Positions 1 through 64,000 of a stretch of 64,000 nucleotides of DNA are shown here, in pieces. The DNA is taken from assembly GCF_023498005.1 (NCBI RefSeq), contig NZ_CP097289.1, positions 3,782,001-3,846,000 on the forward strand, read 5' to 3'. The position numbers and the translations under genes are program-made. A model generated the notes under the pieces. That model made no database searches, was not told the origin of the DNA, and was given only the letters and a program-made list of their open reading frames with translations. Position 1 is the first letter of the stretch; every line of letters starts with the position of its first letter. Source of the DNA: Streptomyces durmitorensis (GTDB lineage: Bacteria > Actinomycetota > Actinomycetes > Streptomycetales > Streptomycetaceae).

Positions 1-1134
1 GTCGCCATCGACGAGGTCGACGCCCGCTCGGTGGTCGTCTCGGCCGACGGCCGCGAGGCGGCCGGGCTCCGGGACGCGGGCTACCAGCTCAAGGCCTTGG
101 CCGGACCCCCGAAGCGTACGAACGGCGAGCCCGTGGAGGCCAAGGACTTCCCGCCCGCCGACGCGAGGTACCACAACTACGCGGAGATGAACGCGGAGAT
201 CAACCAGCGCATCGCGGCCCATCCGACCCTGATGAGCAAGAGGGTCATCGGCAAGTCCTACTCGGGCCGGGACATCGTCGCCATCAAGATCAGTGACAAC
301 GTGGGCACCGACGAGGCCGAGCCCGAGGTCCTCTTCACCCACCACCAGCACGCCCGCGAGCACCTGACCGTCGAGATGGCGCTGTACCTCCTTCGCGAAC
401 TCGGCGACGACTACGGCACGGACGCGCGCATCAAGAAGATGGTCGACGAGCGCGAGATCTGGATCGTGCCGGACCTGAACCCGGACGGCGGCGAGTACGA
501 CATCGCGACCGGCTCCTACCGCAGCTGGCGCAAGAACCGCCAGCCCAACAGCGGTTCGTCGAACGTCGGCACCGACCTGAACCGCAACTGGGCCTACCGG
601 TGGGGCTGCTGCGGCGGCTCGTCCGGCTCCACGGGCTCCGAGACCTACCGCGGCCCGCGCGCCGAGTCGGCACCCGAGACGCAGGTCGTCTCCAACTTCG
701 TGCGCAGCCGCATCGTCGGCGGCAAGCAGCAGATCAAGGCCTCCATCGACTTCCACACGTACAGCGAGCTGGTCCTGTGGCCGTACGGCTACACGTACAG
801 CGACACGGGCCCCGGCCTCACCCAGGACGACCGCGACGCGCACGCCGCCATCGGCCGGAAGATGGCCGCGAGCAACGGCTACACGCCGCAGCAGTCCAGC
901 GACCTCTACATCACGGACGGGTCGATCAACGACTGGCTCTGGGGCAACCAGAAGATCTTCAGCTACACCTTCGAGATGTACCCGTCGTCCGCGGGCGGCG
1001 GCGGCTTCTACCCGCCCGACGAGGTGATCGAGCGGGAGACGAACCGCAACAGGGACGCGGTTCTGCAGCTCCTGGAGAACTCGGACTGCATGTACCGGTC
1101 CATCGGCAAGGAGCAGCAGTACTGCACCAGTTGA
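1..1134 (+). CDS. Secreted zinc carboxypeptidase, M14 family (5' end outside window)
   Basis: The reading frame is open from base 1, so the N-terminus lies outside the window. Visible zinc-ligand motifs of the M14 carboxypeptidase family are HxxE in HHQHAREH (H and E), a downstream His in FHTYSELV, and the catalytic Glu in YTFEMYP. The region LNPDGGEYD and the DLNRNW motif are also typical of M14 enzymes (substrate carboxylate binding by Asn-Arg). Adjacent Cys-Cys and a Cys pair at the C-terminus suggest disulfides, fitting an exported enzyme that trims C-terminal residues from peptides outside the cell. The frame ends at a TGA followed by a terminator hairpin. Family assignment is firm; substrate preference cannot be read from sequence. 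Confidence 0.93.
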
Positions 1135-1154
1135 GGTGCGTGAACTGTCAGGAG

Positions 1155-1181
1155 CGGGCAGGGAGACTCGTTCCCTGCCCG
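1155..1181 (+). terminator. Terminator hairpin after the M14 carboxypeptidase
   Basis: Perfect 10-bp inverted repeat CGGGCAGGGA / TCCCTGCCCG with a 7-nt loop, 20 nt after the stop codon. No U-tract follows, which is usual for Streptomyces terminators. Confidence 0.7.
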
Positions 1182-1248
1182 AGCCGTACCCCCGTCCCCC
1201 GTGTGCTGCTAGCCTCGCGAGACAGGCTCACGGGGGACGAGGGCCATC

Positions 1249-1725
1249 ATGAGGACACCACGAACTGCCTTACGCACCTTGGTAGTTGCCCTGATCTCCG
1301 GTGCGCTGTTCCTGGGTGGAGCGGCGTGCTCGGGTGGGGCCGGGGACTCCGGAGGTCCGGGAGGTCCGGGAGGCCCCGGAGTGTCGGACGGGCCGGAAGC
1401 ACCGCCGGGCGAGAATCCGCCGGACTCCGGTGCGGCGACCTCGCATCAGGACACGGCGGGCCAGGACACGGCGGGCCAGGGCAGCGGGAAGCCGCACGGG
1501 GACGACGTGCCGCCGGTGGCGTCTCCCTCCGTGGACACCGGAAAGCCGGTGCCGCCCGGACCGGGTACGACACCCACCCACGAGCCGCCCTCCTCCCCTC
1601 CGGGCTGCACCGATCAGACCCCGGGGCCGGGCGAATCGGGCCCCTTCCAGTGCCCGCCTTCCCCCTCCAGCGTCTCCCCGCAGGTGCCTGGCATCACCCC
1701 ACCGGGCCCGACCCCCGCGCCGTGA
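1249..1725 (+). CDS. Putative Gly/Pro-rich lipoprotein
   Basis: 158 aa. It has a lipoprotein signal: basic start, hydrophobic stretch around residues 9-23 and a lipobox LGGAAC with Cys27, so it should be lipid-anchored on the outer face of the membrane. The rest is low complexity, Gly/Pro/Ser rich and probably unstructured, with two short GQDTAGQ-like repeats. GAGGG lies 5 nt before the ATG. The stop overlaps the GTG of the next gene, so the two are translationally coupled and probably act together. No enzymatic domain is visible. Confidence 0.7.
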   Translation: MRTPRTALRTLVVALISGALFLGGAACSGGAGDSGGPGGPGGPGVSDGPEAPPGENPPDSGAATSHQDTAGQDTAGQGSGKPHGDDVPPVASPSVDTGKPVPPGPGTTPTHEPPSSPPGCTDQTPGPGESGPFQCPPSPSSVSPQVPGITPPGPTPAP

Positions 1726-2705
1726 CCGGCCCGGACGACCGCACGGCGGCCCGGCGGGCCTCCCGGCAGCGGCGCAGAACGGCGGCCTCCACGCGCCGGG
1801 CACCGACAGCGAGCCGCCGCGTCCACATCCGCGCCCGCCCCGGTCCCGGCCCCGCCCCACCCGATCCGCCGAAGCCCGCGTCCGGCCTGATGGAACTGGT
1901 CAACGGCGCCGTCGGGGCAGGCACGTTGATCGCGGCACTGATGTTCTACGCGGGCATCATCCACAGCAGCTCGTACTACGCGTACTTCCGCCTCAACGTC
2001 TACTCGCTCGGTCTCGCACTGCCCCAAGTGACCATCTGGAGCCTGCGGTTGGTCACCATGGACGTCCTGATCGCCCTGGCACTCCTCGCGCTCGTCCCGC
2101 GTGCGCAGGAACTCCTGGCCGTGCTGCGGTTGCCGCCCGCCGCCCTCGCCCGTGTCCGCCGCGCGGCGCGTGCCGTGGTCCGGCTCAACCCGGTGATCGT
2201 CGCCGCCGGCGTCGTCCTGATGGTGCTGTGGCCGTACGTGCAGCCCTATGGCTGGGCGGCTCCCCTGCTGGTGGCCGCGGGCCTCGTGCTCGGGCAGAGC
2301 CGCACGGCCAACCCCGCGGCGCCCCCACACGGCTGGTGGCGCAAGGGACTGCCGGTGGCCGTCGCCGGGCTGTGCGTGGTGTGGGTGATCGCCCTGCTCG
2401 CCGGGCAGCTCGGACGGCAGGACGCCCGAGCCGCCGCCGACCGCCTGGTGAGCCGTACCGCCGTGGTCGTCCTGAGCACGGAGCGCCTGAGCATCAGGGG
2501 CCCCGGCATCATCGCGGAGGACCTCGGCAGGACCGTGCGCTACCGGTACCGCTACAGCGGCCTGCGGCTCCTGATCGAGCGCGACCGCCGCTACTACGTG
2601 CTCCCGCTGGGCTGGCAGAAGCGTACGGACGCCACGTACGTCATCGATGACGACGACACCGTCCGCATCGAACTGCTGCCGGGCACCCAGCCCCCGCGAC
2701 AGTGA
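1722..2705 (+). CDS. Multi-pass membrane protein, unknown function
   Basis: 327 aa from a GTG that overlaps the preceding stop in a GTGA arrangement. The first ~55 residues are Arg- and Pro-rich and look disordered; G/C at third positions there supports that they are coding. About five hydrophobic segments follow (for example AGTLIAALMFYAGII, VTMDVLIALALLALV, NPVIVAAGVVLMVLW, AAPLLVAAGLVLG, AVAGLCVVWVIALLAG), then a C-terminal soluble domain of about 100 residues. An alternative start is the ATG at 1890, which would remove the basic tail. I do not recognise the family. Coupling to the lipoprotein suggests a joint envelope role. Confidence 0.75.
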   Translation: MTGPDDRTAARRASRQRRRTAASTRRAPTASRRVHIRARPGPGPAPPDPPKPASGLMELVNGAVGAGTLIAALMFYAGIIHSSSYYAYFRLNVYSLGLALPQVTIWSLRLVTMDVLIALALLALVPRAQELLAVLRLPPAALARVRRAARAVVRLNPVIVAAGVVLMVLWPYVQPYGWAAPLLVAAGLVLGQSRTANPAAPPHGWWRKGLPVAVAGLCVVWVIALLAGQLGRQDARAAADRLVSRTAVVVLSTERLSIRGPGIIAEDLGRTVRYRYRYSGLRLLIERDRRYYVLPLGWQKRTDATYVIDDDDTVRIELLPGTQPPRQ

Positions 2706-2740
2706 AAGGCGCCCCGGACCATGACGGTCCGGGGCGCCTT
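2706..2740. terminator. Bidirectional terminator between the membrane protein gene and gntP
   Basis: Perfect 15-bp inverted repeat (2706-2720 and 2726-2740) around a 5-nt loop, starting right after the stop codon. It begins AAGG and ends CCTT, so it carries short A/U ends in both directions and can serve the convergent genes on either side. Confidence 0.85.
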
Positions 2741-2778
2741 CAGGGGTTATTCCGCCAGCTATTCCGCCAGCTCTTCCG

Positions 2779-4275
2779 CTACACGAACAGGCTCACCACG
2801 GCCGCCACCGCGAACCCGGCCAGGGAGAGGACCGACTCCAGGACTGTCCACGTCTTCAGCGTGTCCCGCTCCGAGATGCCGAAGTACTTCGCCACCATCC
2901 AGAAGCCGCCGTCGTTGACGTGCGAGGCGAAGATCGAACCCGCCGAGATCGCCATGATGACCAGGGCGACGAACGCCTGTGAGTGGTCGCCCTCGGCGAG
3001 GAGGGGGGCCACGATGCCCGCCGTCGTCACGATCGCCACCGTCGCCGAGCCCTGGGCGACGCGAAGGACCAGGGAGAGCAGGTAGGCGAGGACGATGATC
3101 GGCAGGCCTACGTCCTGGAAGGTGTCCGAGAGGGCCTTGGCCACGCCGCTCGCCTTGAGGACCGCGCCGAAGATACCGCCGGCGCCGACCACCAGGAGGA
3201 TGTTGCCGACCGGCTTCAGGGAGGAGGTCGACACCGTCTCCAGGGACTTGCGGGACCAGCCGCGCCGGATGCCGAGGAGGTAGTACGCCATGAGCAGGGC
3301 GATCGTCAGGGCGACGAAGGGGCTGCCGAAGAACTCGATGACGCTTCGCAGCGTCGAGGGGTCGAAGGCGATCGACGAGAAGGTCGCGAGGAGGATCAGG
3401 AACAGCGGCGTTCCGATGATCGCGAAGACCATGCCGAGCGGCACCGGCTTCTCGCGCGGCTCGACGCCTGCCGCACGCTGCTCGGCGACGACCGCCTGCC
3501 GCGCCTCGTCGGCGGCCTCGACCATGTCCTGCGGGACGGGCACGAAGATGCGCTTGCCGATCCAGGCCGAGTAGACCCAGGCGGCGATGACGGCCGGGAT
3601 GCCGCAGACGATGCCCATCAGGATGACCCAGCCGAGGTCCACCTTGAGCAGACCGGCCGCGGCCACCGGGCCCGGGTGCGGGGGCAGGAACGCGTGGGTC
3701 ATGGACAGACCCGCGAGCAGGGGCAGGCAGTAGAGCAGGATCGACTTGCCGCTGCGCTTGGCGGCGGCGTACACGATCGGCGCGAGGACGAAGATGCCGA
3801 CGTCGAAGAAGACCGGGATGCCGAAGATCAGGCCCGTGAGGCCCATCGCGAGGGGCGCCCGCTTCTCACCGAAGAGCCCGAGGAGGCGCGATGCCAACAC
3901 CTCGGCGCCGCCCGACACTTCGAGTATCGCGCCGAGCATCGTGCCGAGGCCGATGATGATCGCCACATGGCCGAGGATGCCGCCCATGCCGGACTCGATG
4001 ACGGATATCGCGTCGGACTTCTGGACCGTGCCGAAGAGTTCGGTGACGGAGAGGCCGGCCGAGAGGCCGACGACTATGGAGACCGCGAGCAGCGCCACGA
4101 AGGGCTGCAGCCTGACCTTGATGATCAGGAAGAGCAGAAGCACGATGCCGAGCGCGGCGACGGTCAGCAGGCCCGCCGTCCCGTCGATCAGGGTGAGGAT
4201 TCCGCCGGTGTGAGGTGGTTCCTCGGCGGCAGGGGCGGCGGCCGCGAGCGCGGCGAAGGGGGACGACGGGGACAT
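2779..4275 (-). CDS. GntP family permease (gluconate / D-serine type)
   Basis: 498 aa with about 12-14 hydrophobic segments, matching the usual ~450-aa GntP family plus a longer central loop. GntP members are proton symporters for gluconate and related sugar acids; the DsdX branch carries D-serine. Family-like segments include the GIPVFFDVGIFVLAPIV and LPPHPGPVAAA stretches. GAGGTC precedes the ATG. The gene lies downstream of ridA in the same direction but is separated from it by a strong hairpin, so it may be expressed at a lower level or from its own promoter. Given its neighbours (KDG-type kinase, D-amino acid enzymes), the cargo is probably a sugar acid, amino-sugar acid or D-amino acid; sequence alone does not decide. 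Confidence 0.9.
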   Translation of the reverse strand: MSPSSPFAALAAAAPAAEEPPHTGGILTLIDGTAGLLTVAALGIVLLLFLIIKVRLQPFVALLAVSIVVGLSAGLSVTELFGTVQKSDAISVIESGMGGILGHVAIIIGLGTMLGAILEVSGGAEVLASRLLGLFGEKRAPLAMGLTGLIFGIPVFFDVGIFVLAPIVYAAAKRSGKSILLYCLPLLAGLSMTHAFLPPHPGPVAAAGLLKVDLGWVILMGIVCGIPAVIAAWVYSAWIGKRIFVPVPQDMVEAADEARQAVVAEQRAAGVEPREKPVPLGMVFAIIGTPLFLILLATFSSIAFDPSTLRSVIEFFGSPFVALTIALLMAYYLLGIRRGWSRKSLETVSTSSLKPVGNILLVVGAGGIFGAVLKASGVAKALSDTFQDVGLPIIVLAYLLSLVLRVAQGSATVAIVTTAGIVAPLLAEGDHSQAFVALVIMAISAGSIFASHVNDGGFWMVAKYFGISERDTLKTWTVLESVLSLAGFAVAAVVSLFV

Positions 4276-4318
4276 CTTTGACCTCGTAAGTGCATGAAGC
4301 TTTCAGGGCAGGGGGGAT

Positions 4319-4361
4319 CACGGCGCGGCGCCCGAAGGGGGGAGTTGGGCGCCGCGCCGTG
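4319..4361 (-). terminator. Hairpin between ridA and gntP
   Basis: Perfect 15-bp inverted repeat (4319-4333 and 4347-4361) around a 13-nt purine-rich loop. It lies downstream of ridA and upstream of the gntP start on the minus strand, so it can end or attenuate transcription of the kinase-iclR-ridA unit before gntP. Confidence 0.75.
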
Positions 4362-4414
4362 ACGACTAGCGGCTTGCGGAGGGTGGATCAGGGAACGGGC
4401 TGGGACGGGCTGCG

Positions 4415-4828
4415 TCAGCTCAGGACGGCGAGCGCGTCGATCTCGATGAGCAGACCCTTGGGCAGGCCCACGTAGACCGTGGTGCGGGCCGATGCGGGGG
4501 CCTTGAGGCCCTGCTCCTCGAAGTACGCGTTGTAGATCTCGTTCATCTCGGCGAAGTGGTCCACGTCCGTGAGGTAGACGCGCATCATCATCACGTCGTC
4601 CCAGGTCGCGCCGCCCTCTTCGAGGATCGCCTTGACGTTGGCGAACGTCTGGAGGGTCTGCTCGCGCAGGGTCGGGCCCGCGGGGGTGGGGGCCTTGCCC
4701 TCCTCGGCGGGCAGGAAGCCGACCTGACCGGCGACCTGAAGGATGTTGCCCTTCTTCACGCCGTGGGAGAACTTCGCGGGCGGGGTGGTGTGGGTGGCCG
4801 GGGTGAGGGCGATCTTCTCGGTGGTCAT
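4415..4828 (-). CDS. RidA family enamine/imine deaminase
   Basis: 137 aa from the ATG encoding MTTEKIAL; the open frame continues upstream into iclR but only this start leaves a normal RidA. Family features are the ASART segment, whose Arg binds the substrate carboxylate, and the surrounding Rid/YjgF fold motifs (QVAGQVGF, DVDHFAEMNEIYNAYF). RidA hydrolyses the reactive 2-aminoacrylate-type enamines released by PLP dehydratases. It starts 7 nt after the iclR stop and so is co-transcribed with it. The likely partner is the PLP enzyme at 6791, encoded divergently. Confidence 0.92.
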   Translation of the reverse strand: MTTEKIALTPATHTTPPAKFSHGVKKGNILQVAGQVGFLPAEEGKAPTPAGPTLREQTLQTFANVKAILEEGGATWDDVMMMRVYLTDVDHFAEMNEIYNAYFEEQGLKAPASARTTVYVGLPKGLLIEIDALAVLS

Positions 4829-4835
4829 GACGTGC

Positions 4836-5594
4836 TCAGGCTTCCTTGAGGGGTGACTTGCCGGAGTACTCCCGGCTGATGGCGTCCGCCGTACGGCGCA
4901 CCAGCGGGAGCAGCGTGAGGAGTTCGTCGGCGGTGACGACGACGTTCGGCGCGGACACCGACATGGCGGCGACGACCCGGCCGTCCGCACCGCGGATGGG
5001 GGCCCCGATGCAGTTGATGGACTCCTCGTGGCCACCGAGGTCGGTGGCCCATCCCTGTTCGCGTACGGCGGCGAGTTCCTTGAGGAACGCGGCGGCGTTG
5101 GGCGTCGAACGGGACGTGTAGGTGGGGTAGTCGAGCTTCTCCGCGATGGCGCGGCGCTCGGCCTCGGGAAAGTCGGAGATCAGCAGCTTGGCCACGGCCG
5201 CGACGGTGATCGCGACGGGCTTCCCGATGCGCGAGTACATCCGCACCGGGTAGCGGCTCTCGACCTTGTCGATGTAGAGGACTTCCTGCTCCTCGTAGAC
5301 CGCGAGGTGGACCGTGTGGCCGCACTTCTCGTTGAGCGCGAGGAGGTGGGGGTGCGCGATCTCGCGTACGTCGAGGTTCTCGACGGCTTCCTGGGCGAGC
5401 GCGAAGAGGCGGGCGCCCAGGCGGTAGCGCTGGTCGGACTGGCGGTAGACCAGGCCGTGTTCGTGGAGCGTGCGCAGGAGTCGCAGGGCGGTGGACTTGT
5501 GCACTTCGAGACGCTCGGCGACCTGGCCGAGGTCGGCGGGGCCTTCGGCGAGCAGCGGCAGGATGGACAGGGCGCGGTCGACGGTCTGGCTCAT
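4836..5594 (-). CDS. IclR family transcriptional regulator
   Basis: 252 aa. The N-terminal winged helix-turn-helix (about residues 1-65, with LGQVAERLEVHKSTALRLLRTL) is followed by the IclR effector-binding domain (about 80-245, with the conserved GAPIRGADGRVVAAMSVSAPN stretch in the C-terminal part). IclR proteins bind palindromes near their own operon and respond to small metabolites such as 2-keto-3-deoxygluconate (KdgR type). The start overlaps the kinase stop by 4 nt. A 19-bp palindrome in the divergent promoter region (6752-6770) is the probable operator. The regulator likely controls both arms of this locus. Confidence 0.93.
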   Translation of the reverse strand: MSQTVDRALSILPLLAEGPADLGQVAERLEVHKSTALRLLRTLHEHGLVYRQSDQRYRLGARLFALAQEAVENLDVREIAHPHLLALNEKCGHTVHLAVYEEQEVLYIDKVESRYPVRMYSRIGKPVAITVAAVAKLLISDFPEAERRAIAEKLDYPTYTSRSTPNAAAFLKELAAVREQGWATDLGGHEESINCIGAPIRGADGRVVAAMSVSAPNVVVTADELLTLLPLVRRTADAISREYSGKSPLKEA

Positions 5595-6661
5595 GTACGT
5601 GCCTCCTCCTTGGCCTCAGTGTTCACGGGGACGCCGTCCGTCCAACCCGGGCCGAGACGAAGTGTCCCCCAGGCCTCTGCGTCCAGTGCGGCAAGGCGAT
5701 CGGTGTGCTCCCTCGCGGGCGGCGTGGCGAGGTCGCCGGGGACGGTGAGCGCGGCGGCGGCCATGAGGTGCCCGTGGCGAAGGCGCTGGTCGGCGGTCAG
5801 GCCGCGCAGGGTGGCGGAGAGGAATCCGGCGGCGAAGGCGTCGCCCGCGCCCACGGGGGCGACGACGTCGACCTTGAGCGCCGCCTGGAAGACGGCGGGC
5901 TCGCCCTCGGTGTAGACGGTGGCGCCGCCGCTGCCCTGCTTGACGACCAGGGTCGCGGGCTCGGGGAGCGCGGCGCGGATGGCGTCGGGGCCGCCGGTGA
6001 CGTCCCACGCGTCGGCGGCCTCGTCCTCGCCGACGAAGACGAGGTCGGCGCCGCGCGCGAGGTCGAGGAGGACGCGGGGGCTCTCGCTCGCCTCGCCGCT
6101 CCACAGACCGGGTCGGTAGTTGACGTCGAAGGACACCAGGGGGCGGCCGGGGCGGGGTGCGGTCAGCTCGCGCAGGAGGGCGAGGCAGTCCGCGGAGAGG
6201 GCGGCGGTGATGCCGGAGAGGTGCAGGATGCGGCCGCCGTCCAGGGCGTCGCGGTCCACGCTGCGCGGCGCCATCGCCGACGCCGCCGAGCCCGCGCGGT
6301 AGTAGAGGACCTCGTGGGCGTCGGTGTCGCGGTCGTCCGCCGTGCGGAAGTAGATGCCGGTGGGGCGGTGCGGGTCGCGGCCGACGCAGCGGGTGTCCAC
6401 GCCGTAGCGGGCGATCGCCTCGACGAGGTGGTCGCCGAAGCCGTCGGCGCCGACGCGGCTGACCCAGCGGGTGCGGTGCCCGGCCGCGGCGAGGGCGCAG
6501 GCGACGTTCGACTCGGCGCCGCCGATTCCGCGATCGAAGGAGGGGACGTCGGCGAGGCGGCCCGCGCGGGAGGGCAGGAACGTGACCATGGACTCGCCGA
6601 GTGCCACGACGTCCACTGCTGCCTGCGCGGCCTCTGCGGCGTTTGCGGCCTCTGCCGTCAC
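5591..6661 (-). CDS. kdgK: PfkB-family sugar kinase, 2-keto-3-deoxygluconate kinase-like
   Basis: 356 aa from a GTG preceded by AGGAAAG. PfkB signature 1 is near residues 44-60 (GIGGAESNVACALAAAG) and signature 2 contains GAGDAFAAGF with catalytic Asp274. The segments VVALGESMVTF, WVSRVGADGFG, RPTGIYFR and YYRAGSAASAM are typical of 2-keto-3-deoxygluconate (KDG) kinases, which make 2-keto-3-deoxy-6-phosphogluconate. It is the first gene of a kinase-iclR-ridA unit, with a 4-nt overlap to iclR. The first ~15 residues are Ala-rich and may be dispensable. The pairing with IclR and GntP supports sugar-acid catabolism; no KDPG aldolase gene is present in the window. Confidence 0.85.
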   Translation of the reverse strand: MTAEAANAAEAAQAAVDVVALGESMVTFLPSRAGRLADVPSFDRGIGGAESNVACALAAAGHRTRWVSRVGADGFGDHLVEAIARYGVDTRCVGRDPHRPTGIYFRTADDRDTDAHEVLYYRAGSAASAMAPRSVDRDALDGGRILHLSGITAALSADCLALLRELTAPRPGRPLVSFDVNYRPGLWSGEASESPRVLLDLARGADLVFVGEDEAADAWDVTGGPDAIRAALPEPATLVVKQGSGGATVYTEGEPAVFQAALKVDVVAPVGAGDAFAAGFLSATLRGLTADQRLRHGHLMAAAALTVPGDLATPPAREHTDRLAALDAEAWGTLRLGPGWTDGVPVNTEAKEEART

Positions 6662-6717
6662 GATCTTTCCTGCCCCTCAACCGACTGTCCGGATCCGTTG
6701 ACCCGGCGTTGGCTCGG

Positions 6718-6747
6718 ATGTTAGACAGCAGTAAGCGACATACGCAA
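6718..6747 (-). promoter_or_regulatory. Candidate promoter of the kinase-iclR-ridA unit
   Basis: On the minus strand, TTGCGT (6742-6747) and TAACAT (6718-6723) are separated by 18 bp and end about 57 nt before the kinase GTG. It sits next to the IclR-like palindrome. Confidence 0.45.
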
Positions 6748-6751
6748 TGAC

Positions 6752-6770
6752 CGTTGCACATTATGCAACG
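6752..6770. promoter_or_regulatory. Probable IclR operator in the divergent promoter region
   Basis: Perfect 7-bp arms CGTTGCA / TGCAACG around CATTA. It lies 20 nt before the ATG of the 6791 gene and just upstream of the minus-strand promoter, in the only divergent gap of the locus. Short A/T-centred palindromes of this size fit IclR-family binding sites. Assignment to the local IclR is inference. Confidence 0.6.
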
Positions 6771-6790
6771 CACCTTTTCGAGGAGGCGCC

Positions 6791-8098
6791 ATGGCCGCCG
6801 ACAACGCCGCAGACCACTCCGCCGGACGTGCCGCCCGGGAGCTCGCACGGCTCAGCGAGGAGCGAGTGGACCACCGCTTCAAGGGCCTGCCCCCGGACGC
6901 GGAGGGACTGACGGTCGGCGAGCTCGCGGCACAGCGCCGCAACCTCTTCACGGACGGCTTCACCACCCCCGTCCTCGCCCTCTCCGCCGAGCGCCTGGAG
7001 CACAACCTCGCGCTGATGGAGACGTACTCCGAGCGGCACGGCCTCGCCTTCGCCCCGCACGGCAAGACGTCCATGGCTCCGCAGCTCTTCGCGCGGCAGA
7101 TGGAGCGCGGCGCGTGGGGCATCACGCTGGCTGTGCCGCATCAGGTGCGGGTGGCGCGTGCCTTCGGGGTGGAGCGGATCTTCCTCGCCAATGAGCTGGT
7201 GGACGCTTCGGCGCTGCGCTGGATCGCGGGCGAACTGGACGCCGATCCCTCCTTCCGCTTCATCTGCTACGTCGACTCCGTGCCCGGCGTCGCCCTGATG
7301 GACGCCGCTCTGCGCGAGGCGAACGCGACGCGTCCGGTCGACGTCGTGGTGGAGCTCGGCGCGGGCGACGGGGCGCGCACCGGTGTGCGCACCGAAGCCG
7401 AGTGCGTGGAGATCGCCAACGCGGTCGCGGCGGCGGACACGCTGCGTCTGGTGGGCGTCGCGGGCTACGAGGGCGAGGTGCCGGAGGCGACGCCCGAGCG
7501 CGTGCGCGCCTGGCTGGAGCGGCTCACCGCGCTCGCGGTCGACTTCGACAAGGCGAACCGGTTCGCGGACCTGGACGAGGTCGTCGTCAGCGCCGGTGGC
7601 AGCGCGTGGTTCGACGCCGTGGCGGACGTCTTCGCCCAGATCCCCGAACTGTCGGTGCCTGTCCTGAAGTTGCTGCGTTCGGGTGCGTACGTCTCTCATG
7701 ACGACGGCCACTACCGCCACCTGACCCCCTTCAACCGCGTCCCGGACGAGGGCGCGCTGCACCCGGCGTTCCGGCTCTGGGCGCAGGTGGTGTCCCGGCC
7801 CACGCCGGAGCAGGCGTTCACGAACGCGGGGAAGCGGGACGCGGCGTACGACATCGACCTGCCCGAGGCGCAGGTCGTCCACCGGGGCGGGGTGGACCGG
7901 CCTGCTACGGGCGTCACGGTGACGGGCCTCTCCGACCAGCACGGGTGGGTCCGTACGACCCCGGAGGCGGATCTCGCCGTGGGTGACTGGGTGGGCATGG
8001 GGCTCTCGCACCCGTGCACGTCCTTCGACAAGTGGCAGCTGATTCCCCTGGTCGAGGGCGACGGAACGGTCACGGATTACATCCGCACCTATTTCTGA
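6791..8098 (+). CDS. PLP-dependent D-threonine aldolase / D-serine dehydratase-like enzyme (amino acid deaminase)
   Basis: 435 aa; AGGAGG precedes the ATG. It has the alanine racemase-like fold of the D-threonine aldolase/DSD1 family: the PLP lysine is in HGKT (Lys92), with VELGAGDGARTGVR and a Gly-rich VVSAGGSAWFD phosphate-binding region, and a C-terminal metal-site motif GLSDQHG then LSHPCTSFDKW (His and Cys ligands expected for the zinc or manganese of this family). These enzymes cleave or dehydrate D-beta-hydroxy amino acids. It is divergent from the kinase-iclR-ridA unit and upstream of a D-aminoacylase. RidA nearby fits an eliminase that releases enamines. Exact substrate unknown; D-serine, D-threonine or D-glucosaminate are the plausible options. 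Confidence 0.85.
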   Translation: MAADNAADHSAGRAARELARLSEERVDHRFKGLPPDAEGLTVGELAAQRRNLFTDGFTTPVLALSAERLEHNLALMETYSERHGLAFAPHGKTSMAPQLFARQMERGAWGITLAVPHQVRVARAFGVERIFLANELVDASALRWIAGELDADPSFRFICYVDSVPGVALMDAALREANATRPVDVVVELGAGDGARTGVRTEAECVEIANAVAAADTLRLVGVAGYEGEVPEATPERVRAWLERLTALAVDFDKANRFADLDEVVVSAGGSAWFDAVADVFAQIPELSVPVLKLLRSGAYVSHDDGHYRHLTPFNRVPDEGALHPAFRLWAQVVSRPTPEQAFTNAGKRDAAYDIDLPEAQVVHRGGVDRPATGVTVTGLSDQHGWVRTTPEADLAVGDWVGMGLSHPCTSFDKWQLIPLVEGDGTVTDYIRTYF

Positions 8099-8439
8099 CC
8101 CCTGGGCCTTGGGCGGATCCCCGATCACCCCGCGGTGCCGGGTGGGCGAACAAGCAGAACCGCCGCTCCGCGGCGGGTGTCTCCCACCCACCCACCCGAT
8201 TGCCCCGCGGCACGAGGGGGTGGGCGGGTGGGGACACCGCACACGCTGGGGACGGTGGGACGACCGCCACCCCCCGCAACGACCCGCAAGGGCCAGTCGC
8301 CGACGGTGGCTCGCCCCCGCCAGGGCCACCCGCACCCGACGACGAGAGTCGCACGGGTGGTGCGGGTGGGAGACACAACCCGGCCGGAGGCCGGATGCAC
8401 CACACGCAGCCCGCAGCCAAGCAAAGAGAGAGGCACCCC
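8099..8439. repeat. Intergenic region with a large imperfect hairpin (8176-8238)
   Basis: 341 nt without a gene. GGTGTC at 8176-8181 pairs with GACACC at 8233-8238, and the inner C-rich run CCCACCCACCC pairs with the G-rich run GGGTGGGCGGG, giving a stem-loop of about 63 nt. A second small hairpin, CCGCCGCTCCGCGGCGG, lies just upstream. A related G-rich block recurs at about 8350-8370 (CGGGTGGTGCGGGTGGG). The region could end transcription, act as a structured leader for the D-aminoacylase mRNA, or belong to a dispersed intergenic repeat family. No coding signal is seen. Confidence 0.6.
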
Positions 8440-10050
8440 GTGGACCTCGTCATCCAAGACGCCCGCGTCATCGACGGCACCGGAGGTGCCTCCTACCGAG
8501 CCGACGTCGGCGTACACGAAGGCAGGATCACCGAGATCCGCAGGGAGGGCGAAGGCCCCCGCCTCTCGGGGACCCGCACGGTCGAGGCCGAAGGCCTCGC
8601 CCTGGCCCCCGGGTTCATCGACATGCACGCCCACAGCGACCTCGCCCTCCTCCGCGACCCGGACCACAGCGCGAAGGCCGCCCAGGGCGTGACCCTGGAG
8701 GTCATCGGCCAGGACGGGCTGAGCTACGCACCGGTCGACGACCGCACCCTCGCCCAGGTCCGCCAGGCCATCACCGGCTGGAACGGCGAAGGCAGCGACA
8801 TCGACTTCGACTGGCGCACGGTCGGCGAGTACCTGGACCGCCTCGACCGCTCGCACGGCGGCCACGGCATCGCCGTCAACGCGGCCTACCTCATCCCCCA
8901 GGGCACCGTCCGCATGTACGCGGTCGGCTGGGACGACCGCCCGGCGACCCCCGCCGAGGTCGAGCGGATGAAGCAGCTCGTCGCCGAAGGCATGGAGCAG
9001 GGCGCCGTCGGCATGTCCTCCGGCCTCACCTACACCCCCGGCATGTACGCCGACGACTCCGAACTCACCGAGCTCTGCAAGGTGGTGGCCCAGTTCAACG
9101 GCTACTACTGCCCCCACCACCGCAGTTACGGCGCCGGCGCCCTCCAGGCGTACGAGGAGATGGTCAACCTCACGCGCACCGCGAACTGCCCCCTCCACCT
9201 CGCGCACGCCACCATGAACTTCGGCGTGAACAAGGGCAAGGCCCCCGACCTGCTCGCCCTCCTCGACACCGCGCTCGCGGGCGGCGCCGACATCACCCTC
9301 GACACCTACCCCTACACCCCCGGCTGCACAACTCTCGTCGCCATGCTGCCCAGTTGGGCCAGCGAGGGCGGGCCCGACGCGATTCTCGCCCGGCTGAAGG
9401 ACGACGAGACCGCCGAGAAGATCCGCCACCACATGGAGATCATCGGCGCCGACGGCTGTCACGGCGTACCGATCGAATGGGACAAGATCGAGATCTCGGG
9501 TGTGAGCGACCCCGGTCTTGCCTCCTGCGTGGGCAAGACCGTCGCTCAGTCCGCCGCCCAGCGCGGCGAGGAGCCCTGGATCACCGCCCGCCGCCTCCTC
9601 ATCAACGACAAGCTGGGCTCCACGATCCTCCAGCACGTCGGCCACGAGGAGAACGTCCAGGCGATCATGCAGCACCCCGTGCACACGGGCGGCAGCGACG
9701 GCATCCTCCAGGGCTTCAAGCCGCACCCGCGCGCGTACGGCACGTTCCCGCAGTACCTCGGGCGCTACGTACGCGAACTCGGCGTCCTCACCCTGGAGGA
9801 CTGCGTCGCCCACCTCACCGGACGCCCGGCGGCCCGCCTGCGCCTGCCCGACCGGGGCCTCGTACGCGAGGGCTACCGCGCCGACCTGGTCCTCTTCGAC
9901 CCGGAGACGGTCGCGGCGGGCTCCACCTTCGACGCTCCCCGCACGCTTCCCTCCGGCATCCCGCACGTCCTGATCGACGGCAAGTTCGTGATGGAGGACG
10001 GGCGACGCACGGACGTCCTCGCGGGACGGTCGGTGCGCCGGACTCCCTAG
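8440..10050 (+). CDS. N-acyl-D-amino acid deacylase (D-aminoacylase)
   Basis: 536 aa from a GTG preceded by GAGAGAGG; an in-frame ATG at 8395 has no ribosome site. It is an amidohydrolase-superfamily enzyme: the N-terminal beta-sandwich (DLVIQDARVIDGTG) is followed by the metal motif DMHAHSD (His63, His65), with further candidate ligands in CPHHRSYG, HLAHATM and the HTGGSDG Asp motif. The C-terminal GYRADLVLFDP is the family's closing strand. It removes acyl groups from N-acyl-D-amino acids. It follows the PLP enzyme in the same direction after a 341-nt structured gap. Together they suggest deacylation followed by ammonia release from a D-configured amino acid. Confidence 0.92.
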   Translation: MDLVIQDARVIDGTGGASYRADVGVHEGRITEIRREGEGPRLSGTRTVEAEGLALAPGFIDMHAHSDLALLRDPDHSAKAAQGVTLEVIGQDGLSYAPVDDRTLAQVRQAITGWNGEGSDIDFDWRTVGEYLDRLDRSHGGHGIAVNAAYLIPQGTVRMYAVGWDDRPATPAEVERMKQLVAEGMEQGAVGMSSGLTYTPGMYADDSELTELCKVVAQFNGYYCPHHRSYGAGALQAYEEMVNLTRTANCPLHLAHATMNFGVNKGKAPDLLALLDTALAGGADITLDTYPYTPGCTTLVAMLPSWASEGGPDAILARLKDDETAEKIRHHMEIIGADGCHGVPIEWDKIEISGVSDPGLASCVGKTVAQSAAQRGEEPWITARRLLINDKLGSTILQHVGHEENVQAIMQHPVHTGGSDGILQGFKPHPRAYGTFPQYLGRYVRELGVLTLEDCVAHLTGRPAARLRLPDRGLVREGYRADLVLFDPETVAAGSTFDAPRTLPSGIPHVLIDGKFVMEDGRRTDVLAGRSVRRTP

Positions 10051-10681
10051 GTGGCGGGGCTCGGCCCCCGAACGCGAGAAGCCGATTCTCCTTGGCGGTC
10101 ACACTTCGTGGCCAGGGGCTCCGCGCCGCCGAGCCGGGAGGCTTCGCGGTGCCTGCGGCCTTGCTGCATGCCGGGGCCGCCCGGTTGTCCTGAGGTTGGC
10201 GGTTCCGGGCCGGGAGTCAAGGGCGCTCCTGCGTCGCGTCGGCTGCGCCGATTCCGCTTCGCTCCACCCTTGACACCCGTCCCTCCACCGCGCGAAGCGA
10301 TATGACCGGGCGGCCACGGGGTGGGACTCTCGACCACTCCCGTCAGGCCATCACCCTCTCGCTGCCGGGTGCGGCCCGGCTCATTGCGCGTGACCCCCAG
10401 GGGGGAGAAGGGCGGGCGCCCGGTCCGCAGCCGCTCCGGGGAGGGGTGCCGGTCTCGTCAAGCGGCTGCGGACCGGATCTGCGTGCTGACGGGGAGGCCC
10501 TGGGGGGGGCGGGTTCGGTGCGACTTTCCTGCAATCCGCGTGGGGTGGCGCACCTACTTTGGGAAAGTTGTGTTCTGGCAGAAGGGGGGCGCACGCGTCG
10601 CCGGATGCGCCTTCTTGGAAATAGGTGTAGGTGCCGGACCAGCGAAGCCCCAAGCCAGGCCCGCGCGCCCGCTACCCCTAA
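10051..10681. repeat. Gene-free region with two hairpin-forming inverted repeats
   Basis: 631 nt with no convincing gene. GTCAAGGG (10216-10223) pairs with CCCTTGAC (10267-10274) across a 43-nt interior. A stronger structure is the perfect 16-bp repeat 10420-10435 / 10461-10476 (CGGTCCGCAGCCGCT core) with a 25-nt loop. The stretch 10550-10680 is less GC-rich than its surroundings (for example TTGGAAATAGGTGTAGG). These hairpins may be terminators or a small structured RNA; I cannot tell which. Confidence 0.5.
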
Positions 10682-11293
10682 CTACTTCTTCTTGCCCTTG
10701 ATGTCGATGTGGGCGTTGAACTTCGCGCCCAGGATCGTCACGAACACGTTGCCCTGCCGGCCGCGTGTGTCCAGGGTGCCCCCGACCTGCCCCTTGCCGA
10801 GGGCGGCCTTGTCCTGGATCGCGGTCGAGCGGAGGTTCGTGAACTGGTTGTAGCGCTGCGACGCCAGGTCGGCGGCTTCCGCCCACTCCTCCTGGAAAGA
10901 GGAGTATTCGGTCTCCGTCATGCCGGAACCGAACGTGAAGTTGGGATGGTTGGCCTGCTCGTAGTGGTGCCTGCACAGATTGAGGAGCGAGCCGGCGTCG
11001 CTCGACACCCCGACCGCATTCACAAAGGAATCGGCCTGCTTCTTGATCTCCGCCGTACGTTCCGCCACCCGTGCCGCGCGCCGCTGTTCGGCCACGTCGT
11101 CGTCGAGGGTCTTCTTGGCCGCCGCCAGACCGTTGTTCTTGTCCTCGTAGGTCGCGATGCGGACGGAGGCTTCCCGCTTGCGCTGCGGGATCAGTCCCCA
11201 GGGAAGGCCGATCGACTCGCTGTACTCGGTGAGCAGGTCGGTCGCTTCCGTCTCGTCGTTCGCGTATTCCACGTGACCGATCATCTTGGTCAT
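10682..11293 (-). CDS. Hypothetical protein, coiled-coil-like
   Basis: 203 aa. The ATG (MTKMIGH) is chosen because GGAGAAAGGGG lies 5 nt upstream; the open frame extends 26 codons further without a ribosome site. The protein has no signal peptide or membrane segment. Its middle (about residues 50-95) is rich in Lys, Glu, Arg and Ala (AAKKTLDDDVAEQRRAARVAERTAEIKKQ), suggesting a long helix or coiled coil. It ends in a basic KGKKK tail. I do not recognise a family. It stands alone between a hairpin-rich gap and decayed regulatory genes, the setting of a horizontally acquired or orphan gene. Confidence 0.7.
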   Translation of the reverse strand: MTKMIGHVEYANDETEATDLLTEYSESIGLPWGLIPQRKREASVRIATYEDKNNGLAAAKKTLDDDVAEQRRAARVAERTAEIKKQADSFVNAVGVSSDAGSLLNLCRHHYEQANHPNFTFGSGMTETEYSSFQEEWAEAADLASQRYNQFTNLRSTAIQDKAALGKGQVGGTLDTRGRQGNVFVTILGAKFNAHIDIKGKKK

Positions 11294-11358
11294 GGTGTCC
11301 CCTTTCTCCCCGCCGGTCCGTCCGGCGACGAGTCGCGCGGGCAACGTCTCACCGGAGC

Positions 11359-11384
11359 GGGCCGCCGTCACCGGGTGGCGGCCC
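11359..11384 (-). terminator. Hairpin between the hypothetical gene and the decayed XRE fragment
   Basis: 8-bp inverted repeat GGGCCGCC / GGCGGCCC around a 10-nt loop, downstream of the minus-strand fragments at 11409-11835. Confidence 0.5.
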
Positions 11385-11408
11385 GTCCGGTTCTCGCCGC
11401 TGGGCCCC

Positions 11409-11522
11409 CTACCTCAAGGCGGTCCCGCCCTCTTCGATGCACTCGATGTCGTCCTGCTCCATACCGGTGCGCTCGGCGAGCTGTGCCGAACTCAGTACGC
11501 GGGCTACCTCACGCGCGGCACA
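11409..11522 (-). pseudogene. Remnant of an XRE-type helix-turn-helix gene
   Basis: The frame ends ..VARVLSSAQLAERTG.. followed by MEQDDIECIEEGG and a stop. This matches the recognition-helix region of XRE regulators (QLAERTGM..IxxIExGG), but only about 33 residues of HTH-like sequence remain. The usual N-terminal helices and the C-terminal continuation are missing. It directly adjoins the truncated ATPase gene upstream. Confidence 0.5.
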
Positions 11523-11835
11523 GCGCCAGCTCGATCCACACCGTCTTGCCGATCCCGTACGGCCGGGGGTGCGACCCCCACGCGTCGGCCAGCAGCTCCA
11601 CCAGGGCAAGCCCCCGCCCCGACTCGTCGTCCGGCCCCGCCGGAACCCGCCCGTGCCGTACGGCATTGGTCATCAGCTCACTGAGCAGCAGTACGGCGGT
11701 GTCCGCCACGTCGTTCGGGACCTTCCAGGCGCGCGCCTGCTCGGCCAGCAGTGACCGTGCCCTGCCGACACTGCGCGGCCCGCGCGGCAGCCGCCAGGCA
11801 ATCTCCCTCGGCAGAGGGGAAGTTGCGCGTTCCAT
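11509..11835 (-). pseudogene. RsbW-like anti-sigma / HATPase with an internal deletion
   Basis: 108 aa. The N-terminal part (SVGRARSLLAEQARAW, then LLLSELMTNAVRHG) is the N-box of the Streptomyces HATPase_c anti-sigma family, and the C-terminal part (ESGRGLALVELLADAWG, then GIGKTVWIEL) carries the G1 and G2 boxes. Normally some 30-40 residues of beta-sheet separate NAVRH from the DDESGRG motif; here only VPAGPD-type linker sequence remains. The ATP lid can probably not fold normally, so I call it degenerate, although it is still an open frame with an ATG. Confidence 0.6.
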
Positions 11836-12451
11836 GCCTCATACGCTGAGGGGCGGTCGCTATGACCGAGGTGAACTCCCAGCCGGTGAGATGTGCGATG
11901 CGCATGGGTTGTTGCTGTCTGCACAGGACTATCTGAAGCCGGAGCCGTTTCCGGCGCGGTCGCAAGAATTCATGCAGGCGGAGGCCGAGGCCATCGCCAT
12001 CCATCGGAGGCGTACGACACGCTCGCCCGGCTCGGGGCGGCCGACAACCGGCTGACGCTCTCGGCGGCCGAGTGCGCCGCCCTCGAAGAGCTCGCCGCCC
12101 AGTGGCTCGCGCGCGGGGTCACGCCCGAGGGGCTCGTGCGCGCCCTCACCGCCGGGCTGCCGGAGCAGGTGCACTCCCCCGGCGCCTTCGTCCGCCGCAG
12201 GTCACCGCACGGCGTCAGGTCCTCGTGGAGTGCACGGGCTGCGGCGTGCCGGGCCTCCCCGAAAGGCTGCCGGACGGGCTCTGCAAGCCGGGGACAAGGC
12301 GGCGGCAGCGGGATGGCGAAGGGCCCCGCCGCCGCGCTGCCGAGTGGCGGCGCTCAGAAGCCGTACGAGTCTTCCACCCGTCTCGTACAACTCTTCGACT
12401 CCCTGGAGTGTCTATGGCACCGTCCAGCACAGCTCCAAGGAGTGAACCTTC
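11836..12451. other. Gene-poor region holding a frameshifted remnant
   Basis: 616 nt between the broken ATPase and the FG-GAP gene. Apart from the frameshifted remnant at 11972-12290 (separate entry) I see no gene. AAGGAG at about 12438 is the ribosome site of the FG-GAP gene. Confidence 0.5.
11972..12290 (+). pseudogene. Frameshifted remnant of a conserved Streptomyces HTH-type protein
   Basis: Protein-like sequence continues across three frames: MQAEAEAIAI, then EAYDTLARLGAADNRLTLSA and on to AGLPEQVHSPGAFVRRR, then VLVECTGCGVPGLPERLPDG. The frame changes lie at about 12000-12007 and 12195-12225. The parts fit one ancestral protein with a helical domain and a C-terminal CxxC motif, but no single frame spans it. 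The similarity is to small actinobacterial helix-turn-helix proteins as I recall them; the name is tentative. Confidence 0.5.
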
Positions 12452-13879
12452 ATGCCCCTGCCTTTCCGCACTGTCGTTGCCACCGCGGCCGTCTCCGCGC
12501 TGACCGGCGGTCTGTTGGTCGTCGGCCCAGTGGCGTCGGCCGCCGCCGCTCCTGCCAAGCTCGCCGACGACTTCAACGGCGACGGGCACCGGGACATCGC
12601 GGTCGGCGCGCCGTACAAGACCGTCGGCGGGGCGGAGGCCGCGGGTGAGGTGGTCGTGGCCTTCGGGACGGCCGACGGCCTGGCCACCACCGTCAAGGCC
12701 TCTCTCACTCAGAGCTCCGCGGGAGTGCCGGGCACGCCGGAGGACAGTGACCACTTCGGGATGTCGATCGCCAGCGGCGACCTCGACGGTGACGGGTACG
12801 CGGACCTCGTCGTGGGCGCCGACGGTGAGGACGTGGGGGCCTATGAGGGCCAGGGCAGCGTCACCATCCTGTGGGGCGGCACCAAGCCGTTCACCACCAG
12901 CACCACCACCACTGTGGAGAATCCGGAGCAGTGGCAGGCCCACGGCTGGGACGTCGCGGTGGGGGACTTCACCGGCGACAGCGGCGCGGACCTCGCGGTG
13001 ATCGAGCCGGGAGCGGTCGTCGTGTACAAGGGCGGCCTCGCCCGGGGCAGCAACCCGGTCCCTGCGTACACCCTGTCGGCCTCCAGTGCGGGCCTGCGGT
13101 TCTCGGAGGCCGCCGTGGGCGACGTCAACGGGGACGGCAAGGACGACCTGGCGGTGACCGGCGATGCCGGTACCGGACGTCCGGGCACCGCCGTCTTCAC
13201 GGGCCAGGAGGGCAGTCCGAACCGCATTCAGCGCGTGGACGACGGCAACACCGCCGTCGCGCTCGGTGACATCAACGGCGACGGCTTCGACGACATGGCC
13301 ACGTCCCTGACCTGGCCCGACTTCTTCTCCGTCGAAGACCCCAGCAACGGCTCCGGCTACGTCACCGTCCGCCTCGGCAGCAGCACGGGCTTCGGTGAGC
13401 CGGTGACCCTGCACCAGAACAGCACTGGCGTGCCCGGCGCCAACGAGGACGGTGACAACTGGGGAGCCTCGGTGGCGATCGGTGACGTCACCGGCGACGG
13501 CAAGGCCGAACTGGTGGTCGGCGCCAACGGCGAACAGCTCGGCGACCTGGACAACGCCGGCGACGTGACCGTGTTCCGAGGTTCCGCCTCCGGTGTCTCG
13601 CAGTCCGGGGTCGTGCGCATTTCCCAGGACACCGCCGGAGTTCCGGGCGCCGCCGAGGCCGGGGACCTCTTCGGCGCGCAGGTCCGTATCGCCGACTACG
13701 ACAAGAACGGCAAGGGCGACCTGGCGGTGACCGCCTCCTTCGAGAACGACCGCAGCGGTGGCCTGTGGACCCTGCCGGGCTCGTCGTCCGGCCTCACCGG
13801 TACCGGTTCCAAGTCCCTCAGCTCGGCCGAGTTCGGCCTCGCGACCGGCTCGCGGTTCGGCGAGACCCTCCAGGACTGA
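12452..13879 (+). CDS. Secreted FG-GAP repeat (integrin alpha-like beta-propeller) protein
   Basis: 475 aa. A Sec signal peptide covers about residues 1-34, with a likely cleavage after ASAAAA. The mature part is a series of FG-GAP repeats with calcium-binding motifs such as DFNGDGHRD, DLDGDGYAD, DVNGDGKDD, DINGDGFDD, DVTGDGKAE and DYDKNGKGD at roughly 60-residue spacing, as in a seven-bladed propeller. Such secreted Streptomyces proteins bind ligands or act in wall and matrix interaction; no catalytic residues are evident. The ATG has AAGGAG about 10 nt upstream. It is monocistronic, closed by a strong terminator. Confidence 0.92.
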   Translation: MPLPFRTVVATAAVSALTGGLLVVGPVASAAAAPAKLADDFNGDGHRDIAVGAPYKTVGGAEAAGEVVVAFGTADGLATTVKASLTQSSAGVPGTPEDSDHFGMSIASGDLDGDGYADLVVGADGEDVGAYEGQGSVTILWGGTKPFTTSTTTTVENPEQWQAHGWDVAVGDFTGDSGADLAVIEPGAVVVYKGGLARGSNPVPAYTLSASSAGLRFSEAAVGDVNGDGKDDLAVTGDAGTGRPGTAVFTGQEGSPNRIQRVDDGNTAVALGDINGDGFDDMATSLTWPDFFSVEDPSNGSGYVTVRLGSSTGFGEPVTLHQNSTGVPGANEDGDNWGASVAIGDVTGDGKAELVVGANGEQLGDLDNAGDVTVFRGSASGVSQSGVVRISQDTAGVPGAAEAGDLFGAQVRIADYDKNGKGDLAVTASFENDRSGGLWTLPGSSSGLTGTGSKSLSSAEFGLATGSRFGETLQD

Positions 13880-13883
13880 CGAC

Positions 13884-13920
13884 GGCCCCCATCCCCGTCT
13901 CCGTGACGGGGATGGGGGCC
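13884..13920. terminator. Bidirectional terminator after the FG-GAP gene
   Basis: Perfect 16-bp inverted repeat (13884-13899 and 13905-13920) with a 5-nt loop, 5 nt after the FG-GAP stop and 26 nt from the end of the convergent protease gene. Confidence 0.85.
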
Positions 13921-13945
13921 GCGTGCGCCGGGCGGGGCGAACTCG

Positions 13946-14812
13946 CTACCTCTGGGCAGCGGCCGGTCGCGGCAGCTTGCAGCCCTTGCGGGTGAGGTCG
14001 ATCTTGCTGTCGTGGGTGACGCAGGGGACGATTCCGTACGTCTGCTGGGCGTAGTTGATGCCCTTGCGGACCGTCACCTTGCCGTTTCGGTCGACCTCGC
14101 ACGGGTTGTTGAGGGTGCAGCGCTCGCCGTCCTCGTTCCCGGTGTTGTTGACTGCGGTGACCTTGCCGGTCTTGTGGTCGATCACCGGTGAGCCGGACGT
14201 GCCGCCGATGGTCTGGCACTCGGGGGTGTAGCGGACGGAGTCCTTCCAGGTCCACTCGCCCTCCTTGAGGCGGTACGCGAACCCGTCGATCTTGCAGGTG
14301 TACGTCTCTTTCCAGTACCCCGAGACGACAGTGATGGCCCGCTTCTTGACCGGGTGGGCGTCCTCGATCTCCAGCGCCTTGATGCCGTACTTCTTCTTGA
14401 TGTCGGCGTAGCTGGTGGTGAGTTGGTACAGCGAGATGTCCGTGTCGGTCATCGTCGCGTACGAGATCTTGCTCGCCGTGAGTGTCGCCTTCTCCGCGCC
14501 CTTCGCGTCCAGGAGCTTGAAGGTGCGGGTGGACGGCTGGTCGACTATGACCTCGCCCGCCGCCGGGAAGCCGCTCTCCAGGCAGTGGCCGTTGGAGAGG
14601 ACGAGCGCGGGGTCGTCCGCCTTCGACTGCGGCATGCGGACGACGGAGCCCGAACAGTTGCTGAGCGCGACGGTCCCCGCGAAGTCGACGCCCTTCTTCG
14701 CGGCCTCCCCCGCCGCCGTCGAGGGTGCGCTGTCCGGAGCCGCGACCGAAGGCGCGGAGCCGAACCCTACGAGGGTGAGGGCGAGTAATCCGCCCGCGAG
14801 AGCCTTCTTCAT
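13946..14812 (-). CDS. Secreted trypsin-like serine protease (paralogue 1)
   Basis: 288 aa from the ATG of MKKALAGG, which has AAGGGGGG upstream. The signal peptide is about residues 1-25. The catalytic triad of a chymotrypsin-fold protease is visible: His76 in SNGHC, Asp125 in TDTDISLY and Ser206 in GGTSGSP. Eight cysteines in the mature part suggest four disulfides. The next gene is a close paralogue with the same spacing and an identical 22-residue stretch near the C-terminus, so the pair arose by tandem duplication. Each has its own leader and ribosome site. The natural substrate is unknown. Confidence 0.9.
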   Translation of the reverse strand: MKKALAGGLLALTLVGFGSAPSVAAPDSAPSTAAGEAAKKGVDFAGTVALSNCSGSVVRMPQSKADDPALVLSNGHCLESGFPAAGEVIVDQPSTRTFKLLDAKGAEKATLTASKISYATMTDTDISLYQLTTSYADIKKKYGIKALEIEDAHPVKKRAITVVSGYWKETYTCKIDGFAYRLKEGEWTWKDSVRYTPECQTIGGTSGSPVIDHKTGKVTAVNNTGNEDGERCTLNNPCEVDRNGKVTVRKGINYAQQTYGIVPCVTHDSKIDLTRKGCKLPRPAAAQR

Positions 14813-14911
14813 GTGTGGAGCCCCCCTTGCAGCTGTGCCCTGTGTGGTTGTCATGGGCATTCTTCGGGGGCTCGCGGATCAGGAACAAGGGGTGAGAACC
14901 CTTGCATTTCG

Positions 14912-14941
14912 GTGGGGCCACCCCGCTCGGGGCGGCCCCAC
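14912..14941 (-). terminator. Terminator after protease paralogue 2
   Basis: 8-bp inverted repeat GTGGGGCC / GGCCCCAC with an inner CCCC-GCT-CGGGG pairing, 14 nt past the stop of the 14956 gene on the minus strand. It separates the two protease transcripts. Confidence 0.75.
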
Positions 14942-14955
14942 TCTTGCCCGGAGCC

Positions 14956-15789
14956 TTACGGCTTGGGGAGCGCGCAGCCCTCACGGCTCAGGTCGATCTT
15001 GTTGCCGGGTGCCACGCACGGCACGATCCCGTACGTCTGCTGCGCGTAGTTGATGCCCTTGCGGACCGTCACCTTGCCGCTCTCGTCGACCTCGCACGGG
15101 TTGTTGTCCGTGCACTCCTCGCCGCTCTCGTTGCCGGTGTTGTTGACGGCGACGACTTTGCCGGTCGCGTCATCGATCACCGGGGAGCCCGAAGTGCCGC
15201 CGATGGTCTGGCAGTCGGGGGTGTAGCGGACCGAGTCCTTCCAGGTCCAGTTCCCCTCCTTGAGGCGGTAGGCGAAGCCGTCGATGCTGCACTTGTACAT
15301 CTTCTTCCAGTAGCCGGAGGCGACGGTGATCGCCTTGCCCTGCTCCGGGTGCGCCGCGTTCAGCTCAAGGGCCTTGATGCCGAACTCGCTCTCGATCTCG
15401 CTGTAGGTGCTGGTGAGTTCGTAGAGCGAGAGGTCCGTGTCCGTCATCGTGCCGTAGGCGATCTTGCTCGCCTTGACCGTGCCGGCGTCACCGCCGCTGG
15501 AGTCGAGGAGGGTGAAGCTGCGCGACGACGGCTTGTCGAGGACGACCTCACCGGGCGCCGGGAAGCCTGCCTCCAGGCAGTGGCCGTTGGACATCACGAG
15601 CGCGGGGTCGTCCGGCTTCGAGTCCGCCACGCGGACGACGGAGCCGGAACAGTTGCTCAGCGCCACGGTGCCCGCGAAGTCAACTGCCTTGGCCTTGGCG
15701 GGCCGTTCGTCGCTGACGGCCGTCGCGGGCGCCGCCGTCGCTCCGAGGAGCAGGGCGGAGAAGCACGCGGCGACGAGAGGCTTGTTCAT
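14956..15789 (-). CDS. Secreted trypsin-like serine protease (paralogue 2)
   Basis: 277 aa from MNKPLVAACF, with GAGGGGACCCCCC upstream of the ATG; the frame runs 56 codons further without support. The signal peptide ends around ATAVS. The triad corresponds to paralogue 1: His in SNGHC, Asp in TDTDLSLYE and Ser in GGTSGSPV. It differs mainly in the N-terminal pro-region and in a more acidic surface (ESEFGIKALEL, NESGEECT). A tandem duplicate of the 13946 gene, transcribed in the same direction but separated by a terminator and a 130-bp gap, so it may be expressed under different conditions. Confidence 0.9.
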   Translation of the reverse strand: MNKPLVAACFSALLLGATAAPATAVSDERPAKAKAVDFAGTVALSNCSGSVVRVADSKPDDPALVMSNGHCLEAGFPAPGEVVLDKPSSRSFTLLDSSGGDAGTVKASKIAYGTMTDTDLSLYELTSTYSEIESEFGIKALELNAAHPEQGKAITVASGYWKKMYKCSIDGFAYRLKEGNWTWKDSVRYTPDCQTIGGTSGSPVIDDATGKVVAVNNTGNESGEECTDNNPCEVDESGKVTVRKGINYAQQTYGIVPCVAPGNKIDLSREGCALPKP

Positions 15790-15999
15790 GTGGGGGGTCC
15801 CCTCTGATGACTGTGTGACCGAAGTTGCTTCGGTTTTGTCATGCGCATTGTTGAGGTACTCGGCCGCGAGGACAAGACCGCATCCGGACACGGCTGACCG
15901 CTGACAGGACGGTCCGGATGCCGCGCGGGGCGCCGCCGCGTGCCCTACGTGGCGCAAAACACGAGGCAGGTCTCGTTACGCGCCCGTAAGCTCGCGGAC

Positions 16000-17211
16000 A
16001 TGCAGGTCATCCAGTCGACGAAGCTCGCCAACGTCTGTTACGAGATCCGGGGCCCGGTGCTCGAGGAGGCGATGCGGCTGGAAGCTGCGGGCCACCGCAT
16101 CCTCAAGCTCAACACCGGCAACCCCGCGGCCTTCGGGTTCGAGTGCCCTCCCGAGATCCTGGAGGACGTCCTCCGCAACGTCGGCGACGCGCACGGATAC
16201 GGGGACGCGAAGGGCCTGCTCGCCGCCCGCCGCGCGGTGGTCATGCACAACCAGACCCTGGGCATCGAGACGGACGTCGAGCACGTCTTCATCGGCAACG
16301 GCGTCTCCGAGCTCATCGTCATGGCCATGCAGGGCCTGCTCGACGACGGCGACGAGGTACTCGTACCGGCGCCGGACTATCCGCTGTGGACGGCCGCGGT
16401 CTCGCTCTCCGGCGGCACGGCCGTGCACTACCGCTGCGACGAGCAGGCGGACTGGATGCCGGACCTCGCCGACATCGAGCGCAAGGTGACCGACCGCACC
16501 AAGGCGCTCGTGATCATCAACCCGAACAATCCGACGGGCGCCGTGTACAGCGAGGACATGCTGCGCGGCCTCACCGACATCGCACGGCGCCACAATCTCC
16601 TGGTCTGCTCGGACGAGATCTACGACAAGATCCTCTACGACGACGCGGTCCACACCCCCACCGCCGCCATCGCCCCCGACCTGCTCACCCTCACCTTCAA
16701 CGGCATGTCGAAGGCGTACCGCGTGGCCGGTTACCGCGTCGGCTGGGTGGCGATCTCCGGGCCGAAGGCGCACGCGTCCTCGTACATCGAGGGCCTGACG
16801 ATCCTCGCGAACATGCGCCTGTGCGCGAACATGCCCGGCCAGCACGGCGTGGTCGCGGCGCTCAGCGGACGGCAGACCATCAACGACCTCGTCCTGCCGG
16901 GCGGGCGCCTGGTGGAGCAGCGCGACACCGCGTACGACCTGCTTACGCAGATCCCCGGCGTGAGCTGCGTGAAGCCCAAGGGGTCGCTCTACCTCTTCCC
17001 GCGGCTCGACCCGAAGGTCTTCAAGATCAAGGACGACCGCCAGATGGTGCTCGACCTGCTCCGCGCCGAGAAGATCATGGTCGTCCACGGCACGGGCTTC
17101 AACTGGCCGGAGCCGGATCACTTCCGGGTGGTCACGCTGCCCACGACGACGGATCTGACCGAGGCCGTCACCCGGATCGGGAACTTCCTGGACGGCTACA
17201 GCCAGCCCTAG
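16000..17211 (+). CDS. alaA: Alanine/valine-type PLP aminotransferase (AlaA-like)
   Basis: 403 aa, class I/II aminotransferase, closest in motif to E. coli AlaA (YfbQ). It has the NPNNPTGAVYS motif, the SDEIYDKILYDD Asp/Tyr pair, the PLP-lysine motif FNGMSKAYRVAGYRVGW and the FRVV Arg at the C-terminus. It transfers amino groups between glutamate and pyruvate or 2-ketoisovalerate. The ATG at 16000 has no ribosome site; TAAGCT at 15987-15992 ends 7 nt before it, so the mRNA is probably leaderless. The in-frame ATG at 15940 would add 20 poorly conserved residues. A 12-bp tandem repeat follows the stop. Confidence 0.9.
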   Translation: MQVIQSTKLANVCYEIRGPVLEEAMRLEAAGHRILKLNTGNPAAFGFECPPEILEDVLRNVGDAHGYGDAKGLLAARRAVVMHNQTLGIETDVEHVFIGNGVSELIVMAMQGLLDDGDEVLVPAPDYPLWTAAVSLSGGTAVHYRCDEQADWMPDLADIERKVTDRTKALVIINPNNPTGAVYSEDMLRGLTDIARRHNLLVCSDEIYDKILYDDAVHTPTAAIAPDLLTLTFNGMSKAYRVAGYRVGWVAISGPKAHASSYIEGLTILANMRLCANMPGQHGVVAALSGRQTINDLVLPGGRLVEQRDTAYDLLTQIPGVSCVKPKGSLYLFPRLDPKVFKIKDDRQMVLDLLRAEKIMVVHGTGFNWPEPDHFRVVTLPTTTDLTEAVTRIGNFLDGYSQP

Positions 17212-17212
17212 T

Positions 17213-17252
17213 CCCGGGATCAGCCCCGGGATCAGCCCCGGGATCAGCCCCG
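17213..17252 (+). repeat. 12-bp tandem repeat after alaA
   Basis: Just over three copies of CCCCGGGATCAG follow directly on the alaA stop codon. Each unit holds a self-complementary CCCGGG, so the array can form small hairpins and may end transcription. Confidence 0.6.
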
Positions 17253-17260
17253 GCTCAACT

Positions 17261-17275
17261 TTAGACTGAATCTAA
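17261..17275. promoter_or_regulatory. PerR/FurA-like box in front of the 17316 gene
   Basis: Perfect TTAGA-CTGAA-TCTAA palindrome (5-5-5), close in pattern to PerR/CatR-type Fur-family boxes (TTAGAATCATTCTAA-like). It lies 40 nt before the ATG, just upstream of a TAGGAT -10-like box at 17278-17283, so a bound repressor would block the promoter. Regulator identity is inferred. Confidence 0.5.
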
Positions 17276-17315
17276 TGTAGGATGGCTTTCAAGCTACCCG
17301 CCAGGAGGCCATCCC

Positions 17316-17726
17316 ATGTACGAGCCGATCCGCACCAAGTCGGTCCATGCCATGGCCGACCCGGGCGACTTCCCGCACCGCTCCCGCGAGGAGGAGCTGG
17401 ACATCCAGCTCGCCGCGCATCTGGCCGCGCTCCTCGCCGTCACGGACGAGTTGCGCGCCCTCGCGCCCGGCGCCGACCTCGACGACGCCGCCGAGCAGCT
17501 GGCGTCCGAGGTGGCCCGGCTGCGCGGAGGCCTCACGCCCGTCCGCTCGGCCGTGGTGACCGCGATCCACGAACCGCACCTCACCGCCCTGCACCAGCGC
17601 GCCCATGCCCTCGCGGGCCGCGCCCTGGTGGTGGCGGCGTCCCGCGCTGACACGGCGGCGGCGATTCTCGCTGCGCGGCGCATGGATGCGCATGAGGGCG
17701 CTGCCCGCCTTGTGGGCGCCCTCTGA
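17316..17726 (+). CDS. Small helical protein, unknown function, possibly redox-regulated
   Basis: 136 aa from an ATG with a good AGGAGG 9 nt upstream. The protein is Ala-rich and almost certainly all helical: amphipathic helices around residues 25-45, 55-75 and 85-130. No cysteine, signal peptide or membrane segment is visible. Residues such as H19, H74, E75, H78 and H82 could bind a metal. I do not recognise a characterised family. The promoter carries a PerR/Fur-like palindrome, so expression may respond to peroxide or iron. It is monocistronic, followed by a hairpin. Confidence 0.75.
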   Translation: MYEPIRTKSVHAMADPGDFPHRSREEELDIQLAAHLAALLAVTDELRALAPGADLDDAAEQLASEVARLRGGLTPVRSAVVTAIHEPHLTALHQRAHALAGRALVVAASRADTAAAILAARRMDAHEGAARLVGAL

Positions 17727-17784
17727 GCTGCCGCTGAGGCTGCTTGCGCGGCCGCGGGTGCGCCGTGGCTGGGCGCGCAGTTCC

Positions 17785-17806
17785 CCGCGCCCCTTCGGGG
17801 GCGCGG
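17785..17806 (+). terminator. Terminator after the 17316 gene
   Basis: 9-bp stem CCGCGCCCC / GGGGCGCGG with a short loop, 59 nt after the stop codon. The surrounding GCGCAGTTCCCCGCGCCCC stretch looks like a dispersed Streptomyces terminator element. Confidence 0.65.
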
Positions 17807-17817
17807 CCATGAACGGC

Positions 17818-17851
17818 CCCGGTCCGAAGGCCCTGAGGTCTTCGGACCGGG
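17818..17851 (-). terminator. Terminator after the beta-propeller gene
   Basis: Perfect 12-bp inverted repeat CCCGGTCCGAAG / CTTCGGACCGGG with a 10-nt loop, 15 nt past the minus-strand stop at 17866. Confidence 0.8.
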
Positions 17852-17865
17852 AGCCATCTACCCGG

Positions 17866-19605
17866 CTAGCTGATCACCCGTACCGTCGCCTCGGCCGACG
17901 AGCCCGTGTGCAGCGCGTCGCCCTCGTAGCTCACCGCGTAGACCGTCCTGCCCCTCTTGCTCGGCAGGTCCCTGACCTTGAACGTGCCGTCGGCCGCGAC
18001 CGATGCCGAGGTCAGCTCGCCCGTCGTGCCGAACCGGTCGGTCCGCGTCACCTTCAAGCTGATCCCGGACGGCAGCGCACGCCCCTGCCCGGTCAGCTTG
18101 CCGGTGATCTCGACGCCGCCCGCGCGCGTCGCCTCGGCGGGCGCCGTCAGCTCGATCGCCGTGGCCGCCTTCGCGACGTCCACGGTGACCGTGACGTCCT
18201 CGGCGGGGCGGTGCGTGACATCGCCGAGGAACCGCAGCGTGTACGTCGCCTCGCCCAGCCGGTCCGGCACGTCCAGGACGGTGAAGCTGCCGTCCGCCGC
18301 GACCTTGGCCGCCGCCACGTCCGTCGTGCCGTCCGCGTCCTTGCGGACCGCCTCCACCTTCACCGGCTCCGCGGGCGCGGGCCCGTCCAGCTCCAACTTG
18401 CCGCGGATACCGAGGGGTTCACCGACCACGGGCTTAGCGGGCGTGGTGCTGAGCGTGCCCGAGAAGCGCGAGTCGTACTGGGCCGCCGGCGGCTTGATGA
18501 CGTGCAGCCAGTGGCTGCTGCCGCCGTCCGAGGTCACCGCGAAGAGCCGCGAGCCGTCCTTGGCCCAGCCAAGGCCCTGCGGCACGACCCGCGAGCCGTC
18601 GAGCTCCCCCTCGAAGGCGAACTCGATCGGGGTGGTGCCGTCCGCCGGGTCGGCGGGCTGGATCAGCAGATCGGAGGTGCTGCCGGACGCGACCGCGCCC
18701 CGCGCCACGTACTTCCCGTCGCCGCTGAACGCCACCGCCGACGCCTTCGCGCCCTCGGCCAGGGGCTGGTACGCCGCCGGGGCGTCCGACAGATCGGCGG
18801 CGTCGAGCAGCCGGGTGCCGTACGCGGCGTCCGCGACGGCGATCCGCTTGCCGTCGGCGCTCTGGGCGATGTCCTTCAGGTCCAGGGCGCCCTTGCCCTC
18901 GGCGTCCGCGAAGCGCCGCTGGGGCCCGCGCACCAGGGTCTCGCCGCTCGCGTCGAAGGTGGTGAGGAACGCGTTGGCCTCGTTGCCCGCGCCCGCCTGC
19001 CCCATCACGAGCCGGTCGGGCGCCTCTGGGCCGGCCTCCAGCCTCAGCCGTCCCTGGCTGCTCCAGCCGGTGTTGACGAACGATGTGTCCTTGACGCCGT
19101 ACAGGTCCGCGGCGTTGTCGGGCCGGTCGCAGTACGAGCCGGTGTACGGCGTCTCCGTGAACCACGTCTTGCCGCCCGCCACGGCCACGTCCCGGCCGCA
19201 CTCGACGTCGTAGGGCGTGTAGGACGCGCCGCTCTTGGTCTGCGTCGCCGTGTCGAACGCCACGATCCGGTTGGACACCGACACGTTCAGCGTCGCGCCG
19301 TCCGCGCTGAGCGCCATGCCGGAGGCCGGCTGGTCGGTGGCGAGTGAACCCACCCGCTGGCCCTCGAAGTTGTAGACCCAGACCTGGCTGGCGCCGCTGC
19401 TCTTTCGTCCGTCGGTGACATAGACACGCTCGTGCGCGTTGTCGACCACCATCGCCCCGAACGTGGAGATCGGCAGCTTGGCCGCCTCGTCCGAGGGCGT
19501 GGCGGCGTACGCGGCGGGTGTGCCGACGGCGACGAGGCCCGCCGAGCCGAGCACCACCGCGAGCGCGGCGCCCGTCACACGTCTCAACCGCTGAGAGTTC
19601 TTCAA
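17866..19605 (-). CDS. Secreted beta-propeller protein with Ig-like repeats
   Basis: 579 aa assuming the TTG at 19603-19605, the only start with a ribosome site (GGGGGG 5-6 nt upstream) and a proper signal peptide right after it (KNSQRLRR then a hydrophobic stretch, cleavage near AYAATP). Residues about 45-360 are YVTN/lactonase-type propeller repeats (VYVTDGRKSSGASQVWVY, MALSADGATLNVS, VAFSGDGKYVA). Residues about 365-579 hold two Ig-like (Big_3-type) repeats with GTTDVAAAKVAADGSFTV and GELTSASVAADGTFKV. This layout suits an extracellular binding or wall-associated protein; no enzyme site is evident. Confidence 0.85.
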   Translation of the reverse strand: MKNSQRLRRVTGAALAVVLGSAGLVAVGTPAAYAATPSDEAAKLPISTFGAMVVDNAHERVYVTDGRKSSGASQVWVYNFEGQRVGSLATDQPASGMALSADGATLNVSVSNRIVAFDTATQTKSGASYTPYDVECGRDVAVAGGKTWFTETPYTGSYCDRPDNAADLYGVKDTSFVNTGWSSQGRLRLEAGPEAPDRLVMGQAGAGNEANAFLTTFDASGETLVRGPQRRFADAEGKGALDLKDIAQSADGKRIAVADAAYGTRLLDAADLSDAPAAYQPLAEGAKASAVAFSGDGKYVARGAVASGSTSDLLIQPADPADGTTPIEFAFEGELDGSRVVPQGLGWAKDGSRLFAVTSDGGSSHWLHVIKPPAAQYDSRFSGTLSTTPAKPVVGEPLGIRGKLELDGPAPAEPVKVEAVRKDADGTTDVAAAKVAADGSFTVLDVPDRLGEATYTLRFLGDVTHRPAEDVTVTVDVAKAATAIELTAPAEATRAGGVEITGKLTGQGRALPSGISLKVTRTDRFGTTGELTSASVAADGTFKVRDLPSKRGRTVYAVSYEGDALHTGSSAEATVRVIS

Positions 19606-19743
19606 CTTGGCCCCCCACAGGCTGTGTTGACGGCCGCAGCAAATCGGCGGGCCGCCTTGTGGGGTCATTGAAACATGTGAGGGGCATGTGAAGGCAAGGT
19701 ACCCAATATGCGGATGTAAACGGACTGACTCGCTCCTCACATG

Positions 19744-19781
19744 CCGGAAGACCCCGCACGCCGTTGTGCGGGGTCTTCCGG
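19744..19781 (-). terminator. Terminator after pckG
   Basis: Perfect 16-bp inverted repeat (19744-19759 and 19766-19781) with a 6-nt loop, 14 nt past the pckG stop on the minus strand. Confidence 0.85.
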
Positions 19782-19794
19782 TATGCGCGGTACG

Positions 19795-21639
19795 TCAGCC
19801 GAGACGCTGCACCAGGGCGCGGTACTCGTCCCACAGCTCCTTGGGCGTGTGGTCGCCGAAGGTGTTCAGGTGCTCGGGGATCAGCGAGGCCTCGTCGCGC
19901 CAGACCTCCTTGTCGACCGTGAGCAGGAACTCCAGGTCGGCGGCGGGCAGTTCGAGCCCTTCCGTGTCCAGCGAGTCGGCCGTCGGCAGGATGCCGATGG
20001 GGGTCTCGACGCCCTCGGCCCTGCCGTCGAGGCGGTCGACGATCCACTTCAGGACGCGGCTGTTCTCACCGAAGCCGGGCCACACGAACTTGCCCTCCGC
20101 GTTCTTGCGGAACCAGTTCACGTAGTAGATCTTCGGGAGCTTCGACTGGTCGGGCTTGTCCGCGCCGACCTTGACCCAGTGGGCCATGTAGTCGCCCATG
20201 TTGTAGCCGCAGAACGGCAGCATGGCGAACGGGTCGCGGCGCAGCTCGCCGACCTTGCCCTCGGCGGCCGCGGTCTTCTCGGACGCGACGTTCGCACCGA
20301 GGAAGACACCGTGCTGCCAGTTGAAGGACTCCGTCACCAGCGGCACCGCGCTGGCGCGACGGCCGCCGAAGAGGATCGCCGAGATCGGCACGCCCTTGGG
20401 GTCCTCCCACTCGGGCGCGATGATCGGGCACTGCGAGGCGGGGGTGGTGAAGCGCGCGTTCGGGTGCGCGGCCGGGACACCCGACTCGGGGGTCCAGTCG
20501 TTGCCCTTCCAGTCGGTGAGGTGGGCGGGAGTCTCCTCCGTCATGCCCTCCCACCAGACGTCGTTGTCGTCGGTGAGCGCGACGTTCGTGAAGACCGAGT
20601 TGCCCCACAGGGTCTTCATGGCGTTGGCGTTGGTGTGCTCGCCGGTGCCGGGCGCGACGCCGAAGAAACCGGCCTCGGGGTTGATCGCGTAGAGCCGGCC
20701 GTCCTCGCCGAAGCGCATCCAGGCGATGTCGTCACCGATGGTCTCGACCGTCCAGCCGCGGACCGTCGGCTCCAGCATGGCGAGGTTCGTCTTGCCACAG
20801 GCGCTCGGGAACGCGGCCGCGACGTACTTGCTCTCGCCCTGCGGGGGCGTGAGCTTGAGGATCAGCATGTGCTCGGCCAGCCAGCCCTCGTCGCGCGCCA
20901 TGACGGAGGCGATGCGCAGGGCGTAGCACTTCTTGCCGAGCAGGGCGTTGCCGCCGTAGCCCGAGCCGTACGACCAGATCTCGCGGTCCTCGGGGAAGTG
21001 CGAGATGTACTTGGTGGAGTTGCAGGGCCACGGCACGTCGGCCTCGCCCGCTTCGAGCGGCGCGCCGAGCGTGTGGACGGCCTTGACGAAGAAGCCGTCC
21101 TCGCCGAGCTCGTCCAGGACCGCCTGGCCCATGCGGGTCATGGTGCGCATGGAGACGGCGACGTACGCGGAGTCGGTGATCTCGACGCCGATGGCGGAAA
21201 GCGGCGAGCCGACCGGGCCCATGCAGAAGGGCACGACGTACATCGTGCGACCGCGCATCGAGCCGCGGAAGACGCCCTTCTCGCCCGCGAAGATCTCCCG
21301 CATCTCGGCGGGGGCCTTCCAGTGGTTGGTCGGGCCCGCGTCCTCCTCCTTCTCGGAGCAGATGAAGGTGCGGTCCTCGACGCGCGCGACGTCGGTCGGG
21401 TCGGAGGCCGCGTAGTACGAGTTCGGGCGCTTGATCGGGTCGAGCTTCTTGAAGGTGCCCTTGGCGACGAGCTCCTCGCACAGGCGCTCGTACTCAGCCT
21501 CGGATCCGTCACACCAGACCACGCTGTCCGGCTGCGTCAGTTCGGCGATCTCGCTCACCCAGGAGACGAGGTCCTGGTGGTTGGTGGGAACGGTGCCCAG
21601 GGGCTCAGAGAGAAGGGGAGCCGCGATGTCGCGCGCCAC
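19795..21639 (-). CDS. pckG: Phosphoenolpyruvate carboxykinase (GTP)
   Basis: 614 aa, the normal length of GTP-dependent PEPCK. The start is a GTG preceded by AGGAGC. Family motifs seen are the P-loop ([15 protein letters not shown], with the hyper-reactive Cys), the metal/substrate Asp motif ([12 protein letters not shown]), the Arg of [14 protein letters not shown], and [12 protein letters not shown]. It catalyses oxaloacetate + GTP to PEP + CO2 + GDP, the entry point of gluconeogenesis, and in Streptomyces links TCA intermediates to PEP. It is monocistronic with its own terminator. Assignment is certain. Confidence 0.98.
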
Positions 21640-21948
21640 GATTGCTCCTATACGGGGGGTTTATAGGTTTGTTGCCCCGTGGGGGCTGCGACCCGGACGC
21701 TTCACGTGTTGATCCCTCTGGCGCTCATCCGGTGCCGACCGCACTCATTTGATCATCCGACGCTTCTGCGCATATGTCCAGAGGGCCTCCCACATGAGCG
21801 GCGTGAGCATCGCCACTCGCTCGGGCGGCCTCCCGTGCGCGAATCCGTCACTTGTACGCTCGGGTATCACCGTGAGCATCGCCACTTGTGGGCCACGGTT
21901 CCCCATGACTGATGCCTAACTTACGGTTGCGTAGGTACGATTCTCCTC
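21640..21948. other. Divergent intergenic region between pckG and the hemolysin III gene, with a direct repeat
   Basis: 309 nt with no gene. GTGAGCATCGCCACT occurs twice (21803-21817 and 21872-21886), exactly 69 bp apart. The region must hold the promoters of both divergent genes. The palindrome and -10 box of the hemolysin III gene are given separately. Confidence 0.55.
21922..21941 (+). promoter_or_regulatory. Operator-like palindrome and leaderless -10 box of the hemolysin III gene
   Basis: TACG-GTTG-CGTA (21922-21933) is a perfect 4-4-4 palindrome directly upstream of TACGAT (21936-21941), which ends 7 nt before the ATG. A protein bound there would block the promoter. The regulator is unknown; the form resembles TetR-family sites. 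Confidence 0.45.
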
Positions 21949-22671
21949 ATGACCGCTCCCGTCCCTGACGCGATCACGAACACCCAGGACACCAGCCGCG
22001 ACCCGGCCTCCGGCTCCGACTCGTCCATGCTCGAAGAAGTGAAGCCGAAGATGCGCGGCTGGCTGCACGCGGGCATGTTCCCCGCGGTGCTCGTCTCCGG
22101 CATCGCGCTCCTGGCGCTCACGGATTCCACGCGCGCGCGGATCGCCTGCGGGATCTACGTCCTGACGGCGTGCCTGCTCTTCGGAGTGAGCGCGATCTAC
22201 CACCGGGGCACCTGGAGTCCGCGCGCGGACGGCGTGCTGCGCAGACTCGACCACGCGAACATCTTCCTGATCATCGCGGGCACGTACACCCCGCTGACGA
22301 TGCTGCTCCTGCCCGACTCCAAGGGGCAGTGGCTGCTCTGGGGCGTCTGGGGCGCGGCGGTGGCAGGCATCCTCTTCCGGGTCTTCTGGGTCGGCGCGCC
22401 CCGCTGGCTCTACACCCCCTGCTACATCGCGATGGGCTGGGCCGCGGTCTTCTTCCTGCCCGACTTCCTGCGGGCGGGCGGCGTCGCCGTCCTGGTCCTG
22501 GTGATCGTGGGCGGGCTGCTCTACAGCGCGGGCGGCGTGATCTACGGAATCAAGCGCCCCAACCCCTCCCCGCGCTTCTTCGGCTTCCATGAGGTCTTCC
22601 ACTCCCTGACGCTGGCCGCCTTCGCGGTGCACTACGTGGGGATCTCGCTGGTGGCTTACGGACACGGATAA
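21949..22671 (+). CDS. Hemolysin III / PAQR family membrane protein
   Basis: 240 aa with seven hydrophobic segments after a ~35-residue cytoplasmic tail. PAQR/HlyIII motifs are present: SAIYHRGTW with the first metal His, LRRLDHANIFLIIAGTYTP, and FHEVFHSLTLAAFAVHY with the two C-terminal His. In this superfamily the Ser/Asp/His set forms a zinc site in the membrane. The bacterial role is unsettled (membrane hydrolase or stress-related); the name hemolysin is historical. No ribosome site is visible; TACGAT 7 nt upstream of the ATG indicates a leaderless mRNA. Confidence 0.92.
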   Translation: MTAPVPDAITNTQDTSRDPASGSDSSMLEEVKPKMRGWLHAGMFPAVLVSGIALLALTDSTRARIACGIYVLTACLLFGVSAIYHRGTWSPRADGVLRRLDHANIFLIIAGTYTPLTMLLLPDSKGQWLLWGVWGAAVAGILFRVFWVGAPRWLYTPCYIAMGWAAVFFLPDFLRAGGVAVLVLVIVGGLLYSAGGVIYGIKRPNPSPRFFGFHEVFHSLTLAAFAVHYVGISLVAYGHG

Positions 22672-22688
22672 GCACACCCGCTCTCTTC

Positions 22689-22716
22689 ATGGCCGCGGCT
22701 TTCGAGCCGCGGCCAT
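22689..22716 (+). terminator. Terminator after the hemolysin III gene
   Basis: Perfect 12-bp stem ATGGCCGCGGCT / AGCCGCGGCCAT closed by a TTCG tetraloop, 18 nt past the stop codon. Confidence 0.85.
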
Positions 22717-22769
22717 TTGCGTTCGTCGATGGCCCCGCCTCGACGGTCCCGCCTCGACGGTCCCACATC

Positions 22770-22803
22770 TTGACGGTGACTACCTTTTGAGAGCTACTCT
22801 CAA
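22770..22803 (+). promoter_or_regulatory. Promoter and TetR-type operator of the MFS-tetR operon
   Basis: TTGACG (22770-22775) and TACTCT (22795-22800) are spaced 19 bp, and the -10 ends 6 nt before the ATG. A perfect 17-bp palindrome, TTGAGAG-CTA-CTCTCAA (22787-22803), covers the -10 element, so repressor binding would exclude RNA polymerase. The TetR gene at the end of the operon is the obvious candidate. Confidence 0.7.
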
Positions 22804-22806
22804 TTC

Positions 22807-24366
22807 ATGGCCACTGTCACAAGCTCGTCTGCCGCGCAACGGCAGGACCCCCGCCGCTGGTGGGCGCTCGCCGCCCTGGTCGCGAGCATGCTCGTGCTCG
22901 GTTTCGACATGACGATCCTCAACGTCGCCCTGCCGACGATGGCCGGACAGCTGGACGCGAGCACGGGCGAGCAACAGTGGATGGCGGACGCGTACGTCGT
23001 CGTCTTCGCGGCCCTGATGCTTCCGGCCGGGCTGCTCGGCGACCGGTTCGGGCGCCGCAGGATGCTGATCACCGGGCTCGGGATCTTCCTGGTGGGCTCG
23101 TTGATCGGCACCCTGGTCGACTCCGTCGAGCTGGTCGTCGTGGCACGGGCGGTCATGGGCATGGGCGGCGCGCTCGTCATGCCCCTCGCCCTGGCCGTGC
23201 TGCCCGCCCTCTTCGCCCCCGGCGAGCGGACCAAGGCCATCGGCATCGTCTCGGCGGCCTCCGCGCTCGGCGCGCCGCTCGGACCGATCGTCGGCGGCTG
23301 GCTCCTCGACCACTTCTGGTGGGGCTCGATCTTCCTGATCAACGTCCCGATGGTCGCGATCGGCATCACGGCCTGCGTCTTCCTGCTCCCGGAGACGACC
23401 GACCCGTCGTCCCCCAAGGTCGACGTCGCCTCCACCGCGCTCACCGCGGCCGGGCTCGGCGCGCTCATCTACGCGATCATCGAAGCGCCCGTACGCGGCT
23501 GGGGCGACCCCCTGATCCTCTCCATGTTCGGCGGCGCGCTCGCCCTGATCGCCGCGCTCGTCCTGCGGGAACGGAACATGCCGCGCCCGATGCTCGACAT
23601 GTCGCTGCTCCGCAACCGCGGCTTCCTGCTCAACACGCTCGCGGCGACGCTCGTCATGTTCGTCCTGTCGGGCCTGATGTTCGTGCTCCCGCAGTATCTC
23701 CAGGCGGTCCTGGGGCACGACGCCTTCGGCACGGGCGTGCGGATGCTGCCGATGATGGGCGGACTCCTCGTCGCGGCGAAGTGCGCGGAGCCCGTCGTAC
23801 GCCGCTTCGGCCCGCGCTCGGTGATCAGCTGCGGGCTCGTCGTGCTCGCCTTCGCGGCGATCCTCGGCAGCCGTACGACGATCGAGTCCGGCTACGGCTT
23901 CACCGCGCTGTGGCTCACCATCGCCGGACTCGGCTTCGGCTTCGCCGTCGTGCCGGCCATGGACTCGGCCCTCGGCGCGCTCCCCGTGGAGCGTGCGGGA
24001 TCGGGCACGGGGCTCCTCATGACCGTGCGCCAGGTGGGCAGCGCCATCGGAATCGCGCTCCTCGGCTCCCTGCTCTCCAGCGTGTACGTCGACCGCCTCG
24101 ACACCGCCAGGATCCCGGACGCGGCGGCGGACGCCGCGGGCGAGTCGGTGGTGGCCGCCCACGCGGTCGCCGAACGGCTGGGGGTCTCGAAGCTCGCCGA
24201 CTCCGCCGACGAGGCGTACATCGACGGCATGGTGACGGTCCTCCTCGTCAGCGGTATCGCGGCGCTGGTGACAGCACTGCTGGTCGCGGCGCTGCTGCCG
24301 AAGGCGACTCCCGCGCCGCCGGACGCCGCCGACATGGCACGGCGGGCGACGGATGCCCGACAATGA
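22807..24366 (+). CDS. MFS multidrug exporter, DHA2 (EmrB/QacA) family
   Basis: 519 aa with about 14 membrane segments, standard for the 14-TMS drug:H+ antiporters. Motif A is LLGDRFGRRRMLITG, motif C contains SALGAPLGPIVGGW, and the first helix carries the DHA2 motif D-like LGFDMTILNVALPTM. It exports hydrophobic or cationic compounds using the proton gradient. The stop overlaps the tetR start (ATGA), so the pair is one operon behind a palindrome-covered promoter. This is a typical inducible efflux unit; the ligand and substrate are unknown. Confidence 0.95.
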   Translation: MATVTSSSAAQRQDPRRWWALAALVASMLVLGFDMTILNVALPTMAGQLDASTGEQQWMADAYVVVFAALMLPAGLLGDRFGRRRMLITGLGIFLVGSLIGTLVDSVELVVVARAVMGMGGALVMPLALAVLPALFAPGERTKAIGIVSAASALGAPLGPIVGGWLLDHFWWGSIFLINVPMVAIGITACVFLLPETTDPSSPKVDVASTALTAAGLGALIYAIIEAPVRGWGDPLILSMFGGALALIAALVLRERNMPRPMLDMSLLRNRGFLLNTLAATLVMFVLSGLMFVLPQYLQAVLGHDAFGTGVRMLPMMGGLLVAAKCAEPVVRRFGPRSVISCGLVVLAFAAILGSRTTIESGYGFTALWLTIAGLGFGFAVVPAMDSALGALPVERAGSGTGLLMTVRQVGSAIGIALLGSLLSSVYVDRLDTARIPDAAADAAGESVVAAHAVAERLGVSKLADSADEAYIDGMVTVLLVSGIAALVTALLVAALLPKATPAPPDAADMARRATDARQ

Positions 24367-25016
24367 GCGCCATGACGGCCGCACGTACCTCCGCTTCCTC
24401 GCACGGTCCCCAGCTGGGACAGCTGGGGCTGCGCGAACGGAAGAAACTGAAGACCCGCATCGCGATCCGTGAGGCCACGTACCGGCTGATCAACGAACAG
24501 GGCTACGACGCGACGACGGTCGAGCAGATCGCCGAGGCCGCCGAGGTGTCGCCGTCGACCGTCTTCCGGTACTTCCCGACCAAGGAGGACATCGTCCTCA
24601 CCGACGAGTACGACCCGCTGCTCGAGGAGGAGCTGCGGGCGCGCCCCGCGGACGAGCCGATCGTGGAGTCCCTGCGGCACGTGCTGCGCAGGGCGGTGGG
24701 CCTCGGGTTCACCGAGGAGCCGGAGGTCTCGCGCCTGCGTACCCGCCTGATGATCGAGGTCCCGGCCGTGCGCTCCCGGATGCTGGAGAGCATGTCGGTC
24801 ACCGGCCGGATGCTCTGCCGCGTCATCGCGGAACGCACCGGCCGCGACCCGGGTGAGCTGGAGGTCCGGGTGTTCTCCATGGGCCTGATCGGCGCGCTGA
24901 CGGAGACGGCGGCCTACTGGGCGGAGCACGGCCACCAGGACGACCTGGGCGAGCTGGTGGGCCGCACGATGGACATGCTGGCCGCCGGTTTCGCCTCCGG
25001 ACCCGGGGCGCCGTAA
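24363..25016 (+). CDS. TetR family repressor of the upstream exporter
   Basis: 217 aa, starting inside the exporter stop codon (4-nt overlap). The N-terminal TetR helix-turn-helix is clear: KKLKTRIAIREATYRLINEQGYDATTVEQI followed by AEVSPSTVFRYFPTKEDIV. The C-terminal ligand domain (about residues 90-215) is variable, as usual. Co-transcription with the exporter and the 17-bp palindrome at their promoter argue for autoregulated repression relieved by the exported drug. (The HTH is quoted here in two parts because of its length; it spans about residues 25-75.). Confidence 0.93.
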   Translation: MSAMTAARTSASSHGPQLGQLGLRERKKLKTRIAIREATYRLINEQGYDATTVEQIAEAAEVSPSTVFRYFPTKEDIVLTDEYDPLLEEELRARPADEPIVESLRHVLRRAVGLGFTEEPEVSRLRTRLMIEVPAVRSRMLESMSVTGRMLCRVIAERTGRDPGELEVRVFSMGLIGALTETAAYWAEHGHQDDLGELVGRTMDMLAAGFASGPGAP

Positions 25017-25057
25017 ATCGTCGGCCGTCCGCGGGCGCCCCATGCCATCCTGACCGC

Positions 25058-25834
25058 ATGAACGGTCCGGAGATCCTCATCGACTTCGCCCCCGAGCTGG
25101 GACTCTTCGTCGCGCACGAGCGAAGGGGCGGCCCCACCAAGGCCGTTACGGACGGTGCTTCCACGCTCGGGCACGTCGTCGAGTCGCTCGGGGTGCCGCT
25201 GACGGAGGTCGGCTCGCTCGTCGTGGACGGCGCCGAGGTCCCGGTCTCGCACGTACCGTCGGCGGACGAGTCGGTGGAGGTCCGCGCCGTCCCCCGCCCA
25301 CAGCCCCTCCCCGACGCACCCCTGCGCTTCCTCCTCGACGTCCATCTCGGCACGCTGGCGCGGCGGTTGCGCCTCCTGGGCGTCGACGCGGCGTACGAGA
25401 GCACGGACATCGGCGACCCCGCCCTGGCCACGCGCTCGGCCGCCGAGCGGCGGGTGCTGCTCAGCCGGGACCGGGGGCTGTTGCGGCGGCGGGAGTTGTG
25501 GGCCGGGGCGTTCGTCTACAGCGACTCGCCGGAGGAGCAACTCCGGGACGTCCTGGGCAGGTTCGCGCCTTCCTTGCGGCCCTGGACTCGCTGCACCGCG
25601 TGCAATGGCTCGCTGAGGGCGGCGAGCAAGGAGGACGTGGCGGATCGCTTGGAGGGTGGTACGCGCGGGACGTATGACGTGTTCGCGGAGTGTGGGGATT
25701 GCGGGCGGGTGTATTGGCGGGGGGCGCATCATGATCGGCTGGAGGGGATCGTGGCGCGGGCGGTGAGTGAATTCTCCCCAACCCCGCCCCTTCCCGAAAA
25801 CCCGCTCTGGCGCGGGGGCCTTGGTCGCCGCTGA
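25058..25834 (+). CDS. Mut7-C RNase-fold protein with ubiquitin-like N-terminus
   Basis: 258 aa. The N-terminal ~85 residues match the Mut7-C-associated ubiquitin-like (beta-grasp) domain (LGHVVESLGVPLTEVGSLVVDGAEV). The C-terminal half is Mut7-C, a PIN-like nuclease fold: FLLDVHLGTLARRLRLLGVDA, LLSRDRGLLRRRELW with acidic residues, then a zinc ribbon CTACN..SLR with a second CGDCGRVYWRGAHH. Such proteins are thought to act on RNA, but no bacterial member is well characterised. A CATCCT box ends 6 nt before the ATG, so it may be leaderless. It is monocistronic. Confidence 0.85.
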   Translation: MNGPEILIDFAPELGLFVAHERRGGPTKAVTDGASTLGHVVESLGVPLTEVGSLVVDGAEVPVSHVPSADESVEVRAVPRPQPLPDAPLRFLLDVHLGTLARRLRLLGVDAAYESTDIGDPALATRSAAERRVLLSRDRGLLRRRELWAGAFVYSDSPEEQLRDVLGRFAPSLRPWTRCTACNGSLRAASKEDVADRLEGGTRGTYDVFAECGDCGRVYWRGAHHDRLEGIVARAVSEFSPTPPLPENPLWRGGLGRR

Positions 25835-25854
25835 TCACCGGCTCCGCCGAGTTC

Positions 25855-25903
25855 GTCCTCAAACGCCGGACGGGCTATTCCAGCCCGTCCGGCGTTTGAG
25901 GAC
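25855..25903. terminator. Long terminator hairpin, dispersed type
   Basis: Perfect 22-bp inverted repeat (25855-25876 and 25882-25903) around ATTCC. The sequence TCAAACGCCGGACGGGCT is a common Streptomyces intergenic terminator element. A GGGGGCGGAGCCCC hairpin follows at about 25921-25935. Confidence 0.85.
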
Positions 25904-26014
25904 ATCTTGTCGGGGGTCCAGGGGGCGGAGCCCCATGGTTTCGGGAAGGGGCGCCCGCGCGCGGAGCGCGCTAATAGGCTCAGTGGGGAAAGCCCCGCAG
26001 GGACCGCCCTGGCC

Positions 26015-28036
26015 TCAGCCCGAAAGCTTCGCCGCCAGTTCCCCCACGTCAGTCGTAGGCGCGTCGCAGACGAACCGTCGGCAGACGTAAGCCGCCGGCA
26101 GCCCATCCACCAGCCCCCTCCCCGCGAGCAGCGGAAGCTCGCCGCCCGCAGGGCCGACGGCGACCACGGCCCCGGGCGCAGCCCCCAGCAGGGCGGTGCG
26201 ATGCAGCTCCCCGCCGACCGCGCCGATCACCGCGACCTCACGGGGACCGTCGAGCGCGGCCTCGGCCACCGCGAGACCGTGCCCGATGAACCGCGGCGCC
26301 CGAGGCGCGAGCCCCTTGACCACCCCCAACGCCCGCTCCGCGGCGAGCCGATGCGGCTCGGCCCCGGTCTGCGCCGCGTACGAGAGCAACGCCCCCGCGG
26401 CCGCCGTCCACCCGGACGGCACCGCGTTGTCGGTGGGATCCTGCGGCCGCCGGATCAACTGCTCCGCGTCCGCGGCCGTGTCGTACAGCGAACCGGACTC
26501 CGCGTCCACGAACTGGGCGAGCACGTGGTCGAGCAGGAACCCGGCGAACTCCAGCCACACGCCCTCCCCCGTCACGGAGGCCAGCGCGAGGAACCCCTCG
26601 GCGACATCGGCGTAGTCCTCCAACACGCCCGCGTTCGCGCCCACTTGGCCGTCCTTGGACGTACGCGAGAGTCGCGCCCTGTCGTCCATGTGCAGCCGCA
26701 CGAGCAGGTCACCCGCGCCCACCGCGGCCGCCACCAGGTCCGGCCGCTCGAAGTACGCCCCCACCTCCGCGAGCGCCGCGACGGCGAGCCCGTTCCAGGC
26801 GGCGACGACCTTGTCGTCACGGCCGGGCGCGGGCCGCTGCGAGCGCGCGGCGAGCAGCCGCTCCCGGATCGAGGCGAGCCGCTCGGCATCCACGTCCCCG
26901 GCCCCGCCCTCCGGGAGCTGGAGCACCGAAGCACCCTCCTCGAAGGTGCCCTCCTCCGTCACCCCGAAGTACGCGGCGGCGATCTCGGCGTCCGCGTCGC
27001 CCAGCACCTCGCGCAGCTGCTCGGGCGTCCACACGTAGTAGGCGCCCTCGACGTGCTTGCCGCTCGTGGCGTCCTCGCTGTCCGCGTCGAGCGCCGAGGA
27101 GAACCCGCCCTCGTTCGTGCGCAGTTCGCGGACCATGAAGTCCGCCGTTTCCAGGGCGACGCGTCGTGCGAGGTCGGAGCCCGTGGCCCGCCACAGGTGG
27201 GCGTACGCCCGGCAGAGCAAGGCGTTGTCGTACAGCATCTTCTCGAAGTGGGGCACGGTCCACTCCCGGTCCACGGAGTACCGCGCGAACCCGCCGCCCA
27301 GCTGGTCGTAGATCCCGCCGCGCGCCATCCGCTCGCAGGTGTCGGACGCCATTTGCAGCGCGCCCTCCGAGCCGGTGCGGGCGTAGTGCCGCAGCAGGAA
27401 CTCGACGACCATGGACGGCGGGAACTTGGGCGCGCCCCCGAAGCCGCCGCGCGAGGCGTCGTAGTCCCGCGTCAGGCCGAGCAGCGCCTGCGCGAGCTCG
27501 TCCTCGCCGGGCAGTTCGTCGGCGCCGAACGCAAGCTGGCGTTCGGAGAGGTCGCGCACGATCTTCCCGGCGACCTCGGCGACCTCCTCGCGCCGGTCCG
27601 TCCAGGCGCGCCGCACCCCGTCGGCCACCTGCTGGAAGGAGGGCATGCCGTGCCGGGGCTCGGGCGGGAAGTACGTGCCGAAGTAGAAGGGCTCGGCGTC
27701 GGGCGTCAGGAAGACCGTCATGGGCCAGCCGCCCTGGCCTGTCGCGGCCTGCACGGCCTCCATGTAGACGGCGTCGATGTCGGGCCGCTCCTCGCGGTCG
27801 ACCTTGACGTTGACGAAGTGCGCGTTCAGGAAGGCGGCGGTCTCCGCGTCCTCGAAGGACTCGTGCGCCATGACGTGACACCAGTGGCAACTGCTGTACC
27901 CCACGCTGAGCAGCACAGGGACGCCTCGCTCCCGCGCCTGCGCGAAGGCCTCCGCCGACCAGGGCCACCAGTCGACGGGGTTGTCGGCGTGCTGAAGAAG
28001 ATAGGGGGACGTCTCATGGGCCAGTCGGTTCGGCAT
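26015..28036 (-). CDS. Thioredoxin-fold / glycosidase-like protein, YyaL (SSP411, DUF255) family
   Basis: 673 aa, the usual family length. The N-terminal thioredoxin-like domain (DUF255) has the family's [20 protein letters not shown] region with the CHWC active-site-like motif, then [12 protein letters not shown]. The remaining ~480 residues form the (alpha/alpha)6 barrel typical of the family ([32 protein letters not shown] region, quoted in part: [13 protein letters not shown]). The open frame continues far upstream antisense to the STAND gene, but the [14 protein letters not shown] start is conserved in the family; an ATG three codons earlier is the alternative. The biochemical role is unknown (redox or sugar-related). 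Confidence 0.92.
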
Positions 28037-28204
28037 GCCCTCCATCCTCGCGCACACGGAAGGGCGCCGCGCAGGTGCCACGGGTTCGCGGCGAGCCGCG
28101 CCCCGGGGACGCTTCCACGTGATCCGCGGACTCCCTCGCGCCGGAGCCCCGTACGCAGGACACTTGTGACCGCAGGCGACTATTGCTCTCGGAGGGGGAC
28201 CCAT

Positions 28205-31200
28205 ATGCGGGACAGCCATCGGGCCGAAGCCGAGCGGCTGTTGGTGCGGGCCGTGGAAGAAGAGGTGCGGCGCTCCGGTGGGCGGATCGACGGGGGTGTG
28301 CTGCTCTCCCGGGCCCGGAGTGCGCTGGATGCCATGGGGCAGACCGCCGACGAGGAGTACGTGGCCTATACGCAGGCCGTCGACGAGGCGGAGGCCGGGC
28401 AGCTCTCCTTCGGGCAGCGGTATGCCAAGGAAGGGGCGGGAACTCCCCTGCTCGTGGCCGTCGTTGCGGCCGTGGGCGCGTGCCTGGCCGACCTGGCGCT
28501 CGGGACCGAGGTCTCGACCGCCCTGAGCGCGGGCGCCGCCGTCGGCGTCGTCGGCGCGGCCACCACCGTGGTCAAGGTCACCGCCCACCACGTGCCCGCG
28601 GCCAGCCGCCGCGCCGGTGCGATCAGCCAGCCGGGCGGGCCCGAGCAGCTGCGGCTGCAGTGGCTGACGGCCCTTGAGGTGCGGGGCATCCGGCCCTTCA
28701 TCGAACAGCAGCGGGTGCTTCAGGCCTCCTCCGGCAAGAAGAAGGCCTCGCCCCAGCTGCGGGGCACGGACAAGAGCGCGGCCGCGCGCAGGCGCACCGT
28801 ACTTGAGCAGTCCTTCACCCAACTCCCCGAGCCCGAGGGTCCGTTCACCGGGCGCCGCCCCGAGCTCGCCCGCGTCGCCCAGTGGGTGCACGCCGCGCGG
28901 GCCAGCACCGAGACCCGGCCCACCGTCGTCGTGCTGCACGGCGCGCCCGGCTCCGGGCGCTCCTCGCTCGCCGTCCGCGCGGCGCACGATCTGCGGGACC
29001 AGTTCCGGGGCGCCTGCGTCGTCGACCTGCGGGGCGAGAGCTCCCAGCCGCTGTCCACGCGGGACGCGCTCCTGCATCTGCTGAATCGATTGGGCGCCCC
29101 GCGCGAGCAGTTGCTGTTCCGGGAGCGTTCCTCCCAGGAGCAGCAGGTCAAGCGGCTCAGCGAGCTCTACCACCAGCATCTGACCGGCCTCGCGGTGACC
29201 GTCGTGCTCGACGACGCGAGCGACCCGGAGCAGGTCCGCATCCTCGTGCCCGAGCGCTCCGACAGCCTCGTCCTCGTCACCTCCCGCAAGCCCGTCGAGC
29301 TGCCCGCCGACCTCCCCGCCTGGGTGCACCAGCTGCCGGTGGAGCCGCTGGACGCGGCGGGCTCGGAGGAGCTGCTGCGGGAGGCCGCAGAGGACGCCTC
29401 CGGGCCCTACGACGCCGAATCCGCCGACGCCGTGCGGGAGTTGTGCGGCGGCCTGCCGCTCGCCCTGCGCGTCGCCGGGTCCTCGATCGGCGCGCGCACG
29501 ACACGCCGGCTCGCCTCGGATCTCGCCGCGTACGGCCCCGTGGAGCCCGTCGAACGCGTCCTGTGGCTGCGCTACACCGACCAGACCGAGCCCGCCCGGC
29601 GCCTCCTGCGCAGGCTCGCGCTCGCCGGCCGCGCGTCCCTGGGGGCGGCGGCCGCCGCCGCGCTGCTCGGCGCCGACGAGACGGAGGCGGCCCGCCAGCT
29701 GTCCGCGCTCTCGCGCGCGGGCCTCGTCGACCACGTGCGCGGCAGCCGCTACCGCCTGCACGATCTCGTACGCGCCTTCGCGCTCGCCCGGCTCATCGAC
29801 GAGGAGGAGCCCGCCGAGCGCACGGCCGCCCAGGAGCGGCTCATCGTCAGCTACAGCGAGCTCGCCGGATCGGTGATCCGCCTGGTCGACGGCAAGATGT
29901 CGACGCGGGCCGGGCAGTTCGACCGGCACGGCTTCGCCTCACTCGAAGCGGCCCTGCGCTGGCTCGACGACGAGTCGAGCTTCATCACGGCGACACTGCG
30001 GCACGCGGAGGGCGTGGACCAGGAGGCGGTGCTCCATCTCCTCGGCGCGCTGTGCGACTACTGCCTGCTGCGCGGCGACCTCTACCGCCTGGGCGAGATC
30101 AGCGAACTGACGCAGGCCGTCGACCAGGGGCTGCTCGTACGGAGCGTGCAGTGGCGCACGGGCATCGCCTCCCGTCAGCTCGGCGAGCTGGACCAGGCGC
30201 GCACGACCCTGACGTCGGTCGTGGACCTGTACATGGAGGCCCACCAGGACGCGGGCGCCGCCCTGGCCCTGTGCTCGCTGGGGATCACGCTGCACCACCA
30301 GGGCAATCTGACGGAGGCCTCGGCCCGGCTGCACGAGGCCCTCGACCTCCAGGCCCCCGACGAACTCGCCGGTGACCGCGCCTGGACGATGCACGCCCTC
30401 GCCGCGGTGGAGCGCGACCGCGCCAACCTCAACGAGGCGCTGCGGCTCCTGGAGGACTCCCTCGCCCTGCACCGCGAGAACGACTCCCTGCACGGCGAGG
30501 CCTGGGCGCACTTCCAGCTCGGCCAGCTCTTCCTGCGCATGGGCGACGTACCGCGCGCGGAGGAGCAGCTGCGGGGCGCCCTCGATCTGTACGGGCGCAC
30601 GCGCGACGGCCGTGGCGAGGCCTGGGCCCTGACGCAGCTGGCGCGGGCCCGCCTGGTGGACGGCGACGCGTCGGCCGCGGTCGACGGGCTGCGCCAAGCG
30701 GTGTCCCGGCACCGTGACAACGAGGACGCGCGCGGTGAGGCGTGGAGCGCCTACTACCTGGGCCAGGCCCTGGAGGAGGCGGGCAGCCTGGACCAGGCGG
30801 TGCGCGAGCTGGAGCGCTCGCGGACGATGTTCTCGCGGATGCGGGACGTGTACGGCCTGGCCTGCGCGCGGCACCACTCGGCACGGGTGACCCGCGACCA
30901 GCGCGCCGCCCAGACGGGCTCGCTGCGCAACTCCGGCTTCGCCCGCCAGCTCCTGGTGGACGCCCGCGCCGACTTCCAGCGCATCGGCGTCGCGCACGGC
31001 GAGGCCTGGACCTGCCTGGAGCTCGCGGTCGTGGACGCGGGGAACACCCGCGGCCAGCAGGCGCTCGCCCTGTGCGACGAGGCCGCCGCGCTGTTCGCCT
31101 CGTACGGAGACCGCCGTGGCGAGGACTGGGCCCGCTTCCTGCGCTGCACCCTGCTGCCGTACGCGTCGCCCGGCGGCTGGGAGATCGGCACCGCCGTCGC

Positions 31201-31399
31201 CCAGGAGGAGCTCAGCCAGCTGGCCCGCGCCTCTCACCCGACGCGCGACGGCAAGCTGGACGACTACATGGAGGCGTACGCCCTGCTCATGGAGCGGGGC
31301 GCCGACCTGGAGACCGGCTGGCAGGCCTGGCGCCTGGGCATGGTGCCGAACCGTCACTCCCGCGAGGTGATGGGAGTGACGGTGGCGAAGGCGGGCTAG
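28205..31399 (+). CDS. STAND-type NTPase with TPR repeats (AfsR-like without a DNA-binding domain)
   Basis: 1064 aa; GGAGGGGG precedes the ATG. An N-terminal region (1-75) is followed by a hydrophobic stretch at about 80-125 that could be two membrane helices. The NB-ARC-like ATPase spans about 212-440: Walker [10 protein letters not shown] at 246-254, Walker B VTVVLDDA at 331-338, sensor LVLVTSR at 355-361 and GLPLAL at 416-421. A winged-helix region (to about 560) and at least six TPR units (about 600-960) complete it. The layout resembles AfsR and plant-type STAND sensors, but the SARP DNA-binding domain is absent. It probably senses a signal via the TPRs and oligomerises; target unknown. 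Confidence 0.85.
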
Positions 31400-31644
31400 C
31401 CCTTGGTGGCCTCGGCCCCGGCGGTCTTCGCCTCGCCGGATGGGGACTCCGCGGAGTCCGAGGACTCCGCGGGTTCCTTGAAGTCGACCTTCCGCATGTG
31501 CTTGTTCATCGACTTCATCAGACCCCAGACGGCGAGAGCCATCACCGCGAAGACGATGAAGCCGAGAACACCCGGAGTCACCTTGTCATCGTCGACCTCT
31601 TTGGCGAGAGGGACGAGATGCGTCATTGCCAGATGTGCGTTCAC
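31396..31644 (-). CDS. Small single-pass membrane protein downstream of mca
   Basis: 82 aa from a GTG one base after the mca stop (TAG C GTG); an internal ATG at 31626 is the alternative. There is one membrane segment (VLGFIVFAVMALAVWGLM), then a Lys-rich juxtamembrane part and an acidic, Ser/Glu-rich tail. The tight junction to mca means co-transcription, so it may serve mycothiol metabolism or simply ride along. Its TAG stop shares the CTAG palindrome with the TAG of the convergent STAND gene. Confidence 0.75.
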   Translation of the reverse strand: MNAHLAMTHLVPLAKEVDDDKVTPGVLGFIVFAVMALAVWGLMKSMNKHMRKVDFKEPAESSDSAESPSGEAKTAGAEATKG

Positions 31645-31645
31645 G

Positions 31646-32527
31646 CTAGGCATTGTCGCGGATGCCCGCAAAGAGGTCGTCCTCGGGGAGGGATGTATCG
31701 ACGAGCGACTTCGCGAGCTCGTACTCCTCCGTGGGCCAGACCTCCTTCTGGAGCTCCATCGGCACCCGGAACCAGCCGCCCTCGGGGTCGATCTGCGTGG
31801 CGTGCGCGATCAGCGCGCGGTCGCGGACCTCGTAGAAGTCGGCGCAGGGAACATGCGTGGTCAGGGTGCGCTCGACCCGCTCGAACTCGTCCCACCGCTT
31901 GAGCCAGTCCCCGTAGGGCGACTCCATGCCCTTGTCGAGCATCGCCTGGTGCAGCGCCTCGGTGCGCGGCCGGTTGAAGCCCTGGTTGTAGTAGAGCTTC
32001 TGCGGCTGGTAGACGGGCCCGTACTCGCTCTCGGGGTACTTCTCGGCGTCCGCCGCACCATCGAACGCCACCATCGTGATCTTGTGGGTCATGATGTGGT
32101 CGGGGTGCGGATAGCCGCCGTTCTCGTCGTACGTCGTGATGACCTGCGGACGGAAGGAACGGATCTGGCGGACCAGCTCACCGGCCGCCTTGTCGACGTC
32201 CTCCAGGGCGAAGCAGCCCTCGGGCAGCGGCGGCAGCGGGTCGCCCTCGGGCAGACCCGAGTCGACGAAGCCGAGCCAGTCCTGCTTGACGCCGAGGATC
32301 TCGCGCGCCTCGTCCATCTCCTTCCTGCGCACCTCGTGGATGTTCTCCTCGATGTACTTGTCCCCCTGGAGCTTGGGGTTGAGGATGTCGCCGCGCTCCC
32401 CGCCCGTGCAGGTCACGACATGCACGTCCACCCCCTCGGACACGTACTTGGCCATGGTGGCCGCGCCCTTCGACGACTCGTCGTCGGGGTGGGCGTGCAC
32501 GGCCATCAGTCGCAGCTGCTCAGTCAA
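31646..32527 (-). CDS. mca: Mycothiol S-conjugate amidase
   Basis: 293 aa with the LmbE/PIG-L metal motif AHPDDE at residues 12-17 and a later metal-binding His region (GGYPHPDHIMTH). Length and the segments CTGGERGDILNPK and WYR-free C-terminus fit Mca rather than MshB. The enzyme cleaves mycothiol-toxin adducts so that the mercapturic acid part can be exported, a core actinobacterial detoxification step. The start appears to be a TTG (MTEQLRLMAVHAHP) with GAGG about 8-10 nt upstream. It heads a two-gene unit with the small membrane protein and is divergent from the DUF4307 gene. Confidence 0.92.
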   Translation of the reverse strand: MTEQLRLMAVHAHPDDESSKGAATMAKYVSEGVDVHVVTCTGGERGDILNPKLQGDKYIEENIHEVRRKEMDEAREILGVKQDWLGFVDSGLPEGDPLPPLPEGCFALEDVDKAAGELVRQIRSFRPQVITTYDENGGYPHPDHIMTHKITMVAFDGAADAEKYPESEYGPVYQPQKLYYNQGFNRPRTEALHQAMLDKGMESPYGDWLKRWDEFERVERTLTTHVPCADFYEVRDRALIAHATQIDPEGGWFRVPMELQKEVWPTEEYELAKSLVDTSLPEDDLFAGIRDNA

Positions 32528-32640
32528 GACTCGATCCTCAGTGATCTGGCGCCCTCGGTCATTCGGCGCAATGTGCGGCTTCTATAGTGACGGAACCGGG
32601 GGGCGGAAAATTCCGGCATCCCCTTTCCTGGAGGACGATC

Positions 32641-33048
32641 ATGACCGCCGTGAGCGAGAAGGCCCCCGAGGGGCGATACGGCCACTCGCGCTCGGCCGAT
32701 GAGCGCGCGGACCACAAGCTCAAGATCGCCGGTGGCGTCCTCGGTGTGCTCTTCCTCCTGATGGTCGGCTGGTTCGGATACGACTACGTCTCCGGCACGA
32801 AGATCAGCGGCGAAGTGATCAAGTTCAGCGTCGTCTCGGACAGTGCGGTCGAGGTGCACCTGGAGGTGCGCAAGGACGCCGACGCGAACGGCTACTGCAC
32901 CCTGCGTTCACAGGCCGAGGACGGTGAAGAGGTGGGCCGCAGGGACTTCCGCTTCGACCAGGACACCGGCCGGATCGACAAGGTCCTCACGCTGCGCACG
33001 AAGGCCCGCGGGACGAGCGCGGAGCTCCTCGGCTGCCACTCGGGCTGA
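32641..33048 (+). CDS. DUF4307 membrane protein
   Basis: 135 aa. The chosen ATG has GGAGGA 6 nt upstream; the open frame begins 18 codons earlier without support. A short basic cytoplasmic tail, one membrane helix (about residues 30-48, GGVLGVLFLLMVGWFGYDYV) and an extracytoplasmic domain with two Cys make a classic DUF4307 protein. It is found next to mca and greA in actinobacteria and has no known function. It is transcribed divergently from mca and precedes greA by 211 bp. Confidence 0.9.
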   Translation: MTAVSEKAPEGRYGHSRSADERADHKLKIAGGVLGVLFLLMVGWFGYDYVSGTKISGEVIKFSVVSDSAVEVHLEVRKDADANGYCTLRSQAEDGEEVGRRDFRFDQDTGRIDKVLTLRTKARGTSAELLGCHSG

Positions 33049-33259
33049 CGCGGGCCGCCTTCGGGGCGCCCCTCGCGTCCCACCGGTCGCCCGACGCCAC
33101 CGGGGTACCGGCCCTCACCTGCGTTGACGTATTTCTGATGGCTTATGTCCTCCCCCTCAGGCGCCTGAATTGTTAGGCTCGTGGTTTCGCCCACCCGTTA
33201 GGGAACATCCTTCTGGGTAGGGCGATGCTTTGTATTCCCAGTACCTACGAGGAGCACCT

Positions 33260-33757
33260 GTGACCCAGACCAGCGAAAACGTCACCTGGCTGACCCAGGA
33301 GGCGTACAACCAGCTCAAGGCCGAGCTGGAGTACCTGTCTGGTCCTGCGCGCACCGAGATCGCTACGAAGATCGCGGCGGCACGTGAGGAGGGCGACCTG
33401 CGCGAGAACGGCGGGTACCACGCGGCCAAGGAGGAGCAGGGCAAGCAGGAGCTCCGCGTCCGCCAGCTGACCCAGCTCCTGGAGCACGCGAAGGTCGGCG
33501 AGGCGCCGGCCGCGGACGGCGCGGTCGCGCCCGGCATGGTCGTGACGATCGCCTTCGACGGCGACGAGGACGACACCCTGGCGTTCCTGCTCGCCTCGCG
33601 CGAGTACGCGAGCAGCGACATCGAGACGTATTCGCCGCAGTCCCCGCTCGGCAGCGGCGTGAACGGCAAGAAGATCGGCGAGGACGCGCAGTACGAACTG
33701 CCGAACGGCAAGCTCGCCTCGGTCAAGATCCTTGAGGCGAAGCCCTACCAGGCCTGA
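33260..33757 (+). CDS. greA: Transcription elongation factor GreA
   Basis: 165 aa from a GTG with GGAG nearby (GAGGAGCACCT). The N-terminal coiled coil (TWLTQEAYNQLKAELEYL, then AAREEGDLRENGGYHAAKEEQ) holds the acidic tip that enters the RNA polymerase secondary channel, and the C-terminal FKBP-like domain follows (SPLGSGVNGKKIGEDAQYE). GreA stimulates cleavage of backtracked RNA. The tip motif GDLREN-Y is intact, so it should be active. A strong terminator follows. Confidence 0.96.
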   Translation: MTQTSENVTWLTQEAYNQLKAELEYLSGPARTEIATKIAAAREEGDLRENGGYHAAKEEQGKQELRVRQLTQLLEHAKVGEAPAADGAVAPGMVVTIAFDGDEDDTLAFLLASREYASSDIETYSPQSPLGSGVNGKKIGEDAQYELPNGKLASVKILEAKPYQA

Positions 33758-33776
33758 GGCCCCCTGCGTCGGCCAC

Positions 33777-33817
33777 GCGAAAGGCCCCCCGCGCATCGAG
33801 CGCGGGGGGCCTTTCGC
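33777..33817. terminator. Bidirectional terminator between greA and the ABC permease
   Basis: Perfect 18-bp inverted repeat (33777-33794 and 33800-33817) around ATCGA, with GCGAAA and TTTCGC ends, located between two convergent genes. Confidence 0.9.
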
Positions 33818-33827
33818 ATGCCCGGAC

Positions 33828-34694
33828 TCAGGCCGCCCGGCGGTACTTGCGGACCGCGAGCGTGCGGAACACCAGGATGATCAGCACGGACCAGATCAGC
33901 GACGCCCAGACGGGGTGCTCCATCGGCCAGGCTCCGGTGACCGACTTCGGGACGCCCTCGATCGTGTTGCCGAACAGCTCTCGGGCCGCCGCCACCGTGG
34001 CGCTGAAGGGGTTCCATTCGGCGACGTACTGAAGGAACTTCGGCATGCCGTTGACCGGCACGAACGCGTTCGAGATGAACGTCAGCGGGAACAGCCAGAT
34101 CAGCCCTCCCGAGGTCGCCGCCTCGGGGGTCCGCACGGACAGGCCGATCAGTGCGCCGATCCAGGTGAACGCATACCCGAGGAGCAGGAGCAGGCCGAAG
34201 CCCGCGAGCACCTCGCCGATGCTCTCGTGCGTGCGCCAGCCGACGATCAGGGCCACCACCGCGAGCACGGCCAGGGTCACGGCCGTCTGCACCAGATCCG
34301 CGAGGGTGCGACCGGTCAGCACGGCGCCCCGCGCCATCGGCAGCGACCGGAAGCGGTCGATCAGCCCCTTGTGCATGTCGTCGGCGATGCCCGCGCCCGC
34401 GCCCGCCGTGGCGAACGTGACGGTCTGCGCGAAGATGCCCGCCATCAGGAATTCCTTGTACGCGCTCGCGCTTCCGGCGGGGGCGCCCGGGATGTTGATG
34501 GAGCCACCGAAGACGTACGTGAACAGCACCACGAACATCACCGGCTGGATGACCCCGAAGAGGATCATCTCGGGGATCCTGGTCATGCGGATCAGGTTCC
34601 TGCGGGCCACGACCAGCGAGTCCCTGCCCGACTGGACGATGCCGCCCTTGGGGCGGGGCGCCAGGAGCTGTCGCGTGTCCGATGCAGCGCTCAC
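33828..34694 (-). CDS. ABC-2 type permease, DrrB-like
   Basis: 288 aa with six membrane segments and the ABC-2 consensus near the C-terminal half (LPLTFISNAFVPVNGMP). The first ~30 residues are cytoplasmic. It overlaps the ATPase gene by 4 nt and forms with it a DrrAB-type exporter for hydrophobic compounds such as anthracyclines or lipids. The gene is last in its transcript and faces the greA terminator. Confidence 0.93.
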   Translation of the reverse strand: MSAASDTRQLLAPRPKGGIVQSGRDSLVVARRNLIRMTRIPEMILFGVIQPVMFVVLFTYVFGGSINIPGAPAGSASAYKEFLMAGIFAQTVTFATAGAGAGIADDMHKGLIDRFRSLPMARGAVLTGRTLADLVQTAVTLAVLAVVALIVGWRTHESIGEVLAGFGLLLLLGYAFTWIGALIGLSVRTPEAATSGGLIWLFPLTFISNAFVPVNGMPKFLQYVAEWNPFSATVAAARELFGNTIEGVPKSVTGAWPMEHPVWASLIWSVLIILVFRTLAVRKYRRAA

Positions 34695-35698
34695 TTGTCG
34701 GTCTCCTTCTCGCCCGTGCCCTCGTCGTCCGCCGTCTCGCCGTTCGTCTCGTCCTTCAGCTCGGCGACGTGGCCCGTCAGCGAGATGAAGACGTCGTCCA
34801 GGGTCGGGCGGCGCAGCCCGATGTCGTCGATCTCGACGCCGCGGACGTCCAGCTCGCGGATGACCTCGGCGAGCAGCTTGGCGCCGCCGGAGACCGGGAC
34901 CGTGAGCTTGCGGGTGTGGCTCTCGACGGCGACCTCGCCCTTGCCGAGGCCGCGCAGGACCTCCGTGGCCGGGGTGATGTGCTCGCGCTCGTGCACCACG
35001 ACCTCGACGCGCTCGCCGCCGGTCTGCGCCTTGAGCTGGTCGGAGGTGCCGCGCGCGATGACCCGGCCGTGGTCGATGACGCAGATGTCGTGCGCCAGGT
35101 GGTCGGCCTCTTCGAGGTACTGGGTGGTGAGCAGCAGGGTCGTGCCGCCCGACACCAGCTCCTGGATGACCTCCCAGAGCTGCTGGCGGTTGCGCGGGTC
35201 CAGGCCCGTGGTCGGCTCGTCCATGAACATCACCGGGGGCGACACGACGAGCGCCGCCGCGAGGTCGAGGCGGCGGCGCATGCCTCCCGAATACGTCTTG
35301 GAGGGGCGGTCCGCGGCATCGGCGAGGTTGAACCGGTCGAGCAGCTCGCCCGCCCTGGCCTTCGCCTCCTTGGCCTTCATCTGGTAGAGCTGGCCGACCA
35401 TCTGGAGGTTCTCACGGCCCGTCAGATACTCGTCGACGGCGGCGAACTGGCCGGAGAGGCCGATCGAGCGCCGCACTTCGTTCGGATGCTTCAGCACGTC
35501 GACGCCCGCGACGACCGCCCGGCCGCTGTCCGGCGTCAGAAGCGTCGTCAGGCAGCGCACCGCCGTGGTCTTGCCCGCGCCGTTCGGCCCGAGAAGGCCG
35601 AGCACGGTGCCCTCGGGGACATCCAGATCGACGCCGTCCAGAGCCCTTACGTCGCCGAAGGTCTTCACGAGGCCTTCGGCGTAGATGGCGCCTGGCAT
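34691..35698 (-). CDS. ABC exporter ATPase, DrrA-like
   Basis: 335 aa. Walker A is GPNGAGKTT, the signature motif is YSGGMRRRLDLAAAL, Walker B is VMFMDEPTTGLDP, and the switch His is in LLTTQYLEEADHL. The C-terminal ~90 residues form the DrrA-type extension. Acting with the overlapping permease it should export a hydrophobic substrate. The 233-bp upstream gap contains a perfect 14-bp palindrome and two DnaA boxes; no PadR regulator gene is adjacent. Confidence 0.95.
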   Translation of the reverse strand: MPGAIYAEGLVKTFGDVRALDGVDLDVPEGTVLGLLGPNGAGKTTAVRCLTTLLTPDSGRAVVAGVDVLKHPNEVRRSIGLSGQFAAVDEYLTGRENLQMVGQLYQMKAKEAKARAGELLDRFNLADAADRPSKTYSGGMRRRLDLAAALVVSPPVMFMDEPTTGLDPRNRQQLWEVIQELVSGGTTLLLTTQYLEEADHLAHDICVIDHGRVIARGTSDQLKAQTGGERVEVVVHEREHITPATEVLRGLGKGEVAVESHTRKLTVPVSGGAKLLAEVIRELDVRGVEIDDIGLRRPTLDDVFISLTGHVAELKDETNGETADDEGTGEKETDK

Positions 35699-35794
35699 GT
35701 GAGTTCTCCCAGTGGCTTGGGTTACCTGCTACGGAAAGATTAGATTTGCCGGGTATGACGCGCTCGATGACTGGTGACGTGAGACACACCATAT

Positions 35795-35808
35795 CGCGAT
35801 GCATCGCG
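35795..35808. promoter_or_regulatory. Perfect 14-bp palindrome upstream of the DrrA-like gene
   Basis: CGCGATGCATCGCG lies 97 nt before the ATPase start, within ATATCGCGAT..ATCGCGT. Its form suggests a dimeric regulator site of the PadR/GntR kind. No regulator gene is next to it. Confidence 0.5.
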
Positions 35809-35832
35809 TCTCTCAACGGGGTTGACGAGGGC

Positions 35833-35864
35833 TGTGGACAACGGTTGGCGAAGGCTGTGGACAA
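35833..35864. promoter_or_regulatory. Two DnaA boxes
   Basis: TGTGGACAA occurs at 35833-35841 and 35856-35864, in the same orientation, 23 bp apart; the complement TTGTCCACA is the preferred Streptomyces DnaA box. They lie between ilvA (end 35932) and drrA (start 35698) within a longer repeat GGCTGTGGACAACG. Confidence 0.6.
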
Positions 35865-35931
35865 CGCAAAATAGCGGGGAACTGCGTTGCGTGCAGGCGA
35901 ATTTCGCCGCGTTCACCGCATCTGGGGGCCG

Positions 35932-37161
35932 TCAGCCGATGACGGTGTACCCCGCCTCGCGCAGAGCCGCGCCGACCTCCGCGCAGTGCGCGGGCCCCTT
36001 GGTCTCCAGGTGCAACTCCACCTCCACCTCAGTGAGTCCGAGGCGCGGATCGGTCCGCACATGGCCCACGTCCAGGACGTTGGCGTCGACCACCGACAAC
36101 ACCCCGAGGAGCGTGGCAAGCGCGCCCGGCCGGTCCGTGAGGCGCAGGCGCAGCGACAGATAGCGGCCCGCCGCCGCCATGCCGTGGCGCAGGATCCGCT
36201 GCATCAGGAGCGGGTCCACATTGCCGCCCGACAGGAGCGCGACCACCGGCCCCTCGAAGTCCCGCGGCCTGCTCAGGAGCGCCGCGACGGGGCTCGCGCC
36301 CGCGGGCTCGACGACCATCTTGGCCCGCTCCAGGCAGAGCAGCAGCGCGCTGGACAGCTCGTCCTCGGAGACGGTGACCACGTCGTCGAGCAGGTCCTCG
36401 ATGATCCGGAACGGCACGTCGCCGGGGCGCCCGACCTTGATGCCGTCGGCCATCGTCGCCGGGTTCTCGATCGACACCGGGTGCCCGGCCGCGAGCGAGG
36501 GCGGGTACGCCGCCGAGCCCGCCGCCTGCACGCCGATCACCTTGACGTCAGGGCGCAGCGTCTTGACCGCCACCGCGATGCCCGCGGCGAGCCCGCCGCC
36601 GCCGACGCCGAGGACCAGGGTGCGCAGCTCGGGGCACTGCTCCAGGATCTCCAGGCCCACCGTGCCCTGCCCCGCGATGATGTCGGGGTGGTCGAAGGGG
36701 TGGATGAACACCGCGCCCGTCTCGTGCGCGTACTCCTGCGCGGCGGCCAGCGTCTCGTCGACCACCTGACCGTGCAGCCGCACCTCCGCGCCGTACTCAC
36801 GGGTCGCCGCGACCTTGGGCAGCGGGGCGCCCACCGGCATGAAGACCGTGGACCGCACGCCGAGCAACGAGGACGCGAGGGCCACTCCCTGCGCGTGGTT
36901 GCCCGCGCTCGCCGCGACCACTCCGGCCGCGCGCTCCTCGGGGAGCAGGCCCGCGATCCGTACGTACGCACCGCGCAGTTTGAAGGAGCCCGTCCGCTGG
37001 AGGTTCTCGCACTTGAAGTGGACCGGCGCGCCCACCAGCTGCGACAGGTGCCTGCTGCCTTCCATCGCCGTCACCCTGGACACACCCGAGAGCATCTTCT
37101 GGGCACCGCGCACGTCGTCGAGGGTGACCGTCGGCAAGGAGTGAGGCGTGCGGTAGCTCAT
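35932..37161 (-). CDS. ilvA: Threonine ammonia-lyase
   Basis: 409 aa. The PLP lysine lies in TGSFKLRGA, the Gly-rich phosphate loop is GGGGLAAGIA, and SAGNHAQGVAL is typical. The last ~80 residues carry an ACT-like domain (LRLRLTDRPGALATLLGVL), the short form seen in actinobacterial threonine dehydratases. It deaminates threonine to 2-ketobutyrate for isoleucine synthesis or catabolism. The ATG lies 7 nt after GAGACT (37169-37174 on the plus strand as AGTCTC), so the mRNA may be leaderless; GGGAG further up is a weak alternative. It is divergent from marR. Confidence 0.92.
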   Translation of the reverse strand: MSYRTPHSLPTVTLDDVRGAQKMLSGVSRVTAMEGSRHLSQLVGAPVHFKCENLQRTGSFKLRGAYVRIAGLLPEERAAGVVAASAGNHAQGVALASSLLGVRSTVFMPVGAPLPKVAATREYGAEVRLHGQVVDETLAAAQEYAHETGAVFIHPFDHPDIIAGQGTVGLEILEQCPELRTLVLGVGGGGLAAGIAVAVKTLRPDVKVIGVQAAGSAAYPPSLAAGHPVSIENPATMADGIKVGRPGDVPFRIIEDLLDDVVTVSEDELSSALLLCLERAKMVVEPAGASPVAALLSRPRDFEGPVVALLSGGNVDPLLMQRILRHGMAAAGRYLSLRLRLTDRPGALATLLGVLSVVDANVLDVGHVRTDPRLGLTEVEVELHLETKGPAHCAEVGAALREAGYTVIG

Positions 37162-37306
37162 GACAGCCAGTCTCCCAGTTCACACCAGGGTCCTCCTGTG
37201 GTGACCACGTGCCGAGACTGGTTTGCGCAGCGCTGGTACGCCCCGCGTCCCGGCCGCGTACCCTGTCCCCCAACCCATCGCCCTCGCATGAAGTGAGCCC
37301 CCGGCC

Positions 37307-37810
37307 ATGCCCACAACTCCGGACATGACGACCGCCAGCGATCCCGGCCTCCTCGACACGCTGCAGCATCAGGTGGCCGTGTTCGCCCGCCGTGCGGAGC
37401 AGACGCGCCTCGGCGGCGTAGGACAGGTCCGCAACTCCATGGACCGCGCCGCATACCTGCTGCTCAACCGCCTCGACAAGGAGGGGCCGATGGGCGTGAA
37501 GGCGCTCGCGGCAAGCATGGGCATCGACTCGTCGACCGTCACCCGGCAGGTCGCCCCGCTGGTCGACACGGGCCTGGTCAAGCGCACGTCGCACCCCGAG
37601 GACGGCCGCGCCGTGGTGCTCCAGCTGTCGCCGCGCGGCGAGGCGCGCCTCAACGAAGTGCGGTCCTCGCGGCGTGACCTCATGGCCGAGTTGACGGGTG
37701 ACTGGTCCCCGGAGGAGCGCGAAAGCTTCTGCACGCTCCTCACGCGCTTCAATTCAGCGCTCTCCGCCCGCCAGACGTCGCAGGCGGCTCCCGAGGCGCC
37801 CGCTTCTTGA
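37307..37810 (+). CDS. MarR family transcriptional regulator
   Basis: 167 aa. The winged helix is typical: VKALAASMGIDSSTVTRQVAPL is followed by the wing TSHPEDGRAVVLQLSPRG. MarR dimers respond to phenolic or other small ligands and often control adjacent genes, here perhaps the divergent ilvA region. No ribosome site is visible before the ATG. The 3' end, including the stop codon, is duplicated just downstream as a 24-bp repeat. Confidence 0.9.
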   Translation: MPTTPDMTTASDPGLLDTLQHQVAVFARRAEQTRLGGVGQVRNSMDRAAYLLLNRLDKEGPMGVKALAASMGIDSSTVTRQVAPLVDTGLVKRTSHPEDGRAVVLQLSPRGEARLNEVRSSRRDLMAELTGDWSPEERESFCTLLTRFNSALSARQTSQAAPEAPAS

Positions 37811-37852
37811 GCCCGGCGGCTCTGCAGACTCCCGAGGCGCCCGCTTCCTGAG
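37788..37852 (+). repeat. 24-bp direct repeat at the end of marR
   Basis: Copies at 37788-37811 and 37829-37852, 23 of 24 bases identical (CTCCCGAGGCGCCCGCTTC core). The first copy contains the marR stop codon. Confidence 0.75.
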
Positions 37853-37955
37853 GTTCTGGGGCCGAAGGCTCCGCGGGCGCATGCCTCTTGACCTCGGCCG
37901 TGTGCCTGGCCTCATATGAGACCGGGGGCCCGTCCCCCTCCAGGCGGGAGGCGCG

Positions 37956-38438
37956 GTGCGCGGACGGCAGGCGTCGGTGAACGCCCGCCGGGCCCGGGAG
38001 TTCGAGGCGTTCGTCGCGGGCGCGGCAGGGCGGCTGCTGCATGCCGCCACGCTGCTCACCACGGAGCCGCCGGACGCCAACCCACGCGCGCGTGCCCTGC
38101 TGACCGGGTCCCTGGCCCACTCGTACGCGGCCTGGGACCGGATGCGCGGCGAGGATCCCTACGACCGCACCCGCCAGCAGCTGGCCATCCGCTTCGCGCG
38201 CGGGGCCTGGCGGCGGCACCGGAGCCACGGCGGCGTCCTGGCCCGGCTCACGCCCCAGGAGCGGCTGATTCTCGTGCTGCGGCTGTACGAGGGCGTCGCC
38301 GAGGAACAGACGGCGGCGCTGCTCGGCCTGCCCGCCGACCGGGTGGGGGCGATCTGCGCCCGCGCGATGGAGACGGTCCTGCACCCGCCGCGCGGCCCGG
38401 CGCCGCCGCGTCCCCTGAGGGAGGCGGCCCCGTCATGA
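37956..38438 (+). CDS. ECF-like sigma factor, region 4 clear, region 2 degenerate
   Basis: 160 aa from a GTG with GGGAGG upstream. Residues about 95-145 form a sigma-70 region 4 helix-turn-helix (LTPQERLILVLRLYEGV, then TAALLGLPADRVGAI). The N-terminal half has the length of a region 2 (FEAFVAGAAGRLLHAATLL) but lacks a clear -10 recognition motif. The start of the next gene overlaps the stop by 4 nt, and that product is a small membrane protein, the arrangement of a sigma/anti-sigma-like pair. It may be a divergent or non-canonical sigma factor. Confidence 0.75.
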   Translation: MRGRQASVNARRAREFEAFVAGAAGRLLHAATLLTTEPPDANPRARALLTGSLAHSYAAWDRMRGEDPYDRTRQQLAIRFARGAWRRHRSHGGVLARLTPQERLILVLRLYEGVAEEQTAALLGLPADRVGAICARAMETVLHPPRGPAPPRPLREAAPS

Positions 38439-38689
38439 ACCAGTTCGACCGCAAGGAGAACGCGGTCCGCCGCCTCCTCGACGACGGCACGCCCCCCTCG
38501 GTCCCGCCCGACCTCTACGAGGAAGCGGTCCGCCGCGGCGGCCGCATGCTGCGCCGCAGAAGGGCGCTGCGCCGGCTGCTGTGGCTCCTGCTGCTCGTGG
38601 CGGCGATCGCCTTCGTGGTCTGGGCGTCGGTCGAGCAGCCGTGGGTGGAGCCGCCTTCGGAGACGACTCCACCCCTCACCGGCTGGTGA
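38435..38689 (+). CDS. Small membrane protein coupled to the sigma-like gene
   Basis: 84 aa, ATG overlapping the upstream TGA. About 45 cytoplasmic residues, including an Arg-rich run (RMLRRRRALRR), precede one membrane helix (LLWLLLLVAAIAFVVWA) and a short Pro-rich outer tail. There is no zinc-binding anti-sigma motif. Its position suggests it holds or modulates the sigma-like protein at the membrane; this is inference. It ends 16 nt from the convergent metB. Confidence 0.7.
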   Translation: MNQFDRKENAVRRLLDDGTPPSVPPDLYEEAVRRGGRMLRRRRALRRLLWLLLLVAAIAFVVWASVEQPWVEPPSETTPPLTGW

Positions 38690-38705
38690 CCGGGCGCAGG
38701 TGTGC

Positions 38706-39860
38706 CTAGCCCAGCGCCTGCTGAAGATCCGCCAGCAGGTCGTCCGCGGACTCGATGCCCACGGAGAGCCGCACCAGGTCCGCCGGGACCTCCAGCGCCG
38801 AGCCCACCACGGAGGCGTGCGTCATCCGCCCCGGGTGCTCGATCAGGGACTCCACGCCGCCGAGCGACTCCCCCAGGGTGAACAGCTTCGCGCGGTCGCA
38901 GACGGCTACCGCCGCCTCCTCGCCCCCGGTGACCTGGAAGGACACCATCCCGCCGAACGCCTTCATCTGCTTGGCCGCGGTCTCGTGACCGGGGTGCTCC
39001 GGAAGCCCGGGATAGAGAACACGCGTCACGCGCGCGTGCCGCGTCAGCATCTCGGCGACCTTCGTCGCGTTCTCGCTGTGCCGGTCCATCCGGACGGCCA
39101 GCGTCTTGATGCCGCGAAGGACCAGCCACGCGTCGAAGGGGCCGGCCACCGCGCCCATCGCGTTCTGGTGGTACGCCAACTCCTCGCCCAGCTCGGCGTC
39201 GTTGACGACCAGCGCGCCGCCCACGACGTCCGAGTGCCCGCCCATGTACTTCGTCAGGGAGTGCACGACGACGTCCGCGCCGAGCGCGAGGGGCTGCTGG
39301 AGGTAGGGGCTCGCGAAGGTGTTGTCGACGACGAGGCGGGCCCCCGCCGCCTTGGCGACCTGGGCGACGGCAGCGATGTCGGTGATGCCGAGCAGCGGGT
39401 TGGAGGGGGTCTCCACCCAGATCGCCTTCGTACGGTCGGTCACCGCGGCCCGTACCGCCGCCGGGTCGGAGGTGTCGGCGACCGACCACTCGACGCCCCA
39501 CCGCGAGACGACCTTCGCGAAGAGCCGGAACGTGCCGCCGTACGCGTCGTTCGGGATGACCACGTGGTCGCCGGGAGCGAGCAGCGTACGCAGCAGGCAG
39601 TCCTCGGCTGCGAGGCCCGACGCGAAGGCGAGCCCGCGGCTGCCGCCCTCCAGCGCGGCCAGGTTCTCCTCCAGGGCGGTGCGGGTGGGGTTGGCGCTGC
39701 GGCTGTATTCGTAGCCGCCGCGCAGCCCGCCGACGCCGTCCTGCTTGTACGTCGACACCTGGTAGATCGGCGGGACGACCGCGCCGGTGAGCGGGTCGGC
39801 GGTGTTGCCCGCGTGGATCGCGACGGTCTCGAAACTCTGGCTCCTGAACGTGTCACTCAT
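38706..39860 (-). CDS. metB: Cystathionine gamma-synthase/lyase family enzyme
   Basis: 384 aa, Cys/Met metabolism PLP family. The Lys is in VHSLTKYMGGHSD; other motifs are YSRSANPTRTALEENLAALEG and TPSNPLLGITDI. Actinobacterial members of this group are usually called MetB and form cystathionine from activated homoserine and cysteine; gamma-lyase activity is also possible. The open frame has 20 more codons upstream, but TAGGCT (39869-39874, minus strand) lies 8 nt before this ATG, so a leaderless start at MSDTFRS is preferred. Confidence 0.9.
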   Translation of the reverse strand: MSDTFRSQSFETVAIHAGNTADPLTGAVVPPIYQVSTYKQDGVGGLRGGYEYSRSANPTRTALEENLAALEGGSRGLAFASGLAAEDCLLRTLLAPGDHVVIPNDAYGGTFRLFAKVVSRWGVEWSVADTSDPAAVRAAVTDRTKAIWVETPSNPLLGITDIAAVAQVAKAAGARLVVDNTFASPYLQQPLALGADVVVHSLTKYMGGHSDVVGGALVVNDAELGEELAYHQNAMGAVAGPFDAWLVLRGIKTLAVRMDRHSENATKVAEMLTRHARVTRVLYPGLPEHPGHETAAKQMKAFGGMVSFQVTGGEEAAVAVCDRAKLFTLGESLGGVESLIEHPGRMTHASVVGSALEVPADLVRLSVGIESADDLLADLQQALG

Positions 39861-39949
39861 GTGGCCAGAGCCTAGTCCTGGACGGGGAGAGGGCTGACGA
39901 GTTCGAGACGGGTTCGCCAAGTGTCAGACCCGTCTGGTTCGCTTGAGTC

Positions 39950-41068
39950 ATGGAGATTCTCTGGGCGCTGATGGCAGTGATCATGATTGGGGCGGTTCTT
40001 GGCCCGTTCCTGCTGCGCAGGCGCGGCGGAATCCGCCAGGTCGCCCCCGGTTCACCGGACGCCGCGGACCCGGCGAACTACGGCTTCGCGCGTCAGGAGG
40101 AGCTGGACATCCGCATGCCGGGGCCGGATCACGACCTCATGGACGTCCTTGACGTGGTCCAGCAGTCGCAGAGCTGGAAGGCGGCGTCGCAGCTGCTCGC
40201 GGGCACCGAGGTGCACGGCGAGGTGCGCTGGCAGCGTGTGCAGGCGTTCGCGGGCGCGGCTTCCCTGGAGCTGCAGCGGCGTCCCGGCGGGGTCAGCGAC
40301 CAGCCCGGCGGGCAGTGGCTGCGGGTGTGGCGTGCCGAGGCGCCCAAGGACGCGGGCGGCGCGGCCGTGCACGCGGAGTTCCTGGTCCAGCAGGCCTGGC
40401 GGTCGTCGCAGTCCGGGACGGACGAGTTCCGGATCATCCTGGAGGAGGCGAAGGAGGCGTGCGCGCAGGCGGCGCTGCTCTCCCCCGGTGACCCCGTCCC
40501 GTACATCATCGAGCTCTCCATCGCCCGCGGTCTCGCGTACCCGCGCGAGGAGTTCGAGCAGCTGTGGCTGAAGATCCTGGACCGCGCGCCCGCGCACATG
40601 GGGGCGCACCTGGCGGCCTTGCACTACTGGTGCGAGAAGTGGCACGGCTCGCGTGACCTCGCGCACGACTTCGCGGAGGCCGCGGCGGCCCGCGCCCCCA
40701 AGGGCTCGCTCCTCTCCGCGCTCCCGCTCTTCGCGGTGTACGAGCACCTGCCCGAGGTGAATCTCGTCCGTGGTTTCTACGAGAGCGAGGTCGTCACGAA
40801 GGCGGTCGAGGGCGCGCTCTACGCGGTGCACTCGGCCCGTCCGGACGACCCGATGCTGGCGCACGTCCGGCACCTGCTGATCTTCTTCCTGGTCCGCAGC
40901 GAGCGCTGGGCGGAGGCGATGAACCAGCTGATCCACGTGGACGGCCACGTGGGCGCCCTGCCCTGGACGGTGTCCTCCGACCCGGCCGCGGACTACGCGG
41001 TGTACCGCGCGCTCGCGGTCGCGGGGTACGAGGCGAACGGCGGCAGCCCGGCGACGCTGTCGCACTGA
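39950..41068 (+). CDS. Single-pass membrane protein with TPR-like helical domain
   Basis: 372 aa. An N-terminal membrane helix (residues 2-22, [21 protein letters not shown]) anchors a large cytoplasmic helical domain. Helix pairs such as [15 protein letters not shown] repeats ([37 protein letters not shown]) look TPR- or SEL1-like. There is no catalytic motif. I do not recognise a named family. It is divergent from metB and lies upstream of msrA with a 102-bp gap. Confidence 0.75.
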
Positions 41069-41170
41069 GACGGCTCTCGGCCACCGGAGCCGAGGAATGC
41101 GGCTTCCGTCGCACACGTTGACGTAAGGGCCGCACGACTGCGACCCACCCCGCTCCAGGAGGACAGCCCG

Positions 41171-41878
41171 ATGCTCTTCGGCCGCACGCCCGAGCTCCCC
41201 ACCCCCGAGCAGGCCCTGAAGGGCCGCGCGACCCCCGAATTCGAGGTCCCGTCCCGCCACACGGTCCTCGGCAACCCTCTCCTCGGCCCGTACCCCGACG
41301 GCCTGGAGATCGCGGACTTCGGGCTCGGCTGCTTCTGGGGGGCGGAGCGCAAGTTCTGGCAGACGGAGGGCGTCTGGACGACGTACGTCGGCTACCAGGG
41401 CGGCTACACGGAGAACCCTTCCTACGAGGAGGTCTGCTCGGGCCTGACGGGCCACACGGAGGCGGTCCGCGTGGTCTTCGACCCCACCCGCGTCTCGTAC
41501 GCCACGCTCCTGAAGCTCTTCTGGGAGTCGCACAACCCCACGCAGGGCTTCCGCCAGGGCAACGACGTGGGCACGCAGTACCGCTCGGCGATCTACACCC
41601 ACTCCGCCGACCAGGAGGCGGCCGCGGTGGCGTCACGCGACGCGTACCAGCAGGTGCTCACGTCGGCGAGGCACGGCGAGATCACGACCACAATCCTCCC
41701 GGCGGCACCCCGCCCCTTCTGGCCCGCCGAGGGATATCACCAGCAGTACTTGGACAAAAACCCTGACGGCTACTGCGGAATCGGCGGCACGGGCCTGCAG
41801 CTGGACAGCCCTTCGGAGACGAACTGGGGGCGGGCCTGCCCGACGGGGATCGCTCCTGCACCGGAAGCAAACAAGTAG
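41171..41878 (+). CDS. msrA: Peptide methionine (S)-sulfoxide reductase
   Basis: 235 aa, slightly long for MsrA owing to a ~45-residue N-terminal extension. The active-site motif GCFWGAE is present with catalytic Cys, and the Glu/Asp-Tyr substrate residues follow in the [18 protein letters not shown] region (first Cys of resolution possible). Met-S-sulfoxide in oxidised proteins is reduced at the expense of thioredoxin. AGGAGG precedes the ATG. It is convergent with the hydrolase at 41906. Confidence 0.96.
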
Positions 41879-41905
41879 GCGGCAGGACTCGCGCACCGGA
41901 GCCCA

Positions 41906-42844
41906 TCACTTGCTGTCCAGCCGCCCCAGCGTGTGGGCGTCGGCGAGGACGGACCGGGCCAGCTGCCAGTCGGTGTGGTCGATGCCGGTGATGTGGCGCA
42001 GGTAGGCGAGGGTGACCTGCTGGACGAGGGCGACGCGGCTGGGGTCCTCGTCGGTGGTCTCTGCTGCCCGGTAGCCGGAGATGCCGCCGAGGAAGTGCTC
42101 GCCGCCGTAGACGGTGAGCAGGCTCTTGTTGCCGCGGCTGAGGGTGTAGGGGTCGCTTGTCCAGGCGGGTCCTCGGGTGGTGAGCGGGAGGTCGTCCTTG
42201 TCGCCGGCGACCACCAATCCGGGGGCGGTGATGTGGGAGAAGTCCTGGTCGCGGAGCCAGGGAAGGTTCTCGTGGGCGAAGGGGGTCAGTTCGTCGCCGC
42301 CCTTGCCGGCCGTGGCCAGCTGGATGCTGGCCATGACCCGGGAGTCGGACAGGTCGTCGGCGGTGCCGGTCTGAGGGTCGGTGACGCGCAGACCTACCAG
42401 GATGCCCGCGGTCTGGCCTCCGAAGGAGTGGCCCGCTGCGACGATGCGGCTGTGGTCGACCCGGCCGGAGAGGCCGGGCAAGGATGCCTCCAGCGGCTTG
42501 AGCTCATCCAGGATGCGCTTCATGTCGTGCAGGCGGTAGCGCCACAGGTGGGGCCTGCGGGAGTCGTCTGCGGCGATGGCGACCCGCTTGGAGTCGAGGT
42601 GCGTGGCTTGGATCACCACGAAGCCATGAGAGGCCCAGTGGTCGACCAGCGGTGCGTAGCCGTCCAGGTCGGAGCCGAATCCGTGTGCGAAGAGCACGAT
42701 CGGCAGGCGTGTGCCAGTGAGCGGTGCGGACACGCGTACGTGCAGGTCCTGGCCGCGCTGGGGGGCGGGCAGCACGATCGGCTTGACCGTCACGGTCGGC
42801 GTGGGAGCGGGGCCGGTGAGGCCGGTCATCTGGTGAGTGGTCAT
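41906..42844 (-). CDS. Alpha/beta hydrolase, chlorophyllase/dienelactone-hydrolase-like
   Basis: 312 aa from the ATG of MTTHQMTG. The nucleophile elbow is GHSFGGQ (Ser in GxSxG), the oxyanion HGFGSDLDG lies about 80 residues earlier, and the C-terminal His is in YGGEHFLGG. The fold matches secreted-type and cytosolic PET hydrolase/chlorophyllase-like enzymes acting on esters; no signal peptide is visible, so it should be cytoplasmic. It is divergent from the MerR gene, with a 16-bp dyad in the shared promoter gap, and so is probably the MerR target. Confidence 0.85.
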   Translation of the reverse strand: MTTHQMTGLTGPAPTPTVTVKPIVLPAPQRGQDLHVRVSAPLTGTRLPIVLFAHGFGSDLDGYAPLVDHWASHGFVVIQATHLDSKRVAIAADDSRRPHLWRYRLHDMKRILDELKPLEASLPGLSGRVDHSRIVAAGHSFGGQTAGILVGLRVTDPQTGTADDLSDSRVMASIQLATAGKGGDELTPFAHENLPWLRDQDFSHITAPGLVVAGDKDDLPLTTRGPAWTSDPYTLSRGNKSLLTVYGGEHFLGGISGYRAAETTDEDPSRVALVQQVTLAYLRHITGIDHTDWQLARSVLADAHTLGRLDSK

Positions 42845-42976
42845 GTGCGTGCTTCTTTCCGGCGTGGTGCGGGTGGCGGGTGGCGGGTCAGGTGATCTTG
42901 AGGCTGAGGATGCGTCCGGCATTAATTCGTGACGTACCGGGCAAAAACCCTGCGGCCATGTCAGCTACGCTAAAAG

Positions 42977-42992
42977 TTGACGTCGACGTCAA
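42977..42992. promoter_or_regulatory. Perfect 16-bp dyad between the hydrolase and merR
   Basis: TTGACGTC-GACGTCAA. The dyad contains TTGACG in both orientations, so it can provide -35 elements to both genes. On the minus strand, TTGACG is followed after 19 bp by TAGCTG, the long spacer typical of MerR-activated promoters. Confidence 0.6.
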
Positions 42993-43030
42993 AGGCAAGT
43001 CGTCATGGCGTAGATCACATGGAGCTCGGA

Positions 43031-43477
43031 ATGCGCATTGGGGAACTCGCCCGCCGTACAGGCGTCACCACCCGGGCCCTGCGGTACTACGAGGAGCAGA
43101 ACCTGCTCACCGCCGAGCGCAGCAACACCGGCCAGCGCCACTACCCGGAAAGCGCGGTCGCCCGGATCCTCCTGGTCCGGGAGCTGTTCACCGCCGGCCT
43201 GTCGAGCAAGATCATCGCCGAGCTCACACCCTGCGTCATCGACGGCAAGGCCACACCGCAACTCCTCGACCGCCTGGCTGTGGAGCGCGGTCACATCGAC
43301 CAGCACATCACCGATCTCACACACACCCGGGACAGGCTCGACCAGGTCATCGCCAGCGCCTCCGCATCCATGGACACGGGAACCCCCTGCCGGCCCGGCC
43401 CGGCATCGACCGCTCCGGCGCAGGTCAGCGGCGCTCACCTCCGTGGTGTTCAAGACGCTCGGGAAGGCGGGGGATGA
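43031..43477 (+). CDS. MerR family transcriptional regulator
   Basis: 148 aa from the ATG of MRIGELARRTGV, chosen because GGAG lies 6 nt upstream; an ATG four codons earlier is possible. The MerR HTH and wing are classic (TTRALRYYEEQNLLTAERS, RHYPESAVARILLVRELF), followed by a dimerisation coiled coil to about residue 115. No Cys cluster for metal is present, so an organic ligand or redox signal is more likely. The divergent alpha/beta hydrolase is the likely target through the 16-bp dyad. Confidence 0.9.
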   Translation: MRIGELARRTGVTTRALRYYEEQNLLTAERSNTGQRHYPESAVARILLVRELFTAGLSSKIIAELTPCVIDGKATPQLLDRLAVERGHIDQHITDLTHTRDRLDQVIASASASMDTGTPCRPGPASTAPAQVSGAHLRGVQDAREGGG

Positions 43478-43575
43478 CGCACTAGCCGCTTGCTTCGCCG
43501 TTCTCCAGGTACCGGGCCTTCTGGTCTGTGAGCACAATCAAGGCCTGCGCAGCACGGCGGCGAGGTCCCGACGCG

Positions 43576-44097
43576 TCACTCGGCCTTGGCGAGGTGCCAG
43601 GCCACCATCCCGGCGGCTCCGGACCTGCTCTCCGTGTCGATCCTGAGCCGGCCGGGCGGGTCAGTGACGCGGTGGAGGACGGGGACCCCGTCGCAGTCCA
43701 CGGTCTGACTGACGGGCTTCTTCGGTCCTACGGAGAGGGTGATCTCTCCCTTTCCGGCGCAGGCGACGGACAGCTCGAAGGAACGTCCTTTCGGGACTTC
43801 CGATTCGGTGTGGATTCCGTCGCCGACGCGTTCCAGGCCGGACTCGACGAACAGGGGGTCGCTGTCGTCGATCGTTTCCGTACCCACGGCCCTCTCGGCC
43901 TGCTCGCCAAGCCTTCGCTCTTCGCGAGCTGTTGAAGGGGGCGTCGAGGGGGACTCGCTCTTCTTCTGCCGTTCCGGTCCGCTCGATGCCTCGACGCCGT
44001 CCGCCCCCTGTGAACCGCTGGTGCAGCCGGTGACAAGGGCGGCGGACAGCAGTGCCGCGCAGAGGGCCAGAGCCTGGCCCACGTCCCGTCGTCGCAT
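43576..44097 (-). CDS. Putative lipoprotein, unknown function
   Basis: 173 aa. The signal has Arg-Arg-Arg, a hydrophobic core and a lipobox LVTGC with Cys25. A Ser/Glu/Pro-rich linker (about residues 30-65) precedes a small beta-rich domain (about 85-170) with one internal Cys pair. The RBS is GGGGGAAAC before the ATG; 9-bp repeats (TACGTCTTC / TACATCTTC / TACGTCTTC) lie just upstream at about 44108-44136. I do not recognise the domain. Confidence 0.7.
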   Translation of the reverse strand: MRRRDVGQALALCAALLSAALVTGCTSGSQGADGVEASSGPERQKKSESPSTPPSTAREERRLGEQAERAVGTETIDDSDPLFVESGLERVGDGIHTESEVPKGRSFELSVACAGKGEITLSVGPKKPVSQTVDCDGVPVLHRVTDPPGRLRIDTESRSGAAGMVAWHLAKAE

Positions 44098-44309
44098 GTG
44101 TTTCCCCCTACGTCTTCTACATCTTCTACGTCTTCACTTTTCGCCTGGTCAGGCGGGTCGGGTCGGGTCGGGGAGGGATCTATGCCGCTTCCGCCGCTTC
44201 GGCGGTCCGCCCGTGGATCTTCTGAGCAAGATGTGAGAAGGGTCGGCATCCGAGAGGGCCGAGGTCCGAGTTCCGAGGGCCGAGAGGGAGGCGGGTACGC
44301 TCCCGAGCG

Positions 44310-44903
44310 ATGGACATCGAGGCGAGCTCCCACCCCCTGGCAGCGCTGTGGCACGACCTGCATCCGGGGTGCGAGCCCCTCGCGCACACGTTCCGCGCCG
44401 CGTACGCCGACCGCTGGGTGCGCTTTCACAGCCTTCCCGGATCGAAGCGCTATCCGGAGACAGAGGCCGAGTACGCGACGGTCCTTGACCGGTACAACAC
44501 CGTCCTCGACGAACTCTTCGCGGGCACGGACGTGTTCGTGGTGACCATGGACTGGGCCGCGGCATCGGACGGGACCTGCATCCCGGCCGAACGCGCGGTG
44601 CTGCACCCCGCCGGGGTCCGCTGGTGGACCCGGCAGGATCACGACGACCCGGAACCCGAATTCCACACCGACACCCATCTGTACGCCGACCGGCGCCCCT
44701 GGGAACGCGGCTGTGTCGACCCGCTGCTGCGTGCCGTCGCGGACGAGCTGCTCGGGGAGGTCTTCGTCGCCGACACGGAGCTTCGGCGCATCCACCATCC
44801 CTACGACGGTGGCGCGGACGTCATCCACACCACCCCCGAGGAACGCGACCGGCTCCGCGGCCTCCACGCCGACTGGCTGTCGAGCCACCCTGGCGGTCTC
44901 TGA
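44310..44903 (+). CDS. DUF3885 domain protein
   Basis: 197 aa. The N-terminal half matches DUF3885 (HPLAALWHDLHPGCEPLAH, YADRWVRFHSLPGSKRYPE), a family seen in Streptomyces and Bacillus with no known function. Its length and acidic C-terminus are ordinary for the family. No ribosome site is seen; TACGCT at 44296-44301 lies 8 nt before the ATG, so a leaderless mRNA is likely. The downstream TmrB-like gene has its own -10 box and need not be co-transcribed. Confidence 0.8.
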   Translation: MDIEASSHPLAALWHDLHPGCEPLAHTFRAAYADRWVRFHSLPGSKRYPETEAEYATVLDRYNTVLDELFAGTDVFVVTMDWAAASDGTCIPAERAVLHPAGVRWWTRQDHDDPEPEFHTDTHLYADRRPWERGCVDPLLRAVADELLGEVFVADTELRRIHHPYDGGADVIHTTPEERDRLRGLHADWLSSHPGGL

Positions 44904-44937
44904 CCTCGTACCCTCCACGACCTCGTACGCTCTGCGC

Positions 44938-45570
44938 ATGCTTCTGTGGATCAACGGCCCCTTCGGAGGCGGCAAGACGCAGACCGCGCACGAGATCCGG
45001 CGGCGGCTTCCCGGCAGTGTCGTCTGCGACCCCGAGCACGTCGGGTTCGGGCTGCACCGCATGATGCCGCCGCCCCTGCGCGGGGACTTCCAGGATCTTC
45101 CGGCCTGGCGCCAAGGTGTGTACGAAGCTCTTGACCTGGCCCTCTCGAAGCACGGCGGGACGGTGATCGTGCCGATGACCGTCGTGGAGCCCGCCTACTT
45201 CCAGGAGACCGTCGGTCGCCTGCGTGAACGCGGGCACGACGTACGCCACTTCGCGCTCATCGCCGACCGTCGCACCGTCCTGCGACGCCTGCGCGAGCGC
45301 GGCCTCGGACACGCGGTGCGTGCGGTGGCCGGCAAGAACGCCCCGCTGGGCCGCGAGAGCTTCGCCGTGTCGAAGCTCGACCTGTGCCTGGAGCGCCTGC
45401 GCGAGCCGGAGTTCGCCGAACACCTGCGGACCGACCACCTCACGATCCCCCAGGTCGCCGACCACATCGCGGCCGCGTCGGACCTGAACCTGACCCCGAA
45501 CACGGACCACCCCCTGACCGGCCGCCTGCGCCGCGCCTGGACCGGGGCGAGGCACATCCGCTTCGACTGA
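44938..45570 (+). CDS. TmrB-like P-loop ATPase/kinase
   Basis: 210 aa. The opening MLLWINGPFGGGKTQTAHEI holds a Walker A motif (GPFGGGKT) at residues 7-14 and matches TmrB, the tunicamycin-resistance ATP-binding protein of Bacillus. Members bind or phosphorylate small molecules. Residue patterns HFALIADRRTVLRRLRER are also typical. The ATG follows TACGCT (44926-44931) by 6 nt and is probably leaderless. Antibiotic resistance is only an inference from the family; the natural substrate is unknown. Confidence 0.85.
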   Translation: MLLWINGPFGGGKTQTAHEIRRRLPGSVVCDPEHVGFGLHRMMPPPLRGDFQDLPAWRQGVYEALDLALSKHGGTVIVPMTVVEPAYFQETVGRLRERGHDVRHFALIADRRTVLRRLRERGLGHAVRAVAGKNAPLGRESFAVSKLDLCLERLREPEFAEHLRTDHLTIPQVADHIAAASDLNLTPNTDHPLTGRLRRAWTGARHIRFD

Positions 45571-45596
45571 CCGGCCAGGCGGCGGGCTTCGCCCCC

Positions 45597-45623
45597 TCTG
45601 CCGTCAGCGAATCTGCCACAGGC
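45597..45623 (+). promoter_or_regulatory. Candidate PopR operator in front of clpP3
   Basis: TCTGCC occurs at 45597-45602 and 45612-45617, spaced 15 bp start to start; the second is followed by ACA-GGC, a partial match to an inverted TCTGCC-3N-GGCAGA element. It lies about 100 nt before clpP3. PopR is known to control this operon in Streptomyces; the exact site here is inferred. Confidence 0.5.
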
Positions 45624-45718
45624 CAAGAACCCTTACCTGGCGGAGGCGGGCCGTCGATGGTGGTGGGACCAGGGCGCGGCCGGCAGGAGTGCCGCCCCCA
45701 CCATCAGGAGGACGAACG

Positions 45719-46378
45719 ATGCCACCACTCGGCCATGGCTGGGACCCCGCCCTCGTGCCCCGCGCCTCCGAGGGCGAGACGCCCGCCACCCGCTTCGACG
45801 ACCATCTCGCCGCCCAACTCCTCGACCAGCGCATCATCTTCCTCGGGACCCAGGTCGACGAGGTCTCCGCCAATCGTGTGTGCGCGCAGATGCTGCTGCT
45901 CTCCGCCGGGGACCCGCGGACCGACATCAGCCTCTACATCAACAGCCCCGGCGGTTCCGTCACCGCCGGGCTCGCCATCTACGACACCATGCGGCTGATC
46001 CCGAACGACGTGTCGACCCTTGCCATGGGGTTCGCCGCCAGCATGGGGCAGTTCCTGCTGACCGTCGGGACCGCGGGGAAGCGTTTCGCGCTGCCCAACG
46101 CGCGGATCATGATGCACCAGCCCTCCGCCGGTATCGGCGGGACCACCGCCGACATCGCGATCCAGGCCGAGAACCTGGAGTTCACGAAGAAGTCCGTCGA
46201 GCGGATCACCGCCGAGCACACCGGTCAGTCGCAGGAGACCATCTCCCGTGACGGCGACCGTGACCGGTGGTTCACCGCCGAGCAGGCCAAGGAGTACGGG
46301 ATGGTCGACCGCGTGCTTGATTCGCTCGCCGACGTGCGGCCCGCGGCGTCCAAGCCGCGGATGGGACTGGGGGTCTGA
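45719..46378 (+). CDS. clpP3: ATP-dependent Clp protease proteolytic subunit ClpP3
   Basis: 219 aa from an ATG with AGGAGGACG upstream. The serine-protease triad is complete: Ser108 in AASMGQFLL, His133 in MMHQPSAG and Asp182 in [11 protein letters not shown], with the spacing (25 and 49 residues) of canonical ClpP. The IGF-loop hydrophobic pocket and SPGGS handle domain are present. In Streptomyces ClpP3/ClpP4 form an alternative protease that is made when ClpP1/ClpP2 are lacking. Stop and next start are 4 nt apart, so it is one operon with clpP4. Confidence 0.97.
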
Positions 46379-46382
46379 GGAC

Positions 46383-46997
46383 ATGAGCCAGTACACGATT
46401 CCCACCGTCGTCGAGCGCACTCCGCAGGGCGAGCGCGCCTACGACATCTACAGCAGGCTCCTCTCGGAGCGGATCATCTTCCTCGGCACCGAGATCGACG
46501 ACGGCGTGGCCAACGTCGTCATCGCACAGTTGCTTCACCTTGAGTCCTCGAACTCCGAGCGCGAGGTCTCCATCTACATCAACTCGCCCGGTGGATCGTT
46601 CACTTCACTCATGGCCATCTACGACACCATGAGCTTCATCAGCGCGCCCATCTCGACCGTCTGCGTCGGTCAGGCCGCCTCCACCGCCGCCGTGCTCCTC
46701 GCCGGGGGCGATCCCGGGCGGCGGTTCGTGCTGGAGCATTCGCGCGTGCTGCTCGGGCAGCCCGCGAGCGGCGGGCAGCAGGGCACGGTCTCCGATCTCA
46801 CCCTCCAGGCCAAGGAGATGGTGCGGATCCGCTCGCAGGTGGAGGAGGTGCTGTCCCGGCACTCGGGGCACGACGTCGCCACGCTGCGCGCGGACATGGA
46901 CCGCGACAAGGTGTTCACCGCCGAGGACGCGGTGGCGTACGGGCTCGCCGACGAGGTGCTCAGCCGGCGCATGCTCGCCGCCGCCACCGCGGCCTGA
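46383..46997 (+). CDS. clpP4: ClpP4, a ClpP subunit lacking the catalytic His
   Basis: 204 aa. The fold is intact ([35 protein letters not shown] with Ser100, and an Asp in DRDKVF). At the position of the catalytic His, 25 residues after Ser100, there is Gly125 in [11 protein letters not shown]. In canonical ClpP this is (I/L)xHQP. The subunit should therefore be inactive on its own and needs ClpP3 or another partner for catalysis in a mixed ring. It is co-transcribed with clpP3 and faces the convergent popR. Confidence 0.96.
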
Positions 46998-47041
46998 ACC
47001 GCACCGCGCCCGAGGAGCGCCGCGCCGCGCCCTAGGAGCGT

Positions 47042-47485
47042 TCACGCCGCCAGGCGGATGTCTCCCTGGCGCGGTCGCGTCGGCTGTGCCAGGGAGACAC
47101 TCGCCTGGCGGCTCAACTCGGTCTGGGCCAGGGAGAGCAGGTCCGCCAGGCTCAGGCCGAGCGCTCGGGCGCCGGCCGCGAGGACTTCGGACGAAGCCTC
47201 CTTGCGGCCGCGCTCCAGCTCGGAGAGGTACGGCATCGAGATGCGGGCCGCCTCCGCCACGTCCTTGAGCGTCCGCTCCTGAGCCTGGCGCTCGCGGCGC
47301 AGCACATCACCGACCACGTCCCGCCACAGCGGCTCCTTCGGCTTCGGCGGTGACGCGGGCGACACAGGCGACACCGGTGCCACGGGAGTTGTGCGCACCG
47401 AGCGCGGGCGCAACGGGATGACGCGGGCCTGCCGCTCCGCCTGCGGGGCCTGCTCCGGCTCGTGGTACCGCTCTTGGCTGCTCAC
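47042..47485 (-). CDS. popR: PopR, XRE-type activator of clpP3-clpP4
   Basis: 147 aa. A disordered, Pro/Arg-rich N-terminal part (1-55) precedes an XRE HTH (RRERQAQERTLKDVAEAARISMPYLSELERGRKEASSEVLAAG region; HTH about residues 62-115). The last residues are RLAA: the terminal Ala-Ala resembles the degron by which ClpP1/ClpP2 are reported to remove PopR in S. lividans. Loss of that degradation lets PopR activate clpP3-clpP4. The start is a GTG 6 nt after TACCCT (47492-47497), so the mRNA is leaderless. Position next to clpP4 supports the assignment. Confidence 0.92.
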   Translation of the reverse strand: MSSQERYHEPEQAPQAERQARVIPLRPRSVRTTPVAPVSPVSPASPPKPKEPLWRDVVGDVLRRERQAQERTLKDVAEAARISMPYLSELERGRKEASSEVLAAGARALGLSLADLLSLAQTELSRQASVSLAQPTRPRQGDIRLAA

Positions 47486-47550
47486 CCCTTCAGGGTAGGA
47501 GCCGCACGGCCTCCGGGGCAGCGATCAGCGTTCCGCCCCCGGCGAACACC

Positions 47551-48465
47551 TCACGTCAGCGCCTCCGCCAACGCCTCCGTCGCCTTGATCACCCACGCCG
47601 GATCCCCGTGCCGCAGCCCCCAGTGCGCCGCCGTCACCGCCCGCGCCTGCGCCCACCTCCGGGCCCGCTCGCGGTCGACCTCCGCCGCGTCGGCGAAGAC
47701 GGCGAGGCGCCGCAGGGCTGCCGCCTTCGGGTCGGGGGCGGTGAGCAGGGGCTCGAAGCGGGTGCGGAGCAGCGTGATCGAGTCGTACGCCGGGTCCCCG
47801 ACATAGCCCTTGGGGTCGATGGCGAGCCAGGGTTCGCGCCGCGACCTCAGTACGTTGGTGAAGTGCAGGTCGCCGTGGATCAGGGTGTCCGGCTGGTCGG
47901 CGCCCAGTTCGCGTACGGTCCCGATCGCCGCGGCCACCACGCGGGCGGGCAGCGGCGAACCCAACTCCCGGTCCTCGTCCCGCAGTTCGCACTCCCACTC
48001 GGCCACGAGCGAACTCATCCGGGGCAGCCCGTCGGGCGCGGGGACGGCGAGGCGGCGTGCCAGGCGCCCGGCCACGGTCACCGCCTCGTCGGTGTCCTCC
48101 ACGTCGGCGAGGGAGCCCGTCCCCGCCCGTTCGAGGAGCATCGCGAACCGCTCGTCGTCCCGCTCGTGCAGACGGACCGCGCCCCGGCCCGACCACACCG
48201 CGAAGGCGTCGGGCTCGTGCACGTTGCCGGGGTGCGGGAAGGAGATCTTCAGGACGGCGGGCGTCGCGTCGTACCGCCGTCTCACGGGGACGACGATGCC
48301 GACCTGCCCGTGCGTGACCGCTTGGGCCGGCTCGCAGTCCCAGCGCCGCAGCAGCTCGTCGGCCAGCTCGGGCAGCGTCGCGAGCCAGGCACGGCCCCGC
48401 TCGCCCTCCCGCTGGACCGTGCCGCGCGCGAAGTCCTCCGGTACCTGGATGGGTGTCCCGATCAT
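47551..48465 (-). CDS. APH(6)/hydroxyurea-type aminoglycoside phosphotransferase family protein
   Basis: 304 aa, typical for streptomycin 6-kinase-like enzymes. Brenner's motif is HGDLHFTNVL with catalytic Asp, and the DFG-equivalent is LAIDPKGYVGDPAYD. The N-terminal ATP lobe has LKISFPHPGN with the ATP Lys. It could phosphorylate an aminoglycoside or another small molecule; the streptomycin biosynthesis genes are not here. TAGGGT (48472-48477, minus strand) lies 6 nt before the ATG, so the mRNA is leaderless. The divergent hydrolase starts only 44 bp away. Confidence 0.88.
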   Translation of the reverse strand: MIGTPIQVPEDFARGTVQREGERGRAWLATLPELADELLRRWDCEPAQAVTHGQVGIVVPVRRRYDATPAVLKISFPHPGNVHEPDAFAVWSGRGAVRLHERDDERFAMLLERAGTGSLADVEDTDEAVTVAGRLARRLAVPAPDGLPRMSSLVAEWECELRDEDRELGSPLPARVVAAAIGTVRELGADQPDTLIHGDLHFTNVLRSRREPWLAIDPKGYVGDPAYDSITLLRTRFEPLLTAPDPKAAALRRLAVFADAAEVDRERARRWAQARAVTAAHWGLRHGDPAWVIKATEALAEALT

Positions 48466-48508
48466 CCCGGCACCCTAGCGAGGACGGCGTATGGCTACGG
48501 TTCACCCC

Positions 48509-49330
48509 ATGCCCCTCGCTGAAGCCGCCGACGGAACCGCCCTGCACTACGAGGTCCACGGCTCCGGCCGCCCTCTCGTCCTGCTCAGCGGGCAGTCCAA
48601 CAGCCGCCGCTGGTGGGACCCGGTGCGTGACGACTTCGCCGCCGCGTACCGGACCCTCGTCGTCGACTGGCGCGGCACCGGCGAGAGCGGCCACCCCGAG
48701 ACCGACAGCTACAGCACCCCCGGCTTCGCCCGCGACGTCGTCGCCGTCCTGGACCACGCGGGGATCGACCGCGCCCATGTGTACGGCACGTCGATGGGCG
48801 GGCGCGTGGCCCAGTGGATCGCCGCCGATCACCCCGAGCGGGTCGACCGGCTCGTCCTCGGCTGTACGTCGCCGGGGGCGCCGCACGGCATCGAGCGCGG
48901 GCCCGAGGTGCGCGCCGCCCTCAGTCAGCCCGATGCCGCGGCGGCGCACCGCGCCCTGAAGGAGCTGATGTACACCCCGGGCTGGATCGCCCGGCAGGGT
49001 GCGCACCCGGTGTTCCACACCCTCGGCGATCCGGACATGCCCGCGCACGCGCGCCGCCGCCATCTGCGGGCCAGCGCCCGGCACGACGCCTGGGACGCGC
49101 TGACGCGGATCACGGCGCCGACCCTCGTCGTGCACGGCACCGACGACGTGTTCAACCCGACCGCCAACGCGCCCCTGCTCGCGGAACGCATCCCCGGGGC
49201 CCGGATGCAGCTCGTCTCCGGTGCGCGCCATGCGTACTTCGAGGAGTTCGCGGAGGTCGCCACCCCGCTCGTGCTCGAATTCCTCGCGGGGCAAGCGGGG
49301 CAAGCTGGGGCAGCGGAGGAAGGGGCCTAG
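48509..49330 (+). CDS. Alpha/beta hydrolase
   Basis: 273 aa. The oxyanion motif follows LVLLSGQSNSRRWW, the nucleophile elbow is GTSMGGR (GxSxG Ser), the Asp is in VHGTDDVFNP and the His is in GARHAYFEE. It is a general serine hydrolase of the 3-oxoadipate enol-lactonase-like type; substrate unknown. An ATG at 48491 is in frame, but TACGGT (48496-48501) lies 7 nt before 48509, matching a leaderless start there. Its TAG stop overlaps the convergent VOC gene's TAG in CTAG. Confidence 0.88.
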   Translation: MPLAEAADGTALHYEVHGSGRPLVLLSGQSNSRRWWDPVRDDFAAAYRTLVVDWRGTGESGHPETDSYSTPGFARDVVAVLDHAGIDRAHVYGTSMGGRVAQWIAADHPERVDRLVLGCTSPGAPHGIERGPEVRAALSQPDAAAAHRALKELMYTPGWIARQGAHPVFHTLGDPDMPAHARRRHLRASARHDAWDALTRITAPTLVVHGTDDVFNPTANAPLLAERIPGARMQLVSGARHAYFEEFAEVATPLVLEFLAGQAGQAGAAEEGA

Positions 49331-49713
49331 GACCCGCTGCCGTACGGCCTCGTCAGGATCTCCAGGGCGTGGCCGTTCGGGTCGTCCCAATAGGCGCCCC
49401 GGCCACCGTCGTTGGTGTTGATCTCGTTGACGATCTTGTGGTGCGGGTCGGCCCAGTAGGTGAGACCCGCGTCCTTGATGCGGCCGAAGATGGCGTCGAA
49501 CTCGTCCTCGGAGACCAGGAAGGCGTAGTGCTGCGGGGTGATCGGCCCGCCGTCGCTCTCCAGGTAGTCGAGCGTGACCCCGTTGGGGATCTCGACCGGG
49601 AAGAACGGCCCGTACTGGGGGCCCACTTCGAGGCCCAGGATGTCGGCGAGGAACTGCGCGGACGCCTTGCTGTCCTGCGCGGCGACGATGGTGTGGTTGA
49701 GCTGGATGGTCAT
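49327..49713 (-). CDS. VOC (glyoxalase/bleomycin resistance) family protein
   Basis: 128 aa from MTIQLNHTIV, with GAGG 9 nt before the ATG. The two beta-alpha-beta-beta-beta modules are clear, with metal-binding candidates His7 (NHTIV), His in QHYAF and Glu in HALEILTRP. The GAYWDDPNGHALEIL end is typical of VOC dioxygenase or drug-binding proteins. Function is not predictable. It converges on the hydrolase, sharing the CTAG stop palindrome. Confidence 0.9.
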   Translation of the reverse strand: MTIQLNHTIVAAQDSKASAQFLADILGLEVGPQYGPFFPVEIPNGVTLDYLESDGGPITPQHYAFLVSEDEFDAIFGRIKDAGLTYWADPHHKIVNEINTNDGGRGAYWDDPNGHALEILTRPYGSGS

Positions 49714-49903
49714 CGTGCGACCTCTTCCTGCGTCTGCTTCCGACGTCCGACCACTACGCCGGAAGGGCCGTGTTGACGCCCACCACACTAGGCACGGGCC
49801 GCGCGCCCGGCATCGGTCACACGGCCCCCCACCGGCTGCGCAATGCGGCCTAGGGCCGCGGGCCGAGTCGAGTTCCGGCCATCCGCCGAAGCATGGAAGG
49901 CAG

Positions 49904-50431
49904 TCAGCGGCCGTCCGGGGCCGGGCGGTGCTCGACGTACTCGATGATCGTGCCGTCGGGATGCCGGGCGCTGAAGCCCGCCCCCGTCGGCACCGGCTTC
50001 AGCGCCTCGGTGATCTCCGCGCCCGCGGCCGTAAGACGTTCCAGGTACGGCTGCACACGGTCGACCAGGAGCGTGCCCGCCGTGGACCTGAAGGGCGCGA
50101 CGCTCTCGTCCGTCCCCTCGATCAGGAGGAAGCCGCCGACCGCCGCGAGCGCGAGGTCCAGGTCGGGATAGGTGAACCACATGTCCCGCTGCACGCCGAG
50201 CAGTTGCTCGTAGAAGGCGGTGACGGACTCCAGCGTGCCGGGCCCGGTGAAGACGCGCACGAAGGTGCGGGGCTCGGTCAGGCCGGAGGAGTCGGTGGAG
50301 CGCCGCCACATGACGGCGCCGTCGGAGGGATGCCGCTCGGAAGGGTGCCGCTCGGAAGCGTGCTGCTCGGCGGGGCTCCGCTCGGAAGCGTGCTGTGCTG
50401 AGGCTGAGTTCTTCGTCTCGGAATCAGGCAT
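49904..50431 (-). CDS. VOC family protein with pentapeptide repeats in its N-terminal tail
   Basis: 175 aa from the MPDSETKN start. The N-terminal tail carries five imperfect 5-residue repeats (QHASE, RSPAE, QHASE, RHPSE, RHPSD), matching a 15-nt tandem repeat on the DNA at about 50320-50395. The VOC domain follows (TFVRVFTGPGTLESVTAFYEQLLG, ending in RHPDGTIIEYVEHRP with the metal Glu). The tail probably varies in length between strains. Substrate unknown. The XRE gene at 50524 is divergent. Confidence 0.82.
   Translation of the reverse strand: MPDSETKNSASAQHASERSPAEQHASERHPSERHPSDGAVMWRRSTDSSGLTEPRTFVRVFTGPGTLESVTAFYEQLLGVQRDMWFTYPDLDLALAAVGGFLLIEGTDESVAPFRSTAGTLLVDRVQPYLERLTAAGAEITEALKPVPTGAGFSARHPDGTIIEYVEHRPAPDGR
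50320..50395 (-). repeat. 15-bp tandem repeat inside the VOC gene
   Basis: About five imperfect copies of a 15-bp unit (GCCGCTCGGAAG core) in frame with the VOC coding sequence, encoding the QHASE/RHPSE pentapeptides. In-frame 15-bp steps allow length change without a frameshift. Confidence 0.65.
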
Positions 50432-50523
50432 GGATCCAGGCTCGCGGCGCCCGCCGCCCGCAGCCAGTACGCCGTTCATGGGGTGACCGGCACTCATAGG
50501 CTCCGCGTCCTACGCTTGCCGCC

Positions 50524-51354
50524 ATGACCACCGCGGAAGAGACCGCCAGGCGCGGCGAGCTGGGGACGTTCCTGCGCGCGTACCGCGAGCGCCTGGCCCC
50601 GGACGAGGTCGGGCTCCCGGCCACGCCGCGCCGCCGCACTCCGGGGCTGCGCCGCGAGGAGGTCGCGGCGCTCTCCGGGGTCGGGGTCGCCTGGTACACG
50701 TGGCTGGAGCAGGGCCGCGTGGACACCTCGCGCCAGGTGCTCGACGCGGTGAGCCGCACCCTGCGCCTCGACGGTGACGCACACCGCCACGTCCTCGCCC
50801 TCGCGGGGTTCGCGCCGCAGCAGGCAACGGACTCCGAGGACGCGGGCACGGGCACGGGCGCCGATGACAACCTCCGCGCGATGATCGGCAGTTGGTCCGC
50901 CTCCCCTGCCCTGGTCCTCGCCCCGGACCTGACGATCACCGCCTGGAACACGGCGTACAGCTCCCTCTTCCCCGACCCCGGCGACCACCCCGCCGAGCGG
51001 CGCAACCTGCTCCTCCTGCTGATCGGCGACCCGGCCCACCAGCGGCTCCTGCCCGCCTGGGAGCCCCTCGCGCAGGATCTGCACCGGCACTTCCGCGCCC
51101 GCGCGGACACCCTCCCCCGCGACGCGCGCGTACAGGCCCTGACCGAGCGCCTGCACGCCACGCGTCCCGACCTCGCCCACTGGTGGGCCTGCCGGGCGGT
51201 GGGCGGCTTCGCTCCTCGTACGATCGAAGTCGTCGACGGGGACGGCGGGAACGGCGGGTCGCGGACCTACGACGCCGCCCTGCTGACCACGGCGGGTCAG
51301 CAGGGCGGCGGTTGCGTCCTGGTTCTCACGCCCGGCCGGAGCCAGGGGGCGTGA
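50524..51354 (+). CDS. XRE family regulator, MmyB type
   Basis: 276 aa. The N-terminal HTH is of the MmyB kind (RTPGLRREEVAALSGVGVAWYTWLEQGR; HTH about residues 15-75) and the C-terminal MmyB-like ligand domain (about 110-270) has the TAWNTAYSSLFP and WWA core. These regulators usually control a neighbouring dehydrogenase. TACGCT (50511-50516) lies 7 nt before the ATG, a leaderless start. It runs convergently into the alcohol dehydrogenase at 51358, whose other flank holds a second MmyB-type gene. Confidence 0.9.
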   Translation: MTTAEETARRGELGTFLRAYRERLAPDEVGLPATPRRRTPGLRREEVAALSGVGVAWYTWLEQGRVDTSRQVLDAVSRTLRLDGDAHRHVLALAGFAPQQATDSEDAGTGTGADDNLRAMIGSWSASPALVLAPDLTITAWNTAYSSLFPDPGDHPAERRNLLLLLIGDPAHQRLLPAWEPLAQDLHRHFRARADTLPRDARVQALTERLHATRPDLAHWWACRAVGGFAPRTIEVVDGDGGNGGSRTYDAALLTTAGQQGGGCVLVLTPGRSQGA

Positions 51355-51357
51355 CGG

Positions 51358-52413
51358 TCAGATCGTGGCCGTGTCGATCACGAAGCGGTAGCGCACGTCG
51401 CTGGCGAGGACGCGCTCGTACGCCTCGTTGATCTGCGCGGCGTCGATCACCTCGATCTCCGAGCCCAGGTTGTGCTCGGCGCAGAAGTCCAGCATCTCCT
51501 GGGTCTCCTGGATGCCGCCGATCATCGAACCCGCGAGGGTCTTGCCGCCGCCGATCACGGAGAACAGGTTGAGCGAGACCGGCTCCTCGGGGGCGCCGAC
51601 GTTCACGAAGGCACCCTCCGAGCGCAGCAGGCCCAGGTACTTGTCCAGCGGCAGCGGCGCGGAGACCGTCGAGAGGATCACGTCGAAGGAGCCGGCCAGC
51701 TGCTCGAAGGTCGCGTCGTCGCTGGTCGCGTAATAGTGGTCGGCGCCGAGGCGCAGGCCGTCGTCCTTCTTGCGCAGGGACTGCGAGAGGACGGTCACCT
51801 CTGCGCCCATGGCGTGTGCGATCTTGACGGCCATGTGGCCGAGACCGCCGAGGCCCACGACGGCGATCTTCTTGCCGGGGCCCGCGTTCCAGCGGTGGAG
51901 CGGGGAGTACGTGGTGATGCCCGCGCACAGGAGCGGCGCGGCGACGTCCAGGGAGAGGCCGTCGGGGATGCGCACGGTGAAGGCCTCGTCGACGACCACG
52001 TGCGTGGAGTAGCCGCCGTAGGTCGGCTCGCCGTCCTTGCCGAGGCCGTTGTACGTCGGCACGTTGCCCTTGAGGCAGTACTGCTCGAGGCCCGCCTTGC
52101 AGTTCTCGCACTCGCGGCAGGAGTCGACCATGCAGCCGACGCCGACGCGGTCGCCGACCGCGAACTTGGTGACGGCGGAGCCGACCTCGGTGACGACACC
52201 GGCGATCTCATGGCCCGGGACCATCGGGAAGATGCCTTCGCCCCAGCCGTCGCGGGCCTGGTGGATGTCCGAGTGACAGATGCCGGCGTACTTGATGTCG
52301 ATCAGTACGTCGGACGCGCCCACCGGGCGGCGCGGGACGGTGGTCCGCTCCAGGGGGGCCTTGGCGGACGGGGCGGCGTAGGCGGAAACGGTGGTGCTTG
52401 TCTGTGCGGTCAT
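51358..52413 (-). CDS. Zinc-dependent alcohol dehydrogenase, YahK/cinnamyl-alcohol type
   Basis: 351 aa, MDR superfamily. Catalytic-zinc ligands are in the CHSDIH and GHEIAG motifs with a later Cys; the structural zinc has the C-x2-C-x2-C-type run CRECENC. The Rossmann GxGGLGH ([13 protein letters not shown]) binds NADP(H). It reduces aldehydes or oxidises primary alcohols. The ATG start MTAQTS sits 118 bp from a divergent MmyB-type gene across an imperfect palindrome (52470-52488), which suggests control by that regulator. Confidence 0.95.
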
Positions 52414-52469
52414 GTCGTCAACCGTGCCAGCCTCGCGGACATCTACCCAGGTCACAGCTTTGCGTACGT

Positions 52470-52488
52470 CCAGTGGTCCTACTACTGG
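52470..52488. promoter_or_regulatory. Imperfect palindrome between the alcohol dehydrogenase and the XRE gene
   Basis: CCAGTGGTCCTACTACTGG has 5-bp outer arms CCAGT / ACTGG and near-symmetry inside (one mismatch pair). It is centred in the divergent gap, a plausible site for the MmyB-type regulator at 52532. Confidence 0.5.
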
Positions 52489-52531
52489 TGGGGACAGGCT
52501 CGTACGCCCAGGAGCCCGGATACTGGAATAC

Positions 52532-53452
52532 ATGAACGCCGATGCCGGGCAGCCCCAGCCCATCCCCGCACCCGAGCCGCTCGACGGCCGCGCCGAGCTC
52601 AGCGAGTTCCTGCGCACCCGCAGGGCCCGGCTCCAGCCGGAGGACGTCGGCCTGCCGAACTTCGGGCGCCACCGGCGGGTGCCGGGGCTCCGCCGCGAGG
52701 AGCTGGCGCAGCTCGCGGGGGTCTCCGTGGCGTACTACACACGCCTTGAGCAGGGCAACGGCCGCAATGTCTCGGGCGAGGTCCTGGACGCGATCGCGCG
52801 CGCCCTGCGGCTCACGGACGCCGAGCACGCCCATCTGACGCACCTGGCCAAGCCCAAGCAGCACAAGAAGAAGCGCGCGGCCCGCCCGCAGCGAATGCGG
52901 CCCGCGCTGCTCCAGCTCATGGACGCGATGGACGGCGTCCCCGCCTATGTGGTCGGCCGCCGCTCGGACATCCTCGGCTGGAACCGTATGGCCGCCGCGC
53001 TCTTCGGCGACTGGGGCGCGCTGCCGCCCGAGGAGCGGAACTGGGCGCGGCTCTGTTTCCTGCACCCCGAGGCCCGCGCGCTGTTCCTGGACTGGGAGCA
53101 GAAGGCGTCGGACATCGTGAGTTTCCTGCGGATGGACGCGGGCTGCTATCCGAACGATCCGCTGCTCTCGGCGCTGGTCGGCGAGCTGTCCGTGAAGAGC
53201 GAGGAGTTCCGGAGCCTGTGGGCCACGCACGACGTGCGGGAGAAGGGCCACGGCGTCAAGCGCGTCCACCACTCCTTGGTGGGCGACATGACCCTGTCGT
53301 TCGAGACGCTGCGGCTGCCCGACGATCACGATCAGTCACTGGTGACGTACCACGCGGAGCCGGACTCGGCGTCGGCCGACGCGCTGCGGCTGCTCGCCAG
53401 CTGGGGAGCGGACGCGACGCGCACCGGCGCGTCGGGCACCGGGAAGCAGTAG
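52532..53452 (+). CDS. XRE family regulator, MmyB type (second copy)
   Basis: 306 aa. The HTH ([28 protein letters not shown]; about residues 30-90) and MmyB domain (about 125-290, [21 protein letters not shown]) resemble the 50524 protein, but the two are not close duplicates. GATACT (52519-52524) lies 7 nt before the ATG, giving a leaderless start. It is divergent from the alcohol dehydrogenase and probably controls it. The 3' end is followed by a heptamer repeat array. Confidence 0.9.
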
Positions 53453-53494
53453 CACCACGCACCACGCGCCAGGCGCCACGCACCACGCACCACC
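53453..53494 (+). repeat. 7-bp tandem repeat array
   Basis: Six heptamers (CACCACG, CACCACG, CGCCAGG, CGCCACG, CACCACG, CACCACC) directly after the XRE stop codon. It is too small and irregular to be a CRISPR array. Confidence 0.7.
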
Positions 53495-53508
53495 CGGCGC
53501 CGCGGTCG

Positions 53509-54279
53509 TCACGGCTGGTACGGAGGCGCCGCGCCCCAGTTCCACAGCGGCACCGGCTGCTCGGCCGGGCGGTCGGCGTCCGGGCCCGAGAAGTAGACCG
53601 CGAGCCGTGTGCCCCACTCGACGTAGGCGAGGAAGGCGGAGCGGAACTCGGCGTCCGTGGGAAGCCCCGCGTCGTCCGCCGCGTCCTGCATCAGGTTGAC
53701 CCAGCGGCGGCGCTGCGGCTCGGTGATGCCCTTGCCGAGGTGCTTGCCGACCATCTGGGAGTGCCCGCCGTGCTCCTGCGAGTACGCGGCCGGGCCGCCG
53801 AAGACCTCGCCGAGCCACTGGGCGACGTGCTGCGCGTGCTCGACGGGCAGGCCCTCGAAGAGCGGGGCGAGGAGGTCGTCCTTGGGCACCTTCTCGTAGA
53901 AGATCTCCGTCAGACGCTCGAAGCTCTCCTCGCCGCCCGCCCACGCGTACAGGGTCGGCGTCGAGGCGCCCGTGCCGCGCACGGTGGTGGGCGTGTAGTG
54001 GCGCATCTCCTCGATGTTCTCGACGTAGGGCCGGATCTCCTCGAAGAAGTCGCGGAAGAGCTCGGAGCGACGGAATCCCTCCAGGTGGTCCTTGCTGGAG
54101 GTCCAGGTGATGCGCAGGACGAAGTGCTCGAAGTCCTCCTCGCAGCGGGTGAGTTCGTAGTCGATGCACTGCGGGGCCGCGGCCAGGGGGACGGCGGCGC
54201 GCGTGTACGCGGAGAGGAACTCCGCGGAGCGCTCGGACGGGATGCGGTAGCGGATGTACTCGACGATGTGGGCGGTCAT
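53509..54279 (-). CDS. Fusion of an ABM-type monooxygenase domain and a group II truncated haemoglobin
   Basis: 256 aa. Residues about 1-100 form an antibiotic biosynthesis monooxygenase (ABM) domain, a small ferredoxin-like fold (IVEYIRYRIPSERSAEFL, FVLRITWTSSKDHLEGFRRS). Residues about 105-230 form a group II truncated haemoglobin (GGEESFERLTEIFYEKVPKDD) with a probable proximal His180 in MVGKHLGKGITEPQRRRW. The haem protein domain could bind O2 or NO and supply it to the ABM domain or a partner. The two parts are in one open frame with no stop between them. The upstream gap contains a decayed gene. Confidence 0.9.
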   Translation of the reverse strand: MTAHIVEYIRYRIPSERSAEFLSAYTRAAVPLAAAPQCIDYELTRCEEDFEHFVLRITWTSSKDHLEGFRRSELFRDFFEEIRPYVENIEEMRHYTPTTVRGTGASTPTLYAWAGGEESFERLTEIFYEKVPKDDLLAPLFEGLPVEHAQHVAQWLGEVFGGPAAYSQEHGGHSQMVGKHLGKGITEPQRRRWVNLMQDAADDAGLPTDAEFRSAFLAYVEWGTRLAVYFSGPDADRPAEQPVPLWNWGAAPPYQP

Positions 54280-54594
54280 GTGACGTCGGCTTCCTCTGGG
54301 ACGGGTGGTGCCGGCACGCGTGCTCCCCGGTCCCACAGCGCCTGCGGGACCGGCCGAGTCACCTTGGCCGACAACTCCGGCAAGGTGGAGCCCAGTTCGC
54401 TGTACGCGTAGGAGTCGGCCCAAAGCAGCTCGCGGACGATCAAGGTGGTCCGGGCGTCGTGCGGTCCACGGCCACGGACGTGGCACGCCGCGGCGCCGAC
54501 GGGTACTGGCGATACGTGATCGACAGTCCCTTCGGCGCCGCGGTTCCTGCTCAGCCAGCGCGTGGTGCGGCTGGCTCATATGCCGTCGTACGCG
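54280..54594. other. Region between the ABM-haemoglobin gene and the subtilase gene
   Basis: 315 nt without an intact gene. It holds the promoter and leader of the ABM-haemoglobin gene and, on the plus strand, a decayed SnoaL-like fragment (separate entry). No terminator hairpin is obvious for the minus-strand subtilase gene that ends at 54595. Confidence 0.45.
54459..54545 (+). pseudogene. C-terminal fragment of a SnoaL-like (NTF2-fold) protein
   Basis: The frame RSTATDVARRGADGYWRYV followed by IDSPFGAA resembles the C-terminal strand of SnoaL-like/DUF4440 proteins (ATDVxRRxxDGxWRYxIDNPFG). Nothing recognisable precedes it, and the frame then runs into sequence antisense to the subtilase. 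It appears to be the last piece of a deleted gene. Confidence 0.45.
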
Positions 54595-57500
54595 CTACTT
54601 GCCGTAGTACGCGTTGTAGATCGACAGCGTCGACTTGTTCCCCTTCTTGTCCGCGATCTTGGCGTGGAAGGAGATCCCCTTGCCCGCGGCCGGGTTCTTG
54701 ACCTTGATCTTGCCGCCGCTGACGGTGGCCTTCTTCCAGGTCTGGCCGTAGTCGTACGACACGTACGTGGCAAGGGACTTGAGGTTCGCGCCCGCCGCCG
54801 CGCCGAGCACCGTGACCGGCACGGACTGGGTCTCGCCCGCCTTGGCCTTGCTGCTCAGGTCGACCGCGGGGGCGAACCGCGCCGTGGAGAGCGGCAGCTT
54901 CGCGCTCTCGGCCTTCTTGGAGCGGAACGTCCAGCTCGCGTCGATGCGGGTGGAGGCCGCGGCCACCTTGACGCTGCGCTTCACGGACGTCGACAGCTTG
55001 TACTCGGCCTCGGCCGCGGGGACCTTGAACGTGGCGCCGCCGGCCAGCGGGTCCTCGTTCTCGCCGATCTTGGTGGCGCCCTTGTAGAGGGTCGTCTTCA
55101 CCGACGAGTAGAGCGAGGAGCCCGCGTGCGTCTTGCCGTCGGCGAACAGCGGCAGGGATCCTGCGATCTCGTTGCCCAGGCGGAAGACGCCGTACTCGCC
55201 GCCGATGCGGGGGCCGAAGACGGCCGTGTTGAACGTCTTCTCGTAGCTCTTGCCGCCCGCGAACTTCTGCGCGGCGCCCAGCGAGTAGGCCGCGTCGACG
55301 ATCGGCCAGCCGTCCGGGTCGACCCCGGCCTGCTGCTCGAAGTTCATGCTCCACTTCACGTCGTCGGCCGTGGAGAGATACAGCGTCCGGGTGCCGGGCA
55401 GCGGCTGCGGAACGTTGATCGAGGAGCCGCCCGAGCTGCCGGGGAGCCAGCCCAGGGCGCCGATCGTGCCCTTCTTGCCCTTGGCCGAAGCGCCCAGGTT
55501 CGCCTTTACCGTGGCGAGCTCGGATGCCTTGTAGTGCTTGGTGTAGCCGGTCGCGACCTGCTTGACCTTGCCTCCGGCGACGGTGTCGTACTCGGTGTCG
55601 TCACCCTTCTCCCAGTGCCCGTCCCACTGCTGGAACAGCGAGCCGTCGGTGACCTGCGGGCCCAGGTGCGAGGTCCGGAAGTCGGTGTACGAGTCGAGGA
55701 TCCAGCCGAAGGAGTAGCCGGTGTGAGGCGTGTCGACCGTGTAGTCCGCAAGGGCGAAGGACGGCTTGGCGTCCGCGGCCGGGACCGTGATGTCGACCGG
55801 CTTGCCCTTGCGTGCGTCCAGCGTCACCGTCGTGTCCTTGGTGACGCTCAGCTTCGGCTGGGCGATCCAGTCGGCGCCCTTGGTGAAGTCGGCCGGGTCG
55901 GCGTACATGCTGGTGTTGAGCAGGTAACCGCCCTTGGGTACACGGATCTTGACCGTGCCGGAGGCGTCATGAGGGTCGAAGGACTTCTGAGTGGCGAGCC
56001 CCGAGACACCCTCCAGGTCGCTGTCGTAGTACTTCGGGGCCTGTCCGTCACGGCCGATGTGCTTCAGCGTCAGCTCGTACGACTCGACCTCGCGCTCGAC
56101 CGCGGCCGCCGTGCGCACGGACTGCCCGCCGCCGCTCGCCATGACGTACGCCGAGTACGCGCCGTCGACCGTGCCGCCGAGCTTGGTGTCGGTGGTCAGG
56201 TCGACCGAGGCCGTGCCGCCCGCGGGGACCTTCACGCTCTTCGCGCCGAGCTTGAAGAAGCCCGCGGGTGCCGGGGCGCCCTTGGGGTTCAGGCCCGTCA
56301 CCGCCAGGTCGAGGGTGACGTCCTCCTTGCCGAGGTTCTTGTACGTCACCTTCTTCGAGACCGGCTTGTCGTCGGTGTGCGGCCACTGCTGCGCCTCGAA
56401 GGAGAGGGAGACCGGCTCGGCGATCACCGACTGCTTGATGGCCTTGTCGACGGCGATACGTCCCGAACCCTGCTGGAACGGCGTGTACTTGCCGTCCTTC
56501 GTGGACGCGGTCAGCGCACCCTTGAGCTCGGCGTACTTCCAGTCCGGGTGCTGCTGCTTGAGCAGCGCGGCGGCGCCCGCCACGTGCGGGGTCGCCATCG
56601 ACGTACCGGAGATCGTCAGATAGCCCTCGGGCTTCTGGCCGACCTCCTGGTCGATGACGCTGCCGGGGGCCGCGGCCGCGGTGATGTCCACGCCGGGTGC
56701 GGTCACGTCGGGCTTGATGGCGCCGTCGCCGACGCGCGGGCCCTGGCTGGAGAACTCGGCGAGCTTGTCGTTGTCGTCGACCGCGCCGACCGTCAGGGCC
56801 GCGTCCGCGCTGCCCGGGGAGCCGACGCTGCCGGGCGCTCCGTCGTTGCCCGCGGCGATCGCGAAGAGGATGCCCTTGTCCGCGGAGAGCTTGTTGACCT
56901 GGGCTTCGAGCGGGTCGACGCCGGGGGTGTCACCGCCGCCGAGGCTGAGGTTGACGATGTCGGCGCCCTGCTCGGCCGCCCAGTCCATGCCCGCGATGAT
57001 CCCGGAGTCGTCACCGGAGCCGGTGTCGTCGAGGACCTTGCCGTTCAGGAGCTTGGCGCCGGGCGCCACGCCCTTGAGCTTGCCGCCCGACTTCGCGCCG
57101 GTGCCGGCCGCGGTGGAGGCGACGTGGGTGCCGTGGCCGTAGTGGTCCGTGGCGTCGGCCGCCGGGGTGAAGTTCTTCGCGCCGACGACCTGGTCCTTCA
57201 GGTCGGCGTGCGTGGCGTCGACGCCGGTGTCCAGGACGGCGACCTTGACGCCCTTGCCGTCGAACCCGGCGGCCCAGGCCTTGTCGGCGCCGATCTGCGG
57301 CACGCTCTTGTCGAGGCTCGCCTTGCGGACGCCGTCCAGCCAGACACGGCTGACGCCGGACGCGGTGGCGCCGCCCTTCTCGGCGACGAGCGCGGACCAC
57401 AGGTCGCCGGCGTCCTGCTTCGGGGTGGTGATGGCGTCGGCGTTCAGGGACTTCAGGGTCCTGCGGACCGTGGTGTCACCCGCGGCGCGCACGTCGGACC

Positions 57501-57948
57501 TGGCCCCGGCGGCCGCTCCCTTGTAGCCGACGATCAGCTTGAGGCCCTTCTTCTGGGCCCTGCGGTTGTCCTTCTTGGCCAACTCGGTGATGTCGAACAG
57601 GCGCTGGTCGAGCTTGCCGGTGGCTATCAGGCGCTGCGCGTCGGCCGGGATCACGAGGGTGTGACCGCCGACGCGCTTCGTCATGACGGGTATCCCCTCG
57701 CGCCCCTTCGCCCGCTCGAAGCGGGTGACGCGGCCCTTGGAGTCGGCGGTGACGCGGTCGCCGGTGACGAGGGTGATGCGGTGCGTGGTCCGTTCGGCGC
57801 TGTTGAGACCCGCCTGCTGCGCGGCTGCCGGAGTCGCGTCCGGCGACTGCTTCGCCGCCGACGCCGGGCTGGTCATGCCCGCGGCGAGGGCCACGGCCGC
57901 CGCTGTGGCGATCGTGGCCCCGTAGGCTCTCTTCACTCTTGTGCGCAA
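54595..57948 (-). CDS. Large secreted subtilisin-type serine protease (S8)
   Basis: 1117 aa with a signal peptide (about residues 1-32, cleavage near ASAAK). A propeptide (about 45-220) precedes the peptidase S8 domain: Asp240 (VAVLDTGVD), His272 (YGHGTHVAS), the oxyanion Asn in AAGNDG and Ser450 (SGTSMATPHVAG). More than 600 residues of beta-rich C-terminal domains follow. The start is a TTG at 57946-57948 as the longest frame; a GTG twelve bases inside (57934-57936) also keeps the signal peptide, and neither has ideal ribosome-site spacing. A 19-bp tandem repeat lies in the promoter. Confidence 0.93.
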   Translation of the reverse strand: MRTRVKRAYGATIATAAAVALAAGMTSPASAAKQSPDATPAAAQQAGLNSAERTTHRITLVTGDRVTADSKGRVTRFERAKGREGIPVMTKRVGGHTLVIPADAQRLIATGKLDQRLFDITELAKKDNRRAQKKGLKLIVGYKGAAAGARSDVRAAGDTTVRRTLKSLNADAITTPKQDAGDLWSALVAEKGGATASGVSRVWLDGVRKASLDKSVPQIGADKAWAAGFDGKGVKVAVLDTGVDATHADLKDQVVGAKNFTPAADATDHYGHGTHVASTAAGTGAKSGGKLKGVAPGAKLLNGKVLDDTGSGDDSGIIAGMDWAAEQGADIVNLSLGGGDTPGVDPLEAQVNKLSADKGILFAIAAGNDGAPGSVGSPGSADAALTVGAVDDNDKLAEFSSQGPRVGDGAIKPDVTAPGVDITAAAAPGSVIDQEVGQKPEGYLTISGTSMATPHVAGAAALLKQQHPDWKYAELKGALTASTKDGKYTPFQQGSGRIAVDKAIKQSVIAEPVSLSFEAQQWPHTDDKPVSKKVTYKNLGKEDVTLDLAVTGLNPKGAPAPAGFFKLGAKSVKVPAGGTASVDLTTDTKLGGTVDGAYSAYVMASGGGQSVRTAAAVEREVESYELTLKHIGRDGQAPKYYDSDLEGVSGLATQKSFDPHDASGTVKIRVPKGGYLLNTSMYADPADFTKGADWIAQPKLSVTKDTTVTLDARKGKPVDITVPAADAKPSFALADYTVDTPHTGYSFGWILDSYTDFRTSHLGPQVTDGSLFQQWDGHWEKGDDTEYDTVAGGKVKQVATGYTKHYKASELATVKANLGASAKGKKGTIGALGWLPGSSGGSSINVPQPLPGTRTLYLSTADDVKWSMNFEQQAGVDPDGWPIVDAAYSLGAAQKFAGGKSYEKTFNTAVFGPRIGGEYGVFRLGNEIAGSLPLFADGKTHAGSSLYSSVKTTLYKGATKIGENEDPLAGGATFKVPAAEAEYKLSTSVKRSVKVAAASTRIDASWTFRSKKAESAKLPLSTARFAPAVDLSSKAKAGETQSVPVTVLGAAAGANLKSLATYVSYDYGQTWKKATVSGGKIKVKNPAAGKGISFHAKIADKKGNKSTLSIYNAYYGK

Positions 57949-58015
57949 GTCTCCCCCTGGAGGTCAAGGGGCTCCCGCCCCTGGACGAGGAAGTATTGCC
58001 CAGAGCCGAACATCT

Positions 58016-58056
58016 GCTCAATAGTGCGTCAGAAGTTCAATAGCGCGTCACAAGTG
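58016..58056 (-). promoter_or_regulatory. Tandem 19-bp operator-like repeat at the subtilase promoter
   Basis: Copies at 58019-58037 and 58038-58056 are identical at 16 of 19 positions (CAATAGTGCGTCAGAAGTT type), head to tail without a gap. On the minus strand they run into a TTGAGC -35-like element (58016-58021), followed after 18 bp by AATACT. Adjacent direct repeats next to -35 are typical of response-regulator activators of the OmpR type. Confidence 0.55.
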
Positions 58057-58065
58057 ACGAGTTGG

Positions 58066-58749
<684 letters not shown>

Positions 58750-58809
58750 GGTGTGACTCCTGCGATACGTGTGGGGGTTGGCGGCGTGCGCGGTGGTCGC
58801 TTGCGCCGC

Positions 58810-60309
58810 CTACTCGACGCGGCGCAGGGCGTCCGCGGGCCGCAGCCGCGAGGCACGCCAGCCGCCGAAGGCGCCCGCGATGAGACCACCGGCCACGGCG
58901 AGGCCGACGGCGAGCGCGATGGTGGTCGCGCTGACCGGCGCGGTCAGCGAGATGTCCAGGGCCTTGGAGGCCGACTCGCTCAGCGCGGCTCCGGGGCCCC
59001 CGCCCGTCGCGCCGCCGGGGCCGCCGCCCATGCCGCCGCCCGACTGCCCGCCGGCCGAGCCGAGTTGCGCCGTCAGGGTGGGGCTGATCGCCGTCACCAC
59101 GTACGCCCCGCCGAGGCCGACGGCGATGCCGAGCACTCCGCCCACCAGGCCGTTGACGACCGCCTCGCCGACGACCTGCCGGGTGACACGGCCGCTCCTC
59201 CAGCCGAGCGCCTTCAGGGTGCCGAACTCCCGTACCCGACGGCTGACGGCCGACGACGTGAGGAGCCCCGCGACCAGGAACGCCGCGACGAGCACGGCGA
59301 TCGACAGCCACTTGCCGACGCTGGACGCGAGGTCGGACGCGGTGGAGAGCGAACCGGAGACCGTGTCGGCGAGGTCGGCCGACGTGGTCACGGTCGTGCC
59401 GGAGACGTTCTTCTGGATGGCGCTCTTGACCGCGTCGATCTGCTGCGAGTCCGCGGCCTTGACGTACACGGTCGTGATCTTGTTCTTCGAGTCGGCGAGG
59501 GTCTGCGCGCGCTCGAGCGGGAGGTAGAGGTTGGCCGCCGCGTCCCCGCTGTCGGGCGTCGCGATGCCGACGACCTTGATCTTGGTGCCTGAGATCGTGA
59601 CGGTGTCACCGACGGAGAGCTTCTTCTCCTTGGCGTACGAGGCATCGGCGACGGCCACCTTGGCGTCGGACTCCGACCCCGTGAACGTACGCCCCTTGCT
59701 GATCCTGGAGGAGGTCAGCGGGCCCAGGTCCAGCTTGCCGACGTCCGTGCCGTAGACGCTGTAGGAGTCGACGTCGAAGTCGGCGCCGCCTCCGCGCACC
59801 TGCCCCTCCTGCTGGTCGCCGCCGCCACCGCCGGGCGGCTGCCCCTTGCCCGTGGAGCCGCCGGGCGCCTGCTCGAACTCGCCCCGCTCGAACTGGCCGT
59901 TGACCTTCATCACCTGGAGGCTCAGCCCGCCGACGGCATCGGCGACGCCACTCTGGCCGCCCACCTCGGCGACGGTGGACGAGGAGAGCGTCTGGAAGCC
60001 CTGCACCATGACGCGGTCACTGCTCTGCTCCTCGCCGTCCTCGTCGTCGGAGTCCTTGGCGTCGAACTTGAAGCGGGGGCGCCCGGTCTGGCCGCTCCCC
60101 TCCTTGGGCGGGGTGGCCGCCTTGGTGACGGTCATGTCGGTGCCGAGCCCGTAGAGCGACTCGAGGACCTTGCCCTGCGCCTGCTTCATGCCGGACGACA
60201 CGGAGCTGACGACGATGACCAGCGCGATGCCGAGCGCGAGTCCGGAGGCCACGACGAGGGCCGCTTTTCTGCGGCGGCGCAGCTCGCGCCTCAAGTAGGT
60301 GAAGAACAT
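58810..60309 (-). CDS. MacB/FtsX-type ABC permease
   Basis: 499 aa with an N-terminal membrane helix (about 17-40), a large extracytoplasmic MacB_PCD domain (about 45-335) and three C-terminal helices with the FtsX fold (GKWLSIAVLVAAFLVAGLL, GVLGIAVGLGGAYVVTAI, TIALAVGLAVAGGLIAGAF). The outer domain has a Gly/Gln-rich insert (STGKGQPPGGGGGDQQEGQ). It pairs with the ATPase at 58066. Its expression with the transporter suggests a mechanotransmission or export role at the envelope. The C-terminal RLRPADALRRVE tail is typical. Confidence 0.93.
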   Translation of the reverse strand: MFFTYLRRELRRRRKAALVVASGLALGIALVIVVSSVSSGMKQAQGKVLESLYGLGTDMTVTKAATPPKEGSGQTGRPRFKFDAKDSDDEDGEEQSSDRVMVQGFQTLSSSTVAEVGGQSGVADAVGGLSLQVMKVNGQFERGEFEQAPGGSTGKGQPPGGGGGDQQEGQVRGGGADFDVDSYSVYGTDVGKLDLGPLTSSRISKGRTFTGSESDAKVAVADASYAKEKKLSVGDTVTISGTKIKVVGIATPDSGDAAANLYLPLERAQTLADSKNKITTVYVKAADSQQIDAVKSAIQKNVSGTTVTTSADLADTVSGSLSTASDLASSVGKWLSIAVLVAAFLVAGLLTSSAVSRRVREFGTLKALGWRSGRVTRQVVGEAVVNGLVGGVLGIAVGLGGAYVVTAISPTLTAQLGSAGGQSGGGMGGGPGGATGGGPGAALSESASKALDISLTAPVSATTIALAVGLAVAGGLIAGAFGGWRASRLRPADALRRVE

Positions 60310-60385
60310 GTGCGTGAAGCTAAGTACGCACCGTGATGAACGGATAAGGGCGGCATAAGAGAAGGATGAGAAGCCCGAACGGCGG

Positions 60386-60417
60386 CGGCCCGCACCCCCG
60401 TTGAGGGGTGCGGGCCG
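60386..60417 (-). terminator. Terminator after the L,D-transpeptidase gene
   Basis: Perfect 13-bp inverted repeat CGGCCCGCACCCC / GGGGTGCGGGCCG around a 6-nt loop, 32 nt past the stop on the minus strand. Confidence 0.8.
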
Positions 60418-60449
60418 CTGCCGCAGGAGTGAAGGAGGCTACGCAGGTC

Positions 60450-61709
60450 TCAGACCGCGGAACCGGCCTTCCACTGTGCCCAGTCCATGACCCAGCCGTT
60501 GAAGCCGTTGTCCGGCTGGACCGTCTTGTCGCCGGTGTTCCTGACGTCCACGACGTCACCGACCATCGAGTTGTCGTAGAACCAGGCGCCCGGGGTGCTC
60601 TTGTCGTTCGCGCCCTTGGCGTCTTCCAGGCCGACGCAGCCGTGGCTGGTGTTGGCGCCGCCGAAGATGGACTTGGCGCCCCAGTAGTTGCCGTGGATGA
60701 ACGTGCCCGACTGGGACAGGCGCATGGCGTGCGGCACGTCCTTGATGTCGTACTCGCCCTTGCCGTCGCCGTCCGTGAAGCCGACCGTCGCGCCGTCCAT
60801 GCGGGTCTCCTTGAACTTCTCGGAGATCACCATCTTGCCGTTGTACGTCTTGTTCTCCGGGGAGCCCGCGGAGATCGGGATGGTCTTGACGACCTTGTTG
60901 TCCCGCATGACCTTCATCGTCTTCGTCTTGGCGTCGACGATGGAGACCTGGTTACGGCCGATCTTGAACTGGACCGTCTTCTCCTGGACGCCGGTGACGC
61001 CGTCCGCGCCCTCGACGCCGTCCAGGGCCAGCTTCATCGTGACCGTGGAGTTGCCCTGCCAGTAGTCCTCGGGGCGGAAGTCGATGCGGTTGTTGCCGAA
61101 CCAGTGGCCGACGACTTCCTGGCCGCTGCTGGACGACACCTTGATGGCGGACTGGACGTCCTTCTTGTTCGTGATCGCCTTGTCGAAGTTGATCGACACC
61201 GGCATGCCCACGCCGACCGTGGAGCCGTCCTCGGGCGTGAAGTTCCCGATGAAGCTGTTGCTCGGCGAGACCGTCGTGAACTTCGAGTTCTCGTGCGCCT
61301 TGCGGCCCTCGGAGTCCTTGGCGGTGGCACTGATCTTGTACGTGGTCGCCCGCTCCAGCTGGCCGCTGGGCTTCCAGCTCTTCTTGTCGGCAGCTATCTC
61401 GCCGGCCACGGCCGTACCCGCCTCGGTCGTCATCTTGACGTCCGTCAGCGAGCCGTTGCTCACCTTGACTGCGGCCGCGCTGTTGATGCTCGCGTTGTCG
61501 GAGCCGTCCTTGGGCGCGATCTTGATATCGGCGTCGGACGTCTTCTTGGCGGCTGCTTCGTCGACCTGGTTCTGCGACTCCTTGCCGCCGGCGCTGCTCT
61601 TGTCGCCGTCGTCGCTGCTACAGGCCGAGAGCACCAGGACGCCGCCGACCAGAGCGGATACGGCCGCAAGACCCTTGCGCCGTCCGCGCTGCCGCCTACT
61701 GTCCGTCAT
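60450..61709 (-). CDS. L,D-transpeptidase lipoprotein with Ig-like domains
   Basis: 419 aa from MTDSRRQR, chosen because GGAGAAG lies 6 nt upstream; a longer frame begins 42 codons earlier. The signal ends in a lipobox LVLSAC with Cys30, so the enzyme is lipid-anchored. Two Ig-like domains (about 60-280) precede the YkuD catalytic domain, with the motif HGNYWG and the catalytic pair His356-Gly-Cys358 in SHGCVGLED. It makes 3-3 peptidoglycan crosslinks, the beta-lactam-insensitive route. The layout matches the LdtMt2-like class. It is monocistronic. Confidence 0.95.
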   Translation of the reverse strand: MTDSRRQRGRRKGLAAVSALVGGVLVLSACSSDDGDKSSAGGKESQNQVDEAAAKKTSDADIKIAPKDGSDNASINSAAAVKVSNGSLTDVKMTTEAGTAVAGEIAADKKSWKPSGQLERATTYKISATAKDSEGRKAHENSKFTTVSPSNSFIGNFTPEDGSTVGVGMPVSINFDKAITNKKDVQSAIKVSSSSGQEVVGHWFGNNRIDFRPEDYWQGNSTVTMKLALDGVEGADGVTGVQEKTVQFKIGRNQVSIVDAKTKTMKVMRDNKVVKTIPISAGSPENKTYNGKMVISEKFKETRMDGATVGFTDGDGKGEYDIKDVPHAMRLSQSGTFIHGNYWGAKSIFGGANTSHGCVGLEDAKGANDKSTPGAWFYDNSMVGDVVDVRNTGDKTVQPDNGFNGWVMDWAQWKAGSAV

Positions 61710-61963
61710 CACACGCTTCTCCATCGTTGCCGAAATCCCCAACACGCCAAGAACGCCGAGAGTCCCCGTAGTCCCGCATAACGTCCTGCCCGGTTCGTCC
61801 CGTTCCACTTCCGCCGAAGATGTGGGGAACACCACGTCATGCGATGCGCCGGTGACAGCCGTGCACCTCTGAGACGACGGAACCCCGGGCGGCGGTTGCC
61901 GTCCGGGGCTACGGGTTCCGTTTTTTCCGTCCGGCAGACGTACTACTTTCCGTCTACCGCCTG

Positions 61964-62308
61964 TTACCCCCGGCCACCGTCGCCGTCCTCGTCGTCGTCA
62001 TCATCCTCGTCCGGGTCCCAGTCGGGCGAATCGGGGTCGTACTCGATCTGCTCACTGCTCCAGGAGGCCTGCGAGAGCTCGACCCCGGGCACCGCGCTGA
62101 CCAGGTCGAACGGGTCCACCAGATAGGCGAGTGCCTCCGCGTCGTCCTCCTTGACGGCCGTCTCGGCATGGAGACGTTCCTCGGCGGGCATGTGCTCGTC
62201 CTCCGCGATCCGGCGCAGCGCGGAGGCGGCGAGATCGCCGGAGTCGTCGACCTCCACCACCAATTCGACGCGGAGTCGTACAAAACGTGATGTCTCAGAT
62301 GTGCTCAT
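61964..62308 (-). CDS. Acidic conserved hypothetical protein
   Basis: 114 aa from MSTSETSR; TACGCT (62316-62321, minus strand) lies 7 nt before the ATG, a leaderless start. The first ~85 residues form a small alpha/beta unit (RFVRLRVELVVEVDDSGDLAA, then AVKEDDAEALAYLVDPFDLV); the last ~25 are a long Asp/Glu run (DPDEDDDDDEDGD). No signal or membrane segment is visible. I do not recognise a characterised family. It is divergent from the LAxTG protein gene. Confidence 0.75.
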   Translation of the reverse strand: MSTSETSRFVRLRVELVVEVDDSGDLAASALRRIAEDEHMPAEERLHAETAVKEDDAEALAYLVDPFDLVSAVPGVELSQASWSSEQIEYDPDSPDWDPDEDDDDDEDGDGGRG

Positions 62309-62418
62309 GAGTCGGAGCGTACGACCCATGACCCCCGCGACTTTCCCGCGACCCGCGCCTTTCACTACCATCGCCCCACACGGCCAATTCGCCAGCGCCA
62401 CAAGGGGGATCCGATTCC

Positions 62419-62766
62419 GTGTCCGCACGTCGATCGCTGTTTACCGCCACTGCCGCAGGAGCCCTCCTCGGCGCCCTGTGGTTCGTTCCCTCCGCCAATG
62501 CGACGGCGACGTTCAGATCCCCGGAGGCCCCTGACTCCTCCCGGGTCGTCCACACCGAACAGCGCCGCGCGACGCTGCCGTCGGACGACACCGCCGACGC
62601 CGCCGGCACCACCGACACCGCAGCCCCGGCCGATGCCCGCCTCGCGGACACGGGCGCCGGCGTCGACACGACGCCGTACCTGATCGGCGGGACGGCGTTC
62701 CTGGGGCTCGGGGCGGGGTTCGTGGCGTATTCCGTACGGCGTGAGCAGCGGGGGCCCGCTTACTGA
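62419..62766 (+). CDS. LAxTG-anchored surface protein (class E sortase substrate)
   Basis: 115 aa from a GTG (CCGTGTCCGCACG). A Sec signal (about residues 1-29) is followed by a Thr/Asp/Ala-rich stalk and, at residues 75-79, the sorting motif LADTG, then a membrane segment (TPYLIGGTAFLGLGAGFVAY) and the charged tail RREQRG. LAxTG is the motif of the class E sortases of Streptomyces, which join such proteins to the cell wall. The mature stalk is short (about 45 residues), so it may be an adhesive or spacer protein. No sortase gene lies in the window. Confidence 0.85.
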   Translation: MSARRSLFTATAAGALLGALWFVPSANATATFRSPEAPDSSRVVHTEQRRATLPSDDTADAAGTTDTAAPADARLADTGAGVDTTPYLIGGTAFLGLGAGFVAYSVRREQRGPAY

Positions 62767-63143
62767 GGGGTGCTCTTCTCGGCCTGTCCCCGGGGAGTCA
62801 TCTCCGGCAAGGCGGCCGCCGGTGCGCCCAGCCTCGCCGCCCGTAGCGCGGGGAAGCCCGCGGCCACCAGAAGCGTCGCCTGGACCATCCAGAGGCTGCT
62901 GACCCTGCCGCTCAGTTCGCCGGGCGTGCCGTGCTGGAGCAGGGCCGAGCGGAGGGTCTCGGAGATCAGGTCGCCGAGCCCGGCAAGGGCGAGCAGGACC
63001 AGGGCGAGCGGCAGGTACGACGTCAGGCCGAAGCCCGTCAGGGAGAGACCCCACACGAGAACCGCCCCGACCAGCGCGTGCCCGCCCGCACGTGCCGTCC
63101 AGCCGCTGGTCGCGGCCCCGACGAGGGCACCGAGCGAGGAACT
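62760..63143 (-). pseudogene. C-terminal remnant of an MFS transporter (EntS-like)
   Basis: The frame holds membrane-like sequence (GHALVGAVLVWGLSLTGFGL, SYLPLALVLLALAGLGDLIS) and ETLRSALLQHGTPGELSGRV, which is typical of the EntS-type exporter C-terminal half. The end (SSLWMVQATLLVAAG then a short tail) lacks the last helices normally found, and the N-terminal half of the transporter is missing altogether. It abuts a plus-strand TetR remnant at about 63145. I read this as one deletion event that removed most of a TetR-MFS pair. Confidence 0.6.
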
Positions 63144-63147
63144 GGCG

Positions 63148-63225
63148 GCCGAATCCCCTGGCGCCCTCTTCGAGTTCGCGGTGGACGTCCTCCTTGAGGG
63201 GCTCGCGCGCCGGGCACTCGGGTGA
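63148..63225 (+). pseudogene. C-terminal remnant of a TetR family regulator
   Basis: The frame ..ESPGALFEFAVDVLLEGLARR.. matches the usual C-terminal helix of TetR/AcrR regulators (FEFALDxLLDGLxxR), followed by a stop at 63223-63225. The DNA-binding half is absent. It lies head-to-head against the MFS remnant, so the pair was probably once a regulator-exporter unit. Confidence 0.5.
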
Positions 63226-63279
63226 CCCTGGCCGCGCGGCACCACGGCCGGATACGGGGCGGCCGCTAGGCATGCGGAC

Positions 63280-64000
63280 ATGAGATTCGAGCCCCGGCTG
63301 AAGAACACCGAAACCCCCCGCGCCCGCCGCCTCCGTCTCGTCGGCGCCCTGTGCGCCGTCGCGGCATCGGCCGCCCTGGTGACAGGCTGCGGCGGGGACA
63401 GCGACAAGCCGTCCGCCGACGCGACATCGGAGGCGGCGAAGACCGTTCCGAAGGAGGCGCCGTCGAAGAGCCCCACGGGCAGCGCGTCCCTCACGCAGGA
63501 CCAGCAGGAGCGCAAGGCGCTGCTCGCCGCCACCAAGGTCACCTACGACAAGGCCGCCGCCACGGCGGTGGACAAGGTCTCGGGCAGCAAGCTGACCGAC
63601 CTCGACCTGGAGGGCCTTGACGACGACAACGACAGCGACGATGACGACGACGCGAGCGGGAGCCCCAGCCCGAGCCCCAGCCCGAGCCCCAGCCCGAGCC
63701 CGAGCGGCAGCGCGGCCGCCCCGCAGTGGGTCGCCGAGGTCGCCGAGAAGGACGGCACGGTGCACAACGTCCGCATCGACGCGGTCTCGGGCAAGGTGAT
63801 CAGCTCCGCCCCCGAGAACGACCAGGACGCCGACGACAAGAAGGAGACGGCCGACTGGCTCTCCCGCGTCAAGCAGTCGCCGGAGCAGGCGGCCAAGGTG
63901 GCGACGGACAAGAAGAAGGGCACGGTCACGTCGATCGGCCTGGACGACAACGACAGCAACACGCTCGTCTGGTCCGTCGACGTCGTCACCGACGACTGGA
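63280..64000 (+). CDS. PepSY-domain lipoprotein (3' end outside window)
   Basis: Open from the ATG at 63280 to the window end (240 codons seen). The signal ends with a lipobox LVTGC (Cys37). The mature protein has an Ala/Lys-rich start, a PepSY-like unit (ALLAATKVTYDKAAATAV, later VHNVRIDAVSGKVIS), a Ser-Pro repeat linker (SPSPSPSP type, about residues 127-145) and a second PepSY-like start (WLSRVKQSPEQAAKVA). PepSY domains are linked to protease inhibition or metal/envelope sensing. The C-terminus and its neighbours are not visible here. Confidence 0.88.
   Translation, partial: MRFEPRLKNTETPRARRLRLVGALCAVAASAALVTGCGGDSDKPSADATSEAAKTVPKEAPSKSPTGSASLTQDQQERKALLAATKVTYDKAAATAVDKVSGSKLTDLDLEGLDDDNDSDDDDDASGSPSPSPSPSPSPSPSGSAAAPQWVAEVAEKDGTVHNVRIDAVSGKVISSAPENDQDADDKKETADWLSRVKQSPEQAAKVATDKKKGTVTSIGLDDNDSNTLVWSVDVVTDDW

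Follow-up and report, generated by a model that had tools for sequence, protein, structure and literature searches.

A conserved gene cluster in Streptomyces that probably belongs to an IclR regulon for the breakdown of an N-acylated 2-amino-2-deoxy-aldonic acid

Do six neighboring genes of Streptomyces durmitorensis, from families that normally belong to different pathways, serve a single catabolic route, and if so, which one? The initial annotation of the window (i.e., the whole 64,000-nucleotide stretch of DNA that was analyzed) grouped them into one IclR-controlled unit, in which N-acyl-D-glucosaminate would be imported, deacylated, converted to 2-keto-3-deoxygluconate (KDG), and phosphorylated. 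The locus contains the following features:

2779 to 4275, minus strand: GntP-family permease (PF02447, 430 bits; TIGR00791, 386 bits, over the cut-off)
4415 to 4828, minus strand: RidA-family enamine/imine deaminase, counterpart of OngD (PF01042; Ribonuc_L-PSP)
4836 to 5594, minus strand: IclR-family regulator, probable repressor of the regulon (PF01614/PF09339)
5591 to 6661, minus strand: PfkB kinase of the KDG-kinase type (1v19, 163 bits)
6753 to 6769, no strand: perfect palindrome GTTGCACATTATGCAAC in the gap separating the two arms; probable operator for IclR (within 2 mismatches at 132 of 146 loci)
6791 to 8098, plus strand: fold-type III PLP enzyme, predicted 2-amino-2-deoxy-aldonate dehydratase/deaminase (PF14031 and PF01168)
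8440 to 10050, plus strand: D-aminoacylase-like amidohydrolase, predicted N-deacylase (Amidohydro_3; Asp where the metal-ligand Cys normally aligns)

A profile search of the window open reading frames (ORFs) placed all six over the Pfam cut-offs of these families at these positions, bearing out the assignment of six functions to one locus. The PLP enzyme has two Pfam domains (D-ser_dehydrat and Ala_racemase_N). The PfkB and IclR genes overlap by 4 bases (5591-5594), and the divergent arms start on either side of a 129-bp gap (6662-6790). The RidA family assignment stands, but position 4415, initially given as the start, is where that ORF ends; as read from the ORF translation, the start is most likely 4828. 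An Rfam scan of positions 1-13000 gave no match at the gathering threshold, a viral-contig search gave one weak, uninformative locus, and a literature search of open-licence papers found no description of the Streptomyces locus.

The arrangement itself had been thought undescribed; however, an equivalent pathway and gene set were published in 2022 for the ong cluster of the marine gammaproteobacterium Pseudoalteromonas prydzensis. Jiang et al. (PMC9537276) proved the conversion of N-acetyl-D-glucosaminate (GlcNAc1A) to KDG and KDG-6-phosphate there, and the cluster brings together a deacetylase resembling D-aminoacylases, a PLP enzyme resembling D-amino-acid deaminases, RidA, and KdgK. They report the full pathway from Gammaproteobacteria and one Achromobacter; the forms of the cluster in Vibrio, Klebsiella, and Serratia include a putative KDPG aldolase, and OngC has additional activity on D-serine and D-threonine. 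The Streptomyces locus likewise co-encodes members of the deacetylase (D-aminoacylase fold), PLP deaminase (fold-type III), RidA, and KDG kinase superfamilies, with a repressor in the cluster. Its regulator is of the IclR rather than the MurR/RpiR type, and its transporter is GntP rather than SSS; the cluster contains no SSS transporter or RpiR-type repressor, and a scan of ten window ORFs (31-13879) revealed no GH20 gene. Identities to the ong loci of P. piscicida and Vibrio, which served as references instead of the query strain of PMC9537276, were 30.5 to 31.8% for the PLP enzyme, 28.7 to 29.9% for the amidohydrolase, 27% for RidA, and 25.7 to 28.0% for the kinase; the screen described in that paper called for at least 4 genes homologous to ong genes (E < 1e-5; identity > 30%). 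The pathway idea is already known from ong, and the Streptomyces locus is a version built of different proteins. It is likely to work like the ong pathway, although its components come from the same superfamilies without being orthologous to the ong proteins. A further putative glucosaminate cluster, described from annotation only in PMC3734047, is Ralstonia eutropha H16_B1211-B1213, where a putative 2-amino-2-deoxy-D-gluconate enzyme occurs with kdgK and eda.

The cluster is conserved across Streptomyces. The PLP gene had a match in 149 of 150 genomes, and both arms are conserved together, with the six-gene order kept at 57 of 62 full-length named loci (a subset of the 80 best among 463 matches, and so biased to close relatives). 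The complete set of six recurs on a plasmid of Arthrobacter (L187) and in G419 (L094), whose genome belongs to the same class. The conserved order and these co-occurrences indicate that the arrangement is not due to chance. GntP orthologues were present in 96 of the 150 genomes, 94 of which also have the in-cluster kinase.

The gap between the arms contains the palindrome GTTGCR-N5-YGCAAC, reported here as a new observation. The form GTTGCA-N5-TGCAAC, scored within 2 mismatches at 146 loci, covaries with the IclR gene: both were present at 125 loci and neither at 13, with IclR only at 1 and the palindrome only at 7. Four of these seven have <1.1 kb of sequence upstream, and three lack IclR despite several kilobases of upstream sequence; overall, the palindrome is almost confined to loci with an IclR gene. 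It is probably the operator of the in-cluster regulator, whose best NCBIfam score is for KdgR, below the cut-off of that model. Its position in the shared promoter and its covariation with the regulator gene uphold the initial view of one IclR-controlled unit. The palindrome was also seen at an operon for an ABC sugar-binding protein beside a glutamate-synthase-like gene (G000 and G093). The closest solved structures are those of sugar-binding proteins, a number of them named for maltose or trehalose; the promoter has additional TTGCAA repeats, and this operon is not claimed as a target. Sites of the form GTTGCG-N5-CGCAAC near choline-dehydrogenase- and Rieske-like genes (G007, G067, and G104; genes named by eye) look like those of another regulator.

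The same palindrome lies upstream of a KDPG-aldolase gene (eda) 2.8 Mb from the window. The unit is not confined to the window but takes in this gene as well. In all 31 genomes examined, the site lies upstream of the stand-alone eda, with 0 mismatches in 16, 1 in 13, and 2 in 2, whereas of 3,100 mononucleotide shuffles 0, 3, and 71 gave a site at 0, 1, and 2 mismatches, respectively. The in-cluster kinase and eda agree in presence or absence in 139 of 150 genomes (115 with both and 24 with neither); of the others, 6 have the kinase alone and 5 have eda alone. Fisher's p for this co-occurrence ignores kinship. A tree of the PLP enzyme covering 59 genomes showed 8 kinase losses and 7 eda losses, of which 6 were identical and one was nested. 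In one genome (G089), eda is retained together with its operator, and no IclR match adjoins the PLP gene; S. durmitorensis itself has a further pairing of KDG kinase and KDPG aldolase that lacks the operator. The common operator and the kinase-eda co-occurrence link the cluster and the remote aldolase in one regulon that would end in KDPG, in support of the KDG end proposed initially, and argue against plain D-serine/D-threonine catabolism, for which neither a sugar-acid kinase nor a KDPG aldolase would be expected in the regulon. A KDPG aldolase is available to the Streptomyces pathway at a distance, through the operator, whereas the Vibrio, Klebsiella, and Serratia ong-type clusters carry a putative one.

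The assignment of a KDG-type kinase is supported in that its best solved relative is the KDG kinase 1v19, to which it is nearer than to the ong kinases. It has the motif YYRxGSA, which is present at 115 of the 118 loci where a kinase was matched, while a second motif, DxN[YL]RxxLW, occurs at only 48 of 118; its score of 177 bits is below the NCBIfam KDG-kinase equivalog cut-off of 400 bits. Given its family and its co-occurrence with the aldolase, the kinase is predicted to phosphorylate KDG to KDPG. The main evidence against the proposed pathway is one Streptomyces lineage that retains the PLP, amidohydrolase, IclR, and RidA genes without the kinase (10 genomes lacking both the in-cluster kinase and an eda orthologue, plus G105 and G047 with eda only). 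A search of 18 kinase-less genomes, which could miss an ong-type KdgK (≤28% identical), gave no kinase match below 1e-25 in 12, of which 8 gave a weaker one (1e-20 to 1e-24).

The nearest solved structure to the PLP enzyme is 3GWQ (283 bits), deposited as a D-serine deaminase. The motifs PHGKTSM and SHPCTSFDKW of the window enzyme follow the patterns PHGKTxM and SHPCxxFDKW of OngC and 3GWQ, and this enzyme has HxC as in that group, whereas the D-threonine aldolases 4v15 and 7dib, likewise fold-type III PLP enzymes, have HxD. We take the Cys of this motif to be a mark of dehydratases, and the motif disfavors an aldolase reading. In a FastTree phylogeny of 24 proteins, including two OngC sequences, OngC groups with 3GWQ in a clade (support, 1.0) that excludes the window enzyme, which falls in a separate actinobacterial clade (0.94).

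The amidohydrolase has the D-aminoacylase fold, with His68/His70, His222/His252, the catalytic Asp368, and Arg379. It is longer than OngB (537 versus 489 residues) and, compared with OngB (9kb1; PMC12017989), has an Asp aligned to the Cys metal ligand and changes at Glu226, Lys254, and Ser290-292 (C97D, E226Y, K254T, S290G, S291C, and S292T); Gln298 of OngB was not reliably alignable. All alignable hydroxyl-contacting residues of OngB differ, as do two carboxylate-contacting ones. These active-site residues rule out orthology to OngB, though the fold matches, and GlcNAc1A binding cannot be read across from OngB. The initial naming of N-acyl-D-glucosaminate as the substrate is accordingly not borne out by an enzyme that lacks most of the OngB residues that hold GlcNAc1A. 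Relatives in Azospirillum (beside RidA, an alanine-racemase-type gene, and oligopeptide ABC genes) and Natrinema (beside DUF1611 and a dipeptide epimerase) are 37 to 40% identical and have other residues at several OngB-signature sites; the gene contexts of the haloarchaeal and Azospirillum relatives differ from that of the Streptomyces locus.

We consider it probable that these genes form a catabolic regulon, under IclR control, whose substrate is an N-acylated 2-amino-2-deoxy-aldonic acid. The N-acyl substrate would most likely be GlcNAc1A, the C1-oxidized end left on chitin by LPMOs. GntP would import this aldonate-type compound, the amidohydrolase would remove the acyl group, and the PLP enzyme, judging from family and context, would release water and ammonia to give KDG, with RidA clearing enamine/imine intermediates. 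The kinase would then form KDPG, which the distant aldolase under the common operator would convert to pyruvate and glyceraldehyde 3-phosphate. With the KDG/KDPG end unchanged, the imported compound could instead be another amino-sugar acid or conjugate (D-glucosaminate in free form, its manno epimer, or a form linked to a peptide or another acyl group), with the amidohydrolase removing something other than acetyl. We regard this as unlikely, although it would suit the altered hydroxyl and carboxylate contacts, the family-5 binding protein and ABC permease flanking a same-class cluster (L095), and the oligopeptide ABC and dipeptide epimerase genes near the Azospirillum and Natrinema relatives; those relatives, however, are distant and differ at several signature sites, and GntP orthologues are widespread in Streptomyces.

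Catabolism of N-acyl-D-amino acids, with deacylation to D-serine or D-threonine and deamination by the PLP enzyme and RidA, and with the kinase and aldolase serving otherwise under the same regulator, is improbable. It accounts neither for the kinase and its co-occurrence with eda nor for the presence of the operator at eda, and the amidohydrolase lacks Lys254 and Ser291, described as strictly conserved in D-aminoacylases in PMC12017989; the label of 3GWQ, the activity of OngC on both amino acids (PMC9537276), and the lineage retaining the front end without kinase and eda are in its favor. The loss of the KDG part as a block in that lineage, with the remainder kept, and the origin of GntP and the kinase in general sugar-acid families would also fit a D-amino acid module (PLP enzyme, amidohydrolase, and RidA) and a KDG module (GntP, kinase, and eda, for aldonates/uronates) under one IclR regulator. 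Such a pairing seems more improbable still, as the kinase and PLP genes diverge from the palindrome-bearing promoter region in Streptomyces, Arthrobacter, and G419, and at L091 a kinase gene adjoins the PLP gene, convergently, with no amidohydrolase match.

Chitin LPMOs are common in Streptomyces, and S. durmitorensis itself gave 5 matches to the AA10 LPMO family. About 4.5 kb past the GntP end of the cluster there is a partial match to GH18 (295 residues). GH18 matches occur at 21 of the 62 full named loci (within the 80 best among 463 matches), and several divergent Streptomyces likewise have a GH18 gene nearby. The adjacent GH18 gene is only suggestive of a chitin link, since it represents one conserved synteny block with no operator in the S. 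durmitorensis genome, where neither the operator nor a DasR-like site was found near the GH18 gene or the five LPMO matches. DasR control was not adopted, the window having no dre site at ≤4 mismatches from the consensus; the five LPMO loci likewise have none at ≤3 mismatches, so that this absence says little.

With GlcNAc1A as the favored substrate, Streptomyces, leading soil chitin degraders, might have assembled their own route for it. Somewhat tentatively, this would comprise a second de-N-acetylase lineage (with Asp for the Cys ligand), arising from D-aminoacylases separately from OngB, and an IclR regulon that reaches a distant aldolase. If true, one pathway would have been put together on two occasions, each time from a different branch of shared enzyme families. 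The simple operator offers a means of finding the regulon elsewhere, and the fate of LPMO-oxidized chitin sugar in soil bacteria would become directly testable through a regulated locus in most Streptomyces sampled.

The six open reading frames (ORFs) proposed by the initial annotation lie where it placed them, each as an ORF matching the named family. They form two divergent arms separated by 129 bp, listed here in transcription order with the palindrome between them:

6661-5591, minus strand: PfkB kinase of the 2-keto-3-deoxygluconate (KDG) kinase type, first in the minus arm
5594-4836, minus strand: IclR regulator, second
4828-4415, minus strand: RidA, third
4275-2779, minus strand: GntP permease, last
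6753-6769, between the arms: perfect palindrome GTTGCACATTATGCAAC, 21 bp before the PLP enzyme start
6791-8098, plus strand: fold-type III PLP enzyme
8440-10050, plus strand: D-aminoacylase-like amidohydrolase

The kinase and IclR genes overlap by 4 bases. The PLP enzyme and amidohydrolase genes are 341 bp apart (8099-8439). Two close relatives (L039 and L040) share a long gap at this place, but in several other Streptomyces loci it measures only about 10 to 35 bp. ARAGORN places a tRNA-Ala (CGC) at 9985-10079, running across the amidohydrolase gene's 3' end; this is probably a false call.

The PLP protein has a single match in its own 9.86-Mb genome (E ≤ 0.001) and is matched in 149 of 150 Streptomyces genomes, one of them (G139) at 1.5e-7 only and several in pieces. 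Across the phylum, 30 of 396 genomes match at E ≤ 1e-20, 12 of them Streptomyces. The named loci are the best 80 of 463 matches and thus near relatives; 62 exceed 19 kb. The six genes proved to stay together in other Streptomyces, as the initial annotation had suggested surveying: all six occur in the same order in 57 of these 62 loci (PLP enzyme, amidohydrolase, and kinase, 62 each; IclR and RidA, 61 each; GntP, 57). Among 58 further Streptomyces stretches, chosen to oversample divergent genomes and some with short flanks, 20 carry all six, 13 all but GntP, 12 the PLP enzyme, amidohydrolase, IclR, and RidA, and 13 fewer genes or other sets. Beyond Streptomyces, the set is complete in G419 (locus L094) and on an Arthrobacter plasmid (L187); G409 (L095) has five of the six, next to genes for a family-5 binding protein and an ABC permease. 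An M14 carboxypeptidase gene (31-1134) flanks the cluster and a partial GH18 match lies farther out (G000:C1:3779361-3780245; L206); these families occur in 36 and 21, respectively, of the 62 long loci from the best 80 of 463 matches.

The palindrome GTTGCA-N5-TGCAAC is a probable IclR operator. It was found at ≤2 mismatches in 132 of 146 loci (138 from Streptomyces and 8 others), including L094, L095, and L187, vs 37 of 1,980 random 320-bp windows of the same loci, some of these being the operator sites themselves. Operator presence goes with IclR gene presence (both, 125; neither, 13; IclR only, 1; operator only, 7). The sole locus with IclR alone (L054) has a best site of 3 mismatches. Four of the operator-only loci have <1.1 kb of upstream sequence, so that an IclR gene would fall off the stretch; the other three (L173, L193, and L253) have several kilobases. 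Exact searches for GTTGCR-N5-YGCAAC in eight genomes returned 1 to 7 places per genome, vs 0 to 2 for a reversed control. Of the five places in the S. durmitorensis genome, one is in the cluster, one precedes a distant KDPG aldolase gene, one precedes an ABC sugar-binding-protein gene, and the remaining two fall within or right at further ORFs. Operator-like palindromes, together with GGTCTAGACC, a DasR-like core, precede the ABC sugar-binding-protein operon, which adjoins a glutamate-synthase-like gene, there (G000:C1:6955379-6955395; L311) and in G093 (L312). GTTGCG-N5-CGCAAC palindromes near choline-dehydrogenase- and Rieske-like genes, named by eye, in G104, G007, and G067 (L314 to L317 and L320) are probably another regulator's site.

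At the distant aldolase gene (G000:C1:6596086-6596718), the operator lies 44 bp before the matched start. Upstream of 31 aldolase orthologs it is exact in 16, with one mismatch in 13 and two in 2, a set that includes one (L292) whose best site, 198 bp out, may be chance. Mononucleotide shuffles of these stretches (n = 3,100) gave 0, 3, and 71 sites at 0, 1, and 2 mismatches, and random 210-bp windows of the loci, operator sites included, gave 123 of 5,000 at 0 to 2 mismatches. The shared operator therefore ties the cluster to KDPG cleavage. In a crude gene call read by eye, no second sugar-acid gene surrounds the aldolase, which stands alone. Adjoining second KDG-kinase-like and KDPG-aldolase genes (G000:C1:6515244-6516811; L248) lack the operator.

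Gene content across the same 150 Streptomyces genomes parallels this arrangement. With ortholog cutoffs of at least 61% identity for the in-cluster kinase and at least 69% for the aldolase, the two occur in 121 and 120 genomes, respectively; 115 have both, 6 the kinase alone, 5 the aldolase alone, and 24 have neither (Fisher p = 1.4e-17, taking genomes as independent and ignoring kinship). Adjacency of kinase and PLP enzyme was checked by script in the loci read and by eye for part of the 121 genomes. Contig counts in the six assemblies with the kinase alone run from 460 to 1,140. A tree of the PLP protein from 59 of the genomes, read with losses only and with three fragmented kinase-bearing genomes set aside for the aldolase, gives 8 kinase and 7 aldolase losses, of which 6 are identical events and one is nested. 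GntP orthologs occur in 96 genomes, 94 of which also have the kinase. In G058 and G145, the amidohydrolase, too, is matched by fragments only. Because of the shared operator and this co-loss, conversion of KDG via KDPG to pyruvate and glyceraldehyde 3-phosphate is the best-supported reading, from sequence, of the putative lower half of the pathway.

One Streptomyces lineage (G012, G038, G039, G042, G054, G071, G074, G078, G083, and G134, plus G105 and G047, which retain the aldolase) keeps the PLP enzyme, amidohydrolase, IclR, and RidA without an in-cluster kinase. Searches of 18 genomes without the kinase left 12 with no kinase match below 1e-25, although 8 of these 12 have a weaker one (1e-20 to 1e-24); 2 of the 18 have no KDPG-aldolase family match whatever. 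In the lineage without the in-cluster kinase, different enzymes may take over what the PLP enzyme makes, or D-serine may be the substrate of the front end. Retention of the front end in this lineage counts against N-acetyl-D-glucosaminate (GlcNAc1A) as the substrate, as does the altered pocket of the predicted deacetylase. In a haloarchaeal relative of the amidohydrolase from Natrinema (L182), as in the S. durmitorensis protein, an Asp aligns with the usual Cys metal ligand; DUF1611 and dipeptide epimerase genes adjoin the Natrinema gene.

A comparable route is the ong pathway of Pseudoalteromonas prydzensis. Knockouts and assays showed that OngB deacetylates GlcNAc1A, OngC deaminates the product to KDG, and KdgK phosphorylates it; the RidA protein OngD is required too, and the repressor is of the RpiR type (Jiang et al. 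2022, PMC9537276). In a screen of 2,455 marine and 12,220 terrestrial genomes, that pathway was reported from Gammaproteobacteria and one Achromobacter, and the word Streptomyces is absent from the main texts of both papers on the ong enzymes (PMC9537276 and PMC12017989). The window proteins share 26 to 32% identity with those of two ong loci (Pseudoalteromonas L180 and Vibrio L181 replicons). The structure 3GWQ, deposited as a D-serine deaminase, groups in the OngC clade, and in Cupriavidus campinensis a relative with 69% identity has a D-aminoacylase-like gene 1.2 kb away (matches H111 and H27); on these grounds, 3GWQ may be a glucosaminate deaminase.

In S. durmitorensis, a PLP dehydratase would supply KDG from a 2-amino-2-deoxy-aldonate, which such a feed into KDG would imply as substrate, and the presence of the amidohydrolase would imply its N-acyl form. 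The genome has five AA10 LPMO-family matches, which would make GlcNAc1A, the C1-oxidized end left by chitin LPMOs, the obvious environmental source.
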